64,000 nt of DNA from Hymenobacter sp. DG01 (lineage in GTDB: Bacteria; Bacteroidota; Bacteroidia; Cytophagales; Hymenobacteraceae), in assembly GCF_006352025.1 (NCBI RefSeq), contig NZ_CP040936.1:3288001-3352000 (forward strand), in the 5' to 3' direction. This document shows positions 1-64,000 of the stretch, one piece after another. Both the position numbers and the translations under genes were made by a program. The notes under the pieces are model-generated. The model made no database searches, had not been told where the DNA came from, and saw only the letters and a list, made by a program, of their open reading frames with translations. The stretch's first letter is position 1; each line of letters opens with the position of its first letter.

Positions 1-624
1 GGCCGGGGCCGTAACCGTGATGGAGCGCCCACCCAGCCACCGGCCGGGGCCAAAGTCCGTAGCCGGCTGCGCGTTTTGCACCGTGAATGTGCTGGGTATC
101 GTCCACACATACGCCTCCACCGGGTAGGCTCCGGCATCATCGTAATAGAACTGCGGCAGCGTAAGCGTGAGCTGTTGCGCCCCACTGCACAGCGGCAGCT
201 CAATCACGCTCGTGTTATTGATCTGGGCGTTAATGCGCACCCCAAGCACGCTCTTGATGATGATATTAGGGGTACTCGATGGGGCAACCGGCCTCCATCC
301 AGTAGTAGTACCGCTAGCATCTTTTAACGGGGCCTGAAGTCCCGGCGTTATAGAGCCTATGGAGCCTGTCCCCCACTGCACCCGATACTCAGCCGTACTA
401 TTACTAACACTAGGTGTATTGAGCAGCGTACCGCCAGTAGCACTAGCTCCATTTACCCGATACCCGGACGGAATATTTTCCAGCACATAAGTAACCGTTT
501 GATTTGGACAGACGGCCTTGGTGTAAGCACGAAAGGCTTGCGCGCTGGTGCTGACCGGGGACAACAGTCAAACCAGCAGCGCCACCAAAGCCGGAAATGA
601 AAGTGGTTGGCACTTTTTCATCAT
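1..624 (-). pseudogene. Exported PKD-like domain protein, 5' part, with TGA in the signal peptide; runs off the window
   Basis: Reading left from the paired ATG codons at 624 and 621, the frame encodes a basic n-region (MMKKCQP), a hydrophobic core and a signal-peptidase site (VSTSAQA, then FRAY). Codon 19 (568-570 on the plus strand) is TGA. After it the frame stays open for another 189 codons to the window edge, with ordinary composition, so one base change (TGA for TGG, for example) explains the break. The distal part (YVWTIPSTF, later GGRSITVTAP) resembles the PKD-like repeats of Bacteroidota surface proteins. No ATG follows the stop, and the TTG just after it would leave too little hydrophobic sequence for export. 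It may be a true nonsense mutation, a readthrough site or a sequencing error. It lies 36 bp downstream of, and on the same strand as, the beta-barrel gene at 661-1392. Confidence 0.6.
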
Positions 625-660
625 AGGTAAATAAGAGGTGAATAAAAGGATGACTCTTTA

Positions 661-1392
661 TTAAGGGCGCCCAAACAAGTAATGCACGCTGATTTGACTG
701 AGGGGACGTAGTGTAGCACTTGTTTGGTTTTCTAAAGATCGGCCCTCTCCGATGCCGACTAGTTCCCCGGTATCCCTGAATGTCCGGACAATACTGCCTC
801 TGAACCTATAATGGTTATATCGGACAGATAGAGCCGCTTCAGCACTTAGGTATAGGAAGGGCCGTAACTGGTAGCGTGCTCCCACCAAAGGCCTCGCGAA
901 CACCGCATATGTGCGTTGTCGATTCTGATCGTAAAAAGAAAAAACAGTGAGTTCCCCATTTACTACTTCTCCGCGCTCAGAATACTCTTTTGAGTGAAAA
1001 ATCGTATATCCTACCCCCACATCCACCCCGGCGTAGCCAACCCAGCGGCGGGTCAGGGCTTTCTGCCACTCGTAGCCCGTGTAGGCTTCTACACTCAGGC
1101 TGCTCTCGCTGAAGTCGCGGTTCGTGAGGGGGTAGGGCTTGTAGCGCTTGGTGTAGCGGTAGCTGCCCACCGCTCCCAGGCGCCAAGCTTGGTTGGGCCG
1201 CACCTGCCGCTTGTAGAGCAGGCCCAGGGGTAGGGAACGGTTGTTGCGGAAAAAGCCCTCGAGCACGGGGCTGGCCGTCAGGCCCAGCTGGTGCTTGTAG
1301 GTGGTAGCCGAGTCGGGCAAAGGGGTAGGCGCTTGAGCCTGGGCCAGGGCGGGCGCCCCGCTCAGCAGAGCGGCGCAGAAAAGAGTACGCAT
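661..1392 (-). CDS. Outer-membrane beta-barrel protein, uncharacterised
   Basis: The 243-residue product begins with a clean signal peptide (MRTLFCAALLSG, cleavage after AQAQA). It continues as alternating polar and aromatic strands, with many Tyr, Arg and Gly residues and repeated hairpin turns, and ends in an aromatic-rich strand (ISVHYLFGRP). This is the usual look of small Bacteroidota outer-membrane barrels, but I cannot assign a substrate. A TACTTTAT promoter-like box lies about 20 bp before the ATG. The broken PKD-like gene follows on the same strand and may be cotranscribed. A surface or structural role is inferred; no enzymatic motif is visible. Confidence 0.75.
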   Translation of the reverse strand: MRTLFCAALLSGAPALAQAQAPTPLPDSATTYKHQLGLTASPVLEGFFRNNRSLPLGLLYKRQVRPNQAWRLGAVGSYRYTKRYKPYPLTNRDFSESSLSVEAYTGYEWQKALTRRWVGYAGVDVGVGYTIFHSKEYSERGEVVNGELTVFSFYDQNRQRTYAVFARPLVGARYQLRPFLYLSAEAALSVRYNHYRFRGSIVRTFRDTGELVGIGEGRSLENQTSATLRPLSQISVHYLFGRP

Positions 1393-1708
1393 GGAAAAGA
1401 AGGAAGAGAAATAAAGTACCTGCCGAGCAAGGGAAGACCACCGGCCAGAGCCAACGGCCGCTCGCTGCTACTGCGGCGCAAGATGGCGGCCTTTCCGCAA
1501 CCAAACCAGGTAGCCCTGCCCGGCTTTGTGACTTTGCTTTTTCCAATAATTATCAGAACTATTTCCGCCACATCAGCGCGCAGCCTGTAAGGATCAGGCC
1601 GTTGCTGGCGGCAGCCGCGCGGCCGGGGGGGGCACTGGCCGGGGCATAGCGTGACATTTGGTACCGGGGCCCAACCTCTACCCCACTGCCTTGCGTACCT
1701 TCGCAGAT
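1393..1708. other. Divergent intergenic region upstream of polA
   Basis: These 316 bp separate the leftward barrel gene from polA. There is a G-rich stretch near 1621-1632 and a TGACTTTG box near 1528. I see no convincing ORF, RNA gene or repeat apart from the polA promoter-like box listed separately. Confidence 0.4.
1696..1703 (+). promoter_or_regulatory. Candidate -7 box of polA (TACCTTCG), 5 nt before the ATG
   Basis: TACCTTCG fits the Bacteroidota -7 consensus TANNTTTG with one substitution and ends 5 nt before the preferred polA ATG at 1709. Transcription would begin at or within a base or two of the start codon, giving a leaderless mRNA. A matching -33 TTG at the usual 19-bp spacing is not evident. 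Confidence 0.4.
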
Positions 1709-4603
1709 ATGACCGACGCTCCTGCCCCCCAGCCCCACAAGCTCTTTCTGCTCGACGCCTTTGCCCTGATTTACCGCGCCCACTTTGCCTTCAGCAAAAA
1801 CCCTCGCGTAAACTCCAAGGGCCTCAATACGGGCGCCATCCTGGGCTTCACCAACACCTTGGTGGAAGTGCTCCAGAAGGAAAAGCCTACCCACATTGGG
1901 GTGGCCTTCGATGCCCAGAAGAAAACCTTCCGCCACGAGCAGTTTGCCGAGTACAAGGCCCAGCGCCAGGCCATGCCCGAGGACATCGGGCTGGCCATTC
2001 CCTACATCAAGCGCATCATCCAGGCCTTCAACATCCCCATTCTGATGGTGGATGGCTTCGAAGCCGATGACGTGATTGGCACTCTGGCCCAGCGCGCCGA
2101 AAAGCAGGGCTTTGGGGAGGTGTTCATGATGACGCCCGACAAGGATTACTGCCAGCTGGTAACCGACTGCATCAAGATTTACCGGCCCGCCTTCATGGGC
2201 AACGCCGCCGAGGTGCTGGACGTGAAGCACGTATTGGAGCGCTTCGAGATTGAGCGCGTAGAGCAAGTAATCGACATTCTGGGCCTGCAGGGCGACGCCT
2301 CCGACAACATTCCGGGCATTCCGGGCATTGGCGAGAAAACCGCCAAAAAGCTGGTGCAAGAGTTCGGCTCGGTGGAAAACCTGATTGCCAATGTGGATAA
2401 GCTGAAGGGCAAGCAGCAGGAAAACGTGCGCAACTTCGCCGAGCAGGGCCTGCTGAGCAAGGAGCTGGCCACCATCCACCTCGATGTGCCCATCGAGTTT
2501 CACGAGGAAAACCTGCGCCTGGAGCAACCCAACGCCGAGCAGCTGCAGCAGCTGTTCGAGGAGCTGGAATTCCGGCAGCTGGCGGCTCGGGTGCTGGGCG
2601 GGGGTAGCGCCGCCGGCATCTCGGCCGCACCCGACCGCGCCAACCCGCGGGCCGGCTCGCGCCGCCCGCGCGTAGCGGAGGGTCAGGGCAGCCTTTTTGC
2701 GTCCTCTGCCGACGCGGCCGTGGGTATTGCTGCCGAAGAAGGCGAAACCGGCTCCTTCGGGGCGCCCGCCGGCCCGCGCCTTACCCTGCAGGACGTGCCC
2801 CACCAGTACCACCTCATCGATACGCCCGAGCTGCGCCAGAGCCTGCTGAAATTCCTGCTCCAGCAAACCGAAGTCAGCTTCGACACCGAGACTACCGGCC
2901 TCGACACCATGACGGCACGGCTGGTGGGCCTGTCCTTCTGCTGGCTGCCTGGCGAGGCCTACTACGTGCCCGTGCCCCACGACGACGCGGCCGCAGCCCA
3001 GGCCCTGGTAGATGAGTTCCGGCCCTTCTTCGATGCCGAGCAGATTGTGAAAGTGGGTCAGAACATCAAATACGACCTCACCATTCTCAAGCACTACGGA
3101 GTAACCATGCGCGGCAAGCTGTTTGACACCATGCTGGCCCACTACCTGCTGGAGCCCGACATGCGCCACAACATGGACGTGCTGGCCGAAACCTACCTGC
3201 ACTACACGCCCGTGAGCATTCTGGAGCTCATCGGCCCGAAAGGCAAAAACCAGAAAACCATGGCCGACCTCCCCCCCGCCGAGGTGTCGGACTATGCCTG
3301 CGAGGACGCCGACGTGACCCTGCAGCTTAAGCACGTTTTCGAGCCCATGCTCAGGGAAGTAGGCCTGCTGGACCTGCTCAACGAGGTGGAAAACCCGCTG
3401 GTGCCGGTACTGGCCGACATTGAGTACGAGGGCGTGAAGATTGACTCTTCGGCTATGGGCGAATACTCGGCCGAGCTGCAGGGCTACATCCAGGACATTG
3501 AGAAGCAGATTTTCTCAGAGGCCGGGCAGGAGTTCAACATTGGCTCGCCCAAGCAGTTGGGCGAAGTCCTGTTCGATAAAATGGGCCTGGGCGGCGGCAA
3601 AATCAAGAAAACCAAAACCGGCCAGTACGCTACCGGCGAGGAAATTCTGAGCCAGCTGGCCGCCGACGCCCCCATTGCCGGCCTGATTCTGGAGCACCGC
3701 CAGCTCACCAAGCTCCGCTCTACCTACGTGGAGGCCCTACCCCAGCTGGTGTGCGAAACCGATGGCCGCGTGCACACGTCCTTCAACCAGGCCGTAACGG
3801 CCACCGGCCGCCTCAGCTCCACCAACCCCAACCTGCAGAACATTCCGATCCGCACGGAGAAAGGCCGGGAAATCCGCAAGGCCTTTGTGCCGCGCGATGA
3901 GCAGCACGTACTGCTGGCCGCCGACTACTCGCAGGTGGAGCTGCGCATCATGGCCGACTTCTCGGGCGACCAGACCATGATTGAAGCCTTCCGCCAGGGC
4001 CTCGATATTCACACCAGCACCGCCAGCAAGGTATTCCACGTACCCCTGGACCAGGTAGATGGCGAGATGCGCCGCAAAGCCAAAACCGTCAATTTTGGTA
4101 TCATCTATGGCATTTCAGCCTTTGGGCTGGCCCAGCGCATTGGCATTTCGCGCAAGGAAGCTACTGACATCATCGAGACCTACTTCGAGGAGTTTTCGTC
4201 GGTGAAGAAGTTCATGGACGACAGCATCAACCGGGCCCGGGAGCTGGAGTATGCCACTACCCTGCTGGGCCGCCGCCGCTACCTCCGCGACATCAACTCG
4301 CGCAACGCTACCCTGCGCGGCTACACCGAGCGCAACGCCATCAACGCTCCCATTCAGGGCACCGCCGCCGACATCATCAAGAAAGCCATGATCAACATCC
4401 ATGAGTGGCTGATTCAGGAGAAGCTCGGCACCAAAATGATTCTGCAGGTACACGACGAACTGGTGTTCGACGCCGTGCAGGAAGAAGTGGAGTACATCAC
4501 GCCCAAGATCAAGGAACTGATGTCCAACGCTTTGCTCCTACCCCACGGCGTGCCCCTGGAGGTAGAAGTAGGCACCGGCCGCAACTGGCTACAGGCCCAC
4601 TAA
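1709..4603 (+). CDS. polA: DNA polymerase I
   Basis: This 964-residue, three-domain family A polymerase serves Okazaki-fragment processing and repair. The N-terminal 5'-3' nuclease shows the acidic ADDVIGTLA and MMTPDKDY motifs and a helix-3-turn-helix around SDNIPGIPGIGEKTA. The proofreading domain is intact: Exo I (FDTETTGLD, near residue 392), Exo II (NIKYD) and Exo III (YACEDAD). The polymerase domain has motif A (DYSQVELR, near 738), motif B (RKAKTVNFGIIYG) and motif C (VHDE, near 914). A poorly conserved Gly/Ala/Arg linker (about residues 310-360) joins nuclease and proofreading domains. A TTG-initiated extension from 1658 is possible, but the ATG at 1709 gives the usual N-terminus (LFLLDAFALIYRAHFAF). 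An inverted-repeat element follows directly and may act as its terminator. Confidence 0.97.
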   Translation: MTDAPAPQPHKLFLLDAFALIYRAHFAFSKNPRVNSKGLNTGAILGFTNTLVEVLQKEKPTHIGVAFDAQKKTFRHEQFAEYKAQRQAMPEDIGLAIPYIKRIIQAFNIPILMVDGFEADDVIGTLAQRAEKQGFGEVFMMTPDKDYCQLVTDCIKIYRPAFMGNAAEVLDVKHVLERFEIERVEQVIDILGLQGDASDNIPGIPGIGEKTAKKLVQEFGSVENLIANVDKLKGKQQENVRNFAEQGLLSKELATIHLDVPIEFHEENLRLEQPNAEQLQQLFEELEFRQLAARVLGGGSAAGISAAPDRANPRAGSRRPRVAEGQGSLFASSADAAVGIAAEEGETGSFGAPAGPRLTLQDVPHQYHLIDTPELRQSLLKFLLQQTEVSFDTETTGLDTMTARLVGLSFCWLPGEAYYVPVPHDDAAAAQALVDEFRPFFDAEQIVKVGQNIKYDLTILKHYGVTMRGKLFDTMLAHYLLEPDMRHNMDVLAETYLHYTPVSILELIGPKGKNQKTMADLPPAEVSDYACEDADVTLQLKHVFEPMLREVGLLDLLNEVENPLVPVLADIEYEGVKIDSSAMGEYSAELQGYIQDIEKQIFSEAGQEFNIGSPKQLGEVLFDKMGLGGGKIKKTKTGQYATGEEILSQLAADAPIAGLILEHRQLTKLRSTYVEALPQLVCETDGRVHTSFNQAVTATGRLSSTNPNLQNIPIRTEKGREIRKAFVPRDEQHVLLAADYSQVELRIMADFSGDQTMIEAFRQGLDIHTSTASKVFHVPLDQVDGEMRRKAKTVNFGIIYGISAFGLAQRIGISRKEATDIIETYFEEFSSVKKFMDDSINRARELEYATTLLGRRRYLRDINSRNATLRGYTERNAINAPIQGTAADIIKKAMINIHEWLIQEKLGTKMILQVHDELVFDAVQEEVEYITPKIKELMSNALLLPHGVPLEVEVGTGRNWLQAH

Positions 4604-4617
4604 GCCCCGTTACCAGC

Positions 4618-4713
4618 AAAGCGCCTGTTATTCTGAGCAGAGCAAGGAATTTGGGTTAAGCCATCAAATGGCAAACTCAGATTCCTCGCTCTGCTCAGAA
4701 TAACAGGCGCTTT
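4618..4713. repeat. Intergenic inverted-repeat element (family A, copy 1), possible polA terminator
   Basis: Two arms of roughly 40 nt are nearly perfect inverted copies. The outer ends pair AAAGCGCCTGTT with its complement, and the inner part contains TTCTGAGCAGAGC-AGGAAT. The loop is about 12 nt, and TTTT follows the right arm, so transcription from polA could terminate here. The same layout and core recur at 47878-47958, which marks this as a dispersed family rather than a private terminator. Confidence 0.8.
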
Positions 4714-4799
4714 TCGTGGGGCTAACTGCCCAAACGAGGTAGCCGGCCGCCCTACCCGGCCGTATAGAGGGAACCAGGCTAATCCTGGCCCTATCTCTG

Positions 4800-5249
4800 A
4801 TGCTGGAAAAAACGCATACCACCACCCTGCAAAACGTAGCCCGCGGCATACTGGGCTCGTTCATGATAGTAGCCGGCACGGGCCACCTCACCTTCGCCCG
4901 CCAGGAATTTCAAGCCCAGGTTCCCGACTTCGTACCCTTGGACAAGGATACTACCGTGCTGGCCTCCGGGGTAGTGGAAATCGGGCTGGGGCTGGCGCTG
5001 CTGGCCCTGAAAGGCCGGAACCGGGTGCGCATGGGCATTGGGCTGGCCGCGTTTTACGCCGCCGTGTTCCCAGGCAACATTCACCAGTACACCCACCATA
5101 TTTCTGCTTTCGGCCTCGATACGGACGCTAAACGCTTCGGGCGGCTGTTCTTACAGCCGGTGCTTATGGGCTGGGCTTTGTGGAGTACGGGGGCACTGCA
5201 AGTTCTGCGGAGGCGTGGGGTGGTAGCTTCACAGAAAACAAGACCATAA
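4800..5249 (+). CDS. DoxX-like integral membrane protein
   Basis: A 149-residue protein with about four hydrophobic segments. The early segment GSFMIVAGTGHLTF is followed by FQAQVPDFVP, a combination typical of DoxX-like (COG4270) small membrane proteins. The second segment (LASGVVEIGLGLALLAL) and the later FPGNIHQY region also fit. Some DoxX proteins associate with thiol or oxidative-stress complexes, but the role here is unknown. The ATG is immediately preceded by TATCTCTG, so either that match is chance or the true start lies elsewhere. It stands alone between the element at 4618 and a strong bidirectional terminator. Confidence 0.8.
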   Translation: MLEKTHTTTLQNVARGILGSFMIVAGTGHLTFARQEFQAQVPDFVPLDKDTTVLASGVVEIGLGLALLALKGRNRVRMGIGLAAFYAAVFPGNIHQYTHHISAFGLDTDAKRFGRLFLQPVLMGWALWSTGALQVLRRRGVVASQKTRP

Positions 5250-5291
5250 AGCCTCATCTATGGTATAGTGTCCACCATCGTGTATAAACTC

Positions 5292-5369
5292 AGTAAACAG
5301 TTGTATTATATCAACAAAAAAGGACTACAAGTGTAGCCCTTTTTTGTTGATATAATACAACTGTTTACT
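5292..5369. terminator. Very long bidirectional hairpin terminator
   Basis: Two arms of about 38 nt pair almost perfectly (one A-C mismatch). They contain the run AACAAAAAAGG on the left and CCTTTTTTGTT on the right, with a loop of only a few bases. U-tracts are provided in both directions, serving the convergent DoxX-like and lipoprotein genes. The stop codon of the leftward lipoprotein (5365-5367) lies inside the right arm. Confidence 0.85.
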
Positions 5370-5826
5370 CGCTAACATAAGTTGTGCGGGTAGTTGTCGT
5401 TACACCACTGTCAGTGTCAGTAGAGGTTAGCACAAGTTTATTTTCCGTCAATTCAGTTATGTCAAATTGTGCTGCTGCTATAAAAACGGTGATAGTCAAT
5501 TTCGTGTCATTTGCTGACAGCGCCCAGTTCCCAGCAAACTGCTGAGAATCATCAGGGTCACATTTGGTTTTTCCTTCATCGGCTATAAAGATGCCGTTTG
5601 CCATGAATTTAGCCAGATCGTCCTTGCTACAGGCTTCTTCGCTGCTAAACGTATCGTCAGGGGCTTTAGAGCCGACTGTTTCGGTCTGAGCCGTCATGCG
5701 CCAGCTCTTGGCCATTAGGAGCTCCGACTTCGATTTATTCGGGCTGGGAGTTTCGTCGTCGCTGCCGCAGCCTGTGAAAACGCTACCGGCAACTAATAGT
5801 GACAGTAGAAATGAAATACGCTTCAT
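5365..5826 (-). CDS. Lipocalin-like lipoprotein
   Basis: The 153-residue product has a lipoprotein signal peptide (MKRISFLLSLLVAGSVFTG, then Cys20) followed by an acidic, Ser-rich spacer. The body contains LLMAKSWRMTAQT at its start, an internal FAGNWALSANDTKLTIT and ITELTENKLVLTSTD near the end. This arrangement of short strands is typical of Bacteroidota lipocalin-like lipoproteins that carry a small beta-barrel on the periplasmic or outer-membrane surface. The ligand is unknown. It is monocistronic, convergent with the DoxX-like gene and noticeably less GC-rich than its neighbours, which could reflect later acquisition. Confidence 0.75.
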   Translation of the reverse strand: MKRISFLLSLLVAGSVFTGCGSDDETPSPNKSKSELLMAKSWRMTAQTETVGSKAPDDTFSSEEACSKDDLAKFMANGIFIADEGKTKCDPDDSQQFAGNWALSANDTKLTITVFIAAAQFDITELTENKLVLTSTDTDSGVTTTTRTTYVSE

Positions 5827-6008
5827 AAAAAGGTTAAGTGTAAAAAAGAAGATGCAAACAACGGTATTAATTTAGTTGGTCCCTAATATAGTAAGGCCTC
5901 AATTCTGCAACCCAAAAAACACCTATACATGCTGCAGCGTACTATTTTACCTAAACAGGTTTGTTTTAGCAGTAGAACTGTATGCTGCCTTTCGCTGTAG
6001 TACATAAT

Positions 6009-7028
6009 ATGCCTGAAAATACTTCTTTTGACGTTGTGGTGATTGGGGCTGGTCCCGTAGGATTGGCATGTGCTCTAGAAGTGCAGCGCCGCGGCTTTTC
6101 CGTGGTAACCGTGGACAAGGGCGCTTTGGTGAATTCCATTATTGGCTACCCCACCAACATGGAGTTCTTCTCGACGCCGGAGCTGCTGGAAATTGGCGGC
6201 CACCCCTTCCCCACCAGCCACTACAAGCCCCTGCGCGAAGACGGCCTCGACTATTACCGCCGGGTAGCCCAAACCGAAAACCTGCACCTGCGCCTCTACG
6301 AGCGGGTGCTGGGGCTGGAAGGCGAGCCGGGCCGCTACGAGGTGGTCACGGAAAAAGGCCGCATTGCGTGCCGCTTCGTGATTATTGCCACGGGTTTCTA
6401 CGACGTGCCCAACTACCTGCGCGTACCCGGCGAAGACCTGCCCCACGTTTCGCACTACTATAAGGAGCCCTACCCCCACACCGGCCAGCAAGTGGTAGTG
6501 GTGGGCGCCAAGAACTCCTCGGCCAAAGCCGCCCTGCAGCTGCTGCGCGCCGGCGCCGATGTAACCATGGTGGTGCGCGGCCCGGAAATCAGCCAGTCGG
6601 TGAAGTACTGGATCCGGCCCGATCTGGTGAACCGTGTTAAGGAAGGCCGCATCAAAGCGCTTTTCAACACCACCATCCAGCGCATCACGCCGGAAACCGT
6701 GGAGGTGCAAACCCCGGACGGCCCCCAGGCCCTACCCGCTGCCTACGTGTACGCCCTCACCGGCTACCACCCCGATTTTGAGTTTCTGGCGGCCCTGGGT
6801 ATCACCTGTCAGACCGATGCCGCCCAAACCCCCACCCACGACGCCGATACGCTGGAAACCAACCGCCCCGGCGTGTACCTAGCCGGCACCGTGTGCGGGG
6901 GCCTGAACACCAGCCGCTGGTTTATCGAGAATGGCCGCTACCACGCCCAGGTAATTGCCGCCCGCCTGGCCGGCGAAGCCGCGCCTGAGCTGCCGCAGGT
7001 GCTCCAGCCCGTGCAGCTAACCCGCTGA
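6009..7028 (+). CDS. ypdA: YpdA-family bacillithiol-disulfide reductase (putative)
   Basis: A 339-residue flavoprotein of the thioredoxin-reductase superfamily. It has an N-terminal FAD-binding Rossmann motif (VVVIGAGPVGLACA), an ATG motif (VIIATGFYD), a second nucleotide-binding motif (VVVVGAKNSSAKAAL) in the NADPH domain and a C-terminal FAD contact (PGVYLAGTVCGG). It lacks a redox CxxC pair, which matches YpdA (Bdr) rather than true thioredoxin reductase. YpdA recycles oxidised bacillithiol using NADPH in the cytoplasm of Firmicutes and Bacteroidota. An ATG nine codons upstream (5982) is an alternative start; I prefer 6009 because MPENTSFDVVVIGAG places the Rossmann fold normally. It is monocistronic, with a terminator after it. 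Confidence 0.88.
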   Translation: MPENTSFDVVVIGAGPVGLACALEVQRRGFSVVTVDKGALVNSIIGYPTNMEFFSTPELLEIGGHPFPTSHYKPLREDGLDYYRRVAQTENLHLRLYERVLGLEGEPGRYEVVTEKGRIACRFVIIATGFYDVPNYLRVPGEDLPHVSHYYKEPYPHTGQQVVVVGAKNSSAKAALQLLRAGADVTMVVRGPEISQSVKYWIRPDLVNRVKEGRIKALFNTTIQRITPETVEVQTPDGPQALPAAYVYALTGYHPDFEFLAALGITCQTDAAQTPTHDADTLETNRPGVYLAGTVCGGLNTSRWFIENGRYHAQVIAARLAGEAAPELPQVLQPVQLTR

Positions 7029-7045
7029 TCAATCAAGCAGTCAAT

Positions 7046-7080
7046 AAAAAAGCCTTCCCGCATGAGCAGGAAGGCTTTTT
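7046..7080. terminator. Rho-independent terminator, bidirectional
   Basis: A stem AAAAAAGCCTTCC / GGAAGGCTTTTT around a 10-nt loop sits between the convergent ypdA gene and the GDSL lipase gene. A and T tracts on both sides allow use from either strand. Confidence 0.85.
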
Positions 7081-7107
7081 CGCTACATAAGGGGTAGGAC
7101 CCAGGGC

Positions 7108-8535
7108 TTACTGCGGGAAGCGTACACCGCGGTAGTTGTTGGGGTTTACCTGCCCGATCTTCGAGCCATACTTGGCGTTGATGGCCTTAATCATTTCGTT
7201 GGCCACGAAGGCGTAGCCGCGGGGCGTGGGGTGCACACCATCCAGGGAGAACAGGTTGCCCGAAATAAAGCTGGCCGTGTTGTTTACGCCGTTGCTCACG
7301 ATGCCGCTACCAGCCACGCTGGTGAAGTAAGCATTGGCATCGAAAATAGCCAGGCCTTTCTCGTTGGCTTTGCTGCGGATGGTGTTGTTGAAGGCCGTGG
7401 TAGCAGTGCGCACCAGGCCCTGCTCCACATCATCCAGCACGAACAGGCTGGGAATGGGGTTGCCGGCGCTGGTACCGAAGGTAGCCGTGGTATCAATGCC
7501 ATAAGCCGTCAGGAACAGGCTGAGGCCGGCGGCCGGCTGCCCGCTCTGCGCGTACACGTAGCGCCAGGCGCGGCCGGTGCGCTGGTTTAACAGGCCCAGG
7601 AAGGGCGAGGACGTCAGGGTGAACAGCTGCCGGCCCGTGCCGCTGGCGTCCCGGATATCAGCCGTCGTGATTTGCTTGCGGTTACCGGAGGTGGGGCCGC
7701 CAGCCGCCGAGCCCGTCTGGATAACCAGGCCGGGTACGTTCAGGGTCGTCAGGGTAGCCTTGAACGTGGGGCCTACCGTGGTGAAGAACGGGATGTTGGT
7801 CACGTCCGGAATGGTAGCCACCAGGCCCTTGGCGCCGTTAGCAGTCAGGGCGTCAATAATTTTGGTGTTCTTCTCCGTGAAGACCGCCGGGGTGGTGAGG
7901 CTATTGGCGGCCCCGCCAGCCGTGGCGTAGCCCAGCACGTCGTTGTTACCGAGCCAGTTGGTGAAGAAGGTAGGGTTGGAAGCCGCTACGCGGGCCAGGT
8001 AGGTTTGGGTAGTAACCTGGGCGTCGGGGGTAATCCGCTCGAAGTACGGGTTGCCCTGAGCGTAGCCAGCCGTTTCGATATCCGAGAGACGGATGCCGGG
8101 CACGCCCAGGTTGTTGACGGGCTCGGTGTACTTGGTGTAGAGCGGGCGGGCAGCCGTAGCGCCGGCGCGCAGGGCCAGCCTATCGGTTACGGACGCCGTA
8201 ATGGGAGCGCCAGCCGCCGTAAAGCCGGCCAGGCGCAGGTAGCCCGAGCCATTGCTCTGGGCCTCCGAGAACAGGGGCTGCACAAAATCGCCGCCGCCGG
8301 CTTCGCGGAACTGCTGGGCCAGCAGGTTGGGGTAGGAATTCAGCTGACCTTCCAGGTACAGGCCCCCATCAGAAAAGCCGGCCGTAAGGGAGTTGCCCAC
8401 GGCAATGTAGCGCGAGAAGTCAGCCGAGCCGCTGCTGGGCTTGAAGTCGTCTTCCAGATCGGGCTGGCAGGCGCTGAGGCCCAGCCCAAGCAGCGCCGCT
8501 ACGGGAGTAAACTTGCGAATCAGAAACGTATTCAT
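7108..8535 (-). CDS. SGNH/GDSL hydrolase lipoprotein
   Basis: A 475-residue lipoprotein (signal MNTFLIRKFTPVAALLGLGLSA, then Cys23) with an SGNH esterase/lipase fold. Block I is IAVGNSLTAG with the nucleophile Ser49, the Asn-bearing block is FTNWLGNNDVLG, and the Asp/His block near the C-terminus is SLDGVHPTPRGY. It probably cleaves an ester at the cell surface or in the periplasm. It follows the FadL-type channel gene by about 20 bp on the same strand. A surface esterase beside a hydrophobic-compound channel suggests lipid or ester hydrolysis coupled to fatty-acid uptake; this role is inferred from context. Confidence 0.9.
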   Translation of the reverse strand: MNTFLIRKFTPVAALLGLGLSACQPDLEDDFKPSSGSADFSRYIAVGNSLTAGFSDGGLYLEGQLNSYPNLLAQQFREAGGGDFVQPLFSEAQSNGSGYLRLAGFTAAGAPITASVTDRLALRAGATAARPLYTKYTEPVNNLGVPGIRLSDIETAGYAQGNPYFERITPDAQVTTQTYLARVAASNPTFFTNWLGNNDVLGYATAGGAANSLTTPAVFTEKNTKIIDALTANGAKGLVATIPDVTNIPFFTTVGPTFKATLTTLNVPGLVIQTGSAAGGPTSGNRKQITTADIRDASGTGRQLFTLTSSPFLGLLNQRTGRAWRYVYAQSGQPAAGLSLFLTAYGIDTTATFGTSAGNPIPSLFVLDDVEQGLVRTATTAFNNTIRSKANEKGLAIFDANAYFTSVAGSGIVSNGVNNTASFISGNLFSLDGVHPTPRGYAFVANEMIKAINAKYGSKIGQVNPNNYRGVRFPQ

Positions 8536-8556
8536 GGGTCGGGGAGCGAAGCGCGG

Positions 8557-9804
8557 TTAGAAAGCGTAGTTCAGGCCAATGCCCGGAATCACGATGTTGG
8601 TTTTGTAAGTACCGGCAATGCGGTCGGTGGTGCCGTTGTTGAGCAGTTCCTGCTGGGTTTCGGTACGCTTGCGGATGCTCACGTACTGGGTTGAAATATC
8701 AACGCCAAACTTGCCGAAGCTGTAGGAAGCGCCCACGGTACCGCTAATACGGTCATTGTCGGGAGTTTCGGGGGTGAGGTAGCCCTCCGGTACGGGCGTC
8801 TGGTCGTAGGCGCCGCCGGCGCGCACGGTCAGGCCGCTGGTGAGCTTGTACTGCCCGCCGAGGCGGAAAGTCAGGGCATCCTGGTAGTAGCGTTTCGATT
8901 CGCTGAACGTTTGCCCATTGATCTGCTGATCGAAGTTAAAGCGCAGCACGCGGTACTTGCTCCACTGCGCCAGGCTGGCATCAAAGCCGATGGTCAGGTT
9001 TTCAGTGGGCGTGATGCCGATACCGATGCTGGTAGTGGCAATCAGGGGCAGGGTAGCGCCGAACTTGGTGGCCTGGAAGCGCGAGCTGAACGCGGCCGGA
9101 ACGTTGGTGAACGTCACGTCGCCGTCCTTCACTACCGCATCAATTTTGGAGCGGTAGTTCAGGCCAATGGAAAGCTTATCGGAGGGGCGCAGCATGATGC
9201 CGGCGTTGAAGCCGAACTTGGTTTCGGCTTTGCCGTCTAGCTCAATATGGCCGTAGGAGTCGGGCAGAGGAATATCGCGCTGCAGGTTTACCGAGCCTTG
9301 GGCCAGAATTACCAGGCCCGCCCCGATGCTCAGGTGGTCAGTAATGGCGTAGCTGACGGTAGGCTGCACGAATATCGATTTCAGGTCAATGTCGGTGAGG
9401 GAAGTGCGACCTTCCCAGCCCTCGGCGTACTGCAGCTTGCTGCCGAAGGGTGTGTACACCGCAATACCGGCCCGCCACTTGCCCTCCGTGGGGCCAAAGC
9501 CGGCGTAGAGGTTCAGGGGGGTAGTAACGGAGTTGCGCAGCTGGCGCTGCTGGGTGCCGCCTTCGGCCACGAAAGCATTGCGGGCCAGGGTCGCATTCAC
9601 CCCAACCTGCACGCCCCGATCTTTCACAAACGCCAGGGCGCCCGGGTTGTAGAACATGGCCGCCTGATCCAGCGACAAGCCTACGCCCACGCCGCCCATA
9701 CCGTTATTCTTCTGGCCGGCCAGGGTTACCTGGTAGCCACCCGCCGAAGCTGCCGTACCCGAAAGCAGCGCCCCTCCCGCGAGGAGTAAAGATTTTAAAT
9801 TCAT
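8557..9804 (-). CDS. OmpP1/FadL/TodX-family outer-membrane channel
   Basis: A 415-residue outer-membrane protein. Its signal peptide (MNLKSLLLAGGALLSGTAASA) is followed by the FadL N-terminal hatch region, including the NNGMGGVGVGLSLDQAAMFY-type segment (Asn-Pro-Gly-Ala follows). Repeated barrel strands and a terminal aromatic strand (IVIPGIGLNYAF) complete it. FadL-family channels move hydrophobic molecules such as long-chain fatty acids across the outer membrane. It is the first gene of a two-gene unit with the GDSL lipase lipoprotein. The length is normal for the family. Confidence 0.9.
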   Translation of the reverse strand: MNLKSLLLAGGALLSGTAASAGGYQVTLAGQKNNGMGGVGVGLSLDQAAMFYNPGALAFVKDRGVQVGVNATLARNAFVAEGGTQQRQLRNSVTTPLNLYAGFGPTEGKWRAGIAVYTPFGSKLQYAEGWEGRTSLTDIDLKSIFVQPTVSYAITDHLSIGAGLVILAQGSVNLQRDIPLPDSYGHIELDGKAETKFGFNAGIMLRPSDKLSIGLNYRSKIDAVVKDGDVTFTNVPAAFSSRFQATKFGATLPLIATTSIGIGITPTENLTIGFDASLAQWSKYRVLRFNFDQQINGQTFSESKRYYQDALTFRLGGQYKLTSGLTVRAGGAYDQTPVPEGYLTPETPDNDRISGTVGASYSFGKFGVDISTQYVSIRKRTETQQELLNNGTTDRIAGTYKTNIVIPGIGLNYAF

Positions 9805-9975
9805 ACGAAGAGATGAGTGAGAATTTGGGGGTTTATGGCCTAAATGTAGCGAGAAAAACGAAGTTTAGTCGGCTTGCCGATCAAACTTGAAAGCAGGATT
9901 CCGCCGCTGCCAATGCCTTTTTCCGTTCCGCCCAACATCCGTTGCGTTTCTCCACCCCTCAGTGGCCGGGTAGCG

Positions 9976-10800
9976 CTACCCCGGAGGTGGCCCGGCTACC
10001 ACTTCCCGCGAAAGTAAATCCAGCTGCTGGCCGGCTACCAGCAGGTGTACCCGCAGGTTTTGGGCCCCAATCGGCTCGCCGCGGCCTACCTGGCCCAGGT
10101 TGCTGCCGTGCAGGTGGCGGCCATCCACTACCATCACTACCCCGTCGCCGAATACTTCGGCGTAGCGCCCCCCCCGGATAATCACGCCGGTTTCCTCGGC
10201 CAGGCCCACGCCCAGGCACATGGGATGCACCAGCAGGGCGTGCGCCAGTCGCCCAAACCGCCCCCGCTCCACAAAGTGCTGGTCAATGAGCAGGCGGGGC
10301 AGCAGGCCCAGGCCGGCGCTGGTTTGGGTGCCGCCCTTGCGCAGGGCCCGCCAGCCGTAGCCCTGCACTACCATGTACTCGGGCATCACGGCGGCCCCGG
10401 CGCTGGTGCCGGCAATAATAAAACTGGCCTCCTGCTGGTACCGCTCGTGCAGAATGCGCACGAACTCCGTGCCCAGCAGAAAATCGGTGATGCGCTCCTG
10501 GTCGCCGCCCGAGAAAAACACGAGGCCCGCCCGGCGCAGGCGGCGCAGGGTATCGGGGGCGTCCGGGGGGTGATGCTCACTGATGCGCAGGTGTCGGGCG
10601 CCGGTGCAGCCCAGCTCCCGCAGGGCGCGCTCGTAGGCCCGGCCCGAGCGGGTATCGTCGCGGGAGGCGACGGTGATAATCTCTACGGGAGTGTCGGCCT
10701 CGGGCAGCAGGTCGCAGAGCAGCACGAGCATCGCATCATCATCGCCCCCACCAAGGGCAACAAGCGTACCGAGGGGTAGGGTAGCAGATGAATGGGGCAT
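9976..10800 (-). CDS. Cyanophycinase-family serine peptidase (S51)
   Basis: A 274-residue cytoplasmic hydrolase. The nucleophile elbow GTSAGAAVMPEY, the preceding VFFSGGDQERI segment and the later LLIDQHFVERGRFGRL with GVGLAEETGVII are diagnostic of cyanophycinase (peptidase family S51). That family cleaves the Arg-Asp storage polymer cyanophycin to beta-Asp-Arg dipeptides. No cyanophycin synthetase lies in the window, so the natural substrate could be another beta-aspartyl peptide. I chose the ATG at 10800 (MPHSSATLPLGTLVALGGG) over a longer frame from 10848 because a TACTTTCG box lies between the two. It is divergent from mgtE. Confidence 0.85.
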   Translation of the reverse strand: MPHSSATLPLGTLVALGGGDDDAMLVLLCDLLPEADTPVEIITVASRDDTRSGRAYERALRELGCTGARHLRISEHHPPDAPDTLRRLRRAGLVFFSGGDQERITDFLLGTEFVRILHERYQQEASFIIAGTSAGAAVMPEYMVVQGYGWRALRKGGTQTSAGLGLLPRLLIDQHFVERGRFGRLAHALLVHPMCLGVGLAEETGVIIRGGRYAEVFGDGVVMVVDGRHLHGSNLGQVGRGEPIGAQNLRVHLLVAGQQLDLLSREVVAGPPPG

Positions 10801-10822
10801 AGGCAGGCAGAAGAAAGTGGGC

Positions 10823-10830
10823 CGAAAGTA
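10823..10830 (-). promoter_or_regulatory. Candidate -7 box of the cyanophycinase gene (TACTTTCG)
   Basis: TACTTTCG on the minus strand fits TANNTTTG with one change and lies 22 nt before the chosen ATG. It supports the start at 10800 rather than 10848. Confidence 0.4.
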
Positions 10831-10902
10831 GCAAGGAACCCACCGCAAGGAACTGCCCGGCGCCGGCGAAGGTTACGGACGAGCTTGGATTACGGGCAAC
10901 TG

Positions 10903-10958
10903 AGCCGGCCCGGGGCCGGGCCAACCGTCCGGCCCGGGGCCGGCGTACGTACGGTTGG
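10903..10958. repeat. GC-rich nested dyad between cyanophycinase and mgtE
   Basis: Two near-identical 16-bp CCGGCCCGGGGCCGG-type blocks (10903-10918 and 10929-10944) form an inverted repeat. The second block is itself enclosed by CCAACCGT (10921-10928) and ACGGTTGG (10951-10958). It lies upstream of the mgtE promoter-like box, so it is more likely an operator or DNA hairpin than an mRNA leader. Confidence 0.55.
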
Positions 10959-11008
10959 CGGCCCCGATAAATATCCGCCGGCTGCTACCATACGGGCCCG
11001 GAAAAGGC

Positions 11009-11016
11009 TACTTTTG
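11009..11016 (+). promoter_or_regulatory. Candidate -7 box of mgtE (TACTTTTG)
   Basis: TACTTTTG is an exact fit to TANNTTTG. It would give a leader of about 60 nt before the ATG at 11082. The -33 element is not clear. Confidence 0.45.
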
Positions 11017-11081
11017 CGCGCCGGTTCGGCGCTTCTCACCAATTCCTTCTGCCTAGCGAAAAACACCCCCTCTTGCCGTTC

Positions 11082-12467
<1,386 letters not shown>

Positions 12468-12490
12468 GCCCGGCGTTTAGCTCAACTTGT

Positions 12491-13195
12491 ATGCGCCTTT
12501 CCTTGCTCTGCGTTGTAGTTGGCGCTTGGCCGCTGGCCGGGTGCGCAGCCGTGGGGCGCCTGCCCGCACTGGAGCCCGGCGACTACCAGTTTTTCCGGAC
12601 CAACGACCCGGCCCTGGCGGCTACAGTGGGTAAGGAGCGTGCCTTTTACGTGGAGCAAACCCACGACTCGCTCACGTTTGTTTCTCAGCCCGAAACGCAG
12701 GCTACCCCCCAGCGCTTTGGCTACGCCCTGAACCGCGGGCACCACGTTATTCTGCTCGACCGGAAGTTCGACCTCGACGTTTTCACGATTCCCTTCAAAG
12801 CCCGGCCCCCGCAAGGGTCCGTGCCGGTGCAGCTGAATACCAACTTCAACGCCGCCCTGTACCTCGGCCGCCGGCTTGATTTCTACCATGTAAACAGCCG
12901 GAGCTTGTTGGCTGGCCGGCACGAGCCACAAATCCGGACAGTAGGCTTAGGCTACGGGGTATTCACGGGCCTGGGCTCCACCATCATCAACCCCGATGTA
13001 ACCAACCAGCAAACCCGCGTGGCCGAGTACGAGGGCTTTGTGGTGCACGCCGGAGCCGCCGCCATCTATGATGCCCGCATCTTCAACCTGGGGCTGGCCA
13101 TTGGGGCCGACCAGCTGCTGGGCCCCGATGGCCGCCACTGGATTTACCAGCGCAAGCCCTGGTTTGGGGTGCTGTTCGGACTGGATCTGAACTGA
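12491..13195 (+). CDS. Uncharacterised lipoprotein downstream of mgtE
   Basis: A 234-residue product with a lipoprotein signal (MRLSLLCVVVGAWPLAG, then Cys18). I do not recognise the family. The body has a strand-rich pattern (LGLAIGADQLLG, PWFGVLFGLDLN at the end) that resembles Bacteroidota proteins with a small C-terminal beta-barrel. An earlier segment, LDRKFDLDVFTIPFKARPP, could be a plug or linker. It begins 23 bp after mgtE, so the two are likely cotranscribed; a link to Mg2+ homeostasis is only contextual. Confidence 0.7.
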   Translation: MRLSLLCVVVGAWPLAGCAAVGRLPALEPGDYQFFRTNDPALAATVGKERAFYVEQTHDSLTFVSQPETQATPQRFGYALNRGHHVILLDRKFDLDVFTIPFKARPPQGSVPVQLNTNFNAALYLGRRLDFYHVNSRSLLAGRHEPQIRTVGLGYGVFTGLGSTIINPDVTNQQTRVAEYEGFVVHAGAAAIYDARIFNLGLAIGADQLLGPDGRHWIYQRKPWFGVLFGLDLN

Positions 13196-13351
13196 AGTAC
13201 AGGCCCAGAAGCCGTTTGAACCGGTGCGGAAGGCCTCTGAACTGGTTAATGCCCGCGCCGCCTACCCCCTGGCATCAGCCAAACCCCTGGCCGGTCGTCA
13301 GTACGATGCCCCTACCCCTTGCTATCAGCGAAACCCTAGGCGGGTGCTCTT

Positions 13352-13759
13352 TCAAAAATCAACCCGGCCGCGGTTGGCTTTCTTGTCACCGTGCTTTTTC
13401 TTGGATTCCAGGCGCTGGCGCACGGCGCCCTGGCTGGGCCGGGTGGCTTTGCGGGCTTTGGGCTTGTGCAGGGCCTTCTGCAAGGTTTCGTAGAACTTGC
13501 GCAGGGCCGTTTCCTTGTTGCGCAGCTGGCTGCGGTCTTCCTGGGCGGCTACCAGCAGCTCGCCCTCGGAGGTGAGCCGGGAAGCCAGCTTCTGGAGCAG
13601 CGTCTGCTTCTGCTCGTCGGTGAGAAGCAAGGAGTCCGGGATGCGGAAGCGCAGCTCCACGCGTGATTCTACCTTGTTCACGTTCTGGCCGCCGGGCCCA
13701 CTGCTGCGGCTGGTCTGGAAATAAAGCTCGGGAAGAAAGGCTTCGGCGGGGGGTAGCAT
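13352..13759 (-). CDS. arfB: Alternative ribosome-rescue peptidyl-tRNA hydrolase ArfB
   Basis: A 135-residue class I release-factor-like protein. The catalytic GGQ loop (SRSSGPGGQNVNKVESRVEL) lies near the N-terminus, and a Lys/Arg-rich tail (KPKARKATRPSQGAVRQ to KKKHGDKKANR) follows. In ArfB/YaeJ this tail enters the empty mRNA channel of stalled ribosomes while GGQ hydrolyses the peptidyl-tRNA. The tRNA-recognition domain of RF1/RF2 is absent, as expected. I place the start at the ATG at 13759; an ATG at 13816 would add 19 residues. Confidence 0.93.
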   Translation of the reverse strand: MLPPAEAFLPELYFQTSRSSGPGGQNVNKVESRVELRFRIPDSLLLTDEQKQTLLQKLASRLTSEGELLVAAQEDRSQLRNKETALRKFYETLQKALHKPKARKATRPSQGAVRQRLESKKKHGDKKANRGRVDF

Positions 13760-13819
13760 GGCGGTCAGGGAGAAGAAAGGAAGGATATGGGCGGCAGCGC
13801 CCCCGGAGCTTGACAAGCA

Positions 13820-14275
13820 TTAAGCAGCCGTTTCGGCCGCAAAATGCAGCATTTTCCAGAGCTGCCAGCCCAGCAGTACGGTGCGCAGAGTCCAGGCCAG
13901 CGTGCGGGGCCAGTTGGTGCGCACCAGCCCGTCAATGGCCACATAGTCGTAGCCCTCGGCCAGACGGTTATGAAAAGGCACCGATACAAAGAACGTAGCC
14001 GCCCACACCAGCACCACCAGAACCAATTGCCACCAGCGGCACAAACCCAGGTCGTGGCCCTGCCAGGCCAAGGCCAGAGCCAGCAGCAGCTCCAGCACCA
14101 TGGGCCCCATCACCACCCAGCTGATGCGGCGGGAGTGCTGCTGATGAAAAGCCGGGAAGTCGGCCCGCTCGGCCTGCGCGAAGCCGGGGTAGTGCACCAG
14201 CTGCACCGTCCAGATAACGCCGGTGAGGTAGCTGGCCAGCAGAAAATTGAGCAGGAGTAACTGAGGCAGATTCAT
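13820..14275 (-). CDS. Four-helix integral membrane protein, uncharacterised
   Basis: A 151-residue protein with four predicted membrane helices: LLLLNFLLASYLTGVIWTVQ, MGPMVLELLLALALAW, LVLVVLVWAATFFVSV and a C-terminal helix. Conserved-looking polar positions (QLVHYPGF after helix 1, then FHQQHSRRISWVV) suggest a defined family that occurs in several phyla, but I know no function for it. It is upstream of arfB on the same strand with a 60-bp gap and may be cotranscribed with it. Confidence 0.75.
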   Translation of the reverse strand: MNLPQLLLLNFLLASYLTGVIWTVQLVHYPGFAQAERADFPAFHQQHSRRISWVVMGPMVLELLLALALAWQGHDLGLCRWWQLVLVVLVWAATFFVSVPFHNRLAEGYDYVAIDGLVRTNWPRTLAWTLRTVLLGWQLWKMLHFAAETAA

Positions 14276-14302
14276 CGGCAGGCAACGGCGAGAGGGAACG
14301 GC

Positions 14303-14310
14303 TGTCTTTG
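14303..14310 (+). promoter_or_regulatory. Candidate -7 box of the M13 peptidase gene (TGTCTTTG)
   Basis: TGTCTTTGCGCC occurs here and, as an identical 12-mer, at 57032 upstream of the DUF4159 gene. The 8-mer differs from TANNTTTG at one position. The expected start point is near 14317, about 58 nt before the preferred ATG. Confidence 0.4.
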
Positions 14311-14374
14311 CGCCTACGTGAACCGGCTGGTTCGCGCTACATTCGCCTACCTATTACTGCTCATTTTGCTTTTC

Positions 14375-16432
14375 ATGAACCTCTCCTCCTCTCTGCGGCC
14401 CTGGCTAGTGGCCGCGCCGCTCCTGGGTCTGGTCTTTACCGGCTGCCAGCCGGGCAGCGGCTCCGCCTCCAACCAGCCCGACCTGCTCACGGCCAACCTG
14501 GATACCACCGTGCGCCCCGGCGACGATTTTTATACCTACGCCAACGGCACCTGGTTTAAGCAGCACCCCATTCCGGCCTCGGAAAGCAACTGGGGCATTG
14601 GCAAGGAGGTACAGAATGAGATATACGCCCGCCTGCGCAAGCTCAACGAAGAAGCAGCCACAGCCAAGGCAGCTTCCGGCTCAGTGCAGCAAAAAATCGG
14701 CGACTTCTGGGCGGCCGGTATGGACAGTACAGGCATCAATAAGCAGGGGGTAGCGCCGCTGAAGGCAGAACTGACGCGCATTCAGGCCATGCAATCCATG
14801 ACGGATGTGCAGGCTGTTATTGCTCACCTGCAAACCATAGGCGTGAATGCGCTCATTGGGCCTTACGTGGGCCAAGACGCCAAGAACAGCGAGAAAATGG
14901 CCCTGCAGCTCTGGCAATCGGGCCTGGGCCTGCCCAACCGCGACTACTATTTCAACAAAGACGCCCGCACCAAAAACATCCGCCAGGAGTACAGCAACCA
15001 CCTGGTGAAGATGTTTACGCTGCTGGGCCAGGACGCCGCTACCGCCCAGGCCAGCGCGGACCGGGTAGTGCAGCTGGAAACCCGGCTGGCGGCCTCTTCG
15101 CGCAAGCTGGAAGCCCTGCGCGACCCCTACGCCAACTACAACAAAATGGCCGTGGCCAGCCTCGATAAGCTCACGCCCGGTGTAAGCTGGAAAGCCTGGC
15201 TTACGCAGATGGAGCTGGGCAAGGCCGATACGGTAATCGTGGGCCAGCCGGAGTTTTACCGCGAAGCCGGCCGCCTGCTCAAGTCGGCCCCGCTCGACGA
15301 CTGGAAAGCCTACCTGCAGTGGCAGCTGGTGCACGCCTTCGCCCCTACCCTCAGCCAGGACTTCGACAACGAGAACTTCCGCTTTTACGGCACTATTCTG
15401 CAGGGCGCCAAGCAGCAGCGGCCCCGCTGGAAGCGCGTGCTGGACGCCGAGGAAAACGCCATGGGCGAGGCCCTGGGCCAGCTGTTCGTGAAAGAGTACT
15501 TCACGCCCGAAACCAAGGCCCGCTACGAGAAGGTGACCGAAAACGTGGTGGCTTCCTTCCGGGACCACATCAACGCCCTAGACTGGATGAGCGACTCCAC
15601 CAAGCAGAAGGCACTGGTGAAGCTCACCAAAATTACGCGCAAGGTAGGCTACCCCGAGAAGTGGAAAAACTACTCCAGCCTGCAGATTGACCGCAGCTCT
15701 TATGCCCAGAACGTAATGCGGGCCAACCTCTGGGCCTACCGCTACAACATTAATAAGCTGGGCAAGCCCGTTGACCGCACCGAGTGGGGCATGACGCCCC
15801 AGACCTACAACGCCTACTACAACCCCAGCAACAACGAAATTGTGCTGCCGGCCGCCATTTTCGCCATTCCTGGCCTGATTGACGCCAACGCCGACGACGC
15901 CATTATTTACGGCTACGCCGGGGCCAGCACCATTGGTCACGAGCTGACCCACGGCTTCGATGATGAAGGCAGCCAGTTTGATGATAAAGGCAACCTGCGC
16001 AACTGGTGGACCAAGCAGGACCGGCAACAGTTCCAGCAGCGCGTAAACGGTATTGTACGGCAGTTTAACGGCTACACCGTGCTCGACTCCCTGCACATCA
16101 ACGGCAAGGCTACGGCCGGCGAAAACATTGCCGACCTGGGCGGTATTGTTATTGCCCTGGATGCCTTCAAGAAAACGGAGCAGTACAAGAAGGGTGAGAA
16201 AATTGGGGGCCTCACGCCGCTGCAGCGCTACTTCCTGGGGTATGCCCTGGGCTGGCAGAATACCCAGCGCGACGAGCGCCTGGCCCAGGCCATCCTCACC
16301 GACGTACACTCGCCGGCCCAGTTCCGCATCAATGGCCCCTTCGCCGACGTGCCGGAGTTCTACGAGGCTTTTGGGGTGAAGCCCGGCGACAAGCTCTTCC
16401 GCCCCGACTCGGCGCGGGTAAAAATTTGGTAG
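14375..16432 (+). CDS. pepO: M13-family zinc metallopeptidase (PepO/neprilysin-like) lipoprotein
   Basis: A 685-residue M13 endopeptidase anchored as a lipoprotein (LLGLVFTG, then Cys). The zinc site HELTH lies at about residues 522-526 within GHELTHGFDDEG, with the third ligand in GENIADLGG (Glu about 583). The substrate-binding NAYYNPSNNEIVLPAAI segment lies just before, and the family C-terminal FADVPEFYEAFGVKPGD is present. It likely degrades peptides in the periplasm or at the surface. The ATG at 14375 gives an ideal lipoprotein signal; an in-frame GTG at 14318 would add a second hydrophobic stretch. A perfect-arm terminator follows. Confidence 0.93.
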   Translation: MNLSSSLRPWLVAAPLLGLVFTGCQPGSGSASNQPDLLTANLDTTVRPGDDFYTYANGTWFKQHPIPASESNWGIGKEVQNEIYARLRKLNEEAATAKAASGSVQQKIGDFWAAGMDSTGINKQGVAPLKAELTRIQAMQSMTDVQAVIAHLQTIGVNALIGPYVGQDAKNSEKMALQLWQSGLGLPNRDYYFNKDARTKNIRQEYSNHLVKMFTLLGQDAATAQASADRVVQLETRLAASSRKLEALRDPYANYNKMAVASLDKLTPGVSWKAWLTQMELGKADTVIVGQPEFYREAGRLLKSAPLDDWKAYLQWQLVHAFAPTLSQDFDNENFRFYGTILQGAKQQRPRWKRVLDAEENAMGEALGQLFVKEYFTPETKARYEKVTENVVASFRDHINALDWMSDSTKQKALVKLTKITRKVGYPEKWKNYSSLQIDRSSYAQNVMRANLWAYRYNINKLGKPVDRTEWGMTPQTYNAYYNPSNNEIVLPAAIFAIPGLIDANADDAIIYGYAGASTIGHELTHGFDDEGSQFDDKGNLRNWWTKQDRQQFQQRVNGIVRQFNGYTVLDSLHINGKATAGENIADLGGIVIALDAFKKTEQYKKGEKIGGLTPLQRYFLGYALGWQNTQRDERLAQAILTDVHSPAQFRINGPFADVPEFYEAFGVKPGDKLFRPDSARVKIW

Positions 16433-16765
16433 CCCGGCCTGCAGCACGGGCCATTTAGCCCGTCTGATTGTGGTCTGGGCTGTCAACAAAAAGGCCTTCC
16501 GCACCGCGCGGAAGGCCTTTTTGTTGGTGTGCGGTGCAGCCGCTACCAAGCAGGTCGGCCATTGATTGAAATCTATATTAATGAAGCAACATATTGCCCG
16601 TTACAGAAGAGCTGGAAACACCTCTGCTCCTTCATATATTATTCTAATTATCAATTCATTAGACTATTATATCATTCTTTATATATTCTTTTGCAAAAGC
16701 AGGCAACGGTTAGGATATTCAGGGCATCTTCCGGGCTGATATTCCACTTTAACCTGCTTATTCCC
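16433..16765. other. Intergenic region with terminator, then AT-rich leader of the head-GIN gene
   Basis: These 333 bp hold the M13 gene terminator (16484-16526) and then, from about 16560, a strongly AT-rich stretch quite unlike the surrounding DNA. That stretch is probably the promoter and leader of the downstream gene. No ORF or RNA gene is apparent. Confidence 0.5.
16484..16526 (+). terminator. Rho-independent terminator of the M13 gene
   Basis: A 19-bp perfect stem (CAACAAAAAGGCCTTCCGC and its complement) with a 5-nt loop. The T run is inside the right arm. Confidence 0.88.
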
Positions 16766-17473
16766 ATGAAAATTCTCCGCTTACTCGTACCAGGGCTGCT
16801 GGTGGCCGTGCTGATGCTCTCGGCTTTCCGGGCCCAGGCCTCGCGTGAAGTCCGCTGGGTGGGCGCTTTTACCTCGGTGGGGCTGGGTGGCTCCATGCGG
16901 GTAGTGCTTCGCCAGGGTAGCCCCCAGAAGGTGGAGGTGGAAGGCGACGTTACGGACCTCAGTCACCTCGCAACCATTGTCAGCAACGGCCGGCTGCACA
17001 TCAATACCAAGAAGGAGGGCTATTTCAGCTCTTACAACTACAAAGGCAACGTGACGGTGTACGTGACCATGCCCACCATTAAGGGGCTGGCCGTTGGCGG
17101 CTCAGGCAGCATCCGGGCCGCTGACCCCATCAGAGCCGACCGTCTCGACTTAGCGGTGAGCGGCTCGGGCAGCATTCAGCTCAGCAGCGTTACAGCCAAC
17201 AAAATCGACTCGTCGCTGTCGGGTTCGGGCAGTATTCAGGCCGCCGGCGTAGCCCCCGACCTCGATATCAGCGTGAGCGGCTCGGGCGGCGTGCAGGCCC
17301 CGAAGCTCCAGAGCAAGACGTGCAGCGTAAGCATCAGCGGCTCGGGCAACTGCCGGGTGCAGGCTACCGAGCGGCTGGAAGCCAGCATCGTAGGCTCCGG
17401 CGACGTGTACGTGACGGGCAATCCGCAGGTAAAAAGCTCAGTGGTAGGCAGCGGCCGCGTCCACCGGGAGTAG
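16766..17473 (+). CDS. Head-GIN domain (DUF2807) exported protein
   Basis: A 235-residue exported protein with a signal peptide ending at AFRAQA. It carries a DUF2807 (putative auto-transporter adhesin, head GIN) beta-helix. The signature is a regular repeat of Gly-Ser-Gly turns (VGGSGSIRAA, VSGSGSIQLS, LSGSGSIQAA, VSGSGGVQAP, ISGSGNCRV, VGSGDVYV) at about 20-residue spacing, each forming one coil of a right-handed solenoid. The partner and function are unknown; an adhesive or cell-surface role is the usual guess. The ATG at 16766 is chosen because it begins the signal peptide; upstream sequence is AT-rich non-coding DNA. Confidence 0.88.
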   Translation: MKILRLLVPGLLVAVLMLSAFRAQASREVRWVGAFTSVGLGGSMRVVLRQGSPQKVEVEGDVTDLSHLATIVSNGRLHINTKKEGYFSSYNYKGNVTVYVTMPTIKGLAVGGSGSIRAADPIRADRLDLAVSGSGSIQLSSVTANKIDSSLSGSGSIQAAGVAPDLDISVSGSGGVQAPKLQSKTCSVSISGSGNCRVQATERLEASIVGSGDVYVTGNPQVKSSVVGSGRVHRE

Positions 17474-17493
17474 GGCCAGACCTCCTTCCGCCA

Positions 17494-17541
17494 GAAACAA
17501 CCAGCCCCGGTCGCCTGTCAGGCGCCGGGGCTGGTTGTTTC
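17494..17541. terminator. Bidirectional terminator between convergent genes
   Basis: A 17-bp GC-rich stem (GAAACAACCAGCCCCGG and its complement) lies between the head-GIN gene and the leftward PA14 gene. Confidence 0.8.
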
Positions 17542-17640
17542 CGGTACAGGGGGTTGGAATCTAGAATAGGGGTAGTCAACCTATCGGTGCAGCTTCTTTA
17601 GCTGTTTATTCACCTTCAGCTACCCTTATCCAACTACCTA

Positions 17641-20538
17641 CTATCTGATTTCCAGCCGCTGGGTGATGGTGCCCTGGGCCGAGGTGAGCCGCACGATGTA
17701 CACTCCCGTCCGGAGCTGGCGGGTAGAGAAGGCGTGCTCCTGGTTGGCTGCCGCCGACAGCTGGTGGCTGTACACAAGCCGGCCCGTGAGGTCCAGCACC
17801 TGCAGCTGCGCTGCGGCGGCCGTGGTCTGCTCCAGCCGCACGGTACAGGTACCAGAAGCAGCCGGGTTCGGGAATACGGTCAGCTGCACAGCAGGGGTAG
17901 CCGCATTCCAGCGCACGGTCACTACATCGGAAAGGTGCGTGGTGCCGTCTGTATCCTGCTGGCGCAGGCGGTAGTAGCTCAGGCCACTGAAGGGGGCGCG
18001 GTCGGTGAAGGAGTAGGACTGCCGGCGCTGCGAGTTGCCGGCGGCAGCCAGGCGGCCCACGGCTTCAAACACCTGCCCGTTGGCGGAGCGCTCCACGATA
18101 AAGGCAGCACTGTTAAGCTCCACGGAGGTTTCCCAGCTGGCTACTACCCCCGCCTTGGTGGCCTGAGCCCCGAAGTAGGTAAGCGTAACGGGCAGCGGCG
18201 AGTTGGAGGAAGTGGTGCACAGGCCCCCGGCCGGCACCAGCCGAAGGCCTACGTTGGCATCGGTGCTCTCGTACTCCAGCCGCAGAATATTCAGCCCCCC
18301 GCCGTTGCCGTACAGCACCAGCATATCGTGCAAACCGGCCGTGAGGGCAATGGTGCCCGATACGGTGGTTTCCTGGTGGCGGCCCCCGTTGTTGATCAGG
18401 GCGGTGGCTACGGTGGGGGTAGCCGCCAGGGCCGCCCCATCCAGCCACAGGTAGGAGGCATCGTCGGAGGTGAGGTAGAAGGTGTAGGTGCCGGTAGCGG
18501 GTATCAGGATGCGGCCCTGCAGGCGGGCACTGAACTCATCAGCCTGCTGGCTGCCACCTACCACGGCCACCTGGCTTAAGTCGCCCCAGCTCTGGCTGGT
18601 GCCGAAATCAATCAGCTGGGTAGCCTGGGTCCGCTTGGGTGCGCTGGCGGTAAAGAAACTGGCGTCGTCGTTGAAGTAGCCGGAAAACAGCTCGGCATAA
18701 AGACCCGAGGATGCTACCGTACCGCTGCCATCAAGGCCCGAGCAGCCAAGCGGAGCCCGGGCGGCCACGGTAAGAGCCAGGACCTGCGTAAATACCACGG
18801 TGCCGCCCGAGTTTCGTACGGCAATGTCGAGGCTGTAGTCGCCCTCGGCTACTGCGGGCCCAACCGAAATCTGACCGGTAGCGGAGTTAATGGTGATGCC
18901 GGCAGGCAGTGCGGCCGCGTTAGCCAACCGGTACTCGGCCACGGCCGAGGCGCTGGTAGCCACCGGAGCCGCCGATACGGTTGTGGTGCCCACCGTGGCC
19001 CGCATGGTTTTGGGCGCGTAGGCCAGACCCGTAGCCAGGGCCAACAGGGGCTGAGTAGAAGTGCAGAACAGGCCGCTGGGCACCACAGTGCGGGCTATGC
19101 CCAGCTCCGGACTGGCATATTCCAGCACCAGGTCATTATCAACGCCATCATCGCCGTAGAGCAGGGCAATGTTGTGCAGGCCGGCGTTCAGCTTGAGGGT
19201 AACGGCAATGGTCTGGGAGAGGTGGTAGCCCCCGTTGTTGATGGTAGCATCGGCCAGCACCAGGGGCGAGGCCAGGGCGGCGTTATCGAGCCAGAGGTAG
19301 GCGGCGTCATCGGCCGTAAGGTAGAACGTGTAGGTACCCGTAGCGGCCAGGTACAGGCTACCCCGCTGGCGCAGACTAAACTTATCGGGGTTGGCGCGGG
19401 TGCCTTCGAGGGCCGTTCCCAGCAAGTTGCCAAAGCTGTCGTCGTCGGGGAAATTGATGGCCACATCAGTCCGGACCAGGCTGGGCGTGCGGCCACTGAA
19501 GAAGGCCGGGTCATCGGCAAAGTAGCCGCTGAAGTACTCGGCGTAGAGGCCCGCCGAGGCCAGCTCTCCTGCCGGGTCGGGCCCGCCGCAGCCGCCAGGC
19601 AGCGGAGCCGTAACCAGAAACTGGAACGCATTACGAAAAATAGCCGTGCCTACGCTGTTGGTTACGGCCACATCAATGGCGTAGGTACCCTGGGCCACGG
19701 TGGCATCGGCGGTCAGGACGCCGGTAGTGGGGTTAATACGGATGCCGGCGGGCAGGGTAGCCGCGTTGGCTACTGCGTAGCCGGTAATGACCGCTCCGCC
19801 GTTCTGTACGATGGGGGCTACCGAGCTGCGGGAAGTGCCGATGGGCAGGGCCCGCGCGGCCGGCGCGTACGTAATGGCCTGGGGTACCAGTGCTGTGGCC
19901 CCTACCCCCGTACACAGCGCCGAAGCGGGCACTACCTGCCGGGCCACTCCCGGCCCTTCGTACTCCCACACCAACGTGTTGTTGCAACAATCGTCGCCGT
20001 AGAGCAGCTGCACGCTGTGGTAGCCCGCCGACAGGGTTAGGGTAGCCGTGCGCGTTACCGGCTGGTGCGTGCCCCCGTTGTTAATCAGGGCTGCGGCCGG
20101 GTCGGGCGAAACGGTTCGGGCCGCTCCATCCAGCCACAGGTAGGAGGCATCATCGGAGGTGAGGTAGAAGGTATAGGTGCCGGCCGTAGCAATGTTCAGG
20201 CTGCCGCGCAGGCGCAGGCTAAACCGGTCGGCATCGTCGGCCGTGCCTTCCGAAATCGGGCGCAGGTCGCCGAAGCTGGCGCTGGTCGGGAAGTTCACCT
20301 GGTTTTCTACCCGGCTCAGTTGGGGCGGATTCGTGTTGTCGGCGAAAAAGCCGACGTCATCGGCAAAGTACCCGCCGAAGTACTCGGCGTACAGCCCATT
20401 ACCTGCGGGCTGCCCGCCCGGATTCGAGCCGGAGCAGCTTTGCGCCTGAGCCTGGCCGCCAACAATGCCTAGCAGAGTTAACCCACCCAGCAAAATTCCA
20501 GTCCAGCTCCGATACGATGCAGAGACGAAGTTTTTCAT
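17641..20538 (-). CDS. Triple PA14-domain surface protein with T9SS sorting domain
   Basis: A 965-residue secreted protein with a signal peptide ending in GGQAQA. It has three PA14-like modules (starting near residues 35, 320 and 610), each with the GLYAEYF or GLYAELF opening, a DxFSxRxxGxL segment and TGTYTFYLTSDDASYLWLDG. The first two are each followed by an Ig-like putative module (NAATLPAGIRINPTTGVLTA type). The last about 80 residues form a type A T9SS C-terminal sorting domain (VFPNPAASG, LDLTGRLVY, TGVYIVRL). PA14 modules commonly bind carbohydrate, so an exposed glycan-binding or adhesive role is likely. No catalytic domain is visible. It is monocistronic, with a strong promoter match upstream. 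Confidence 0.9.
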   Translation of the reverse strand: MKNFVSASYRSWTGILLGGLTLLGIVGGQAQAQSCSGSNPGGQPAGNGLYAEYFGGYFADDVGFFADNTNPPQLSRVENQVNFPTSASFGDLRPISEGTADDADRFSLRLRGSLNIATAGTYTFYLTSDDASYLWLDGAARTVSPDPAAALINNGGTHQPVTRTATLTLSAGYHSVQLLYGDDCCNNTLVWEYEGPGVARQVVPASALCTGVGATALVPQAITYAPAARALPIGTSRSSVAPIVQNGGAVITGYAVANAATLPAGIRINPTTGVLTADATVAQGTYAIDVAVTNSVGTAIFRNAFQFLVTAPLPGGCGGPDPAGELASAGLYAEYFSGYFADDPAFFSGRTPSLVRTDVAINFPDDDSFGNLLGTALEGTRANPDKFSLRQRGSLYLAATGTYTFYLTADDAAYLWLDNAALASPLVLADATINNGGYHLSQTIAVTLKLNAGLHNIALLYGDDGVDNDLVLEYASPELGIARTVVPSGLFCTSTQPLLALATGLAYAPKTMRATVGTTTVSAAPVATSASAVAEYRLANAAALPAGITINSATGQISVGPAVAEGDYSLDIAVRNSGGTVVFTQVLALTVAARAPLGCSGLDGSGTVASSGLYAELFSGYFNDDASFFTASAPKRTQATQLIDFGTSQSWGDLSQVAVVGGSQQADEFSARLQGRILIPATGTYTFYLTSDDASYLWLDGAALAATPTVATALINNGGRHQETTVSGTIALTAGLHDMLVLYGNGGGLNILRLEYESTDANVGLRLVPAGGLCTTSSNSPLPVTLTYFGAQATKAGVVASWETSVELNSAAFIVERSANGQVFEAVGRLAAAGNSQRRQSYSFTDRAPFSGLSYYRLRQQDTDGTTHLSDVVTVRWNAATPAVQLTVFPNPAASGTCTVRLEQTTAAAAQLQVLDLTGRLVYSHQLSAAANQEHAFSTRQLRTGVYIVRLTSAQGTITQRLEIR

Positions 20539-20581
20539 CCTACGCAGATTATATGTAATAAAATCAGTGCAACTCAGATAT

Positions 20582-20611
20582 TAAAGGTAACAATCTGCTA
20601 AATTATTGCAA
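20582..20611 (-). promoter_or_regulatory. Bacteroidota-type promoter of the PA14 gene (TTG-N19-TACCTTTA)
   Basis: On the minus strand TTG (20611-20609) is followed by exactly 19 bp and then TACCTTTA (20589-20582), a close match to the Bacteroidota housekeeping consensus. The leader would be about 37 nt. Confidence 0.65.
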
Positions 20612-20848
20612 CATTTTTATTTTATATTGTATTAATTAGGCAAGACTGTTAGAATTATTCCAAGCCTCTTACACCCGCAGCCTTGGTCCAAAAGCCCGCC
20701 GCCAGCCTGTACGCCCACAAGTACCCGGCAGACAATGACAAAATTTTTTTAGTTGTAGGCACCTGAAATCGGCCAAGCAGATATTAGCACGTCTATATAT
20801 TCAATGATTTTCCGACTGGCTGCCTGGGCTGGCGCTGGCCGCTAAAAA

Positions 20849-20894
20849 CCGCGAAGCCGGCCTCCCGTCGGGTTCGGGGAGGCCGGCTTCGCGG
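20849..20894 (-). terminator. Rho-independent terminator of the beta-barrel gene at 20920
   Basis: An 18-bp perfect stem (CCGCGAAGCCGGCCTCCC and complement) is followed on the minus strand by TTTTT. Confidence 0.82.
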
Positions 20895-20919
20895 TGGCCG
20901 GGGGGTAGGCAGTAGTAGG

Positions 20920-21486
20920 CTAGAAATCGAAAAGGCCTTTGCGGGGGCCGCTCTTTGGCTTTGATTTTTTCTTGCTTTTATCGCCGTCAAAGAGGCCTTC
21001 AAACAAGCCCGTATTCTTCTCTTTCAGAAGAATATACCGCACTGAAAATGCCGTTGGAAAGCGGGCCCAGTTGTTGGAGTTGAACTCAACGGTAGGCTTA
21101 AAATCCAGGCTCAGCACAAAGGAGGTAAACGCAATTTTATACTCTACCCCCGCCAGCGCGTCGAGGCCGCCAAAGCCGCCGGTGTCTTTGTGGTTGCCCA
21201 GGTGGCCGCCTGCCCCAAAATAGTAGTTGAGGCTGGGGCCCAGAATCCCGAAGTGGCGCTCCGCCAGCACCGTGGCGCTGACCTCGCGCGTACCCACGAG
21301 AGCCAGACCTTCCAGCGTCGTTTTATCAAGAATCTTTTGCTGCACCGTCAGGCCGTAGTTGTTTTTACCCAGGCGCAGGCCGGCGGCGGTGCGGTACTTC
21401 TGGGCGTGGGCCGGCAGAGCCAGCGAGGCCGCCAGCAGGCAGCCAGCAAGCAACAGCCGGCCGCGAAGCGAGAAACGGAAGATCAT
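20920..21486 (-). CDS. Exported beta-barrel protein with basic tail, uncharacterised
   Basis: A 188-residue exported protein (signal peptide ending LPAHA, then QKYRTAAGLRLG). Beta-strand pairs such as YGLTVQQKILDKTTLEGLALVG and the Gly-rich FGAGGHLGNHKDTGG resemble small outer-membrane barrels. The C-terminal tail is unusually basic (DKSKKKSKPKSGPRKG) before GLFDF. I do not recognise a named family. The frame remains open far upstream, but only as the antisense of the FabH-like gene; the ATG at 21486 opens the signal peptide. It is divergent from the ketoacyl synthase. Confidence 0.75.
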   Translation of the reverse strand: MIFRFSLRGRLLLAGCLLAASLALPAHAQKYRTAAGLRLGKNNYGLTVQQKILDKTTLEGLALVGTREVSATVLAERHFGILGPSLNYYFGAGGHLGNHKDTGGFGGLDALAGVEYKIAFTSFVLSLDFKPTVEFNSNNWARFPTAFSVRYILLKEKNTGLFEGLFDGDKSKKKSKPKSGPRKGLFDF

Positions 21487-21645
21487 AATCTTGTGGTTCA
21501 GGTTCTTAACCCAGATGACTGGTGCGCGTTCAACCAGCAGGAAGGGCACAAAGTACGGGCCTCCCTGGCAAAAGACCACAACTTGCCCTGCCAGGGCGTA
21601 CCTTGTCGCCTTCTTTCTGCTTTGCTCCACCCTGCCCTTCTTCCC

Positions 21646-22593
21646 GTGTACATTCATCAGGTGGCGGCCTACCTGCCCGCCGAAGTTATTTCCAACGCCC
21701 ACTTCACGCGACTTAACGGCCTTTCCCACGAGTGGATTACGGAGCGCACCGGCATCCGCAACCGGCGCAAGGCGGGGCCCGGGGAAAACACCAATACCAT
21801 GGCCCTGGAAGCTACCCGCCGGGTGCTTGCCCAAACGCCGGCTTTCCTGGCCTCCGAAGTTGACTTGATTGTAGGCGGCACTTATACGCCCCACGACACG
21901 ATTTACACCGTAGCGCACGCCGTGCAGAGGGAGCTGAACGTGTCGGATATTCCGGTGGTCAGTATTTCTTCGGCCTGCTCTTCGCTGCTGAACGCCGTGG
22001 AAATTGTGGAGGGCTACTTCGCGCTGGGCAAAGCCCGCCGCGCGCTGGTGGTGGTCAGTGAGCACAACACGGCCTACAACAACGAGCAGGACACCGTGGC
22101 CGGCCACCTCTGGGGAGACGGCGCCGCGGCCCTGCTCCTGACCGCCGACCGCCTCGCTCCCACCGACCTGCTCGTACGCTCCGTGCTGACGGGCGGGGCC
22201 GGCAACATCGGCAAGGCCGACCACTCCGTAACGCTGAAGCCCGTGGAAAAAGGTATTGTGATGCCCCACGGCAAAGACGTGTTCCTGAATGCCTGCACCT
22301 ACATGACGCGGGTAACCCAGCAGATTATGGAGCGCAGCCAGCTGGCAGTCAGCGACATTTCCTACCTGATTCCGCACCAGGCCAACCTGCGCATTACCAA
22401 AAACGTGCTGCAGCAGCTGGGCCTGACCGAGGACCGGGCCGTGTCTAATATTGAGGAGCTAGGCAACACTGGCTGCGCGGGGGCCGCTATTGCCCTGGCC
22501 GATACCTGGGCGCAGCTAGAGCCCGGCAACAAGGTAGTAGTGACGGTATTCGGGGGGGGCTACTCCTACGGTGCCATGCTGCTGGAACGCTAG
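21646..22593 (+). CDS. 3-oxoacyl-ACP synthase III (FabH-type)
   Basis: A 315-residue ketoacyl synthase III. Starting at GTG 21646 (MYIHQVAAYLPAEVISN) the catalytic triad falls at Cys111 (SISSACSS), His244 (IPHQANLRI) and Asn274 (LGNTG), which is almost the numbering of E. coli FabH (112/244/274). The WITERTGIRNRR segment near residue 32 is the usual acyl-CoA/ACP-binding opening. KAS III condenses an acyl-CoA with malonyl-ACP to initiate fatty-acid synthesis; related enzymes act in secondary metabolism. No plsX or other fab gene is adjacent, so it may be an accessory copy. An upstream extension of the frame is antisense to the neighbouring gene. Confidence 0.9.
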   Translation: MYIHQVAAYLPAEVISNAHFTRLNGLSHEWITERTGIRNRRKAGPGENTNTMALEATRRVLAQTPAFLASEVDLIVGGTYTPHDTIYTVAHAVQRELNVSDIPVVSISSACSSLLNAVEIVEGYFALGKARRALVVVSEHNTAYNNEQDTVAGHLWGDGAAALLLTADRLAPTDLLVRSVLTGGAGNIGKADHSVTLKPVEKGIVMPHGKDVFLNACTYMTRVTQQIMERSQLAVSDISYLIPHQANLRITKNVLQQLGLTEDRAVSNIEELGNTGCAGAAIALADTWAQLEPGNKVVVTVFGGGYSYGAMLLER

Positions 22594-22606
22594 CCTATGC
22601 TTACCG

Positions 22607-22665
22607 AACACGCCACCGCCGGCTCCCGAAGCCAATTATGCTTTAGGGGCCGGCGGTGGCGTGTT
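22607..22665. terminator. Hairpin between convergent fabH-like and metalloprotease genes
   Basis: A 17-bp perfect stem (AACACGCCACCGCCGGC and complement) with a 25-nt loop. There is only a short T run, so its efficiency is uncertain. Confidence 0.65.
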
Positions 22666-22682
22666 TGCAGGCCAGGAACGGA

Positions 22683-24779
22683 TTAATCTACCTTCACCAG
22701 GGGGGTAGTGCCCTTGGGACCGTTCGAGTCGTTCCAACGCACGAGGTAGTAGCCGGCCCGGAGCGCAGGCGGGGTAACCGTCAGCCGGTTAAGGCCCAGC
22801 TGATAATTAACCAGGGACCCTCCCAGGTAGCGGCCCAGGGCATCGTAGAAGCGGACGGTGAGAGTGCCGGCTGCAGTGCCCAGGTATTGCAGGCCAATGG
22901 GCGAGCCGTCGGCAGCTATGGGGTTAGGAAAAATCTGCAGGCCGCCGCTGGCGGTAGCATCGTCGGTTACCCCTACGGGCGGGCCAATATCCAGGGTGTT
23001 ATCGGGGCGCTGCAGGCGCAGGCGGTAGTAGCTGAGGCCGGCTGGGGCCTGGGCATCGAGGAAGCGGTACTGGCCGTTGGAGGCGCCGGCCGCTACGGTG
23101 CCTACCTGCCGCCAGCCCGCCGTGGTGTCGGCGGGGGCCCGCTCTACAATAAAGCCGGTTACGAAGCACTCGTTCTGGGTGGACCACTGCACAGTGGTAC
23201 CAATACCTTCCACGAAACCGGCGCTCTGGCCGGTAAGCGGCGCGGGCAGCATGGGCGCTACCCCGCATACCGGGGCCGTAAAGCTGCGGTTCCGGAGTAC
23301 GTAGCGCCCTCCGGCAATGTCGCTGGCGGCAGCCAGGGCACGGCTGCGCTGCCCGCGCGCAATGGCGTAGTGCATCACGGCCGAGGGCAGAATCAGGTGG
23401 GAAAGCTGCTGGGCGTGTCCCAGCTCGTGCACCGCTACCGACTCAAAATCGAGCTGAGAAACTGTGGGGTTGCCCGGCCCGAACTGCCAGTTGGTGGCGT
23501 CGTCAAACTGCATGTCAATTTCCTGCACGTAAAACGATACGGCCCCGCTGGGCAGGTAGCAGCCCCGGTAATAGCTGGTAGTACGCCCCAGCACGTTGGT
23601 AGGCAGCTCAGTGCCATTATCGAACCCAATGGCGTTTTCGCCATCTTCGGTGGCGCCACGGCCGCTGCGGGGCTCCCCTACCACCCAGTTAATACCCGTC
23701 TGGCAGCGCCAGGTAGCCAGGGCCCGTTGCCAGGCCGCGCTGGCAGCCGCGTTAGAGGAAAGGCTCGACTCGAACCGGAACGTAATGCCTCCGGTGCCGT
23801 TCTGGTTCCGGTGCGCTGGCACGGCCCGCTGCTTGGTGCGGGAGTCCTGCACGTTGGATACGGCGTACACAATCTGCACTGCGGTCAGGCTGGTAGAAGT
23901 CTGCTGGTCGGAGGTGGTTACGCGCACGGGGCCGGTGCCGGCGGGGCTGCCGCTGGCCCCCAGCGAGGGCACCCGCACCTGAATCCGGTTTTCCGACCAG
24001 CTTACGTAGTCGTCGTCATTGACCCTGATAAAGGTGCTGCCCCCATCGTCGGCGTTCCGGAACTCTACCGCCCCGCTACCCCGCGTGGCGCCAAACCCCG
24101 AGCCGGAAATGGTGAGCACTGCTCCGGTACCCGCCGACAGGCTCTGGGGCGACAGACCGGAAACAAGGGGTGCCAGGGCCCGGGCCGCGGCAGCGGGCGC
24201 CACGCGGCGGGCCAGGGCCGTTTGCAAAGCCGCATTGGGTGCCACCTCCCGGGGGCTGCTGCCGGCTATGGTTTGGTAGAACTCGGGGCCGATGAGGGGG
24301 TAGCGACGGAAAGGCTCCGCCGCGGTGGCCGTGCGCACATCGTACTGCACAAAGCCCTGCTCACTGGCGTACACCGCCCAGCCAGCCCCGGCCGGTACTC
24401 CGGCAAAGGCCGCCCGCTCCAGAAAAAACACGCCCTGCTGCCCGGGCTGCAGCCGCAGCGTGTTGGTAAGCTCCTGCCGGTCGAGGCCAACGGTACCGCC
24501 TTCCGTGAGTACCGTCAGCTCGGTGGGGGCGGTGCCTTTCAACTGCTTGTACACCCGCAGGCGGTGGCGGGTATAGATGCGGCCATTCGGAACCCGGAAA
24601 CCTTCTGCGTCGAGCACTTCGGCTTCCACAATCAGGGGTACGTGGGCGGTCCGGGCAGCAGGGTCCAGGGGCAGCAGCAGGCAGCGGGTTTCCTGGGCGG
24701 GCGCGACGACCTGCGCCTGGGCCGGCAGCGCCAGTCCTCCCAGCCCCGAGGCCATGCACAAGAAGAGTAAAAATTTCAT
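22683..24779 (-). CDS. Secreted matrixin-like metalloprotease with IPT/TIG and T9SS sorting domains
   Basis: A 698-residue secreted protein with a signal peptide ending LPAQA. An N-terminal domain (about 25-210) of unknown type is followed by an IPT/TIG Ig-like domain (VSGLSPQSLSAGTGAVLTISGSGFG). A metzincin-type zinc peptidase domain has its HExxHxxxxxH motif at His451-His461 (VAVHELGHAQQLSH). A fibronectin-like segment (FIVERAPADT to GLSYYRLRLQ) and a type A T9SS sorting domain (IFPNPIAADG, YDALGRYLGG, GYYLVRW) end the protein. It probably acts outside the cell as a peptidase. The ATG at 24779 is chosen for the signal peptide; longer in-frame starts are not supported. Confidence 0.9.
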   Translation of the reverse strand: MKFLLFLCMASGLGGLALPAQAQVVAPAQETRCLLLPLDPAARTAHVPLIVEAEVLDAEGFRVPNGRIYTRHRLRVYKQLKGTAPTELTVLTEGGTVGLDRQELTNTLRLQPGQQGVFFLERAAFAGVPAGAGWAVYASEQGFVQYDVRTATAAEPFRRYPLIGPEFYQTIAGSSPREVAPNAALQTALARRVAPAAAARALAPLVSGLSPQSLSAGTGAVLTISGSGFGATRGSGAVEFRNADDGGSTFIRVNDDDYVSWSENRIQVRVPSLGASGSPAGTGPVRVTTSDQQTSTSLTAVQIVYAVSNVQDSRTKQRAVPAHRNQNGTGGITFRFESSLSSNAAASAAWQRALATWRCQTGINWVVGEPRSGRGATEDGENAIGFDNGTELPTNVLGRTTSYYRGCYLPSGAVSFYVQEIDMQFDDATNWQFGPGNPTVSQLDFESVAVHELGHAQQLSHLILPSAVMHYAIARGQRSRALAAASDIAGGRYVLRNRSFTAPVCGVAPMLPAPLTGQSAGFVEGIGTTVQWSTQNECFVTGFIVERAPADTTAGWRQVGTVAAGASNGQYRFLDAQAPAGLSYYRLRLQRPDNTLDIGPPVGVTDDATASGGLQIFPNPIAADGSPIGLQYLGTAAGTLTVRFYDALGRYLGGSLVNYQLGLNRLTVTPPALRAGYYLVRWNDSNGPKGTTPLVKVD

Positions 24780-24824
24780 AGGGTAGCAAAGGCCCGGCGG
24801 GGCCTGGTTCAAGGTACTGGTTTT

Positions 24825-24856
24825 GGCCGCCAAATGGTTTGACGGCCTTTTCTTTT
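24825..24856 (+). terminator. Orphan terminator-like hairpin upstream of the metalloprotease gene
   Basis: GGCCG-CAAA / TTTG-CGGCC with one internal mismatch is followed on the plus strand by TTTTCTTTTTT. No plus-strand gene precedes it closely, so it may be a chance hairpin or may end an antisense transcript. Confidence 0.35.
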
Positions 24857-25061
24857 TTACGCTCCCTGTGCTACGTATAATACTGGTTCCGGGGAGGAAA
24901 CCTGCCTTTCCGAAAGCTAACCTACTGCTGAGGCTAACCACAGCTGTTTCACCCAAAGCCTGGCCCTTGCGTCGGCTGCTGAAACCAGCTCTCACCTGCT
25001 GTGTTCGGCTACCGCTATCCGCCTCAGGTATCCGATGGCCTTCTTCTAAAGAGTAAGCCTG

Positions 25062-25976
25062 CTAAAATAGACTACCCTGCACCGGCTGCGGAATCACGCG
25101 GGGTGGCTGCACGCTCAGGCCGGTCAGCTCGCGGAGCCGGCGCAGGAAATGCTCGGCCCAGAGCGGAGAGTGCATAATATCTTTCTGATGAATAAAGAGG
25201 TAGGCCGTGTGCAGGCCCGCTTCCAGCCAGCCAGCCACGCGGGCGGCCCAGTCATCGGCGCGGCGGAAGTCGGAATCGATGAGGCCGTGGCCGTTGATGC
25301 GCACGAAGGCTACAGGCGTGGTCAGGCGCATGTGCAGCACGTCGCGGCGGCCGGCCACGTCACTGAGCACCAGCGGCTTATTTAGCGCCTCCAGCATAGC
25401 CGTTACGGAAGCCAGCAGCTCCGCATCGGCAAACCAGCCGGGGTGGCGCAGCTCCACGGCTAGGGGCACGTAGGCCGGAAAATCGAGCAGGTAGCGTTCC
25501 AGGCGGGGCAGGTGCTCGGGGCCGAAGGTGGGCGGCAGCTGCAGAAACGCATGGCCCAGCGTGGGGCCCAGGCCTTCAATGGCCCGGCAAAAGCTCAGCG
25601 TCAGCTCGTCGGCGTTATACAAGGCCCGGTCATGGCTGATGGCCTGGGGCAGCTTGGGGCAGAACCGGAAGGTAGGGGACACGGCCTCGCGCCAGCGCCG
25701 CACGGTGGTAGCGTCGGGAATATGGTAATGGGTGGTATTCAGCTCAATGCTGTTGAACTGCCGGCCGTAGTGGTGCAGGTAGTCGGCCTCCCGAATGCCC
25801 AGTGGAAAGTAGCTGCCCAGCCACGCCTTGTTCGTCCAGATGGGGCACCCCACGTACACGGCGGGCGGCGCGGGCTGGGTAGGCAGGGCCCGGGCCAGCA
25901 CGCCGGGAGTTTCGGCATGGTCGGGGGGTAGGCGAAAGTTAACGTAGCGCAGGTCGGAAAGGCGGCCAAAATCCAT
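25062..25976 (-). CDS. DUF72 domain protein
   Basis: A 304-residue DUF72 (YecE-like) protein with the TIM-barrel features of the family. VGCPIWTNKAWLGSYFP near the start, FNSIELNTTHYHIPDATTVRRW, FRFCPKLPQAISHDRAL, FLQLPPTF, LAVELRHPGWF and the C-terminal AYLFIHQKDIMHSP region all fit. The biochemical function of DUF72 is not settled. I chose the ATG at 25976, which is preceded by a TATCTTCG box ending 4 nt upstream, rather than a longer frame from 26039. It is monocistronic on the minus strand. Confidence 0.9.
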   Translation of the reverse strand: MDFGRLSDLRYVNFRLPPDHAETPGVLARALPTQPAPPAVYVGCPIWTNKAWLGSYFPLGIREADYLHHYGRQFNSIELNTTHYHIPDATTVRRWREAVSPTFRFCPKLPQAISHDRALYNADELTLSFCRAIEGLGPTLGHAFLQLPPTFGPEHLPRLERYLLDFPAYVPLAVELRHPGWFADAELLASVTAMLEALNKPLVLSDVAGRRDVLHMRLTTPVAFVRINGHGLIDSDFRRADDWAARVAGWLEAGLHTAYLFIHQKDIMHSPLWAEHFLRRLRELTGLSVQPPRVIPQPVQGSLF

Positions 25977-25980
25977 ACCC

Positions 25981-25988
25981 CGAAGATA
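25981..25988 (-). promoter_or_regulatory. Candidate -7 box of the DUF72 gene (TATCTTCG), leaderless spacing
   Basis: TATCTTCG on the minus strand ends 4 nt before the ATG at 25976, nearly the same spacing as the polA box. It implies a leaderless or very short-leader mRNA. Confidence 0.45.
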
Positions 25989-26325
25989 CGCTGAAACCGT
26001 GGTTGTATGTTCTTGGGCAGGTAGCCAGCGCCGGGGCACTCTTCTCCTTAGGGCTTAGCACATTTCCGCGACATTTGCAACCCGGCTTTACACCCGGAGA
26101 ACCCCTAAAGGACAAAATTTTTTATCCGGCGGATAGTCTTATTTCATGGGGCTACATGCTATTACCTAAAAAGAGTGCAAAACGCGCCTTAAGGAAACAC
26201 AATCCCTTATTTGCCAGCAATTCATGCAATAACTTAAATGCAAAAATTCTTTGAAAAGGATAATTAGCAAAGATTAGTCCGTACTAATACGGAGCAAGGC
26301 AGGGGCTTGGTTTGGGAGGCGCACC

Positions 26326-26333
26326 TAGATTTG
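26326..26333 (+). promoter_or_regulatory. Promoter -7 box of rlpA (TAGATTTG)
   Basis: This is an exact match to TANNTTTG, with a TTG 16 bp upstream (26307-26309) and a leader of about 20 nt before the ATG at 26359. Confidence 0.5.
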
Positions 26334-26358
26334 TCGCACTCACCAACCAAGAGAACGG

Positions 26359-27177
26359 ATGAAGTTGAATTTACGACTGCATGTCTCGGGCTTGATGATG
26401 GCCATGCTCCTTGTGCTGCTCACGGCCTTCGCGGCCCTGGCCCGCCCGAACAGCATACGTGAAGATGAAAAAGCCCCCGCCGCTGCTGCTAAAAAGGCAA
26501 CGGTAATGCGCGGCCGAGCCTCCTGGTACGGCCGCGAACATCAAGGCCACCGCACCAGCAATGGGGAGCGGTTCGACCGCAACAAGTACACCTGCGCCCA
26601 CAAAACCCTACCCTTCGGCACGAAGCTGCGGGTTTCCAACCCCGAAACCGGCCGCTCAGTAGTAGTGCGCGTAACCGACCGGGGCCCTTTCCGTCACCAA
26701 CGCATCCTCGACCTGTCGGAGGTGGCAGCCCGGCCCCTGGGCATTGTTACCCACGGCGCCGTATCGGTAGTAGCTGAGGTAGTAAGCCCCGAGACGCCCC
26801 TGGGTCCGACCGAGGCGCCCGCCGACCTGGCTACCCTCGCTGCCGACTCGACCGTAGCCGTGGGCCTGCTGGCCGACATCCGGCCCGGCACTTCGGAAGC
26901 CGCTGATGTAACCCTGACGCCGGAGCCAGTGGCAACCTACGTTATTCAGGCGGGCACCTTCGGCGATGCCCGCAACGCCCGCGCCGTAATGGACAAAATC
27001 CAGAGCGTGGAGCCCAAGCTGCTGGTAACCACCGTAGCCACCAGCACCCCGGATGGCAAAGCCCTCAACCGCGTAGTAGTGGGCCGCTTTGCTACCGCCG
27101 CCGAGGCCGATACCGTACGCCAGCGCCTGGCCCGCCTGGGTATAGCCGGGTTGGTCCGGCAGGGCGAGAACCTGTAG
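26359..27177 (+). CDS. rlpA: RlpA-family septal lytic transglycosylase with SPOR domain
   Basis: A 272-residue exported protein with a signal peptide (core LMMAMLLVLLTAFAALA). A double-psi beta-barrel of RlpA type spans about residues 50-135: RGRASWYGREHQGHRTSNGE, YTCAHKTLPFGTKLRV, VVVRVTDRGPF and RILDLSEVAA. A C-terminal SPOR domain spans about 195-270 (TYVIQAGTFGDARNARAVMD and RVVVGRFATAAEADTV). RlpA cleaves peptide-free glycan strands, and SPOR directs it to such strands at the septum. No lipobox Cys is present, so it is probably periplasmic rather than lipid-anchored. A terminator follows. Confidence 0.93.
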   Translation: MKLNLRLHVSGLMMAMLLVLLTAFAALARPNSIREDEKAPAAAAKKATVMRGRASWYGREHQGHRTSNGERFDRNKYTCAHKTLPFGTKLRVSNPETGRSVVVRVTDRGPFRHQRILDLSEVAARPLGIVTHGAVSVVAEVVSPETPLGPTEAPADLATLAADSTVAVGLLADIRPGTSEAADVTLTPEPVATYVIQAGTFGDARNARAVMDKIQSVEPKLLVTTVATSTPDGKALNRVVVGRFATAAEADTVRQRLARLGIAGLVRQGENL

Positions 27178-27199
27178 CGCCCTCCTTTTGCCTCTTTTG

Positions 27200-27235
27200 A
27201 AAGAGCCGTTTCCTGCCCGGAAACGGCTCTTTTTA
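27200..27235 (+). terminator. Rho-independent terminator of rlpA
   Basis: Stem AAAGAGCCGTTTCC / GGAAACGGCTCTTT with a short loop, then TT and a TATTT tract. Confidence 0.88.
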
Positions 27236-27347
27236 TTTAGGGCCGGGTAAGCACGGCCTTAAATATTTCTTCTGCCAGATACTCCAGCCGCACCCACCAG
27301 AGTTAGTTGACTATCTCTAACCCAACCATTTCTTTATCCTCTCCTAC

Positions 27348-27950
27348 ATGCTTAAAACGTATTGCCTTCTGGCACTCGGCTTCACTCTATGTACTGCCAG
27401 CACGGCCAAAGCTCAAACCACTAAGGGCACCCGGGTACTGGGCCTGAGCGCCGGCAACATTATTTACCAAAAGAACAACGGCTACCGCCAGATCAGCGCG
27501 CAGCTTGCTCCTTCCATCGGTACGTTTGTGGCCGATAACGTGGCCTTGGGCATTGCCCTACCTATTGGCTATTCATCCACGAAGACTCAATACAGCTTCC
27601 GCAACACCCAGCGAAACCTGGAACTGGGCCTTTTGCCCTGGGTGCGTTACTACCTGCCTTCCAGCAGCAAGCATCGGGTATTTGGGGAGCTAAGTGTAGG
27701 AGGGGCGCTCAGTAGCTCCCGGACAAAGGCAGATGGCTATACTGTCAAAAATAGTGATGTCACCTTGCTTGCCAGCCTGGGGGCAGGATACAGCTATTTC
27801 ATCACGCCCAATGTGGGCCTGGAGGCCTTGGCGAAATTTGCTACCAACAGCGGCAACTCAACCGCATTTGGCAAGGGCTACCTCGACATCAACCTGGGTT
27901 TCCGGGTGTACCTACCAAAGGGTGGGGCGGCCACGGTTCCGGCCGAGTAA
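27348..27950 (+). CDS. Outer-membrane beta-barrel protein, small
   Basis: A 200-residue exported protein (signal MLKTYCLLALGFTLCTASTAKA) whose strands fit an 8-stranded OmpW/OmpX-like barrel: PSIGTFVADNVALGIALPIG, LELGLLPWVRYYLP, YSYFITPNVGLEALAKFAT and GYLDINLGFRVYLP. This is a common Bacteroidota fold with no specific function. It is followed within 75 bp by the penicillin-acylase gene; the intervening inverted repeat at 27977-28039 may regulate or separate the two. Confidence 0.8.
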   Translation: MLKTYCLLALGFTLCTASTAKAQTTKGTRVLGLSAGNIIYQKNNGYRQISAQLAPSIGTFVADNVALGIALPIGYSSTKTQYSFRNTQRNLELGLLPWVRYYLPSSSKHRVFGELSVGGALSSSRTKADGYTVKNSDVTLLASLGAGYSYFITPNVGLEALAKFATNSGNSTAFGKGYLDINLGFRVYLPKGGAATVPAE

Positions 27951-27976
27951 GGGGGTAGCACTTACCGTCTAATAAT

Positions 27977-28039
27977 AGAATACGAAGCATTTACTACCTT
28001 CCGGGCCCTTGCTCTCTGGTAGTTTATGCTTCGTATTCT
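27977..28039. repeat. Inverted repeat spanning the penicillin-acylase start codon
   Basis: Arms 27977-27998 and 28018-28039 are 22 nt each. The outer 14 nt (AGAATACGAAGCAT and complement) pair perfectly and the inner part has two mismatches; the spacer is 19 nt. The right arm contains the ATG (28026-28028) and the first codons. In RNA it would hide the start codon. If transcription begins at the TACCTTCC box inside it, it would act as a DNA operator instead. Confidence 0.6.
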
Positions 28040-30524
28040 GAAGGCCGGCCTTGCCCTGCTCCTTACGCTTGCCCTTACCTGGGCTCTGAACACTAAACTG
28101 GGCGATGTGCCGCCGGTAGCGCGCCTGCTCAGCCCCTACCGCGGCATCTGGCAAAACGGCGAGGCCGAAGCTGACTTTGCGGCTCAGCAAACCCTGCAGC
28201 TGCCGGGCCTGCACCAGCCCGTGCGGGTACGCTTCGACGATAGGCGCGTGCCCCACATCTTCGCCGAGAACGAGCACGACCTGTACTATGCCCAGGGCTA
28301 CCTCACGGCCCACGACCGGCTCTGGCAGATGGAGTTTATGACCCGGGTAGCAGCTGGGCGCATTTCGGAGGTAGTGGGCCCCAAAGCCCTGGAGTACGAC
28401 CGGTTTCAGCGCCGCATGGGCCTGCCCTACGGGGCTGAAAATACCCTGCGCGAGATGCTCCGCAACGACACCACCCGTCTGGTGCTGGAGTCGTACGCGG
28501 CCGGGGTGAATGCCTACATCAACAGCCTCTCGCCCAAAGACTACCCCTTCGAGTACAAGCTCCTCGACTACGCCCCTGAGCCCTGGCAACCCCTGAAAAG
28601 CGCTCTGCTGCTGAAGCTGATGGCCTGGGACCTGAGCGGCCGCTCCGACGACCTGCGCCTGAGCAACATCCTGAGCAAATACGGCCCGGAGGTTGTCCGC
28701 GACCTGTTTCCCGACTACCCCAACCGCACGGACGCCATTGTGCCGCCCGGCACCCCACTGGAGTTCGAGCCCCGGCCGGTGCCGCCTACCCCCCCATCCT
28801 TCACGGCCGCTATGGCGGGCAAGCTGCCCCAGCGGGAACCCGACCCGGAGCTGGGTTCCAACAACTTTGCGGTGGCAGGCAGCCGCTCGGCCTCGGGCCT
28901 GCCCCTGCTGGCCAACGACCCGCACTTGCAGCTGAACCTGCCCAGCATCTGGTACCAGGCCCAGCTGCACGCGCCGGGCGTAAACGTGTACGGCGTAACC
29001 ATTCCGGGGGCGCCTACCATCATTATCGGCTTCAATGAGGATGTGGCCTGGGGCGTAACCAACGTGGGCGGCGACGTGCTGGACTGGTACCAGCTGAAGT
29101 TCCGCGACGCCCGCCAGCGCGAGTACTGGCACGAGGGCCGCTGGAAGCCCGTGCGCCGGGTGGTGGAGCGCATTGCGGTGCGCGGCCAGCCCGACCGGCT
29201 CGATACGGTGCTCTACACCCACCACGGCCCCATCGTGTACGACCAGCAGGAGAAGGTTTTCAACAAGCAGACGCCCATCCGGCACGCCCTGCGTTGGACT
29301 GCCCACGACGGCGGCAACGAGGTGCTGGCCTTCTACCGCCTCAACCGCGCCCACTCCTACCCCGATTACCGCCGCGCCCTGCGCATGTACGCCTCCCCGG
29401 CCCAGAACTTCATCTTCGCCGACAACCGCAACGAAATTGCCATTCAGCCCAACGGCCGCTTTCCGCTGAAGTGGCCTGACCAGGGCAAGTTTATCTTGGA
29501 CGGCACCGATGCGCGCTACGACTGGCAGGGCTGGATTCCGATGGAGCAGAACCCGCACGTAAAGGACCCGGCCCGGGGCTTCGTATCGTCGGCCAACCAG
29601 CCTTCCGCTGGTTTTGATTACCCCTACTACCTCGGCTGGGACTACGCCCCCTCCGACCGGGGACACCGCATCAATGAGCGCCTCACCCAACTGCGCGGCG
29701 CTACCCCCGACAGCCTGCGCAACCTCCAGAACGACAACCTGGGCGTGAATGCCCGCCAGATGCTGCCCTGGATGCTGAGCACTGTAACCGGCAGCAAAAT
29801 GACGGACAACTGCTTCCTGCCGCTGCTACCTAACTCGCCGGAGTACGCGGCGGTGGGGGCGCTGGCCCAATGGAACTACCGCTACGAGTCCGATGCCGTG
29901 GCCGCCAGCGTGTTTGAGCTCTGGTATAATGACCTGGTAAAGCGCCTCTGGGACGATGACTTTGGTAGCGCCGCGGGTCTGGAAATGCGCTACCCCTCCC
30001 GCGCCCGCACCAACCAGTTGCTGCTGCGGGAATCGGGCAGCATGCTTACCTGCTTTCAGAAGGCCAGCCCCTGGATTGATGACCGCACCACCGCCAAGCG
30101 CGAAAACGTGCACGACCTGCTAACCGCCTCCCTGCATTTCGCCGTGGATTCTCTGACACGCAAGTTTGGGCCGATGGGGCCAAAGTGGGCCTGGGCCAAC
30201 CAGAAAAGCACCGACATCAACCACCTGGCCAACCTGACCGGCTTCGGCCGGCAAGACATTGACTGCCCTGGCAGCCCCGGCTCAGTGAATGCCACGGGGC
30301 CGCGCAATGGCCCCTCCTGGCGCATGGTGGTAGCCCTGGGCCCGCAGGTGAAAGCCTACGGTATTTTTCCCGGCGGCCAGAGCGGCAACCCTGCCTCGGC
30401 TTACTACGATGATATGATTGAGTCCTGGCGGGTGGGCAAGCTCGATGAGCTGGTGTTCTTACGCGCCGCCGACGAAAACCACCCGCGCCTGGGGGCGGCC
30501 TGGCGGCTGGAAGCCCGGCCGTAG
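28026..30524 (+). CDS. Penicillin acylase family (Ntn) amidohydrolase
   Basis: An 832-residue precursor with an N-terminal hydrophobic export or anchor segment (LLLTLALTWAL). The A-chain region has RVPHIFAENEHDLYYAQGY and LTAHDRLWQMEFMTRVAAGR. The autoprocessing site is LGSNNFAV, making Ser278 the N-terminal nucleophile of the B chain. Downstream LLANDPHLQLNLPSIWYQ and GFNEDVAWGVTNVGGD follow the family. Relatives hydrolyse penicillins or acyl-homoserine lactones after self-cleavage into two chains in the periplasm. The substrate here is unknown; quorum-signal or peptide deacylation are both possible. The first codons lie within the inverted repeat at 27977-28039. Confidence 0.93.
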   Translation: MLRILKAGLALLLTLALTWALNTKLGDVPPVARLLSPYRGIWQNGEAEADFAAQQTLQLPGLHQPVRVRFDDRRVPHIFAENEHDLYYAQGYLTAHDRLWQMEFMTRVAAGRISEVVGPKALEYDRFQRRMGLPYGAENTLREMLRNDTTRLVLESYAAGVNAYINSLSPKDYPFEYKLLDYAPEPWQPLKSALLLKLMAWDLSGRSDDLRLSNILSKYGPEVVRDLFPDYPNRTDAIVPPGTPLEFEPRPVPPTPPSFTAAMAGKLPQREPDPELGSNNFAVAGSRSASGLPLLANDPHLQLNLPSIWYQAQLHAPGVNVYGVTIPGAPTIIIGFNEDVAWGVTNVGGDVLDWYQLKFRDARQREYWHEGRWKPVRRVVERIAVRGQPDRLDTVLYTHHGPIVYDQQEKVFNKQTPIRHALRWTAHDGGNEVLAFYRLNRAHSYPDYRRALRMYASPAQNFIFADNRNEIAIQPNGRFPLKWPDQGKFILDGTDARYDWQGWIPMEQNPHVKDPARGFVSSANQPSAGFDYPYYLGWDYAPSDRGHRINERLTQLRGATPDSLRNLQNDNLGVNARQMLPWMLSTVTGSKMTDNCFLPLLPNSPEYAAVGALAQWNYRYESDAVAASVFELWYNDLVKRLWDDDFGSAAGLEMRYPSRARTNQLLLRESGSMLTCFQKASPWIDDRTTAKRENVHDLLTASLHFAVDSLTRKFGPMGPKWAWANQKSTDINHLANLTGFGRQDIDCPGSPGSVNATGPRNGPSWRMVVALGPQVKAYGIFPGGQSGNPASAYYDDMIESWRVGKLDELVFLRAADENHPRLGAAWRLEARP

Positions 30525-30577
30525 CCATAGCCCCGGCCCGTTTCTGCCCCTTGTATATCTGCTTTTCCTACTCTGTT

Positions 30578-30958
30578 ATGGCGCGCTTCTGGCTTTCCCT
30601 CCTATTGATTTTTGTTCTGGTTTCCCTGGCTCAGCTGCTGCTGCCCTGGTGGGTGCTGGTGCCCCTGTGCTTTGCGGTAGCGGCCTGGAGCCAACTCAGC
30701 GGGGAGCGGGCGTTTCTGGCGGGGCTGCTGGGTGCCGCGCTGAGCTGGTGGCTACCGGCGGCCTGGCTCGCCACCCACGGCGCCGAGCGGCTGGCCTCCC
30801 GCCTGGCTACTCTCCTGCCCCTGGGCGGCAACGCCTGGACCTTGGTGCTGGTGAGTGGGGTAGTAGCGGGGCTGGTGGGTGGGCTGGCGGCCCTGAGCGG
30901 CACCTGGGCCCGGCAGGCGCTCCGCCCTGCCTCCCAGGCCACGGGCATCACTCAATAA
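30578..30958 (+). CDS. Small integral membrane protein, uncharacterised
   Basis: A 126-residue protein with about four hydrophobic segments (FWLSLLLIFVLVSLAQLLL, then WWVLVPLCFAVAAW, FLAGLLGAALSWWL, and VLVSGVVAGLVGGLAAL). I do not recognise it. It follows the acylase gene on the same strand and is probably cotranscribed. The ATG at 30578 (MARFW) is preferred over one nine codons earlier. A strong terminator follows. Confidence 0.65.
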   Translation: MARFWLSLLLIFVLVSLAQLLLPWWVLVPLCFAVAAWSQLSGERAFLAGLLGAALSWWLPAAWLATHGAERLASRLATLLPLGGNAWTLVLVSGVVAGLVGGLAALSGTWARQALRPASQATGITQ

Positions 30959-30967
30959 TCTGATTCA

Positions 30968-31014
30968 GCAACAAAAAGCCCGCTTACCACGGTGGTAAGC
31001 GGGCTTTTTGTTGC
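30968..31014. terminator. Bidirectional terminator
   Basis: A stem of about 22 bp (GCAACAAAAAGCCCGCTTAC and complement) with a minimal loop. It sits between the convergent membrane-protein and hydrolase genes. Confidence 0.87.
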
Positions 31015-31039
31015 CGGGTGCCTCCTAGGAGAAACAGAC

Positions 31040-32263
31040 TTAATACTGCGAGATAAACGCAAAGGCCTGTAGCGTGTAGGTAGCCACCGAAGTAAAGTGG
31101 TTGCCGCCCTGAATAGGCTTCAGCTGCACCTGGGTAGCGCCGCGGGCCCGCATAGCATTGTAGGCATCCTGCGAGTTGAAGTAGGGCACGTAGTCGTCGG
31201 CGGTACCGTGGAACAGGGCTACGGGAGCAGTGGGCTTCCAGTCGTACACGTCGTTATCCTTGAAAGCCGCCGCGAGAGCAGCATCCGTGTTGTTGAGTAC
31301 GGCCTGCCGGAAAGGCTCCGCGAACAGTTCCGACGCCTTGTTAGGCACCGAGCTGAATGGGTTAGCGTGCAGGCGGGTAGCGTAGGGCTCCTTAAAGTAC
31401 GCCGACAGCGGCCGGTTCAGGCCGTACACGCGGTTGTAGGTATCCAGCACCCACACGTAGGTACTCAGGAAGTTCAGGGGCTGCTCCGATTTCATGATGT
31501 ACTGGGCGAAGGCCGTTTTGTGGTAGGCCCCGGCGCCGGGGGCGCTGGCCGCTACGGGCAGCTCGGTGGCGTACTTTTCTTCCAGCAGCTTGTGCAACGA
31601 CATGGTAGCGTAGCCACCTTCGGAATAGCCTAGCAGGAAGTTTTTCTGGTTAACTGCTATGTTTTCCTTTTTGCAGAACTCCCGCGCCGCCCGTAGCATA
31701 TCGGCCGAGGCCGAGGCCAGGGAAGGCCCATGCTCATAGGGGTGGGGCAAGGCCTTAGAGGCACCGTAGCCTATATAGTCGGGGGCCGATACCACGTAGC
31801 CGGTGGAAGCCAGCACCGACACAGCCGACCACAGCTCACTGCCCGAGCTGTAGTAGGAAGGAGCCCGGCCTTCCTCATCGGGTTGCAGGGTGCCGTGCTG
31901 GTAGCTGATAACGGGCAACGCCTGCGGGGCGGCAGGCACCAGCAAAGCCCCCGAGGCCGTAATGGTTTTGCCGTCGGTGTTGGTGGTATTGTAGGTCAGG
32001 CGGTACACCTTAATAGGAAAGCGGGCCAGGGAGCCCACCAGCGGAATATCAGCCACGCGGCCTGCCAGCGTAGAGGTGCTGTACTCACCAATCAGGGTGC
32101 TGCCCACCAGCACGGGGGTAGGCGCCGGCGGAGCCGGAGGCGTGGTAGTGGTGGTATCAGTCGGCTCGGGCGAGTTGCTTTTGCAGCCCGGAGCCGTCAG
32201 CAGCAGGGCCAGTAAGCTCAGAGCCCACCCGGTCGTCATCCGGCGAAGATTAGATAGCGTCAC
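31040..32263 (-). CDS. Alpha/beta-hydrolase lipoprotein (secretory lipase-like)
   Basis: A 407-residue lipoprotein (signal ending LLLTAPG, then Cys27) followed by a Thr/Pro-rich linker. The alpha/beta hydrolase core has the nucleophile elbow LLGYSEGGYA, the Asp in LFHGTADDYVP and the His in GGNHFTS at the end. The oxyanion-side ISYQHGTL and YVVSAPDYIGYG segments fit secretory lipases and related esterases. It likely hydrolyses esters at the cell surface. It is monocistronic and divergent from the blaI gene across an AT-rich region. Confidence 0.88.
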   Translation of the reverse strand: MTLSNLRRMTTGWALSLLALLLTAPGCKSNSPEPTDTTTTTPPAPPAPTPVLVGSTLIGEYSTSTLAGRVADIPLVGSLARFPIKVYRLTYNTTNTDGKTITASGALLVPAAPQALPVISYQHGTLQPDEEGRAPSYYSSGSELWSAVSVLASTGYVVSAPDYIGYGASKALPHPYEHGPSLASASADMLRAAREFCKKENIAVNQKNFLLGYSEGGYATMSLHKLLEEKYATELPVAASAPGAGAYHKTAFAQYIMKSEQPLNFLSTYVWVLDTYNRVYGLNRPLSAYFKEPYATRLHANPFSSVPNKASELFAEPFRQAVLNNTDAALAAAFKDNDVYDWKPTAPVALFHGTADDYVPYFNSQDAYNAMRARGATQVQLKPIQGGNHFTSVATYTLQAFAFISQY

Positions 32264-32392
32264 GAAGAGTACGGTTAGAAAGGATGTGGTACTGGAAAGA
32301 ACACCCGAAGCCCGCCCCTCGTTCCGCCCGGCCGGCTCTTATCCTCTTAAGCAGAGAACAATACGTATATCATTTTATCATTTACTATAAAC

Positions 32393-32417
32393 TTAGTTTA
32401 CAAACTAATTAATTAGT
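32393..32417. promoter_or_regulatory. Candidate BlaI-type operator: two overlapping palindromes
   Basis: TTAGTTT-AC-AAACTAA (32393-32408) has 7-nt perfect arms. ACTAATTAATTAGT (32404-32417) is a perfect 14-bp palindrome overlapping it. Both lie just upstream of blaI and cover its predicted promoter spacer, as expected for autorepression. Confidence 0.6.
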
Positions 32418-32427
32418 TATATCTTTC
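32397..32427 (+). promoter_or_regulatory. Candidate blaI promoter (TTTA-N19-TATCTTTC)
   Basis: A TTTA element (32397-32400) sits exactly 19 bp before TATCTTTC (32420-32427), close to TTTG-N19-TANNTTTG. The blaI ATG follows 21 nt after the box. Confidence 0.55.
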
Positions 32428-32448
32428 TTACCTCACTTACTTCCTGCT

Positions 32449-32883
32449 ATGCCCGATACTCCATTTCCCGAACTAACCCGCGCCGAAGAACAGGTAATGC
32501 AGGTGCTGTGGCAGCGCGGCCCGTCCTTCGTGAAGGACGTGGTGCCCGAACTGCCGGCCCCTACCCCTGCCTACACCACCGTATCCACCATCATCCGGAT
32601 TCTGGAGCAGAAGGGCTTTGTGGGCCATGAAGCCTTCGGGCGCACCCACCGCTACCACGCCCTCATAGCCCAGGACGAATACCGCAGCTTTTCGCTGCGC
32701 AAGCTGCTGGGTGGCTACTTCGGCGGCTCTTTCTCGCGGCTGGTTTCCTTTTTCGCTAAGGAAGAAAACCTGGACGCTGCTCAGCTCGACGAGCTCTTGC
32801 GCCACGCCCAGGCCTCACCCCCTACCCCCTCCGCCGATGCTACCCCTCCTTCTCCCAACGACGAGCCTACTCGTCCTGCTTAG
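32449..32883 (+). CDS. BlaI/MecI/CopY-family transcriptional repressor
   Basis: A 144-residue repressor with the family winged helix-turn-helix: LTRAEEQVMQVLWQRGPSFV, TPAYTTVSTIIRILEQKGFVGHE and then the GRTHRYHAL wing. The C-terminal dimerisation helices (SFSLRKLLGGYFGGSFSRLV) carry the segment normally cleaved by an M56 sensor peptidase. A Pro/Ser/Thr-rich tail ends the protein. The M56 gene overlaps its 3' end by 47 nt, so the pair is translationally linked. The palindromes at 32393-32417 are the likely operator. Confidence 0.92.
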   Translation: MPDTPFPELTRAEEQVMQVLWQRGPSFVKDVVPELPAPTPAYTTVSTIIRILEQKGFVGHEAFGRTHRYHALIAQDEYRSFSLRKLLGGYFGGSFSRLVSFFAKEENLDAAQLDELLRHAQASPPTPSADATPPSPNDEPTRPA

Positions 32884-34240
32884 CTGGCTGGGCCAGAGCA
32901 CTCTGCTGCTCGGGGCCGGGTGGCTGTTGTACTACCTGGTGCTGCGCCGGGAGCGGTGCTTTGGCTACAACCGCCGGTTTTTGCTGCTGGTGCCCTGGTT
33001 GGCGCTGGGGCTGCCCCCACTGCTCACCCTGGGCGCCCCGTGGTTTATGCGCGGGTGGGCAGTTTGGAGCGGAACCTTGGGCGGCGGCATGCTGCTGCCG
33101 GGAGGCCTGCTACCCACCGTCAGGATACTGGCTGTGCCCGGCCCCGGAGCTACTGCCGTTGCCGCCAATGCGCTGGCCTGGCTGCCGACCCTGTACGGAG
33201 CGGTAGCTCTGGGGCTGCTGCTGCGCTTGGGTGGGCAGGCGTTGCACCTGTGGCTTGGTACCCGGCACTGGCCCCGGCAGCCGCGCCCGGGCTATACCCT
33301 GGTATTCAGCGGGGGTCGGCGCCCCATCAGCTCCTTTGGGCGCTGGATATTCTGGGATGAAACGGCCGGCCTGGCACCAGCCGAGGCGGCAGCAATCCTC
33401 GCCCACGAGGTAGCCCATGTGCGGCAGCGCCACACCCGCACGCGCCTGCTGCTGGAAGTGGCGCGGGCCCTGCTCTGGGCATCGCCCTTCGTGCACCTAT
33501 ACCCCCGGGCGCTGGAGTGCACCCACGAGTTTCTGGCCGATGCCGCCGCCCTGGGCGCTACCCCTGCTACCCCCGGCAACCCCACCGGTCCTTACGCTGC
33601 CCTGCTGGCCCGTTTGGCTCTGGGCCAGTTTCAGCCCGACTTACCGCTTGCCCATTCATTTACCCAATCCCTCACCCTTACCCGTATCCGTATGCTTACC
33701 TCGTATGCGCCCACGCCCCGCTGGAAACGGTGGCTGGCTCTGCCGCTGAGCGCGGCCCTGCTTTTCACTATGGCCTGCGAGAAGGCCGCCGAGCTACCCC
33801 CGCCCCCGCCGCCTACCCTGTCGGCCTCGGCCACCCTCGCCCCGCCGCCTCCGCCCCTACCGGCCTACAACCAGGTACAGCAAATGCCCGAGTATGAGGG
33901 CGGCCCCAAGCAGCTGCTGGCCGATATTGCCGCGCTGATTAAATACCCCGAGGTGGCGAGAGCCGAGAAGCTGGAAGGCCGGGTGTTTGTAGGCTTTATT
34001 GTGGCCGCCGATGGCAGCCTGCAGGCCGTTCAGGTCCGGAAGGGAATTGACACCAGCATTACCTACCCCGATAGCCAAGGCCAACCGGCCCGCGCGAACA
34101 TCACCACGCCGGCGGCACAGGCCCTGAACGAAGCCGCCCTGAACGCGGTGCGCAACCTGCCCGGGCGCTGGACTCCAGGCCGCGAAAAGGGCAAGGCAGT
34201 GGCCGTGCAGTACACTATTCCGATCACGTTTGCCCTATAA
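32837..34240 (+). CDS. M56 (BlaR1-type) membrane metalloprotease with C-terminal TonB domain
   Basis: A 467-residue membrane protein. Four membrane helices (from LLLPTTSLLVLLSWLG) flank the zinc site HEVAHVRQRH (about residues 190-199), typical of M56 peptidases. A later helix (LALPLSAALLFTMACE) leads to a Pro-rich spacer. A TonB C-terminal domain follows, from about residue 360 (GRVFVGFIVAADGSLQAVQV, EAALNAVRNLPGRW). There is no penicillin-binding sensor domain, so the signal is unknown. M56-TonB fusions next to blaI are characteristic of Bacteroidota. The protein may transmit an envelope signal by cleaving BlaI, may energise an outer-membrane receptor, or both. Confidence 0.9.
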   Translation: MLPLLLPTTSLLVLLSWLGQSTLLLGAGWLLYYLVLRRERCFGYNRRFLLLVPWLALGLPPLLTLGAPWFMRGWAVWSGTLGGGMLLPGGLLPTVRILAVPGPGATAVAANALAWLPTLYGAVALGLLLRLGGQALHLWLGTRHWPRQPRPGYTLVFSGGRRPISSFGRWIFWDETAGLAPAEAAAILAHEVAHVRQRHTRTRLLLEVARALLWASPFVHLYPRALECTHEFLADAAALGATPATPGNPTGPYAALLARLALGQFQPDLPLAHSFTQSLTLTRIRMLTSYAPTPRWKRWLALPLSAALLFTMACEKAAELPPPPPPTLSASATLAPPPPPLPAYNQVQQMPEYEGGPKQLLADIAALIKYPEVARAEKLEGRVFVGFIVAADGSLQAVQVRKGIDTSITYPDSQGQPARANITTPAAQALNEAALNAVRNLPGRWTPGREKGKAVAVQYTIPITFAL

Positions 34241-34327
34241 GTCAGGGGTAGGGGCCTGATTTCGGGCAACCTGCCGTGCCCAGGAGCCCGGCCGCTGGCA
34301 CTCCAACGCTACCTGGCATTTTATCCC

Positions 34328-34363
34328 GAAGCCGCCGCCTGATCTACTTCAGGCGGCGGCTTT
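34328..34363 (+). terminator. Rho-independent terminator of the blaI-M56 operon
   Basis: Stem GAAGCCGCCGCCTGA / TCAGGCGGCGGCTTTC with a 6-nt loop, followed by TTTATA. Confidence 0.85.
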
Positions 34364-34471
34364 CTTTATAGGGTATCTATCTTAACGGCCTTCGAATACC
34401 ATAACTAAAGCGGCGGAAGGGCGGTTACCCCAAAGCAACCTCCAGCGTTTTTTGGTCTGACTCGTGCGTTG

Positions 34472-35479
34472 ATGTGCTATTCTCTGGAATTTCCTTTTTC
34501 TTCTGACAGGCTGTGGTTGGCCTCGCTACGCCGGTTGTTGTGCTTGCTGCTGGCAGTATGGGGCCTGGCATCTTGCAACTCCCAGCCCGAGCGGAAGCCC
34601 CGCCCAAGCCCGGCCGCTACGGCCCGGCAGCAGCGGGAGCTGGTGCGCCGCGACTCGCTACGGGCCGACTCTATTGCCCGAGCCGGCGCGCAGCTGCCGG
34701 GGGCAGTGCTGCCCGATAGCCGCATTGTGGCCTTCTATGGCAACCCGCTGCACAAGGGCATGGGCATTCTGGGCGAGCTGCCAAAGGACCAGATGCTGGC
34801 CCGGCTAAACAAGCAGGCTGCGGAGTGGCAACGGGCCGACTCCTTGCCCGTGCGCCCGGCCCTGCACCTGATTGCCGTTATTGCCCAACGCGACTCTGGC
34901 GCCGATGGCAAGTACCGCCTGGCTCTGCCCGACAGCACCATCCGGCGGGTAATAAGGTGGGGACAGGAGCATAATACGCTGGTTTTTCTGGATGTGCAGG
35001 TGGGCCTTTCCGATCTGGAGCATGAGCTGCCGCCCCTGGCCAAATACCTGCGCCTACCCTTTGTGCACCTCGGCATCGACCCGGAGTTTTCCATGAAATC
35101 GGGGCGGCGGCCGGGTACGGAGGTAGGCGAGTTCGACGCCCAGGATATCAATTACGCCCGCCGATTTCTGGCCCGCCTGGTCAGCGAGAACCGCCTACCC
35201 CCGAAAGTGCTGGTAGTGCACCGCTTCCGCCAGGATATGGTTACCAACTACCAGGATATTAAGCTCGACCCCAGGGTGCAAATAGTAATGCACATGGATG
35301 GGTGGGGCACGCCCAGCATCAAGCGCAGCTCCTACCGCAAATTCATCCGGAAGGAGCCGGTGGAATACACCGGCTTCAAGATCTTCTACCGCAACGACCG
35401 CAAAGGCGAGTCGCGTTTGATGACGCCCCGGGAGGTAGCCGCCCTGACGCCCGCCCCGCTTTATATTCAATACCAGTAA
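34472..35479 (+). CDS. Lipoprotein of unknown function, tandem paralogue 1
   Basis: A 335-residue lipoprotein (LLCLLLAVWGLAS, then Cys). The first about 60 residues are a charged linker. From residue 75 a compact domain contains RIVAFYGNP, KGMGILGELP, VRPALHLIAVIAQ, LVFLDVQVGLSDLEHEL, FVHLGIDPEFSMK, INYARRFLARLVSEN, KVLVVHRF and VMHMDGWG. Regularly spaced strands ending in Asp, Glu or His suggest a TIM-barrel hydrolase, possibly a glycosidase-like fold. I recall similar secreted domains in Actinobacteria but know no function. It is about 60% identical by eye to the next gene. The ATG at 34472 is chosen; a TTG at 34517 would give a tighter lipoprotein signal. Confidence 0.75.
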   Translation: MCYSLEFPFSSDRLWLASLRRLLCLLLAVWGLASCNSQPERKPRPSPAATARQQRELVRRDSLRADSIARAGAQLPGAVLPDSRIVAFYGNPLHKGMGILGELPKDQMLARLNKQAAEWQRADSLPVRPALHLIAVIAQRDSGADGKYRLALPDSTIRRVIRWGQEHNTLVFLDVQVGLSDLEHELPPLAKYLRLPFVHLGIDPEFSMKSGRRPGTEVGEFDAQDINYARRFLARLVSENRLPPKVLVVHRFRQDMVTNYQDIKLDPRVQIVMHMDGWGTPSIKRSSYRKFIRKEPVEYTGFKIFYRNDRKGESRLMTPREVAALTPAPLYIQYQ

Positions 35480-35621
35480 AGAGGCCGGGGATTTCGGCTA
35501 TTGGTGTAGAAACATGGGTTAAGAGAAGCCAGTAAGCTCCACAAAAATTACGGGCAGCCGCACGGTAGCTGCGCCGGGAACCCGTAACTTTCCGGCAACT
35601 CTCTCTTATTTACGTTCATCC

Positions 35622-36644
35622 GTGCGGCATTTTTCTGTTTTTGGCGCTGGTCTCACCACCCTGGGCCTCGCTCTCTCCCTTACTACCCTACCCGGCTGCG
35701 GCTCTCGCTCGGGCACCGAATCTGAAAACACAGCGGCCGCGGCCGACACGACCAAGCCGGTTGTGGTGGACACCGTGGCCCTGAAGCGCCAGGCCATGAT
35801 GCGCGACTCGCTCAAGGCCGATTCCATTGCCAAGAAAAACGGACAGCTGCCCGGCGCCATTCTGCCCGGCCACCGCATCGTGGCATTCTACGGCAACATC
35901 CGGGCGAAGGGCATGGGTATTCTGGGCCGCGAGCCGAAGGAGCAAATGCTGGCCAAGTTCCGGAAAGTGCAGAAGGAGTGGCAGGAAGCCGACCCCAGCC
36001 TGCCGGTTCAGCCCGCCCTGCATAGCGTAACCATTACGGCCCAGGCCGCGGCCGGCAAAGACGGCAAATACCGCCTGATGAACTCCAAGGCCACCATCGA
36101 CGAGACGATTCAGTGGGCCAAGGACAACAAATGCATTGTGTTCCTGGACGTGCAGGTGGGCCTTTCTGACCTGGAGCACGAGCTGCACAAGCTGGAGCCT
36201 TGGTTAAAAGACCCCATTGTGCATATGGGCATCGACCCGGAGTTTGCCATGAAAACCAAAGGCGTGCGCCCCGGCAAGAAAATCGGGACCTACGATGCCA
36301 AGGACGTGAACTACGCCATCAACTTCCTGGCCCGCATCGTGAGCGAAAACAAGCTCCCGCCGAAAGTGCTGACGGTGCACCGCTTCACGGAGGGCATGAT
36401 TACCAACTACAAGAAAATCAAGCTCGACCCGCGCGTGCAGGTAGTGATGCACATGGATGGCTGGGGCAACCCCGTCCTGAAGAAAGACTCCTACCGCGAC
36501 TATATCCAGACCCAGCCCGTGCAGTACACCGGCTTCAAGCTGTTTTATGAGTACGATGCGCGGCCGGCTCCCCACCACATCATGACCCCCAAGGAAGTGC
36601 TGGCCGAGCTGACGCCCAAGCCCCTCTATATTCAGTACCAGTAA
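35622..36644 (+). CDS. Lipoprotein of unknown function, tandem paralogue 2
   Basis: A 340-residue lipoprotein starting at GTG (signal MRHFSVFGAGLTTLGLALS, lipobox TLPG before Cys26), with an Ala/Thr-rich linker. It repeats every block of the preceding paralogue: RIVAFYGNI, KGMGILGREP, QPALHSVTITAQ, IVFLDVQVGLSDLEHEL, IVHMGIDPEFAMK, KVLTVHRF, VMHMDGWG and the identical C-terminus PLYIQYQ. The conserved residues are likely structural or catalytic. A TAACTTTC box near 35585 suggests its own promoter about 40 bp upstream. No function is known to me. Confidence 0.78.
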   Translation: MRHFSVFGAGLTTLGLALSLTTLPGCGSRSGTESENTAAAADTTKPVVVDTVALKRQAMMRDSLKADSIAKKNGQLPGAILPGHRIVAFYGNIRAKGMGILGREPKEQMLAKFRKVQKEWQEADPSLPVQPALHSVTITAQAAAGKDGKYRLMNSKATIDETIQWAKDNKCIVFLDVQVGLSDLEHELHKLEPWLKDPIVHMGIDPEFAMKTKGVRPGKKIGTYDAKDVNYAINFLARIVSENKLPPKVLTVHRFTEGMITNYKKIKLDPRVQVVMHMDGWGNPVLKKDSYRDYIQTQPVQYTGFKLFYEYDARPAPHHIMTPKEVLAELTPKPLYIQYQ

Positions 36645-36658
36645 CCGCTCCGGCGCCC

Positions 36659-36701
36659 GCAGCCCCTGGTTTCACTACCCCGTAGCGAAGTCAGGGGCTG
36701 C
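36659..36701 (+). terminator. Terminator-like hairpin after the tandem lipoproteins
   Basis: Stem GCAGCCCCTG / CAGGGGCTGC with a 23-nt loop, followed by TTTG. Confidence 0.6.
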
Positions 36702-36745
36702 TTTGTGCCCGGTGCGGCCCGTTTACTTCACGCTACCCTCTGTAT

Positions 36746-37471
36746 TTGACATTACCCCTACTCCCTTTTCTAATACCTTTTGCAATACCTGCCCGGTGGG
36801 GCAGTGTTTTGGGGGCGTGCCTGCTGCTGAGCGGCACCGCTGCCGGCCAGAGCGCCGGCCTGCCCGCGCCCAAGCGTAACATTGTTAAACTAGCCCCTCT
36901 GGGCTGGATTCATGGGCAGCTGCCCTTTTCCGTGGAGTCGAGGATGGGCTATGAGCGGGTGCTGGGTACCCGCAGCAGCGTGGCCGTCGGCTACTCCTAC
37001 CTGGGCACCAACCATCCGTTCAACTTCATCGGCGGCGCGTCCCTGAGCGCGGCCATTACCACGGCCCTGGCCGCCGGCGGGCACGCCCGCGTGGCCTGGA
37101 CCGACGTGAACACCCGCACCGTGGGGCACCGCTTTCAGGTGCAGTACAAGTATTACCTCTCCAAGCGCAAACCGGCGCCAGAGGGCTTTTACCTCTCGCC
37201 CCACTACTCCTACACCACGGCTACCTACCGCTCCGAGGTGAAGGACCTGGGCATCCGGTTCGGCATCAAGACCACCAACCACAACTACAACCTGCTGTTC
37301 GGGTTTCAGGAGGTGCTGGGCCGGCACTTGGTGGTGGATGTGTTTACCGGCCTGGGCTACCGCGACAAAACCGAGAAAACCTACGACGCCAACGACCAAT
37401 ACACCGGCACCGCCGACAAGAAAAGCCCCCTGAAAGTATCGTCGGGGCTGAACGTTGGCTGGGCTTTCTGA
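36746..37471 (+). CDS. Outer-membrane beta-barrel protein; start uncertain
   Basis: Up to 241 residues. The signal peptide region ends SGTAAGQSA, and the barrel has VESRMGYERVLGTRSSVAVG, VQYKYYLSKRKPAPEGFYLS, YNLLFGFQEVLG and the terminal aromatic LKVSSGLNVGWAF. This is a DUF3575-like or generic small barrel pattern. No ATG is available. The TTG at 36746 is part of a promoter-like TTTG and is followed by TAATACCTTTTG, so the true start may be a different near-cognate codon downstream. The body of the gene is secure; the first 20-30 residues are not. Confidence 0.72.
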   Translation: MTLPLLPFLIPFAIPARWGSVLGACLLLSGTAAGQSAGLPAPKRNIVKLAPLGWIHGQLPFSVESRMGYERVLGTRSSVAVGYSYLGTNHPFNFIGGASLSAAITTALAAGGHARVAWTDVNTRTVGHRFQVQYKYYLSKRKPAPEGFYLSPHYSYTTATYRSEVKDLGIRFGIKTTNHNYNLLFGFQEVLGRHLVVDVFTGLGYRDKTEKTYDANDQYTGTADKKSPLKVSSGLNVGWAF

Positions 37472-37497
37472 GGCTGACTTCCCTACCCCCCGCAAAC

Positions 37498-37534
37498 GCA
37501 AAAAGCCCCGGCAACAGTGCTGCCGGGGCTTTTG
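37498..37534. terminator. Bidirectional terminator
   Basis: Stem GCAAAAAGCCCCGGCA and complement with a 7-nt loop. It separates the barrel gene from the leftward efflux operon. Confidence 0.85.
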
Positions 37535-37585
37535 CATGGAGAAGCAGTGGTTAAACAGGCATTTCTCCGGGGTGCCGCCCGCTGG

Positions 37586-39157
37586 TTAGTGGGCGGCGTT
37601 AAGGTCGATTTTTTCGCCCTGCCGGGCGCGCTTGATCAGCAGTACCAGGGGTAGGCAGCACACGAAGAACAAGCCAATCATGGTGAACACCTGCGAGTAG
37701 GTGATAATGGATACCTGCTTCATCAAGATACCTTCCAGAGCGGCGTAGGCTTGCTTCTGGGCCTGCTCGAAGGAGAACCCACGCGACATGAAGTTGGAGG
37801 TAAACGCCTGAATGCGCTGCACCGTGTTCGTGTCGTAGAGCGAAATGTGCGCCAGCGGGCTGATGCGGTTTTGGGCAATGCTGCGCTCCAGGTAGGTACC
37901 CACAATGGCTACCCCGAACGAGCCGCCCAACTGACGAATCATGCCGGTGAGACCGGCCGCCTGGCCCGCGTCCTTACCCGAGAGGCCAGCCAGACTCATG
38001 GTGGTAATGGGCAGGAAGATCAGGCCCATGCCCAGGCCGCGCACCATCAGGGGCCAGAAGAAGTCCGACTCGCCGGCCGTGGGCGAAATAATCTGGGCCA
38101 TCCAGAAGGTAAAGACGAAGAAGATGCTAAAGCCCACCGGAATCATGTATTTCTGGGGCACGCCGGCCTGCAGCATCCTGCCAATCATAGGCATCATGAG
38201 GCCTGAGGCCAAAGCGCCGGGGAGCAGAATGTAGCCCGTTTGGGCGGCCGAGAAGCCCAGGATACGCTGGGTGAAAATCGGGAAGATGAACACCGAGGCA
38301 AACATGCCGAAGCCTAGCACAAACGACAGCACCGCCCCTACGGCCAGGTTGCGGCTCTTGCCCAACACCCGCAGATCCACGATGGGCTGCCGGGCCGTCA
38401 GCTCGCGCCACACAAAGCCCACGAGGCCAATAACGGCCAGAGCGGTAAAGCTGTTGATGTAGGCACTTTCAAACCAGTCTTCGGTTTCGCCCTGCTCCAG
38501 CACCAATTGCAGGGAGCCCACGCCCATAATCAGCAGGCCAATACCGGCCCAGTCGATTTCGCGCAGGGGGCGCGGAATGGCGTTTTTGATGCGCTCGGGG
38601 TCCCGGATGAACAGCATGGTGAAGATGGAGGCCAGAATGCCCACCGGCACGTTCACGTAGAAAATCCAGGGCCAGTCGTAGTTATCCACGATGTAGCCGC
38701 CCAGGGTAGGGCCGATGGTAGGGCCGATAATTACACCCATGCCGAACAGAGCCTGGCCCAGCGGCAGCTGCTTGGGCGGAAACGTGTCGATGAGGATGGC
38801 CTGGGAAGTAGCCATGAGGGCTCCGCCCCCAATGCCCTGGATAAAGCGGAAGGCCACCAGCTCCCAGATGTTGGTGCTCTGGCCGCAGGCAATAGAAGCC
38901 AGCGTGAACAGAATCACGGACACGAGGTAGTAGTTTTTGCGCCCGAACTGCTCGGCCAAGAAGCCCGTCATCGGGATAACAATCACGTTGGCAATGCCAT
39001 AGGAGGCAATTACCCAGGTTACTTCCTGCTGCGTGGCCGAGAGGTTACCCATCATCTGGGTTAGGGCCACGTTCACAATACTGGTATCAATAAGCTCCAG
39101 CAAGCAGCACATCACCACCGTAATGACGATGATCCACTTGGTAAATCCGGTTTCCAT
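37586..39157 (-). CDS. emrB: EmrB/QacA (DHA2) family MFS drug transporter
   Basis: A 523-residue inner-membrane proton antiporter with about 14 membrane helices. Motif A is GFLAEQFGRKNYYL, the helix 4 region is FRFIQGIGGGALMATSQAIL, and motif C is GPTIGPTLGGYIVDNYDWPW followed by the usual IFYVNVPVGI. It pairs with the HlyD-like adaptor and TolC encoded upstream to form a tripartite pump that exports hydrophobic toxicants across both membranes. It is last in the tolC-usp-hlyD-emrB operon and is separated from the adaptor gene by an inverted-repeat element. Confidence 0.95.
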   Translation of the reverse strand: METGFTKWIIVITVVMCCLLELIDTSIVNVALTQMMGNLSATQQEVTWVIASYGIANVIVIPMTGFLAEQFGRKNYYLVSVILFTLASIACGQSTNIWELVAFRFIQGIGGGALMATSQAILIDTFPPKQLPLGQALFGMGVIIGPTIGPTLGGYIVDNYDWPWIFYVNVPVGILASIFTMLFIRDPERIKNAIPRPLREIDWAGIGLLIMGVGSLQLVLEQGETEDWFESAYINSFTALAVIGLVGFVWRELTARQPIVDLRVLGKSRNLAVGAVLSFVLGFGMFASVFIFPIFTQRILGFSAAQTGYILLPGALASGLMMPMIGRMLQAGVPQKYMIPVGFSIFFVFTFWMAQIISPTAGESDFFWPLMVRGLGMGLIFLPITTMSLAGLSGKDAGQAAGLTGMIRQLGGSFGVAIVGTYLERSIAQNRISPLAHISLYDTNTVQRIQAFTSNFMSRGFSFEQAQKQAYAALEGILMKQVSIITYSQVFTMIGLFFVCCLPLVLLIKRARQGEKIDLNAAH

Positions 39158-39165
39158 ATATGGTC

Positions 39166-39236
39166 AGTTGCCAGTTGCCGGTTGTTAGTTACCAGTCCTA
39201 TCTACAGGAACAGCTAGCAATTAACAACCGGCAACT
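39166..39236. repeat. Intergenic inverted-repeat element (family C) between the adaptor and emrB genes
   Basis: A left segment containing CAGTTGCCGGTTGTTAGTT and its near-complement (AATTAACAACCGGCAACTG) flank about 30 nt of spacer. It does not look like a terminator (no T run) and lies inside the efflux operon. Confidence 0.6.
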
Positions 39237-39242
39237 GATTGA

Positions 39243-40346
39243 TTACTTGGTTTTCACCGTCGCCACCACGCTCATGCCGGCGCGGAGGGGGTGCTCGGGG
39301 TCAATTTTGTCGAGCACGATTTTGACGGGGATGCGCTGGGTTACTTTCACGAAGTTACCCGAAGCATTATCGGGGGGGAGCAGGGCGAAGCGGGCGCCGG
39401 TAGCGGCCGAGAGCGACTCGATGTGGCCGGCGAATTCTTCGTTGGGGTAGGCATCAACCTCCACGCTTACCGGCTGGCCCACTTTCATGTTTTCCAGCTG
39501 GGTTTCCTTGAAGTTGGCGATAATCCAGGTGTTGCCGCTGGCTACCAGGCCCATGAGTTGCTGGTTGGGGCTTACCACTTGGCCGGGCTGCACGTTTTTC
39601 CGGCTCACGATGCCGTTACCGGGCGCCGTGATGGTGGTGTAGCTCAGCTGCAGACGGGCGTTATCGAGGTCAGCCTGGCGCTGCTTCACTACGGCCTCGG
39701 CCACAGCTACCTGCTGGCGGGCGGCTTCAACCTGCTGCTGGGCCACGCGCACCTGCTGCTGAGCGGTAGCACGCTGGGCCGACGTCGATTTCAGGTTGGC
39801 CTGCACGGCGTCGTACTCGCTCTGCGGGATGATGTCTTCCTTGCGCAGGAACTCACTACGCTTCAGGTCTTTCTGCAGACGCGACTGGTTGGCCTCGCTC
39901 ACACCAATAGTGGTACGGGCGGTGCTTACGTTGGCCGAAGCGGTACCCACGGCGGCGCGGGCAGCCACTACGTTGGCCTGGGCGGCAGCCAGAGCGGCCT
40001 CAGCGGCATTCACGCGCTGCTGATAGTCGGCCGGATCCACGGTCACCAGCACGTCGCCTTTCTTCACCTGCTGGTTATCCTGCACTTTTACTTCCAGTAC
40101 GGGGCCTGTTACGCGGGGCAGAATGGGATACACGTCGCCTTCTACCTGCGCGTCGTCGGTTTCCTCGTGGGTTTGCCCGAACTGGTAACGCTGGTAGCCG
40201 AAGTAGCCGCCCACCAGCAGCACCAGGGCCAGAATAAGTAAGACAATCGGGCGCTTGGAGCGACCTTCTTGTTCCTCCGTTGCCGGCTCGTAAGCGGCAG
40301 ATGAGGTAGGCGCTACGGCCGGATCGTGTTGAACGGGAGTTGCCAT
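39243..40346 (-). CDS. emrA: HlyD/EmrA-family membrane-fusion protein
   Basis: A 367-residue periplasmic adaptor. A cytoplasmic N-terminus leads to one membrane helix (IVLLILALVLLVGGYFGY, about residues 33-51). The lipoyl-type half motif VYPILPRVTGPVLEVKVQDN then follows. A long alpha-helical hairpin with Ala/Gln heptads (about 105-225) and the second half (LSYTTITAPGNGIVSRKNVQ) come next, and a beta-barrel C-terminus ends the protein. Adaptors of this class join an MFS pump such as EmrB to TolC. The ATG at 40346 is preferred to a longer frame from 40490, which overlaps the upstream gene. Confidence 0.93.
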   Translation of the reverse strand: MATPVQHDPAVAPTSSAAYEPATEEQEGRSKRPIVLLILALVLLVGGYFGYQRYQFGQTHEETDDAQVEGDVYPILPRVTGPVLEVKVQDNQQVKKGDVLVTVDPADYQQRVNAAEAALAAAQANVVAARAAVGTASANVSTARTTIGVSEANQSRLQKDLKRSEFLRKEDIIPQSEYDAVQANLKSTSAQRATAQQQVRVAQQQVEAARQQVAVAEAVVKQRQADLDNARLQLSYTTITAPGNGIVSRKNVQPGQVVSPNQQLMGLVASGNTWIIANFKETQLENMKVGQPVSVEVDAYPNEEFAGHIESLSAATGARFALLPPDNASGNFVKVTQRIPVKIVLDKIDPEHPLRAGMSVVATVKTK

Positions 40347-40432
40347 ATGGGTACTTGGTTGTTCGTTGTCGAGAGGGGATTTGTTAAGAAAGAGCAGGTA
40401 GCGCGGCAAAGCCGGTCTCCTACCTCTGTCCG

Positions 40433-40858
40433 TTACGCCGATTGGCGGTAAGCACTGGGGCAACCGGGCTTTACCAGCAATGTCACGCACGGGGCGGTGC
40501 GCACTACGGTTTCGGCGGTGCTACCCATCAGAAAGCGCGTCAGGCCCGTTTGGCCGTGCGCTCCTATAACAATGATATCGGCGGGGTGGCGCCGGGCTTC
40601 TTCTACGATTTCACGCGCGGCGTTGCCGGAAATAACGACGGTAGTAACCTGAGCCCCAGCCCTCAGCGCCGCTTCCCGGTGCCGGGCCAGGCCCTGGGCC
40701 AGTTCCACATCGTTGTGGGGGGCGTTGGTAGCGCGGGGCTCGGGCTCCAGCACATGCAGCAGCCGCAGCTCAGCGCCCGTACCCGCCGCCAGCGCGGCCG
40801 AGTACTTCACCACCGCCTCCGTGGCGGCAGAAAAATCAATCGGACACAGGATGGTCAT
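40433..40858 (-). CDS. Universal stress protein (UspA family)
   Basis: A 141-residue single Usp domain. It starts MTILCPIDFSAATEAVVKYS and has the ATP-binding loop GAHGQTGLTRFLMGSTAETV followed by a final strand CVTLLVKP, so nucleotide binding is likely. Usp proteins support survival of stress, but the mechanism is unclear. It lies between the tolC-like and adaptor genes on the same strand, an unusual guest in an efflux operon. The ATG at 40858 matches the family N-terminus. Confidence 0.9.
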   Translation of the reverse strand: MTILCPIDFSAATEAVVKYSAALAAGTGAELRLLHVLEPEPRATNAPHNDVELAQGLARHREAALRAGAQVTTVVISGNAAREIVEEARRHPADIIVIGAHGQTGLTRFLMGSTAETVVRTAPCVTLLVKPGCPSAYRQSA

Positions 40859-40872
40859 GAGGTGATGTAGGA

Positions 40873-40974
40873 TATGAGGGTTTGAGGGCAAGAGTTTAAG
40901 AGGGTGGGCGCAAAGCCGAAGCGGCATAGTAAAAACTCCTACCCTCACACCCTCTTGCCCTCCTACCCTGCAGC
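40873..40974. repeat. Intergenic G-rich/C-rich inverted-repeat element (family B, copy 1)
   Basis: A left arm with GAGGGTTTGAGGGCAAGAG and a right arm with CTCTTGCCCTCCTACCC are imperfect inverted copies around about 40 nt. Related GAGGGTAGGAGGGTGTGGG sequence recurs at 60352-60516. The element fills the gap between the tolC-like gene and the usp gene. Confidence 0.6.
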
Positions 40975-40976
40975 CA

Positions 40977-42311
40977 TTACCAAATCTGCTCGCCGGTGGC
41001 GCGGCGGAGCTGGTACTGGCCCAGGGTGTAGTTGTAGATGGCCTGCAGGCGCGAGAGGCGCGACTGAGCCAGCTGGGTTTCGGCATCCAGCACATCGAGG
41101 TTGTTGCCTACGCCGTAGCGGTAACGGGCCTGGGCGCGGGTAAGCGCGTCGGTAGCCTGCGTAATCTGCACCTCGGAGTTGTCGTAACGGGCCGTGCTCG
41201 ACTGCATGTTGTTCACGGCCTGCAGCACGTCGGCGCGCACTTGCTCCTGGGTGTCCTGGGTGCGCGACTGAGCGCCTTTAATGGCCGATTGGGCTGCGGC
41301 CCGCTGGTACTTGTTCCGGTCACCGTCATAAATCGGAATAGCCAGCTGGGCCCCGGCTACCGTGTTGAAGCGGATGCGCTCCAGGTTCGGGACGATGTAA
41401 CCGTTTTTACCACCTGCCTGGGCTACCAGGTTCAGGGTAGGCTTGTTGCTGGTTTCGGCTACCCGCAGCTGGGCGGCGGCCGTAGCCTCGGCATCTTTGG
41501 CCAGCCGCACCTCGGGGCGGTTCTCAGCGCCCTTGGCCAGGGCCGCCGCTACGTCAACCGACTGCGGGTTGTATTCGAAGCGGCCACGCACGGGCACCAC
41601 TTCAGACTCGGGGCGGTGCAGCAGGCGGGCCAGCTGAATCTCCTGGTTGCGGAGCTGGTTCTGCAGGTCAATTTTGCGGTCCTGGGCCTGGGCAATGCGC
41701 ACCTGAGTAGTTGTCACATCGAAGTTGGTGCTAACGCCGCCCTGCACCCGCTTCTCCATTTCGCGCTGGTGCTGGCGCAGGGAGGCAATCTGGGCATCCT
41801 GCACCCGAATGGCTTCGCGGGCAAACAGAATGCTGTAGTAGCTCTGGGCGGCGGCAAAGGCCAGGTCGCGCCGGGTGACGTTGATCTGGTCGGTGGCCGT
41901 AAGGGTGCGGCTGCGGGCTGCTTCAATGGCCGCATTGGCCCGCCCGAAGTCCAGCACCGTATAGCGGGCTGTTACGTGGCCATCGTAGTTGTTAGCGGGG
42001 GCCAGCTGGAAGGTGGCGTCCCCGAGCGGAATTTTTACTACCGGGTCGATGCGGGTGTAGCTCACCGTACCTTCCACCACGGGCCGCAGATAGGTGCGGC
42101 TTTCTTCGAGGCGGCTCTGGGCCTGGTTTACTTCTTCCTGCAGGGCGTTAATGGCCGGGTTAGCATCCAGCACCGAGCGGACGGTGGCCTCCAGCGACAA
42201 AGAGTCGCCAGCCGTAGCGGTGGCAATCGGCACCTGGGCATGGGCCGCGCTACCCACCAGCAACCCTAGGGTTGCGAGTAGCGGCACGGTGTATTGTGGT
42301 CGGAAAAGCAT
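40977..42311 (-). CDS. tolC: TolC-family outer-membrane efflux protein
   Basis: A 444-residue exported protein (signal ending GSAAHA) with the TolC double repeat. LEATVRSVLDANPAINALQEEVNQAQSRL opens the first half and LAKGAENRPEVRLAKDAEATAAAQLRVAE the second. Long coiled-coil helices and the closing LDAETQLAQSRLSRLQAIYNY are present. It supplies the exit duct of the tripartite pump and is first in the operon. The divergent sigma-54 activator at 42559 is a plausible regulator, and a degenerate -24/-12 element lies about 30 bp upstream of its ATG. Confidence 0.95.
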   Translation of the reverse strand: MLFRPQYTVPLLATLGLLVGSAAHAQVPIATATAGDSLSLEATVRSVLDANPAINALQEEVNQAQSRLEESRTYLRPVVEGTVSYTRIDPVVKIPLGDATFQLAPANNYDGHVTARYTVLDFGRANAAIEAARSRTLTATDQINVTRRDLAFAAAQSYYSILFAREAIRVQDAQIASLRQHQREMEKRVQGGVSTNFDVTTTQVRIAQAQDRKIDLQNQLRNQEIQLARLLHRPESEVVPVRGRFEYNPQSVDVAAALAKGAENRPEVRLAKDAEATAAAQLRVAETSNKPTLNLVAQAGGKNGYIVPNLERIRFNTVAGAQLAIPIYDGDRNKYQRAAAQSAIKGAQSRTQDTQEQVRADVLQAVNNMQSSTARYDNSEVQITQATDALTRAQARYRYGVGNNLDVLDAETQLAQSRLSRLQAIYNYTLGQYQLRRATGEQIW

Positions 42312-42342
42312 ATCTGAAACAGCTTAAGGATGTTCGCCTTTT

Positions 42343-42362
42343 ACCCAACCGCATGCCAACCC
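42343..42362 (-). promoter_or_regulatory. Weak sigma-54-like promoter upstream of tolC
   Basis: On the minus strand TTGGCATGCGGTTGGGTA resembles TGGCAC-N5-TTGC. The -24 GG is present, but the -12 GC is GG. The position would give a leader of about 20 nt. The match is poor and rests mainly on the adjacent sigma-54 activator gene. Confidence 0.3.
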
Positions 42363-42443
42363 GTTAAAATCATTTTAATCTGACTCAAAACCTGCGCCTA
42401 TTGCGTTTAAACGCAGAAAATAATTTTCACACAGAGCATATTA

Positions 42444-42485
42444 TATTCTGACGATATGCCTCTATTTTCCTCATATATCAGAATA
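42444..42485. promoter_or_regulatory. Candidate activator-binding inverted repeat in the divergent region
   Basis: TATTCTGA (42444-42451) and TCAGAATA (42478-42485) are perfect inverted copies 34 bp apart centre to centre, about three helical turns. A third related half (CCTGATA) lies near 42500. The AT-rich setting between the activator gene and the efflux operon fits an upstream activating sequence. Confidence 0.35.
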
Positions 42486-42558
42486 TCCTCAATATTATTC
42501 CTGATATTTAAGAAATATTTCCTACCTCTCCGCATCACCTGAACCGTAGCAAATCACC

Positions 42559-44658
42559 ATGCCAGACCAAGATGATTCCTTGCTTTTGTATCTGAACGAT
42601 GCCATTGCTACCACCCGCAACAAGGAGGATTTGTTCCGGAGCATGACGGAGAAGCTGCGGCTGATTTTTCCCTTCGATGCCATCACCATCCTGACCCTCG
42701 ACGCGGAGCATCAGTATCGGCGCGTGTTTCTGCGCGACTACCTGGGGGAAGTACTGCTGCCTAACCAGACCGGGGCTGGGGGTAAGCCCACGCGCGGCCC
42801 TATTGAAGGCACGCCCGTGGAGCTGTTTGTACACCAGACTCAGCTGCGCCAGTACGATTTGGAAGAGCTGCTCAAAGCATATCCTCAGTACCAGCCCTTT
42901 GGCGCGCTGCTGGAGCGTGGCATGCGCTACTTTATTGTGGTGCCGTTGCGCACCAGCGGGCAGCTGATCGGGCTGCTGTCGTTGGTGGCCCGGCGGCAGC
43001 CGGAGTTTTCGCCCAACGACGTGGACCTACTGGAAAAGATTGGCAGTCTGGTGGCGGTGGCAGTTACCAATGCGCTGGCCTTCGAGGACATAGCCCGGCG
43101 GGAACAGGAGAAATCCATGCAGCTGGCCCTGAATAATGCCCTGCTGAGCATTAAGGAGCGGGGGGAGCTGTTCCGGACCATTGCCACCGAAATCAACCAC
43201 GTAGTACCCTGCGACTATTTCGGGGTGAGGGTGCGGGAGCCCCACTCGCCGGTACGGGCCCTGGCCGAATTCAACAAGCAGCCCGATGGCACCTTTGCCG
43301 CCCTGGACGAAAACCGCTACGACGACCTCCCCCACCCCGTGCAGAACAAACAAGCCGTGGTAGAGCTGTTTTCCCGGCCTGCCGTGTACGTGGGCACCGA
43401 TTTTGAGCTGTTGTCGCGGCAGTATGATTTGCTGCGCTACATCCGGGAGGAGCGGGGCACGCAATCCATCCTGTGCGCCCCCCTGGACGCGCACGGGGAG
43501 CCGGCCGCCGCCCTGATTCTGGCCAGTCATCAGCCCCTGGCCTTCACCGAGGAAACCCTGGAGCTGATTCAGACCCTGGTACCGCAAATCCGGCTGGCCA
43601 TCCAGAACGTGCTGGCTTTCGAGCAGATTGATGCCCTGCGGGCCCAGCTGGAGCGGGAGCGCACCTACCTCATCGACGAAATCAACACCTCCGCCGCCGC
43701 CCGCCTCGACGACTTCGTGGGGGGTAGCGCCGTGATGCAGCAGGTATATACCCGCCTCTCGCAGGTAGCCCCCACCGATACTACCGTGCTGATTACCGGC
43801 GAAACCGGCACGGGCAAGGAGCTGGTGGCCCGGGCCCTGCACAACCTCTCCCCGCGCAAGGAGCGGGCCCTCATCAAAATCAACTGCGCCGCCCTACCTG
43901 CCCAGCTCATTGAAAGTGAGCTGTTCGGCCACGAAAAAGGCGCCTTTACCGGGGCCCACGACCGGCGCATCGGCAAGTTTGAGCTGGCCGATGGAGGCAC
44001 GATTTTCTTGGATGAGGTAGGCGAGCTACCCCTGGATTTGCAGGCCAAGCTGCTGCGGGTACTGCAGGAAAAGGAGTTTGAGCGCATCGGCGGCCGCCGC
44101 GTCATCCAGACCGACGTTCGGGTTATTGCGGCCACCAACCGGGTGCTGGAAGAGGAGGTAGCCGCCGGCCATTTCCGCGCCGACCTCTACTACCGCCTCA
44201 ACGTGTTTCCCATTCGGCTTCCAGCCCTGCGCGAGCGGCCCGAGGACATTGAGCCCCTGATGCGACACTTTCTGGAGCGCTTCACCAAGCAGATGGGCAA
44301 ACCCGTGCGCGGCCTGCGCGAGCGGGACCTGAAAGCCCTGCGCCAGTACGGCTGGCCCGGCAACGTGCGCGAGCTGGAACACGTGCTGGAACAGGCCGTT
44401 ATTGTCAGTCAGGGGCCGTTTCTGGAGTTTGCGGGCTTCTCGGCAGCCGCCCAGGCTGCTCCCGCCACGCCCGAAACCGGCGGCCCGCTCAAAACCCTCA
44501 AAGACCAGGAGCGCGACCATATTCTGGCCGCCCTGCGCCGCACCAGTGGCCGCGTTAGCGGCCCCAACGGTGCCGCCGTCCTCCTCGATATCAACCCCAA
44601 AACCCTGGAAGCCCGCATGAAAAAGCTGGGCATTCAGCGGACGGTGGAGGTGAAATAG
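42559..44658 (+). CDS. Sigma-54-dependent activator with two GAF domains
   Basis: A 699-residue enhancer-binding protein. Two GAF-like sensor regions span about residues 10-180 and 190-360. The AAA+ domain begins near 390 with [15 protein letters not shown], Walker A GETGTGKE and the sigma-54 contact loop GAFTGA. Walker B is [13 protein letters not shown], and [17 protein letters not shown] closes the domain. A Fis-type HTH ([23 protein letters not shown]) ends the protein. There is no response-regulator receiver domain, so it probably senses a small molecule directly, as FhlA and NorR do. Divergence from the efflux operon suggests that operon as a target. A bidirectional terminator follows. 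Confidence 0.95.
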
Positions 44659-44685
44659 TGAAATAGTGAAATGGTGAAACGCTAA
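44655..44685 (+). repeat. TAGTGAAA short-repeat element (family D), left copy
   Basis: Three iterations of an approximately 8-nt unit (GTGAAATA, GTGAAATA, GTGAAATG, then GTGAAAC) begin inside the stop region of the sigma-54 activator. The matching sequence in the opposite orientation is at 46438-46468, on the other side of the thioredoxin-like gene. Confidence 0.65.
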
Positions 44686-44764
44686 GGTGGTCGTTCAGCC
44701 GGTTCTGAGGGGGTAGCCTCATCAGGGCGGCCTATCGGCAATAAGGCCCGCCATTTAGATTCTT

Positions 44765-44823
44765 AAAGCCCCAGCGCGGCAACACCCATCGTTGAATGGT
44801 TGGTGTTGCCGCGCTGGGGCTTT
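44765..44823. terminator. Strong bidirectional terminator
   Basis: A perfect 22-bp stem beginning AAAGCCCCAGCGCGGCAACA with a 15-nt loop. It separates the convergent sigma-54 activator and thioredoxin-like genes. Confidence 0.88.
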
Positions 44824-44876
44824 GGAGGCTTTAAGGGGGTAGGCGTTTCTACTGAACGGCCGGATAAAGCAGCAGC

Positions 44877-46268
44877 TTACAGCGTGCGGGTTTTGATTTT
44901 GCGCAATACCTGCTGGAAATCAGCGCCCGGCAGGTTTTCCTTTTTAGCCTGCGCAATAGCCTTTTGCTGGGTTGCCTCGGCCTCAGTGTACAGCCGGAGG
45001 GCGTAGAGCAGGTGAGCCAGCGTGTCGTAATACGCGGCGCGGGGGTCCAGGTCTATCGTCCGCTGGCTCCAGCGCATGGCCTGGGTCAGGTAGGTGGCGC
45101 GGCGCGTACCGGAAGTGTAAACGGTCCAGGCCCCATTGTTCAGGTCCAGCGCGTACGTATCCACTCCACCCCGCGCGGCCGGAACCATTCGCACAACCGT
45201 CGCGCCTGAGTCGGGCCGAGCTAGGTTGGGGTAGGGCGTAGGCTGCTGAAAGGAGCGCAGGGCCTGTTGGGCTGCCCGCTGGCGCCGGATGGTATCGGCG
45301 GGGGTAGCCATGTAGTGCCGCTCGTAGAAGCTGATCAGCAAAGGTAGGTAGCGGGTTGTATCGCGCAGGGCTTGGTAATAGCGCAGCATGTTCTGCTCGT
45401 AGGTACGCATGCCCCGGGTGAAATCCTTGCCCGACCAGCTACCGCGCGCGAAACTGGCCCCTTGCTGGGCCAGCCCCTGGTCGCGGGTTGCAATGGCCGC
45501 CTGCATGGTATTGTTGATGATCAGGTTGTTGAAGGCTACCCGCTGCGCAAGGGGCAGCACCGCGTACATACTGTCAACCAGCCGCTTGTTTAGCCGCGCC
45601 AGCTTGTAGGCCCGGCTATCAACCACCGGGCCGCATTCATGCACGAATAGCACCTCCGCAAACTGATCAAAGGCTTTCACTGGCAATTCACCCACGTAAG
45701 CATCCAGCAGCTCGGGGCCAATGGGGGCGCCTACGCTCCGGCGGCCCTGGATATACTGGCGCAAAAAACTGCCTCCTCGCTCCCCCGCAGCGTAGCGCTG
45801 CTCCAGCTCGCTCAGGTTAGCCGGGTCGGCCAGTTTACGACGAAACACGTCAAAGTCGCGCAGGTAGCGTTGCGGGTCGCGGGTATTGCCGAAGCTGCGG
45901 TGCAGCACCGTGCCATCGGGGTGCAGGTAGAGGTAAGTGGGGTAGGCACTAACGTGATAACGGCGCGCGATGCGCTTCCCTTCCGGGGTGTTGAAAGAAG
46001 CCTGCACCAGCAGAAACTCCCGCTGCAGCACAGGCGCTACGCTGGCATCGTCGAGGCCCGTACCGTAGATCTGCTCTTGCTTTTCCTTGGAAAGCCCGGA
46101 CTGGGGGGGCGGAGCAATCAGCAGCAGGAATACGGGTTTCTGGAGCTTACGGGCCTTTGTCAGCACGTTACCCAGCGAGTCTTTTTCAAACCGCAGCTGC
46201 TGAGCCGGGGCGGTATGCACCAATAGGCTCAGAAATAGCAATAGCAGCCAATAGCCTGGTTTTTTCAT
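44877..46268 (-). CDS. Thioredoxin-fold protein lacking the CxxC active site
   Basis: A 463-residue exported protein (signal ending VHTAPA). Residues 25-150 fit a thioredoxin-like/DUF255 fold: NVLTKARKLQKPVFLLLIAP, the cis-Pro region HVSAYPTYLYLHPDGTVLHR and RYLRDFDVFRRKL. The place of the CxxC pair is occupied by PPPQSG, so it cannot act as a classical oxidoreductase. The C-terminal half is helical, with a TPR-like AMRWSQRTIDLDPRAAYYDTL repeat. It may be a chaperone or scaffold in the periplasm. The gene is bracketed by inverted TAGTGAAA repeats. Confidence 0.78.
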   Translation of the reverse strand: MKKPGYWLLLLFLSLLVHTAPAQQLRFEKDSLGNVLTKARKLQKPVFLLLIAPPPQSGLSKEKQEQIYGTGLDDASVAPVLQREFLLVQASFNTPEGKRIARRYHVSAYPTYLYLHPDGTVLHRSFGNTRDPQRYLRDFDVFRRKLADPANLSELEQRYAAGERGGSFLRQYIQGRRSVGAPIGPELLDAYVGELPVKAFDQFAEVLFVHECGPVVDSRAYKLARLNKRLVDSMYAVLPLAQRVAFNNLIINNTMQAAIATRDQGLAQQGASFARGSWSGKDFTRGMRTYEQNMLRYYQALRDTTRYLPLLISFYERHYMATPADTIRRQRAAQQALRSFQQPTPYPNLARPDSGATVVRMVPAARGGVDTYALDLNNGAWTVYTSGTRRATYLTQAMRWSQRTIDLDPRAAYYDTLAHLLYALRLYTEAEATQQKAIAQAKKENLPGADFQQVLRKIKTRTL

Positions 46269-46437
46269 CGGGTTTATGAGGATAAGAAAGTAAGAATAGG
46301 AGTGCGAAAGTAGAAAAACCGCGGGAATGAGGCCCGACGTCCTTCTCGGCCTGCTGCCCGGCCGGAGCCTCGCTACGGGGTAGCATTTCCTGGCGCTACC
46401 TGCCCGCTACCCCACATCGTTAGAACGGTCAACGCAC

Positions 46438-46468
46438 CAATTCACTATCTCACTATTTCACCGCCTCC
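46438..46468 (-). repeat. TAGTGAAA short-repeat element (family D), right copy
   Basis: CCAATTCACTATCTCACTATTTCACC is the inverted counterpart of the element at 44655. The pair flanks the thioredoxin-like gene at about 1.8 kb spacing. Confidence 0.6.
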
Positions 46469-46517
46469 CGGGAGCAAACGCGGCGGCAACGGTGTTTTGC
46501 CCGTACTTTAGAACCGG

Positions 46518-47873
46518 ATGCCAACCCCCAACCTCGACCCTACCCACCTTACCCGCGACCAGGTTATTCAGGCCCTTCACCAGATGGACCAGCAGGGCCC
46601 GCGCATGCCCCTGAGCACCGTCTATGACCTGGTTTTCAGGGGCAAGCGCTACGCTCCGCGAGCCGTGGCCCAACTGGCGTTCCGGCTGGCGACGGGCGTT
46701 CCGGATGCGCCCTGGCCTCTGCCGGCGGGCGCGCCTACCAACCGGGTGCTGGAGCAGCTGGACTTCACCATTGCCACCAAGCGCCCCACCCTCGAAAACT
46801 CGCCCCTGCTCGATGGCGACGTAGCCGCCCAGGAGCAGATGCAGGAGCTGTACACCGGCCCGGCCCGCGAGGCAGTGCCCACAAAGGCCCGGAAACCCGG
46901 CCGCCCTACCCCTGCCGAGGCCCCAAACGAACCGGCAACGCCGGAGACTTCGTCCGCGCAGGTGCAGGAGCCCGCGCCTGCTTATGCGCTACCCCCACCG
47001 GAACCCTATGGCCGTCCGCAGGCCCTGGCAGAGCTGTTTATTTCGGAAGAAAAGCTGGATGCGGCTCTCGCGGCCCTGCGCCGCCGCCGCAACCTCATTC
47101 TGCAGGGGCCGCCAGGTACGGGCAAAACCTTCCTGGCCCGCCGCCTTGCCTGGCTGGAGCTGGGCGCTACCGATGCGGCCCGCGTAGAGCTAGTGCAGTT
47201 TCACCCCAGCTATAGCTATGAGGATTTTGTGCAAGGCTTCCGGCCGGATGGCACCGGTGGCTTTCGGCTGCAGGATGGTATTCTGGTGGATTTCTGCCAG
47301 CGCGCCGCCCAAGACCCGGAACGGCCTTATTTCCTGCTGATTGACGAGCTGAACCGCGGCAACGTGGCCCGCATCTTCGGGGAGCTGCTGCTGCTGCTGG
47401 AGGCCGACAAGCGCGGCCCGGCCCACGCCGTGCGCCTACCCTACGCCCCGGCCGGAAGCTCGCCCTTCTTCGTGCCCGAAAACGTGTATCTCATTGGCAC
47501 CATGAACCTGGCCGACCGCAGCCTGGCCCCCCTGGACTATGCCCTGCGCCGTCGTTTTGCCTTCGTGAGTCTGGAGCCCGAGTTTGGCGCGCCGCTGCAG
47601 GAGTTTCTGGCCGCTCACCAGGTTCCGGCCGCCGTCATCAGCCGCCTCACTACCCGCCTCACGGAGCTAAACCAGGTCATTGCCGACGACCCGGAGCTGG
47701 GCCCCGATTTCTGCCTCGGCCACAGCTACTTCTGCCAGCCGCCTCCTACCCCCGCTGCCGCCCCAAAGTGGCTGCAGCTGATTCTGGAGCAAGAAATTGC
47801 GCCCCTGCTGGACGACTACTGGCTGGACCAACCCGCCAAAGCCAACCAGCAGAAAAAGAAGCTACTGGCCTAA
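46518..47873 (+). CDS. mcrB: McrB-like AAA+ GTPase subunit of a restriction system
   Basis: A 451-residue protein. The N-terminal about 90 residues (QVIQALHQMDQQGPRMPLST, then VFRGKRYAPRAVAQLAFRLATG) resemble the small target-recognition modules fused to predicted modification-dependent restriction ATPases. A Pro/Ala-rich linker (about 110-165) follows. The AAA+ motor begins near 185, with Walker A GPPGTGKT, VELVQFHPSYSYEDFVQGFRP, Walker B LLIDELNRGNVARIFGELLL and the McrB signature IGTMNLADRSLAPLDYALRR. Such motors use GTP to translocate DNA and activate McrC. It is shorter than many McrB proteins but complete. The McrC partner follows after a repeat element. Confidence 0.9.
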   Translation: MPTPNLDPTHLTRDQVIQALHQMDQQGPRMPLSTVYDLVFRGKRYAPRAVAQLAFRLATGVPDAPWPLPAGAPTNRVLEQLDFTIATKRPTLENSPLLDGDVAAQEQMQELYTGPAREAVPTKARKPGRPTPAEAPNEPATPETSSAQVQEPAPAYALPPPEPYGRPQALAELFISEEKLDAALAALRRRRNLILQGPPGTGKTFLARRLAWLELGATDAARVELVQFHPSYSYEDFVQGFRPDGTGGFRLQDGILVDFCQRAAQDPERPYFLLIDELNRGNVARIFGELLLLLEADKRGPAHAVRLPYAPAGSSPFFVPENVYLIGTMNLADRSLAPLDYALRRRFAFVSLEPEFGAPLQEFLAAHQVPAAVISRLTTRLTELNQVIADDPELGPDFCLGHSYFCQPPPTPAAAPKWLQLILEQEIAPLLDDYWLDQPAKANQQKKKLLA

Positions 47874-47877
47874 CCGC

Positions 47878-47958
47878 TTGTCATTCCGAGTGTAGCGAGG
47901 AATATGGGCCAGACTCTGGACGGGTAACCCAGATTCCAAGCTCCACTCGGAACGACAG
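47878..47958. repeat. Intergenic inverted-repeat element (family A, copy 2) between mcrB and mcrC
   Basis: The arms share the layout of the element at 4618: GTCATTCCGAGTG-AGCGAGGAAT on the left and the near-complement ending CACTCGGAACGAC on the right. TGGG and ACCCA flank the loop. It fills almost the whole 96-bp gap between two genes that are usually overlapping or abutting. Confidence 0.75.
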
Positions 47959-47969
47959 TTCTTCGCCCC

Positions 47970-49001
47970 ATGATTCCTATCCAGAACCTCTACTACCTGC
48001 TATGCTACGCCTGGAACCGGCTGCCGGAGCGGGCAGAGCTGCTGGCTACGGAAGCCACCACGTTTCATCGGCCCCTGGAGCTGCTCACGCACGTACTCCT
48101 TACTGCCACCCGGCGGCAGCTGCGCCAGGGCCTGCCGGTGGCGTATGCGGAGCGCACAGAGGAGCTACCAGAGCTGCGGGGTCGGGTGCAGCTGGCCCCC
48201 ACCCTCAGCCGCGACCTACTGCGGCGCGGGCGGGTAGTTTGCCAGTTCGATGAGCTGGGGCCCGATACACCGCTCACGCGCCTGCTGCTGGGCACCTTGC
48301 AGCAGCTCGGTCGCACCCGCAGTCTGCCGCTGGCCCTGCGCCACGAGGTGCGGGCTTTGCTGCGCCGCTTTCCGGTGGCAGTACAGCCCGAGCCGCCCAC
48401 TGCCGCTACCCTGCGCGCCGTGCGCCGCCTGCGCCCTACCGGTTCCGCCGGCTTCCTGCTGAGCGTGTGTGAGCTGATCTACCAGAGTGCCCTCCCTTCC
48501 CCGGAGGCGGCAGGCCCCACCCGCTTCCGCGACTTCCGCCGCGACGAGCAGCTGATGGCCCGCATTTTCGAGCAGTTCGTGCGCAACTTTTACCGGCTGG
48601 AGCAACGCCGGTTTCGGGTGCTGAGCGAGACGATTCAGTGGCAGGCCGAAGCTGAGGCGCCAGACGCGCTGGGCCTGCTACCTACCATGATTACCGATAC
48701 CTCCCTGGAAAGCCCGGAGCGGAAAATCATTCTGGATACTAAGTACTACGCGGCGGCGCTCAAACCCCGCTACAACCAGCAGAAGCTGATTTCGCCCCAC
48801 CTCTACCAACTCTACGCCTACCTCCAGAACCAGCCCAAAACCCCGGACCAGCAGCTGGAGGGCATCTTGTTGTACCCGGCCGCTACCCAGGCCCTGGATG
48901 TGCGCTACAGCCTGGGCGGGCACCCCGTACGCATTGTTACGCTGGACCTTAGCCAGCCCTGGCCCCACATAGCCGCCGCGCTTTTAAGGTTGATTGATTA
49001 A
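47970..49001 (+). CDS. mcrC: McrC-family restriction endonuclease subunit
   Basis: A 343-residue McrC. The N-terminus has the family start MIPIQNLYYLLCYAWNRLPE, and internal LRGRVQLAPTLSRDLLRRG is the conserved DNA- or McrB-contact region. The PD-(D/E)xK nuclease motif is near the C-terminus: MITDTSLES, then KIILDTKYY, with the Asp-Thr-Lys triad. Together with the preceding ATPase it should cut foreign or modified DNA, as in McrBC and related type IV systems. The modification recognised depends on the unusual N-terminal module of the ATPase. Confidence 0.9.
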   Translation: MIPIQNLYYLLCYAWNRLPERAELLATEATTFHRPLELLTHVLLTATRRQLRQGLPVAYAERTEELPELRGRVQLAPTLSRDLLRRGRVVCQFDELGPDTPLTRLLLGTLQQLGRTRSLPLALRHEVRALLRRFPVAVQPEPPTAATLRAVRRLRPTGSAGFLLSVCELIYQSALPSPEAAGPTRFRDFRRDEQLMARIFEQFVRNFYRLEQRRFRVLSETIQWQAEAEAPDALGLLPTMITDTSLESPERKIILDTKYYAAALKPRYNQQKLISPHLYQLYAYLQNQPKTPDQQLEGILLYPAATQALDVRYSLGGHPVRIVTLDLSQPWPHIAAALLRLID

Positions 49002-49143
49002 GGAATTGGCAACGAATTCCGAGGTTCTTTGCCTATAATGCAGCCTCGCTACGGCAGTTGCGTCAATTGGTTACAACTGACGGGCCTTCGGCCGGCGTTT
49101 TCTTTCGCATTTCCATTCCTCCATCACCCAAACTTTTACCTTC

Positions 49144-50793
49144 TTGAAACGACGCGACTTCGTGGGGCTGACTGGCCTCGCTACCGGGGCCATGTTTCTG
49201 CCCTCGGTTCCGGGCTTCGGCGGCGAGCTGATAGACCCTGCCCGCCTGCTCGAACAGGTGGACCCGGCCATCAAAAAACGCCTGGCCGACGCGGCCCTGA
49301 ACGCGGCCAGATCGGCGGGCGCCACCTACGCCGACGTGCGCATCGGGCGCTACCTGAACCAGAGCATCTTCACCCGCGAAAAGCAGGTGCAAAACATTGC
49401 CAACGGGGAAAGCTACGGGGCGGGCATTCGGGTTATTGCCAACGGCACCTGGGGCTTCGCGGCCACCAATACGGTTACCGAAGCGGGCATGGCCAAAGCC
49501 GCTCAGCTGGCCGTGCAGATTGCCAAAGCCAACGCCAAAGTGCAGAAGGAGCCCGTAAAGCTGGCTCCGCAGAAAGGCTACGGTGAGGTTTCGTGGAAAA
49601 CCCCGATTCAGGTAAACGCCTTCGAGGTACCCATTAAAGACAAGGTGGATCTGCTGCTGGCCGCTAACGCCAAGGCCCTCGACAACGGCGCCAACTTCGT
49701 CAACTCCGCTCTGTTCCAAATCAACGAGCAGAAGTACTTTGCCTCCACCGACGGCTCCTACATCGACCAGGATGTGCACCGCATCTGGCCGACGCTGGGT
49801 GTAACGGCCATCGACCGGGCCAGCGGCAAGTTCCGCACCCGGGAGGCCCTCAGCTCGCCTATGGGCATGGGCTACGAGTACATGCAGCCCAAAGCGCAGG
49901 ACAAAATTGCCGGTCCCGCCGGCACGGGCCTGGTAGGCTACAAGTACAGCTACGATATCCTGGAAGATGCTACCTTGGCCGCCAAGCAGGCCAAGGAGAA
50001 AATTACCGCTAAGTCGGTAACTCCTGGCAAATTTGACCTAGTGCTGGACCCCAACCACCTGGGCCTGACCATCCACGAAACCATCGGCCACGCTACTGAG
50101 CTGGACCGTGTGCTGGGCTACGAGGCCAACTACGCCGGCACCTCCTTCGCGACCCAGGAGTGGAAAGCCAAGAATCAGCCCTACGGCTCCAAACTTGTCA
50201 ACATCGTGGCCGATAAGCTGCAGCCCGGCTCCCTGGGCGCGGTGGGTTACGACGACGAAGGCGTGAAAACCAAGCAGTGGGACATCATTAAGGATGGCAA
50301 GCTGGTGGACTACCAGAAAATCCGGGACCAGGCGCACATTGTGGGCCAAAACGAATCGGATGGCTGCTGCTATTCGCAGTCGTGGGAAGATGTGCAGTTC
50401 CAGCGCATGGCTAACATCAGCCTCAAGCCGGGCACCGAGAAAATGAGCGTGGATCAAATGATCAGCAACGTGGACAAAGGCATCTACATTGCCGGCCGCG
50501 GCTCCTTCTCTATTGACCAGCAGCGCTACAACTCCCAGTTTGGGGGCACGGTGTTCTACGCCATCGAGAAAGGCAAGATTGCCGGCATGCTCGAAGACGT
50601 AGCTTATCAGACCAACACGGTAGAATTCTGGAACAGCTGCTCCGCCATCTGCGACCAGAACGACTACCGCCTGTTCGGCTCCTTCTTCGACGGCAAGGGC
50701 CAGCCCCCACAGGTATCGGCCGTGAGCCACGGCTCCGCCACTACCCGGTTCAACGCCGTGAACGTCATCAACACTGCCCGCAAAATTGGATAA
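49144..50793 (+). CDS. tldD: TldD-family metalloprotease with Tat signal (copy 1)
   Basis: A 549-residue TldD. It begins at TTG with a twin-arginine signal (MKRRDFVGLTGLATGAMFLP); the start is supported because the paralogue at 52461 has the same TTG and RRDFVG. The zinc motif HETIGH (His311, Glu312, His316) is followed by ATELDRVLG as in TldD. GQNESDGCCYSQSW and the C-terminal AISTA-like region are present. TldD and TldE form a protease that cleaves unstructured peptides, for example microcin B17 precursor and CcdA. A Tat leader implies export of the folded, metal-loaded enzyme. It forms a pair with the TldE gene at 50968. Confidence 0.92.
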   Translation: MKRRDFVGLTGLATGAMFLPSVPGFGGELIDPARLLEQVDPAIKKRLADAALNAARSAGATYADVRIGRYLNQSIFTREKQVQNIANGESYGAGIRVIANGTWGFAATNTVTEAGMAKAAQLAVQIAKANAKVQKEPVKLAPQKGYGEVSWKTPIQVNAFEVPIKDKVDLLLAANAKALDNGANFVNSALFQINEQKYFASTDGSYIDQDVHRIWPTLGVTAIDRASGKFRTREALSSPMGMGYEYMQPKAQDKIAGPAGTGLVGYKYSYDILEDATLAAKQAKEKITAKSVTPGKFDLVLDPNHLGLTIHETIGHATELDRVLGYEANYAGTSFATQEWKAKNQPYGSKLVNIVADKLQPGSLGAVGYDDEGVKTKQWDIIKDGKLVDYQKIRDQAHIVGQNESDGCCYSQSWEDVQFQRMANISLKPGTEKMSVDQMISNVDKGIYIAGRGSFSIDQQRYNSQFGGTVFYAIEKGKIAGMLEDVAYQTNTVEFWNSCSAICDQNDYRLFGSFFDGKGQPPQVSAVSHGSATTRFNAVNVINTARKIG

Positions 50794-50798
50794 CAGCC

Positions 50799-50944
50799 GC
50801 CTCACCCCCTAGCCCCCTCTCCGGGGGAGAGGAGGGACTAGTTTCTAGTTTTTAGCTCTGGCAGTACAGCTACCACTATTATCTAGAATTTAGCTCTAGA
50901 ACTAGTTCTCCCTCTCCCCCGGAGAGGGGGCTAGGGGGTGAGGC
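50799..50944. repeat. 146-bp inverted-repeat element (family E) between tldD1 and tldE1
   Basis: The outer arms (about 37 nt) begin GCCTCACCCCCTAGCCCCCT and end as the complementary AGGGGGCTAGGGGGTGAGGC. Inside are weaker ACTAGTTTCTAG-type complementary segments. The paralogous tldD2-tldE2 junction lacks it and has only 3 nt between genes. Confidence 0.82.
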
Positions 50945-50967
50945 AAACCATCAGCATATCAACCCAT

Positions 50968-52302
50968 ATGGCAATACTTTCTCAAACCGAAGCCCAGGCT
51001 ATCCTGAAAAAGGTGCTGAGCTTCAGCAAAGCCGACGAGTGCGAAGCCACGCTCAACGGCCAGACGGGCGGCAACGTGCGCTCGGCCCGCAACGCCATCA
51101 GCACTAGTGGCGGCATCGATAACGTGGCTCTCACGGTCGAGTCGCGGTTCGGCAAACGCTCGGGGGTAGCCACCTGCAACCAGTTCGACGACGCTACCCT
51201 GCGCAACTGCGTGCAACGGGCTGAGGAAATTGCCCGCCTCGCCCCGGAAAGCCCCGAGTACATGCCCCTGCTGGGCCCCCAGAAGTACCTGGCCTCGCCG
51301 GGCAGCTTCTCGAAAAGCACCGCCGACATTACGCCCGACTACCGCGCCACCCAGGTGGGCGCCAGCATGAAGCTCTGCGACGAAAAGAAGCTGACTTCCG
51401 CAGCCTTCCTGAACGATGCGGCTGGCTTTGTGGCTAAGCGCAACAGCAAGGGCCTCGAAGCCTACCAGCAGGTATCAGGCCTGGAGTTCAGCATCACGGT
51501 GCGCACCCCGGACGGTACCGGCTCAGGCTACGCCACTGCCGACTACAACGACGCCAGCAAGTTCGACGCCCGCCGCCTGACCCAGATTGCCGCCGACAAA
51601 GCCGCCGGCTCGCGCAATGCCCAGGCCCTGGAGCCCGGCAAGTACACCGTTATTTTGGAGCCCGCCGCCCTGGTGGCTAACACCGATGCCTCCTTGCTGG
51701 CGGCCCTGATGGGTGCATTGGATGCGCGTAACGCCGATGAAGGCCGCTCTTTCCTGAGCAAAAAAGGAGGTGGCAACCGCAAAGGTGAAAAGCTGTTCGA
51801 CGAGCGGGTAACCATCTACTCCGACCCCACGAACCCCGAAATTGCGGACCTCACCTTCTCGGGTGACGGGCGCCCCCAGCAGAAGATTACCTGGATTGAG
51901 AAGGGGGTAGTGAAAAACCTCTACACCTCGCGCTACTGGGCTCAGAAAGCGGGTATCCCCGACATTCCGCGCCCCGGCGGCTGGATTATGGAAGGCGGCA
52001 CCCAAAGCACCGCCGACCTCATCAAGGGTACCCAGCGCGGCATTCTGGTTACGCGCCTGTGGTACATCCGCCCCGTTGACCCCCAGACGCTGCTCTACAC
52101 CGGCCTGACCCGCGACGGAACCTTCTACATTGAGAACGGCAAAATCAAGCACCCGGTGAAAAACTTCCGCTTCAACGAGTCGCCGATTATCATGCTCAAC
52201 AACTTGGAGGCGATTGGCAAGCCGGTACGGGTAGGCGGCAATCTGGTGCCCCCGCTCAAGATTCGGGACTTCACGTTTACGAGCCTTTCCGACGCGGTAT
52301 AG
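50968..52302 (+). CDS. tldE: TldE/PmbA-family partner protein (copy 1)
   Basis: A 444-residue TldE (PmbA). It starts MAILSQTEAQAILKKVL, without any signal peptide, and lacks the HExxxH motif of TldD, as is normal for TldE. Family segments include SARNAISTSGGIDNVALTVE, VTRLWYIRPVDPQTLLYTGLT-like text near residue 365 and the C-terminal RVGGNLVPPLKIRDF. TldE makes a heterodimer with TldD that forms the peptide tunnel. The ATG at 50968 matches the paralogue (MAILSKDES). The absence of a leader while its partner has a Tat leader is notable. Confidence 0.92.
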   Translation: MAILSQTEAQAILKKVLSFSKADECEATLNGQTGGNVRSARNAISTSGGIDNVALTVESRFGKRSGVATCNQFDDATLRNCVQRAEEIARLAPESPEYMPLLGPQKYLASPGSFSKSTADITPDYRATQVGASMKLCDEKKLTSAAFLNDAAGFVAKRNSKGLEAYQQVSGLEFSITVRTPDGTGSGYATADYNDASKFDARRLTQIAADKAAGSRNAQALEPGKYTVILEPAALVANTDASLLAALMGALDARNADEGRSFLSKKGGGNRKGEKLFDERVTIYSDPTNPEIADLTFSGDGRPQQKITWIEKGVVKNLYTSRYWAQKAGIPDIPRPGGWIMEGGTQSTADLIKGTQRGILVTRLWYIRPVDPQTLLYTGLTRDGTFYIENGKIKHPVKNFRFNESPIIMLNNLEAIGKPVRVGGNLVPPLKIRDFTFTSLSDAV

Positions 52303-52326
52303 CCTAGCACTTACCGCGGAGTTTAT

Positions 52327-52366
52327 GCAAACCCGCTTGGCCCTTGCCGGGCGGGTTTTGCTTTTT
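52327..52366 (+). terminator. Rho-independent terminator of the first tldDE pair
   Basis: Stem GCAAACCCGC / GCGGGTTTTGC with a small bulge and 14-nt loop, then TTTTT. The second pair is therefore probably transcribed from its own promoter. Confidence 0.8.
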
Positions 52367-52460
52367 CCTTTCATATAGTTGAGTGCTCTGATGGTGGCCT
52401 GCTAGGCTCCGCTTCTGGGTGCTTTCTTGACAAGCTTCTCCACTTCCAACTCCTACTCCT

Positions 52461-54110
52461 TTGAACAGACGTGATTTTGTGGGCGTAACTGGCCTGGCGG
52501 CCGGGGCGCTCTGGCTACCTTCGCTGCCCAGCCTGGCTGGCAACCCCGTTGACCCGGCTAGCTTTCTGGAGGGGGTAGATGTAGCCGTGAAAAAGCGCCT
52601 CTCCGACGCGGCCCTGAACGCGGCCAAATCGGCCGGTGCTACCTACGCCGACGTGCGCATTGGGCGCTACCTCAACCAGGGCGTATTTACCCGCGAGAAG
52701 CAGGTGCAGAACATCGTCAACTCCGAGAGCTACGGGGCGGGCATTCGGGTTATTGCCAACGGTACCTGGGGCTTCGCGGCCACCAACCAGGTTACGGAGG
52801 CCGGCATGGCTAAAGCCGCTCAGCTGGCCGTGCAGATTGCCAAAGCCAACTCCAAGGTGCAGAAGGAGCAGGTAAAGCTAGCTCCCCAGAAAGGCTACGG
52901 CGAAGTTTCGTGGAAGGCTCCCATCAAGCAGAATGCTTTTGAAGTGCCCATCAAGGACAAGGTGGATTTGCTATTGGCTACCAACGCCAAGGCCATGGAA
53001 AACGGCGCTTCCTTCGTGAATTCGGTGCTGTTTCAGGTAAACGAGCAGAAGTACTTTGCCTCTACCGACGGCTCCTACATCGACCAGGACATTCACCGCA
53101 TTTTCCCCACGTTTGGGGTAACGGTGGTGGACCGCAGCTCCGGCAAGTTCCGGAGCCGGCAGGCCCTGAGCTCGCCCATGGGCATGGGCTACGAGTACCT
53201 CACACCCAAGGCCGAGGACAAGGTAGCGGGCCCGCAAGGCTCCGATGTGGTGGGCTACAAGTACAGCTACGACATGCTGGAGGACGCCGCCCGCGCTGCC
53301 AAGCAAGCCAAGGAGAAAATCACGGCTAAGTCGGTGACGCCCGGCAAGTACGACCTGGTGCTCGACCCCCATCACCTGGGCCTGACCATCCACGAGTCGG
53401 TAGGTCACCCGTTGGAGCTGGACCGCGTGCTGGGCTATGAGGCTAACTACGCCGGTACTTCCTTCGCTACCATGGAATGGAAAGCTAAGGGCCAGCCTTA
53501 CGGCTCGAAGCTCGTCAACATTGTAGCCGACAAGCTGCAGCCCGGCTCCCTGGGCGCGGTGGGTTACGACGACGAAGGCGTGAAAACCAAGCAGTGGGAC
53601 CTGATCAAAAACGGCATCCTGGTCGATTACGAGAAGATCCGCGACCAGGCGCACATTGTTGGTCAGAACGAGTCGGATGGCTGCTGCTACTCCCAATCGT
53701 GGCAGGACGTGCAGTTCCAGCGCATGCCGAACGTGAGCCTACGCCCCGGCACCGAAAAGATGAGCGTGGACCAGATGATTGCGGGCGTGGACAAGGGCAT
53801 CTACATAGCCGGCAACGGTTCCTTCTCTATTGACCAACAACGCTACAACTCCCAGTTCGGCGGGCAGGTATTCTACGCCATCGAGAAGGGTAAAATTGCC
53901 GGCATGCTCGAGGACGTCGCCTACCAGACCAACACGCTGGAGTTCTGGAATAGCTGCGCGGCGGTTTGCGACCAGTCGGATTACCGATTCGCGGGCTTCT
54001 TCAACGACGGCAAGGGCCAGCCCAGCCAGAGCTCCGCGGTAAGCCACGGCTCCAGCACTACCCGCTTCAACGGCGTGAATGTTATCAACACCGCCCGCAA
54101 AATCGGATAA
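52461..54110 (+). CDS. tldD: TldD-family metalloprotease with Tat signal (copy 2)
   Basis: A 549-residue TldD, the same length as copy 1 and, by eye, over 80% identical after the signal peptide. TTG start, Tat signal MNRRDFVGVTGLAAGALWLP, zinc motif HESVGH (His311, Glu312, His316) followed by PLELDRVLG, and the shared GQNESDGCCYSQSW segment. Differences cluster in the signal peptide and in a few surface positions such as HPLE for HATE next to the zinc site. It is separated from the following tldE copy by only 3 nt, presumably the ancestral arrangement. Confidence 0.92.
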   Translation: MNRRDFVGVTGLAAGALWLPSLPSLAGNPVDPASFLEGVDVAVKKRLSDAALNAAKSAGATYADVRIGRYLNQGVFTREKQVQNIVNSESYGAGIRVIANGTWGFAATNQVTEAGMAKAAQLAVQIAKANSKVQKEQVKLAPQKGYGEVSWKAPIKQNAFEVPIKDKVDLLLATNAKAMENGASFVNSVLFQVNEQKYFASTDGSYIDQDIHRIFPTFGVTVVDRSSGKFRSRQALSSPMGMGYEYLTPKAEDKVAGPQGSDVVGYKYSYDMLEDAARAAKQAKEKITAKSVTPGKYDLVLDPHHLGLTIHESVGHPLELDRVLGYEANYAGTSFATMEWKAKGQPYGSKLVNIVADKLQPGSLGAVGYDDEGVKTKQWDLIKNGILVDYEKIRDQAHIVGQNESDGCCYSQSWQDVQFQRMPNVSLRPGTEKMSVDQMIAGVDKGIYIAGNGSFSIDQQRYNSQFGGQVFYAIEKGKIAGMLEDVAYQTNTLEFWNSCAAVCDQSDYRFAGFFNDGKGQPSQSSAVSHGSSTTRFNGVNVINTARKIG

Positions 54111-54113
54111 GCT

Positions 54114-55439
54114 ATGGCCATTCTTTCCAAAGACGAGTCGCAGGCTATCCTGAAGAAGGTGGTGAGCTTCACTACTGCTGATGAGTGCCAGGCTACCCTG
54201 CAGGGCCGCACCAGCGGCAACGTGCGATACGCCCGTAACTCCGTGAGCACCGCCGGGTCCCGCGACAATGTGTCGTTGGTGGTGGAGGCGAGGTTTGGCA
54301 AGCGGGCGGGGGTAGCCACCTGCAACCAGTTCGACGATGCTACCCTGCGCCGCTGCGTGCAACGGGCCGAGGAAATTGCCCGTCTCGCCCCCGAGGACCC
54401 CGAATACATGCCCTTGCTGGGCCCCCAGCAGTACCTCACGCCGGTAAGCTACGCAGCCAGTACCGCTGGTATTACCCCCGACTTCCGGGCCCAGGCCGCC
54501 GGCGACAGTATTGCGCTGTGCGCCGCCAAGCAGCTGACTGCCGCAGGTTACCTCGAAGATGGCGCTTCTTTCCTGGCCCTGCGCAACAACAAAGGTCTGG
54601 AAGCCTACCAGCAAAGCACCAACCTCGACTTCTCGGTGACGGTGCGCACCCCGGACGGTACCGGTTCAGGCTACGCCGTGGCCGATTTCACCGATGCCAG
54701 CAAGTTCAACGCCAAGGCCCTGACCCAGATTGCGGCCGACAAAGCTGCCGGCTCGCGCAATGCCAAAGCCCTGGAGCCCGGCAAGTACACCGTTATTCTA
54801 GAGCCTGCCGCTCTGGTTTCCGATGAAGGTTTGCTTAACAACCTGGTGTATAACTTCGGAGCCCGCGAGGCCGATGAGGGACGCTCCTTCCTGAGCAAAA
54901 AGGGGGGCGGCAACCGTACCGGCGAAAAGCTGTTCGACCCACGCATTACCATCTACTCCGATCCGCTGAATGCCCAAGCTCCGGGCGGCGTGTTTGATGG
55001 GGAAGGGCTGCCGGTGAAGCGCATGAACTGGGTGGAAAAGGGCGTGGTCAAGAATCTGTACTACACCCGCTACTGGGCCCAGAAAACGGGCCAGCAGCCC
55101 ACGGCTTTTTCTGGCAACTTCATCATGGAAGGGGGCACCCAAAGCGTGCAGGACCTGATCAAGAGCACGGCTAAGGGCATTCTGGTTACGCGCCTGTGGT
55201 ACATTCGCGACGTGGACCCCCAAACGCTGCTGTTCACAGGCCTGACCCGTGACGGAACCTTCTACATCGAGAACGGTAAGATTAAGCACCCGGTGAAGAA
55301 CTTCCGCTTCAATGAAAGCCCCGTGATTATGCTCAACAACATCGAGGCCATCGGGCGGCCCGTGCGGTTGGGCGGCAACCTGGTGCCCCCGCTTAAAATT
55401 CGGGACTTCACCTTCACCAGCCTCTCCGACGCGGTGTAG
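54114..55439 (+). CDS. tldE: TldE/PmbA-family partner protein (copy 2)
   Basis: A 441-residue TldE starting MAILSKDESQAILKKVV, with no signal peptide and no metal motif. It parallels copy 1 throughout (ARNSVSTAGSRDNVSLVVE; the C-terminal block VPPLKIRDFTFTSLSDAV is identical). Divergence is greatest around residues 235-290, a region likely to line the heterodimer tunnel, so the two pairs may differ in peptide specificity; this is an inference. It is almost certainly cotranscribed with tldD copy 2. A terminator follows. Confidence 0.92.
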   Translation: MAILSKDESQAILKKVVSFTTADECQATLQGRTSGNVRYARNSVSTAGSRDNVSLVVEARFGKRAGVATCNQFDDATLRRCVQRAEEIARLAPEDPEYMPLLGPQQYLTPVSYAASTAGITPDFRAQAAGDSIALCAAKQLTAAGYLEDGASFLALRNNKGLEAYQQSTNLDFSVTVRTPDGTGSGYAVADFTDASKFNAKALTQIAADKAAGSRNAKALEPGKYTVILEPAALVSDEGLLNNLVYNFGAREADEGRSFLSKKGGGNRTGEKLFDPRITIYSDPLNAQAPGGVFDGEGLPVKRMNWVEKGVVKNLYYTRYWAQKTGQQPTAFSGNFIMEGGTQSVQDLIKSTAKGILVTRLWYIRDVDPQTLLFTGLTRDGTFYIENGKIKHPVKNFRFNESPVIMLNNIEAIGRPVRLGGNLVPPLKIRDFTFTSLSDAV

Positions 55440-55517
55440 CATCACAGATTAAACGGATTGCCGGAATCATACGGATTTCAGCACCGAGTTTAGGTTGTTC
55501 CTGACTATCTATCAAGT

Positions 55518-55550
55518 AAAAAAGACGCCCCTGATGGGGCGTCTTTTTTT
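55518..55550. terminator. Bidirectional terminator after the second tldDE pair
   Basis: Stem AAAAAAGACGCCCC / GGGGCGTCTTTTTT with a tetraloop and a long T run. It lies between convergent genes. Confidence 0.9.
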
Positions 55551-55588
55551 ATTTTTAGCAGGTAGCATCTTATTAAGATGTTAAGATG

Positions 55589-56185
55589 CTATTTGTCGCC
55601 GAACTGCAGCGCCAGATAGCCCTGAATGACGCGGTTGCGCAGGCGCGGATCATTGCTGCCGCTGAGGTTGCGCACGTCGTTGATGTCGTTGACGCCGGCG
55701 GTGAAGCGCCCGCCTACCAGCAGGTTTCCCAGCTTCAGGCCCGCCCCGGCCGCCAGGCTCAGGTCGCCGCGCTTGTAGCTGCTGTAGGGGCCGTTGCCGG
55801 AAGAAGATACGCTCACGTCGCCGCTGGCATCTTTGCGGAGCAGAAAGCCAAACTGCGGTCCGGCCTCCACGAACACCGGCCCCACTGTTACCTTAGCCAG
55901 CACCGGCAGGTTGAGGTAGTGCAGCTTAGCATCATAATTCCCGACGGCATCCTTAAACGAGCTACCCTGCAGGGAATACAACAGCTCCGGCTGAATGGAA
56001 ATGGGCCCGATCAGGTCGGCCTCGTAGAAGATGCCGGCGTGATAGTACGTTTTGTACTTGGTAGAGGTAGAGCCCAGATTTTCCCCATCGAGCACGGCGG
56101 CGTTGATGCCCGCTTTTATGCCCAGCTGAGCATGGGCCGTGGCGGCCAGCAGCAGAGCCAGCAAGAGAAGCAAAGTTTGTTTCAT
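55589..56185 (-). CDS. PorT-like/porin-family outer-membrane beta-barrel protein
   Basis: A 198-residue exported protein (signal MKQTLLLLLALLLAATAHA). The strands LGIKAGINAAVLDG, ISIQPELLYSLQG, LHYLNLPVLAKVTVGPVFVE, AAGAGLKLGNLLVGGRFTAG and the C-terminal NRVIQGYLALQFG match the outer-membrane beta-barrel (PorT-like) family of Bacteroidota. The neighbour at 56270 is a diverged paralogue with the same YLNLPVL and NRVIQ blocks. The function is unknown; the position inside the TldDE-DUF4159-MoxR region may be meaningful. Confidence 0.85.
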   Translation of the reverse strand: MKQTLLLLLALLLAATAHAQLGIKAGINAAVLDGENLGSTSTKYKTYYHAGIFYEADLIGPISIQPELLYSLQGSSFKDAVGNYDAKLHYLNLPVLAKVTVGPVFVEAGPQFGFLLRKDASGDVSVSSSGNGPYSSYKRGDLSLAAGAGLKLGNLLVGGRFTAGVNDINDVRNLSGSNDPRLRNRVIQGYLALQFGDK

Positions 56186-56269
56186 GGCGCAGGTACTGAG
56201 AAGGTTATAGATACTAGTACGGGGTAGTAACGTAAAACCTTCGGCGCGGGGTATGCCTGAGTTCCGGCT

Positions 56270-56893
56270 TTATCGCTTCCCGAGCAGCTTACCCACCGAG
56301 AGCTGAATGACGCGGTTGTGCAGCCCTCCCAGGCCCAGGGTTGACCGCAGCTGCCGCTCATCGGAATTGTTGTTGATATCAGACAGCCCGTAGTTCAGGC
56401 GCGCATCCAGCATCCAGCCCGAGGCAAACTCATACCCCACTCCGCCCACAATGCCGCCTTCCAGCTTCCTGACATCCTTGCTGCCACTGTCGCTGGCTCC
56501 GAGCAGAATGCCCAGCTGCGGCCCAATGTTGAGGTAGGCGTGGCGGCCCACATACTGGCGCAGCAGCACCGGCAGGTTTAGGTAAGCAATCCGCCGGTGC
56601 ACCACGGTGGTCTGGCCCTGGGGGCCGATGGGTTTCTTCTCGTTGGTACCCTGCAGGCTGAGCTGCAGCTCGGTTTGCACGGCAAAGCCCTGCGCGCTGG
56701 GCCGGAACCGCACCATTGGCCCCAGCGTAAACCCCGGAAACAACTGGGCGCTGCTATTGATGGTCCCGCTTAGGGTAGCCAGGTTCAGGCCCGCTTTCAG
56801 GCCTAGCCGGGTTTCGTCGGCCGGGGCCTGGGCCGCGGCCGTGCCCGCCAGCCCTACCAGACCCACCGAGAGAAGTACGAATACAGAACGCAT
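56270..56893 (-). CDS. PorT-like/porin-family outer-membrane beta-barrel protein, paralogue
   Basis: A 207-residue exported protein (signal ending AGTAAA, then QAPADETRLGLKAGLNLATL). Barrel strands include FAVQTELQLSLQGT, RRIAYLNLPVLLRQYVG, YLNIGPQLGILLGA, WMLDARLNYGLSDI and LHNRVIQLSVGKLLG. It shares order and key blocks with the gene at 55589, so the two probably arose by tandem duplication. The ATG at 56893 opens the signal peptide; upstream in-frame sequence is non-coding. It is divergent from the DUF4159 gene. Confidence 0.85.
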   Translation of the reverse strand: MRSVFVLLSVGLVGLAGTAAAQAPADETRLGLKAGLNLATLSGTINSSAQLFPGFTLGPMVRFRPSAQGFAVQTELQLSLQGTNEKKPIGPQGQTTVVHRRIAYLNLPVLLRQYVGRHAYLNIGPQLGILLGASDSGSKDVRKLEGGIVGGVGYEFASGWMLDARLNYGLSDINNNSDERQLRSTLGLGGLHNRVIQLSVGKLLGKR

Positions 56894-57031
56894 TGAAAAA
56901 GAACAGGACAAAGTAAACCTGGATGACTGAAGTAAAAGCGCCGTGTGCTTTCTTGCCAGAAGCAGCCCCCAAGCTCGACAAAACTTCTCAACTTTCCGGA
57001 CCCTGGCAAGCCACCTGCCGACCATAGCTGG

Positions 57032-57039
57032 TGTCTTTG
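57032..57039 (+). promoter_or_regulatory. Candidate -7 box of the DUF4159 gene (TGTCTTTG)
   Basis: It is identical over 12 nt (TGTCTTTGCGCC) to the box upstream of the M13 gene and lies 30 nt before the ATG. Confidence 0.4.
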
Positions 57040-57068
57040 CGCCGCATCTTCTTCTTTCATCTTCTGCC

Positions 57069-57692
57069 ATGCCCGCTCCTTTCACCTTCGTGCGCCTGCA
57101 ATACCGCTCCGGCGACTGGGATGCCGTGGATGAGCGCATGCCGGCCAACCTGCTTCACTCCCTGGTTCAGTACACCAAAGTACCCGTCAATGCCAAGGAG
57201 AAAGTAGTAGCCCTCGATTCGCCGGAGTTGTTTCGCTACCCCTTCTGCTACCTCTCGGGGCATCGATTGGTGCAGTTTTCGGCCCCGGAAAAGAAAAACT
57301 TCGAGCAGTACGTGCGCGGTGGAGGCTTTGTGTTCGTGGATGACTGCAACCACGACATCGACGGGCTGTTTGCGCGCTCCTTTGAGGAGCAGATGCGCGT
57401 GTGCTTCGGGGCCGGCGCCCTGAAAAAGCTGCCCAAAACGCACCCCATCTACTCGCAGTTTTTCAAGTTCCCGGAGGGCCCGCCCAACACCGGCTTCGAG
57501 CTCAATGGCTGGGGCGACGACCTGGTGCACGACTACCTCAAGGGTATTGAAATTAATGGGCGCCTGGCCGTGCTGTACTCCAATAAAGACTACGGCTGCG
57601 AGTGGGACTACGACTTCCGCAATAAGCGCTTCCTGGCCGAAGACAATACCAAGTTCGGGGTCAATATTATTCTGTACGCCCTGACCGCCTGA
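57069..57692 (+). CDS. DUF4159 domain protein
   Basis: A 207-residue protein consisting of one DUF4159 domain. TFVRLQYRSGDWDAVDERMPANLLHSLVQYTKVPV opens the fold, then LFRYPFCYLSGHRLVQFSA and YVRGGGFVFVDDCNHDID form the glutamine-amidotransferase-like core without an obvious catalytic Cys. FELNGWGDDLVHDYLKGIEI and LYSNKDYGCEWDYD follow. There is no signal peptide in this version, whereas many homologues carry one. DUF4159 proteins recur beside MoxR/DUF58/BatA genes, and the MoxR gene is 1.7 kb downstream here. The reaction is unknown. Confidence 0.85.
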   Translation: MPAPFTFVRLQYRSGDWDAVDERMPANLLHSLVQYTKVPVNAKEKVVALDSPELFRYPFCYLSGHRLVQFSAPEKKNFEQYVRGGGFVFVDDCNHDIDGLFARSFEEQMRVCFGAGALKKLPKTHPIYSQFFKFPEGPPNTGFELNGWGDDLVHDYLKGIEINGRLAVLYSNKDYGCEWDYDFRNKRFLAEDNTKFGVNIILYALTA

Positions 57693-57732
57693 TTTTCCGA
57701 GTAGCTTTTCTCTATTATTCCCTCCTGTTCTT

Positions 57733-58500
57733 ATGCGTCAACATCTACTTTCTACCCTGCTGCTGGCCGCCGGACTGGCAGCCCCGGCCACGGCCCAGGT
57801 GCGGGTGCAACTGGATCCGCTGGGCCCACTACGCCTGCGCCTGGGGGTGCGGGCCGGTGCCCAGGTTACCCGCATGACAATTGCCGCGCCCGACTATGTG
57901 TCAACCGAGCTGAAGTATAACTACTGGGGCGGGCAGGCCGGCCTGGTGCTGGAGGCAGCCGTGGGGTGGTTGAGCCTGCAGCAGGGGGTAGTGTTCAGTC
58001 AGAAAGGTTACCGGGAAAAACGCAGCTGGACGCAGGAACTGCAGGGTACCTCCTACCCCTCGAAGAGTTTGGTGCGCCTGCGCCTGAACTACCTGGAGCT
58101 TCCCCTGAACCTGGTGGCTACCGTGCACGGGGTGCAGCTGTTTGCCGGCCCTTACCTGGGCGTGGGCCTGAGCGGCGAGTACAAGTACACGTACACCAAG
58201 CCCATGCGCACCTCGGAGTACTACCAAACCTACGCCCTGACCAGCTACGCCAACGAAACGAAAATTGGCTTCGGCAAGAAAAGCCCCACGCCTTACTACC
58301 GGCCCTTCCGGCGCCTGGATGCCGGCTACCAGGTAGGGGTAGGCTACCGGCGGGGCGGCTGGCAGGCCCAGGCTGCGTACTCGCACGGGGTAAAAAACTC
58401 GTATGAAAGCATCTATATCGGCTACGACCCACCAGCCGAAAACCGGGGCTTCCAGCTTAATCTGACCCGCTTTTTTGGCCGCCCGGAGCCCGCGCAGTAA
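57733..58500 (+). CDS. Porin-family outer-membrane beta-barrel protein
   Basis: A 255-residue exported protein (signal MRQHLLSTLLLAAGLAAPATA). The barrel strands LGVRAGAQVTRMTIAAP, LVLEAAVGWLSLQQGVVFSQ, RLRLNYLELPLNLVATVHG, LFAGPYLGVGLSGEYKYTY and the terminal NRGFQLNLTRFFG place it in the porin-family/PorT-like group. It follows the DUF4159 gene by 40 bp on the same strand, so the two are likely cotranscribed. A structural tie between this barrel and DUF4159 is only suggested by position. Confidence 0.83.
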   Translation: MRQHLLSTLLLAAGLAAPATAQVRVQLDPLGPLRLRLGVRAGAQVTRMTIAAPDYVSTELKYNYWGGQAGLVLEAAVGWLSLQQGVVFSQKGYREKRSWTQELQGTSYPSKSLVRLRLNYLELPLNLVATVHGVQLFAGPYLGVGLSGEYKYTYTKPMRTSEYYQTYALTSYANETKIGFGKKSPTPYYRPFRRLDAGYQVGVGYRRGGWQAQAAYSHGVKNSYESIYIGYDPPAENRGFQLNLTRFFGRPEPAQ

Positions 58501-58518
58501 GGCTGCCTGGCCGCGTTT

Positions 58519-59187
58519 CTAGAAGCGGTAGCCCAGGCTGATGCGCCCGTCGAACACGGTACCATTTTCGTAGAAGGTTTCTTCCTCGTAGTAGCCGCCC
58601 CCGCGGCGGTAGTTCCGGATCTGGTCCTGGCCGATGCGCGCCCAGCTCATCAGCCCGCCCGACACATCCAGCAGAAACCGGCGCTGGGCTCCCAGCGGCA
58701 TCTGGCTTCCCAGCAGCACACCCGCGCCGCCCAGCTTGCGCCGCACTACCTCCGGCCCATAACCCGAATCCTGCCGGATGCCGCGGTAGCTGAGCGTGGG
58801 GGCCACGTAGAGGCCCGCCAGGCCCGTTTGCCGGCCCTGGTAATAATAGTAGCGGCCCTGGGCGGCCAGGCCCCAGGCACGCTCCTCGGGGCTGCCGCCG
58901 TTTACCAGCAGCTCGGCGTTGGCGCTCAGCCGGGGCCGCAGCTGCCGCTCATAGCCCAGCAGCAGGGGCATCAGGATACCACTGTTTCCCAGGGCCGAAG
59001 ACGCCAGGTTCCGGGCCAGAATACCGCCTACATCCAGCCGGAGGGCATTGGAGTACACGGCGGGGGTAGGCTTCAGGGTATCGGGGAGTGGGGACTGGGC
59101 CTGGGCTGCGGAAGAAACCAGGCCGGTAAACAGGAGGGCGGCAGCCAGGCGGCCCCAGTGGAAAGTGCGGGAGTAGTTGCGTATCAT
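58519..59187 (-). CDS. Exported beta-barrel-like protein, uncharacterised
   Basis: A 222-residue exported protein (signal ending SSAAQA). Alternating strands such as LLLGYERQLRPRLSANAELLVNG, WGLAAQGRYYYYQGRQTG, LYVAPTLSYRGI and the C-terminal FDGRISLGYRF fit a small outer-membrane barrel. I do not recognise the family. It is convergent with the preceding barrel gene and divergent from moxR, interrupting the otherwise rightward cluster. The ATG at 59187 is preferred to a start at 59292 that would add a charged leader. Confidence 0.75.
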   Translation of the reverse strand: MIRNYSRTFHWGRLAAALLFTGLVSSAAQAQSPLPDTLKPTPAVYSNALRLDVGGILARNLASSALGNSGILMPLLLGYERQLRPRLSANAELLVNGGSPEERAWGLAAQGRYYYYQGRQTGLAGLYVAPTLSYRGIRQDSGYGPEVVRRKLGGAGVLLGSQMPLGAQRRFLLDVSGGLMSWARIGQDQIRNYRRGGGYYEEETFYENGTVFDGRISLGYRF

Positions 59188-59366
59188 GGTCCGAAATAGA
59201 TACTTGCGGCACGGGGCGGCAAACCATTCGGGCGGTTTATCAGACTTTACCTGCCGAAGAAAAAAGCAGGCAAAAACCTTTTCCCGACGCATCCTTGCCG
59301 TCCTATATCTGACTTTGTCCTGGCTTCATCCTCTTCTCTTTCTGACTTTTCAACGCTCCACTTTCC

Positions 59367-60344
59367 GTGACCGAACAAGACGTAACCCGCCTCCTTCAGA
59401 AAATACCGCAGCTTAAACAGGAAATCGGAAAGGTGATTGTGGGCCAGCAGCAGGTGCTGGATGAAGTGCTGGTGGCCCTGCTGGCCGGGGGCCACGCCCT
59501 GCTGGAAGGTGTGCCCGGCCTGGCCAAAACCCTGCTGGTGCGCACCCTGGCCCAGGCTACCGACCTGCCCTTCCGCCGCATCCAGTTCACGCCCGACCTG
59601 ATGCCCACCGATATTCTGGGCACCGAAATTCTGGAGGAAGACCACGGCACGGGCCACCGCTCCTTTAAGTTCAACGAAGGGCCCATCTTCGCCAGCCTGG
59701 TGCTGGCCGACGAAATCAACCGGACGCCGCCCAAAACCCAGGCCGCCCTGCTGGAAGCCATGCAGGAAGGCCACGTAACGTACGCCGGCCAGGAGCACGC
59801 CCTGCCCAAACCGTTCTTTCTGCTGGCTACCCAGAACCCCATTGAGCAGAGCGGCACCTACCCCCTGCCTGAGGCCCAACTCGACCGGTTTCTGCTTTAC
59901 GTGCGCATTGGCTACCCCACCGAGCAGGAAGAGTTGGCCGTGCTGAGCGGCACTACCGGCACCAGCCGCCAACAGGTGCAGCCAGTGCTGGGCGGCGAGG
60001 AGGTGCGCCAGCTGCAGCAGCTTACCCGCCAGGTAAGCATCAGCGAGGAGCTGCTGGGACTGGTGAACCGCCTGGTGCGCGCTACCCGTCCGGCTACTTC
60101 CGAGGTTAAGTTTATCCGGGAGTACGGCCGCTGGGGTGCTGGTCCGCGCGCCGGGCAGGCCTTGATTTTGTGCGCCAAGGCCCGGGCCTTGATTCACGGC
60201 CGCTTTGCCGCTACTCTGGAAGACGTGCAGGCCCTGGCCCCGGCCGTGCTGCGCCACCGCGTGCTGCTCAACTTCAACGCCGAAGCCGAAAACCTCACCC
60301 CCGACGATGCCGTGCGGGAGCTGCTGCAAGCCGTACGGATCTGA
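59367..60344 (+). CDS. moxR: MoxR-family AAA+ ATPase
   Basis: A 325-residue MoxR ATPase beginning at GTG (MTEQDVTRLLQKIPQLKQEI). It shows the family Walker A LEGVPGLAKT, FRRIQFTPDLMPTDILG, Walker B LVLADEINRTPPKTQAALLE, sensor LLATQNPIEQSGTYPLPEAQ and DRFLLYVRIGYP. MoxR proteins remodel or activate partner complexes together with VWA-domain proteins such as DUF58. DUF58 and BatA-domain genes follow in the order typical of this module. The frame start is preceded by AT-rich sequence but no ATG. Confidence 0.95.
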   Translation: MTEQDVTRLLQKIPQLKQEIGKVIVGQQQVLDEVLVALLAGGHALLEGVPGLAKTLLVRTLAQATDLPFRRIQFTPDLMPTDILGTEILEEDHGTGHRSFKFNEGPIFASLVLADEINRTPPKTQAALLEAMQEGHVTYAGQEHALPKPFFLLATQNPIEQSGTYPLPEAQLDRFLLYVRIGYPTEQEELAVLSGTTGTSRQQVQPVLGGEEVRQLQQLTRQVSISEELLGLVNRLVRATRPATSEVKFIREYGRWGAGPRAGQALILCAKARALIHGRFAATLEDVQALAPAVLRHRVLLNFNAEAENLTPDDAVRELLQAVRI

Positions 60345-60351
60345 TAAGAGG

Positions 60352-60516
60352 GCAGGAGGGTGTGGGGGTAAGAGGGTAGGAGGAAGAATCTTGGTTTTTA
60401 GCTTGTAGCAGGGGAGGCCTTACCCAGCCAGGCCAAGGTTTTTGCAACCAATAAAAGTCTAGATGCCTACCCCCACACCCTCCTACCCCCACACCCTCCT
60501 ACCCTCCTACCCCCTT
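60352..60516. repeat. Intergenic inverted-repeat element (family B, copy 2) between moxR and the DUF58 gene
   Basis: A GAGGGCAGGAGGGTGTGGGGG arm and a long CCTACCCCCACACCCTCCTA arm with internal direct repetition flank about 65 nt. It is related to the element at 40873. The right arm ends only 3-4 nt before the DUF58 ATG, so it may affect translation of that gene. Confidence 0.65.
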
Positions 60517-60519
60517 ATT

Positions 60520-61392
60520 ATGCTCACGCCCGAACACCTGCACGCTCTGCACAATCTGCCTCTGGCCGCCCGGCGCGCCGCTGAGGGGTTGCTGCACGGC
60601 GCCCACGCCAGCCGCCGACGCGGGGCGGGTCTGGAGTTTAGCCAGTACCGCCCCTACCAGCCCGGCGACGACCTGCGCCGCCTCGACTGGCGCCTGGCGG
60701 CCCGCTCCGACCGGTATTACCTGCGCGAATCGGAGGTGGATACGAGCCTGGTAGTACATCTGGTGCTGGACGCCACGGCCAGCATGAATCACCGCGACGA
60801 CAACGGCCTGACCAAGCTTGACTACGGGCGGCTGCTGTGCGCGGCCCTGGCCTACGTGGCCAGCCAGCAGGGCGACGCCGTGGCCCTGACCATTCTGCAC
60901 CCGGCGGGCCTGCGCCACCTGCCGCCCCGCGCTGATGCCCGCCAGCTGCCCCGCCTCTACCACGCCCTGGAAACTGCTGAGGCCGCCGGCTCCTTCCCCG
61001 ACGCGGCTACCCTGGCCCCGCTCACGGCCCGCCGCCAGCCGGCTCTAACTATTTGCGTGAGCGACCTGTACGAGGAAAACAGCGAGATTGAGCAGCTCCT
61101 GACCCGCCTGCGCGCCGCCTCGGGCGAGGTGCTGCTGCTGCACCTACTGGCCCGCAACGAGTTGGAATTCACGTTTCGGGGCGCTGTGACCTTTGAAGAT
61201 CTGGAAACCGGCCGCACTCTCCAGCTCGATGCCGACCAGCAGCGCCGCGCCTGGCAGCAGCATCTGCAGCAGTGGCTCCGCGACACGGCCCAGCGCGCCC
61301 GCACCCACACCTTCGACTATTACCAGCTCAGCACCGCCGAACCTCTGACCACGGCCCTGCGCGAGTTTCTGCGGCGGCGAAGCCTGGGGTAG
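60520..61392 (+). CDS. DUF58 (VWA-like) protein
   Basis: A 290-residue DUF58 protein. The diagnostic LEFSQYRPYQPGDDLRRLDW and ARSDRYYLRESEVDT segments lead into a VWA-like fold with a MIDAS-type LDATASMNH (DxTxS). Later strands are AVALTILHP and LTICVSDLYEEN. It has no membrane helix here. DUF58 proteins are the usual partners of MoxR ATPases and probably bind metal and protein ligands. The ATG at 60520 immediately follows the repeat element; an in-frame ATG at 60463 lies inside the repeat and is unlikely. Confidence 0.92.
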   Translation: MLTPEHLHALHNLPLAARRAAEGLLHGAHASRRRGAGLEFSQYRPYQPGDDLRRLDWRLAARSDRYYLRESEVDTSLVVHLVLDATASMNHRDDNGLTKLDYGRLLCAALAYVASQQGDAVALTILHPAGLRHLPPRADARQLPRLYHALETAEAAGSFPDAATLAPLTARRQPALTICVSDLYEENSEIEQLLTRLRAASGEVLLLHLLARNELEFTFRGAVTFEDLETGRTLQLDADQQRRAWQQHLQQWLRDTAQRARTHTFDYYQLSTAEPLTTALREFLRRRSLG

Positions 61393-61458
61393 CCTCTGCC
61401 TGGCATAGCAGGAAACGGCTGAATATTTGCTTCGGCTGATATTCTATCCATTTCCGCT

Positions 61459-62121
61459 ATGTCCATGAAGAACTATCTACTCCTGGCGGCCCTGCTCGGC
61501 TCGGCCCCAGCGCTGCAGGCCCAGACAACCCCGCCCCCGCTCCCGCCCCTTCCCCTGGATAGCGCCACCCACAAAATTGCCTACCGCGGCACCCTGGTAG
61601 CGACCGGGGTACCAGCGGCCGAGCTCTACGGCCGCACGCGCGAGTGGACAGTCCGGCAGTTTGAAGATGCCCGCCAGGTAGTACAGCTCGATGATCCGGC
61701 CCGGGGTGTGCTCATGGGCCGGGGCGTTACCCTGGTCCACGGCGTAGGTTCCACGTCCGGCGCCGACCGGGATTTTGCGCTGAGCTTTTTGTTCCGACTG
61801 CGGGTAAGCGAGGGCCGCTGCACCTACGAAATAACCGACCTGAGCTACTACCTGGGTCCCGACTACGCCCGGAATGACACCTACGCCGTTACGGATATCC
61901 TTTCTTATATGCAGCAGTGGCAGCGCACCGCTATTGCCACCATGCCCGCTCAGAACCGCCGCGCGCCCCTCGACGAGGAGCTGACCGGAAGCAAAGCCCA
62001 GGCCTCCCGAGGATATGCCCGCCAGAGGCTGATCCGGGACGGGCAGGGAGTTGATAACGCCGTGAAAGCGCTGCTGCTCGGGTTAGCGCAAGAGTTGCGG
62101 GCGGGCTCCGTTCTGCCTTAG
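61459..62121 (+). CDS. DUF4468-like exported protein
   Basis: A 220-residue exported protein (signal MSMKNYLLLAALLGSAPALQA, then a Pro-rich segment). The body has the DUF4468 (TBP-like fold) pattern: KIAYRGTLVATGVPAAELYG, RTREWTVRQFEDARQVVQ, ARGVLMGRGVTLVHG and LSFLFRLRVSEGRCTYEITDL. This family is common in Bacteroidota and functionally unknown. It lies between DUF58 and the BatA-domain gene on the same strand (66-bp and 220-bp gaps), so it may travel with the MoxR module. Confidence 0.78.
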   Translation: MSMKNYLLLAALLGSAPALQAQTTPPPLPPLPLDSATHKIAYRGTLVATGVPAAELYGRTREWTVRQFEDARQVVQLDDPARGVLMGRGVTLVHGVGSTSGADRDFALSFLFRLRVSEGRCTYEITDLSYYLGPDYARNDTYAVTDILSYMQQWQRTAIATMPAQNRRAPLDEELTGSKAQASRGYARQRLIRDGQGVDNAVKALLLGLAQELRAGSVLP

Positions 62122-62341
62122 CTCCGGGCCGGGGCCGCAATAGTGCGGTTGCCGTTGGCAGCCAAGCCCGCTGGCACCCGGATGAGAGCGGCGGCCTGAG
62201 CCAGGAGTTTGCCTTTATCCGGGTACTTCCCCGCAACGCCCGCTGCTAAAGTTGTGTCTGTGTTTCTGTTTTGCCTACTTTCCGGCGGGAGGTAGCGCTG
62301 AGCGGCCGCCCATACTTCGCCACAGAAACCAGACCTGTTAC

Positions 62342-63943
62342 TTGCCTTCGTTGTTTTTCTCCCATGCCGCTGCCGGATGGCTGGCCCTGCTGGGCCTGGC
62401 TGTTCCGCTGGCCATCTACCTCTGGAACCGGCGGCCGGGGCGCGTAGTGCAGGTAGGCAGCCTCCGCTGGCTGGATGCGGCCGCCAACCGGCGCCTGCGC
62501 AGCATCAAGCCCGAGCAGCTACTGCTGTTTCTGCTGCGCGCCGCCGTACTGAGCCTGCTGGCCCTGGCCCTGGCCGAGCCCACCCAACGCCTGCCGCAGC
62601 CTCCCGTGCGGGGGCAGGTACTATTGAGTTCCTGGGCTACTCCCGCTCAGGTAGCCGCCGTACGCCCGCTGCTGGACTCGTTGCGGGGCCGGGGGTATCA
62701 GCTACGGCGCCTGAGCATTCAGAAGCCCATAGGCCCGCCTCAGCCCTGGACCACCGTGGGCCTGGCGGAGCCTGAGGGGGCGGCCGACGCCCCCGTGGCT
62801 GCAGCGGCTACCCCCCTGCCTTTGCCGGAAGCCTCTGACTCCGTGGCTCCCGCCAGCTCCCTATGGAGTATGGTGCGCCAGGCTGCCGATTCCCTTCCCA
62901 ACCGGCCCCTGGTGGTGCTGGCCCCGCTTACCCTGGATGCGTTTGCCGGCACGCGGCCGGCCCTGCCGGCTGCCGTCCGGTGGCTGCCCCTGCCTTCTCC
63001 CGATTCGGTGGCGTGGCCGGTAGCCGCCTGGCGGCCCCGCCCCGATAGCTTGGTTCTGCTGCTGGCCTATGGTTCTGAAAACGGCATTTCTTTTCGGCGG
63101 GCGCGCCGGCCGTGGCCGGTAGCCAGTGGGCCGGTGGTCGGGTTGGGGCCAGGCATTGAGGTAGCCTTCGATGCCCCCCGCCGGCAGTTTACCGCTGTTA
63201 CCGACTCTGTTCGTCGGCCCCTGCCCCTGCTGACCCGGCCGTTGCGCCTGGCCGTGAGCTACGATGCTGCCCACGCCCCCTCGGCCCGGGTGCTGGCTGC
63301 GGCTTTGCGGGCGGCCGGCTCCGTGCTACCCCTCTCCCCCCGCCTGACCGTTGGCGGTGCGCTTCCCCTCCCCACTGACTCCCTCGACTGGCTGTTCTGG
63401 CTGCGCGATGCGCCGGTTCCGGCCCCTTGGGCGGGGCGGGTAGCCCAGGGGCTGCACATCTGGCAGGAAGCTGCGGGAACCGGGCAGGTCCGGGCAGTCA
63501 GCTTCGCGGCTCCGGGCAGCGCCGTCCCGGTTCGGCTGCACCGCCTCGATTCGGCTGTTGCGGTGGGGGCCTCCACGGCTTGGCCGCTGGCAACGGGCGG
63601 GCCGCTGCTTTCCACCCGCCCCAACGGGGCCGGCACCTGGTACCGCCTGCACACCCGCCTCGACCCGGCCTGGAGCAGCCTGTCCGAAAGCCCCGAGCTA
63701 CCCGCCCTGCTCCTGTCGCTGCTGCTGCCCGAGCTTCCGGCAGCGCCTACCCTGCGCCCCGACCCTCGGGTTATGCCCCTGCGCCAGCTCACGGCGGGGC
63801 CGGTAGCCGCGCCCACTACCGCCCCGCGCGCAACGCCCGGCCCCGTCCGTGCCTTAGCGCCCTGGGCAGTGGCGGCAGCGGGCCTGCTGTTTGGGCTGGA
63901 GCGCCTGCTGGCTGCCCGACGGTTCCGGCAGCAGGCTGCCTGA
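62342..63943 (+). CDS. BatA-domain (double-transmembrane N-terminus) protein
   Basis: About 533 residues. The N-terminus has the BatA double-transmembrane signature: HAAAGWLALLGLAVPLAIYL followed by WNRRPGRVVQVGSLRWLD, then LLLFLLRAAVLSLLALALAEP. A long periplasmic, Pro/Ala-rich region follows, and a C-terminal helix (LAPWAVAAAGLLFGLERLLA) ends in a basic tail. There is no intact VWA MIDAS in the middle, so it is a BatA-like scaffold rather than full BatA. The start is taken at TTG 62342; an in-frame TTG at 62252 precedes a promoter-like TACTTTCC box at 62276 and is less likely. It completes the MoxR-DUF58-BatA order. Confidence 0.8.
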   Translation: MPSLFFSHAAAGWLALLGLAVPLAIYLWNRRPGRVVQVGSLRWLDAAANRRLRSIKPEQLLLFLLRAAVLSLLALALAEPTQRLPQPPVRGQVLLSSWATPAQVAAVRPLLDSLRGRGYQLRRLSIQKPIGPPQPWTTVGLAEPEGAADAPVAAAATPLPLPEASDSVAPASSLWSMVRQAADSLPNRPLVVLAPLTLDAFAGTRPALPAAVRWLPLPSPDSVAWPVAAWRPRPDSLVLLLAYGSENGISFRRARRPWPVASGPVVGLGPGIEVAFDAPRRQFTAVTDSVRRPLPLLTRPLRLAVSYDAAHAPSARVLAAALRAAGSVLPLSPRLTVGGALPLPTDSLDWLFWLRDAPVPAPWAGRVAQGLHIWQEAAGTGQVRAVSFAAPGSAVPVRLHRLDSAVAVGASTAWPLATGGPLLSTRPNGAGTWYRLHTRLDPAWSSLSESPELPALLLSLLLPELPAAPTLRPDPRVMPLRQLTAGPVAAPTTAPRATPGPVRALAPWAVAAAGLLFGLERLLAARRFRQQAA

Positions 63944-63971
63944 TTTCTTCTGTACTATCTCCGCTTCTGAC

Positions 63972-64000
63972 ATGAATTCGCTGACTGCTAGTGCTTCCGC
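63972..64000 (+). CDS. Start of the next gene (partial)
   Basis: An ATG at 63972, 28 bp after the BatA-domain gene, opens a frame reading MNSLTASAS to the window edge. By position it is probably the next gene of the MoxR-DUF58-BatA operon, but only nine codons are visible and no identification is possible. Confidence 0.35.

Follow-up and report, generated by a model that had tools for sequence, protein, structure and literature searches.

Predicted twin-arginine signals on TldD and leaderless TldE at a two-pair TldD/TldE locus of Hymenobacter sp. DG01: possible hitch-hiker export of a peptidase complex

The window, a stretch of 64,000 nucleotides from Hymenobacter sp. DG01 (contig NZ_CP040936.1, positions 3,288,001 to 3,352,000), contains a locus with two predicted TldD/TldE-type pairs, and all features described below lie on the + strand. 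The catalytic-type subunits TldD1 (49144..50793, N-terminus MKRRDFVGLTGLATGAMFLPSVPGFGG...) and TldD2 (52461..54110, N-terminus MNRRDFVGVTGLAAGALWLPSLPSLAG...) consist of 549 aa each, start with TTG and are 84% identical. The partner proteins TldE1 (50971..52302, 443 aa, MAILSQ...) and TldE2 (54114..55439, 441 aa, MAILSK...) start with ATG and are leaderless; the ATG of TldE2 is positioned 3 nt past the stop codon of TldD2. Pfam assigned all four proteins to PmbA/TldD, with matches to PF19289 far above the cut-off. Both TldDs match PF01523 and PF19290 in addition, and the TldEs stayed under the cut-off in one domain each (TldE1 in domain 1: 18.4 vs 20.9 bits; TldE2 in domain 2: 19.7 vs 20.9 bits). 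A genome-wide search for PF19289 returned four proteins, all of them at this locus.

The metal-binding motif HExxxH is found in both TldDs (HETIGH in TldD1, 50074..50091; HESVGH in TldD2, 53391..53408; residues 311-316 in both) and is absent from TldE1 and TldE2. In a 37-row alignment, H311, E312 and H316 of TldD1 are invariant. The third metal ligand is probably Asp516 of TldD1 (50689..50691), which is part of a DGKGQP motif present in 234 of the 240 TldDs of the Tat clade. Several relatives carry CGKGEP at the same place, as read by eye from the alignment, and Asp can replace Cys as the third ligand (PMC5810440). The predicted fold of TldD1 (AF2, mean pLDDT 73) gave E. coli TldD as the best Foldseek match (5njc_C, E 8.5e-35), with residues 1-26 (pLDDT <50) located outside the enzyme fold. 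This comparison covers TldD1 only, the AF2 model of TldE1 (pLDDT 46) having been set aside.

Both TldD N-termini read M-[KN]-R-R-D-F-V-G and continue with a weakly hydrophobic stretch, forming putative twin-arginine signals at residues 1-26 (TldD1: 49144..49221, MKRRDFVGLTGLATGAMFLPSVPGFG, motif conserved; TldD2: 52461..52538, MNRRDFVGVTGLAAGALWLPSLPSLA, conserved in relatives). A preliminary description of this DNA had reported such signals (KRRDFVG and NRRDFVG) on both TldDs and a MAILS start without leader on both TldEs, and both statements were borne out: the signals are seen at the two TTG starts, and the only in-frame extension open to TldE1, to a GTG at 50938 (MRQTISISTHMAILS...), brings no signal with it. 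The TTG of both TldDs is the first ATG, GTG or TTG past the upstream in-frame stop. Translation from one of the later in-frame start codons (a GTG at residue 7 of both TldDs, an ATG at residue 17 of TldD1) would leave the protein without its RR pair. Because some database homologues begin downstream of RR (10 of the 120 nearest, 11 of 120 in a second subfamily), the TldD start is to be taken as predicted only. Across relatives, TTG is a frequent start codon of TldD, and almost every TldE begins with ATG, although the TldE count leans towards ATG by favouring an ATG at most 8 residues from the aligned start, a preference that was not part of the TldD count.

For the comparison across genomes, 240 TldDs and 199 TldEs were kept from 495 family ORFs, and 56 were omitted as stretch-end fragments or members of other subfamilies. 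In the phylum sample, 39 of the 40 positive genomes were fetched in full (for G131 a short locus only), in the order sample 37 of the 44, and in the sample of the class of G156 part of the 40; the TldD of G325, which has no HExxxH, was assigned its role by hand. Signals were called using simple in-house Tat and Sec rules (a motif plus an uncharged or hydrophobic stretch) and not by SignalP. In the Tat clade, 233 of the 240 TldDs carry RR and six carry RK, the latter being the only type of copy in G108. The Tat rule was passed by 239 of 240 TldDs, corresponding to 210 distinct N-termini, all of which show M-x-R-[RK]-x-F (residues 3-6) and an uncharged stretch after it. Among the 391 other ORFs of at least 350 aa in the fetched stretches, only 2 had the same combination, which confirmed for these predicted N-termini that the RR motif of TldD is commoner than chance. 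R, R/K and F are kept while the adjoining positions vary, and the near-invariant RR signal extends to relatives at about 24% identity. The check for conservation within the Hymenobacteraceae that the preliminary description put forward could be widened to other classes of the GTDB phylum.

Curated Tat models gave weak scores for the main clade, and the Tat assignment rests for that reason on conservation and on lipoboxes. TldD1 remained below the cut-off of TIGR01409 (12.8 vs 16.7 bits), and neither TldD1 nor TldD2 was matched by Pfam TAT_signal at E<=5. Among chosen relatives, TIGR01409 matched 12 of 37 TldDs at E<=1 compared with 0 of 22 TldEs, and Pfam TAT_signal matched 1 of the 37 TldDs; the distant relative P0353 exceeded the TAT_signal cut-off (24.3 vs 22.7). 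Most of the 210 TldD N-termini have no clear A-x-A or other canonical signal-peptidase site. A small residue followed by Gln (compare the Q-rule of Bacteroidetes, PMC5837995) was present in only 18 of the 210. Position 23 after the first R, a plausible -1 position, is Gly, Ala or Ser in about 85%. In six distant relatives (P0310, P0340, P0353, L250, L251 and L270) the RR signal is followed by a lipobox, an arrangement that would be sensible only if TldD is exported, and three of these TldDs (L250, L251, L270) adjoin a leaderless TldE. P0340 and P0357 are named twin-arginine translocation signal proteins by NCBI, and the genome of Hymenobacter sp. DG01 encodes one TatC and two TatA/B/E-family proteins. 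Taken together, the near-invariant RR, the Tat genes of the genome and the lipoboxes in relatives make export of TldD by Tat a well supported prediction.

TldE showed the opposite picture: for 197 of 199, neither the N-terminal start nor any start upstream of it gave a signal. Two flagged cases were spurious (L031, sequence upstream of MAILT; L169, KK inside TldE), and Sec flags on four TldEs (G122, G183, G196, G275) were rejected, as the start codons were internal to TldE. All 80 genomes with a Tat-type TldD had a leaderless TldE, a pattern that represents about two lineages and not 80 independent cases. Since the only four PF19289 proteins of Hymenobacter sp. DG01 lie at this locus, its TldEs have no untagged TldD to join; the phylum sample agrees, as all 53 PF19289 matches of its 16 Tat-type genomes were accounted for in the fetched stretches and none was an untagged TldD. 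In a probable Bacteroidaceae family of 17 genomes, 11 have an RR-TldD and six a leaderless TldD, and TldE was leaderless in every genome where it was seen (16 of the 17). TatC is present in all 17. The genomes of genus g354 with leaderless TldDs have TatC. The distribution of TatC had been considered as a test for coupling and was dropped: TatC is almost universal (157 of 158 and 26 of 26 genomes) and loss of Tat therefore offers no contrast among the sampled genomes, the one genome without a match (G009) not being TldD/E-positive.

A separate clade of TldD/E-like proteins with the motif HEIFGH provides a contrast. In its unfused pairs, both subunits are Sec-tagged in 13 of 13 genomes (by rule 12 TldDs and 11 TldEs; by eye the TldD of G109 and the TldEs of G105 and G043), and two ORFs of 1153 and 1200 aa look like D-E fusions behind one Sec signal. 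The D and E proteins of this clade are sisters in the tree and form one lineage, so both signals may descend from one tagged ancestor. Two TldDs of this Sec clade (L132, L239) were flagged by the RR rule as well.

We propose that the locus encodes two heterodimeric metallopeptidases of TldD/TldE type. Each pair would assemble and take up its metal in the cytoplasm and pass the inner membrane whole via Tat, with the RR signal on TldD steering the folded complex and TldE as the hitch-hiker, and would then trim peptides outside the cytoplasm. With the folded heterodimer travelling as a whole, a tag on TldD alone would suffice. The TTG start of TldD and the ATG start of TldE may hold TldE in excess, making the exit of a lone TldD rare. 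We regard this route as probable. Of the hitch-hiker export suggested in the preliminary description, Tat export of TldD is well supported, and co-export of TldE is what best accounts for the sequence comparisons; it is inferred from the leaderless TldEs of all Tat-type genomes, from the lack of untagged TldDs in the genomes searched and from the Sec pairs, in which both subunits are tagged or fused. Formation of the heterodimer itself is presumed by analogy with E. coli TldD/E, a heterodimer of about 65 Å which is active only with both subunits (PMC5810440). This diameter fits the range of Tat, which handles substrates of 20-70 Å as well as hitch-hiking complexes (PMC4273604). Weak Tat-model scores, the missing canonical cleavage site, the RK variants, the relatives annotated from starts past the RR and the small number of independent lineages speak against this explanation.

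The two subunits might also have separate fates, with TldD exported alone by Tat to work as a homodimer outside the cytoplasm and TldE staying in the cytosol in another role. The homodimers would allow for this, as both E. coli subunits behave as dimers in sedimentation when on their own (PMC5810440) and the same paper cites a TldD homodimer from Sulfolobus as active; moreover, TldDs outnumber TldEs at some loci (e.g. DDE, DEDD), where some arrays are possibly cut by the stretch ends. We nevertheless consider it improbable, as activity of E. coli TldD/E was observed only when both subunits were present and the TldD homodimer is unstable (PMC5810440), TldE is present in all 80 Tat-type genomes, the trees of D and E mirror each other in outline, and a cytosolic TldE would find no untagged TldD in its own genome or in the 16 of the phylum sample. 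Access of TldE to the periplasm by an unrecognised leaderless route of its own is very hard to credit: no evidence in its favour came to light, and TldE is leaderless beside leaderless TldDs as well (6 of 6 genomes), so that nothing in the N-terminus of TldE goes along with export.

Other alternatives concern the RR segment. It could be an uncleaved Tat signal anchor by which the exported pair stays attached to the inner membrane on its outer side. As a variant of the hitch-hiker explanation, with overlapping probabilities, we hold it possible, if rather unlikely. The scarcity of canonical signal-peptidase sites points in this direction, as do the six relatives with a lipobox, which would be membrane-anchored by other means, whereas the frequent small residues at the plausible -1 position argue for cleavage. 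It is decidedly doubtful that the segment is no export signal at all and that TldD/E are cytoplasmic, with an N-terminus that acts as a membrane tether or as a regulatory tail, or with translation in fact starting further downstream. Such a reading could draw on the weak Tat-model scores, the TTG starts, the 10 of 120 nearest homologues whose annotated start lies past the RR, the relatives with leaderless TldD and the RK variants, but it conflicts with the conservation of R, R/K and F amid variable neighbours, with the lipoboxes behind RR in relatives and with the twin-arginine names of P0340 and P0357.

If TldE hitch-hikes with TldD, the few complexes known to hitch-hike naturally through Tat would gain a metallopeptidase pair, and many Bacteroidota, among them apparently a genus that is Bacteroides or close to it, would have a promiscuous peptide-trimming enzyme in their cell envelope. 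The family would also supply a built-in comparison between Tat with one tag, Sec with two tags or a fusion, and cytosolic enzymes with no tag. A wider claim, to which we give even chances, is that TldD/E was exported at least twice in Bacteroidota and their relatives by these different Tat and Sec logics, the Tat version with TTG/ATG tuning, and that Tat hitch-hiking regularly serves an obligate heterodimeric peptidase, with peptide trimming in the periplasm, instead of being confined to redox enzymes. Genetic tools exist for laboratory Bacteroidota and, together with the solved structure of a TldE relative (1VPB), make the question directly testable. Tat hitch-hiking and TldD/E have each been described; the two in combination did not turn up in the literature searched, where, judged by title, abstract opening and term counts, none of the matches listed deals with Tat export of TldD/E. 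One paper, PMC11508158, contains both terms.

E. coli TldD is cytosolic and has no known export signal. The E. coli TldD/TldE (PmbA) complex (PDB 5NJ5-5NJF) shares with the Hymenobacter pairs the Pfam domains, the restriction of HExxxH to TldD and the predicted fold of TldD1. It differs in that the match starts only at residue 62 of TldD1 (residue 49 in E. coli) and in having Cys454 where TldD1 has the probable Asp ligand. A leaderless TldE is also known from B. thetaiotaomicron: BT3649 (PDB 1VPB, putative modulator of DNA gyrase) is of the type that adjoins an RR-TldD in 11 related genomes, but its structure was solved as TldE alone. The HEIFGH-type Sec pairs are likewise TldD/E-like (PF19289) and predicted to leave the cytoplasm, in their case with a Sec signal on each subunit or as a fusion, and in a separate clade. 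Further parallels are the E. coli Tat hitch-hikers HybO/HybC (hydrogenase 2) and PaoABC, in which one subunit is likewise tagged and its partner untagged; these are redox enzymes whose co-translocation has been demonstrated experimentally, whereas the locus described here would encode a metallopeptidase pair for which co-translocation is the most plausible reading.

Four co-directional genes of the PmbA/TldD family lie in the order TldD1-TldE1-TldD2-TldE2 at window positions 49144-55439 in Hymenobacter sp. DG01. The window covers positions 3288001-3352000 of its contig. Membership of the locus in the TldD/E family is well supported. PmbA/TldD Pfam domains were found on all four proteins, an HExxxH motif occupies residues 311-316 of both TldD1 and TldD2, and a Foldseek search with the predicted TldD1 structure matched E. 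coli TldD (5njc_C, E 8.5e-35). A motif scan of TldE1 and TldE2 detected no HExxxH. The nearest named locus is that of H. latericoloratus, with a TldD identity of 99%. The preliminary description had reported a twin-arginine (RR) N-terminus on both TldDs and none on the TldEs, which was borne out: TldD1 and TldD2 start with TTG and begin M-[KN]-R-R-D-F-V-G, whereas both TldEs begin MAILS. Residues 1-26 of the TldD1 model lie outside the fold with a pLDDT below 50.

Other features of the region include an Asp as probable third metal ligand (50689-50691 in TldD1, 54006-54008 in TldD2), present as DGKGQP in 234 of 240 Tat-clade TldDs; several relatives carry CGKGEP, with Cys, there. The TldD1-TldE1 gap is mostly occupied by a 45-nt inverted repeat (arms 50799-50843 and 50900-50944, 93% complementary, 56-nt loop), which may be a dispersed palindromic element; its core recurred in 9 of 277 loci examined, three of these being other cuts of the same genome. 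Directly upstream of TldD1, an AAA_5 ATPase and a McrBC-family protein (46518-47873 and 47970-49001) apparently form a McrBC-like restriction pair.

Conservation of the TldD signal, left as a question by the preliminary description, was evident among 240 Tat-clade TldDs from 126 loci: 233 carry RR and six carry RK (loci L108, L109, L115 and L117), giving 239 of 240. The remaining copy, at locus L035, is frameshifted, yet the RR codons are present in the DNA; the frameshift lies near its start (9231-9330), with a sequencing error as the alternative. In the 210 distinct N-termini from these 239 proteins, the first Arg is always residue 3, the second position of the pair holds Arg in 97% and Lys in 3%, and residue 6 is Phe in 100%, followed by a weakly hydrophobic stretch rich in Gly, Ala and Leu. 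As background, the pattern occurred in 2 of 391 other ORFs of at least 350 aa. RR was also present in 109 of 120 proteins of a second TldD subfamily (~24% identical); the remaining 11 seem to be truncated or to have been given a downstream start. R3, R4 and F6 are invariant in a joint 37-row alignment, every row of which was chosen from motif carriers. Six RR-TldDs have [LV]-[SG]-[SG]-C behind the signal, which we take to be lipobox-like: the database proteins P0310, P0340 and P0353 of the second subfamily, and copies at loci L250, L251 and L270 (genomes G648, G444 and G700). This supports TldD export, because a lipobox is useful to exported proteins only.

By simple motif rules, 197 of 199 TldEs gave neither a Tat nor a Sec call, whichever start codon at or upstream of the N-terminus was used, and the other two flags were spurious. 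TldE was leaderless in all 80 genomes with a Tat-type TldD (76 with RR, three with RR and RK, one with RK only); a Sec flag in four of them stems from start codons inside TldE. In genome G125, where the two genes are on separate contigs, TldE is leaderless nonetheless. Both subunits were leaderless in six genomes, and 16 had a leaderless TldD and no TldE within the fetched stretch (some are fragments, some have TldE elsewhere). In none of these 102 genomes was a leaderless TldD accompanied by a TldE that carries a signal. The Hymenobacter genome contains four matches to the family model PF19289, all at this locus, and no untagged TldD was found among all 53 family matches in 16 Tat-type genomes of a 158-genome phylum sample, every one of which lay within the stretches fetched; thus, within the reach of this model, a cytosolic TldE would be without a TldD partner. 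Unequal tandem arrays were seen at L107, L110, L115, L116 and L160 (e.g. three TldD and two TldE, or two and three). At L240 (7623-9242, minus strand), a leaderless TldE comes after an RR-signalled TldD that has no HExxxH; the two may form an exported pair without catalytic activity.

The start codons also differ between the subunits. TTG starts 150 of 239 Tat-clade TldDs, and 114 of these 150 have no further start codon upstream. Among loci that belong neither to the named set nor to the genus of the window, the figure is 39 of 73; ATG was the nearest start in the 12 Ignavibacteria-class-type Tat-TldDs read. ATG starts 197 of 199 TldEs by a counting method that favours ATG. This asymmetry suggests that TldE is perhaps made in excess over TldD, favouring complete dimers, which agrees with a remark in PMC5810440 that steady TldE and transient TldD would yield active complex.

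The TldD signal appears to switch while TldE stays leaderless. Leaderless TldDs of genomes G322 and G329 adjoin RR-TldDs of G343, G156 and G300 in the tree, and the TldEs of G322, G343, G156 and G300 cluster together, all leaderless (that of G329 was not in the set). The family of genome G378 is probably Bacteroidaceae-like, judging from the full-length match of its TldE to B. thetaiotaomicron 1VPB (838 bits). Here, TldD carries RR in 11 genomes and is leaderless in six genomes of another genus, and TldE is leaderless in all 16 of the 17 genomes where it was seen. TatC is present in all 17, and its loss therefore does not account for this difference. Without TldE riding along, each gain of a Tat signal on TldD would have divided an obligate enzyme.

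A clade that stands apart in the tree, with the motif HEIFGH (HEKAYH in genome G105), has Sec-type signals on both subunits. In 13 genomes with unfused pairs, the rule called Sec on 12 TldDs and 11 TldEs, and the other three were clear by eye. Two genera each contribute a single ORF, of 1153 aa (L141 6027-9485, genome G086) and 1200 aa (L238 4351-7950, genome G311), that resembles a natural fusion of TldD and TldE with one Sec signal in front; in the former, two PF19289 stretches in the scan confirm the predicted fusion. Sec passes unfolded chains singly and Tat carries complexes that are already folded, so that a single tag would be enough for Tat only. One tag in Tat pairs versus two, or a fusion, in Sec pairs is the pattern predicted by hitch-hiking. 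This contrast has limits: TldD and TldE of the Sec clade group as sisters in the tree, which means that both tags may descend from one ancestor, and the 80 Tat-type genomes collapse to about two TldD lineages.

Several points stand against export by this route. The Hymenobacter TldD signals score weakly with Tat models, 10 of the 120 nearest TldD homologues are annotated from starts downstream of RR, six copies have RK instead of RR, genome G108 having no other form, and TldDs outnumber TldEs at some loci. Cleavage sites are poor: a small residue followed by Gln, as the Q-rule of Bacteroidetes (PMC5837995) would lead one to expect, occurs in 18 of 210 N-termini. Overall, we consider TldD likely to be exported, and the proposed hitch-hiking of TldE is, with reasonable confidence, the best explanation.

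As described in PMC5810440, E. coli TldD/TldE is a roughly spherical heterodimer of ~65 Å that is active only as a pair; the TldD homodimer is unstable, and homodimers of either subunit are possible in solution. Tat substrates of 20-70 Å, a range into which the E. coli heterodimer fits, are reported in PMC4273604, as is the Tat crossing of HybO/HybC and PaoABC, in which one subunit bears the signal and is held back when a partner is missing. In its predicted anatomy, the locus corresponds to such Tat hitch-hikers. Both TldD/E and Tat hitch-hikers are known kinds.
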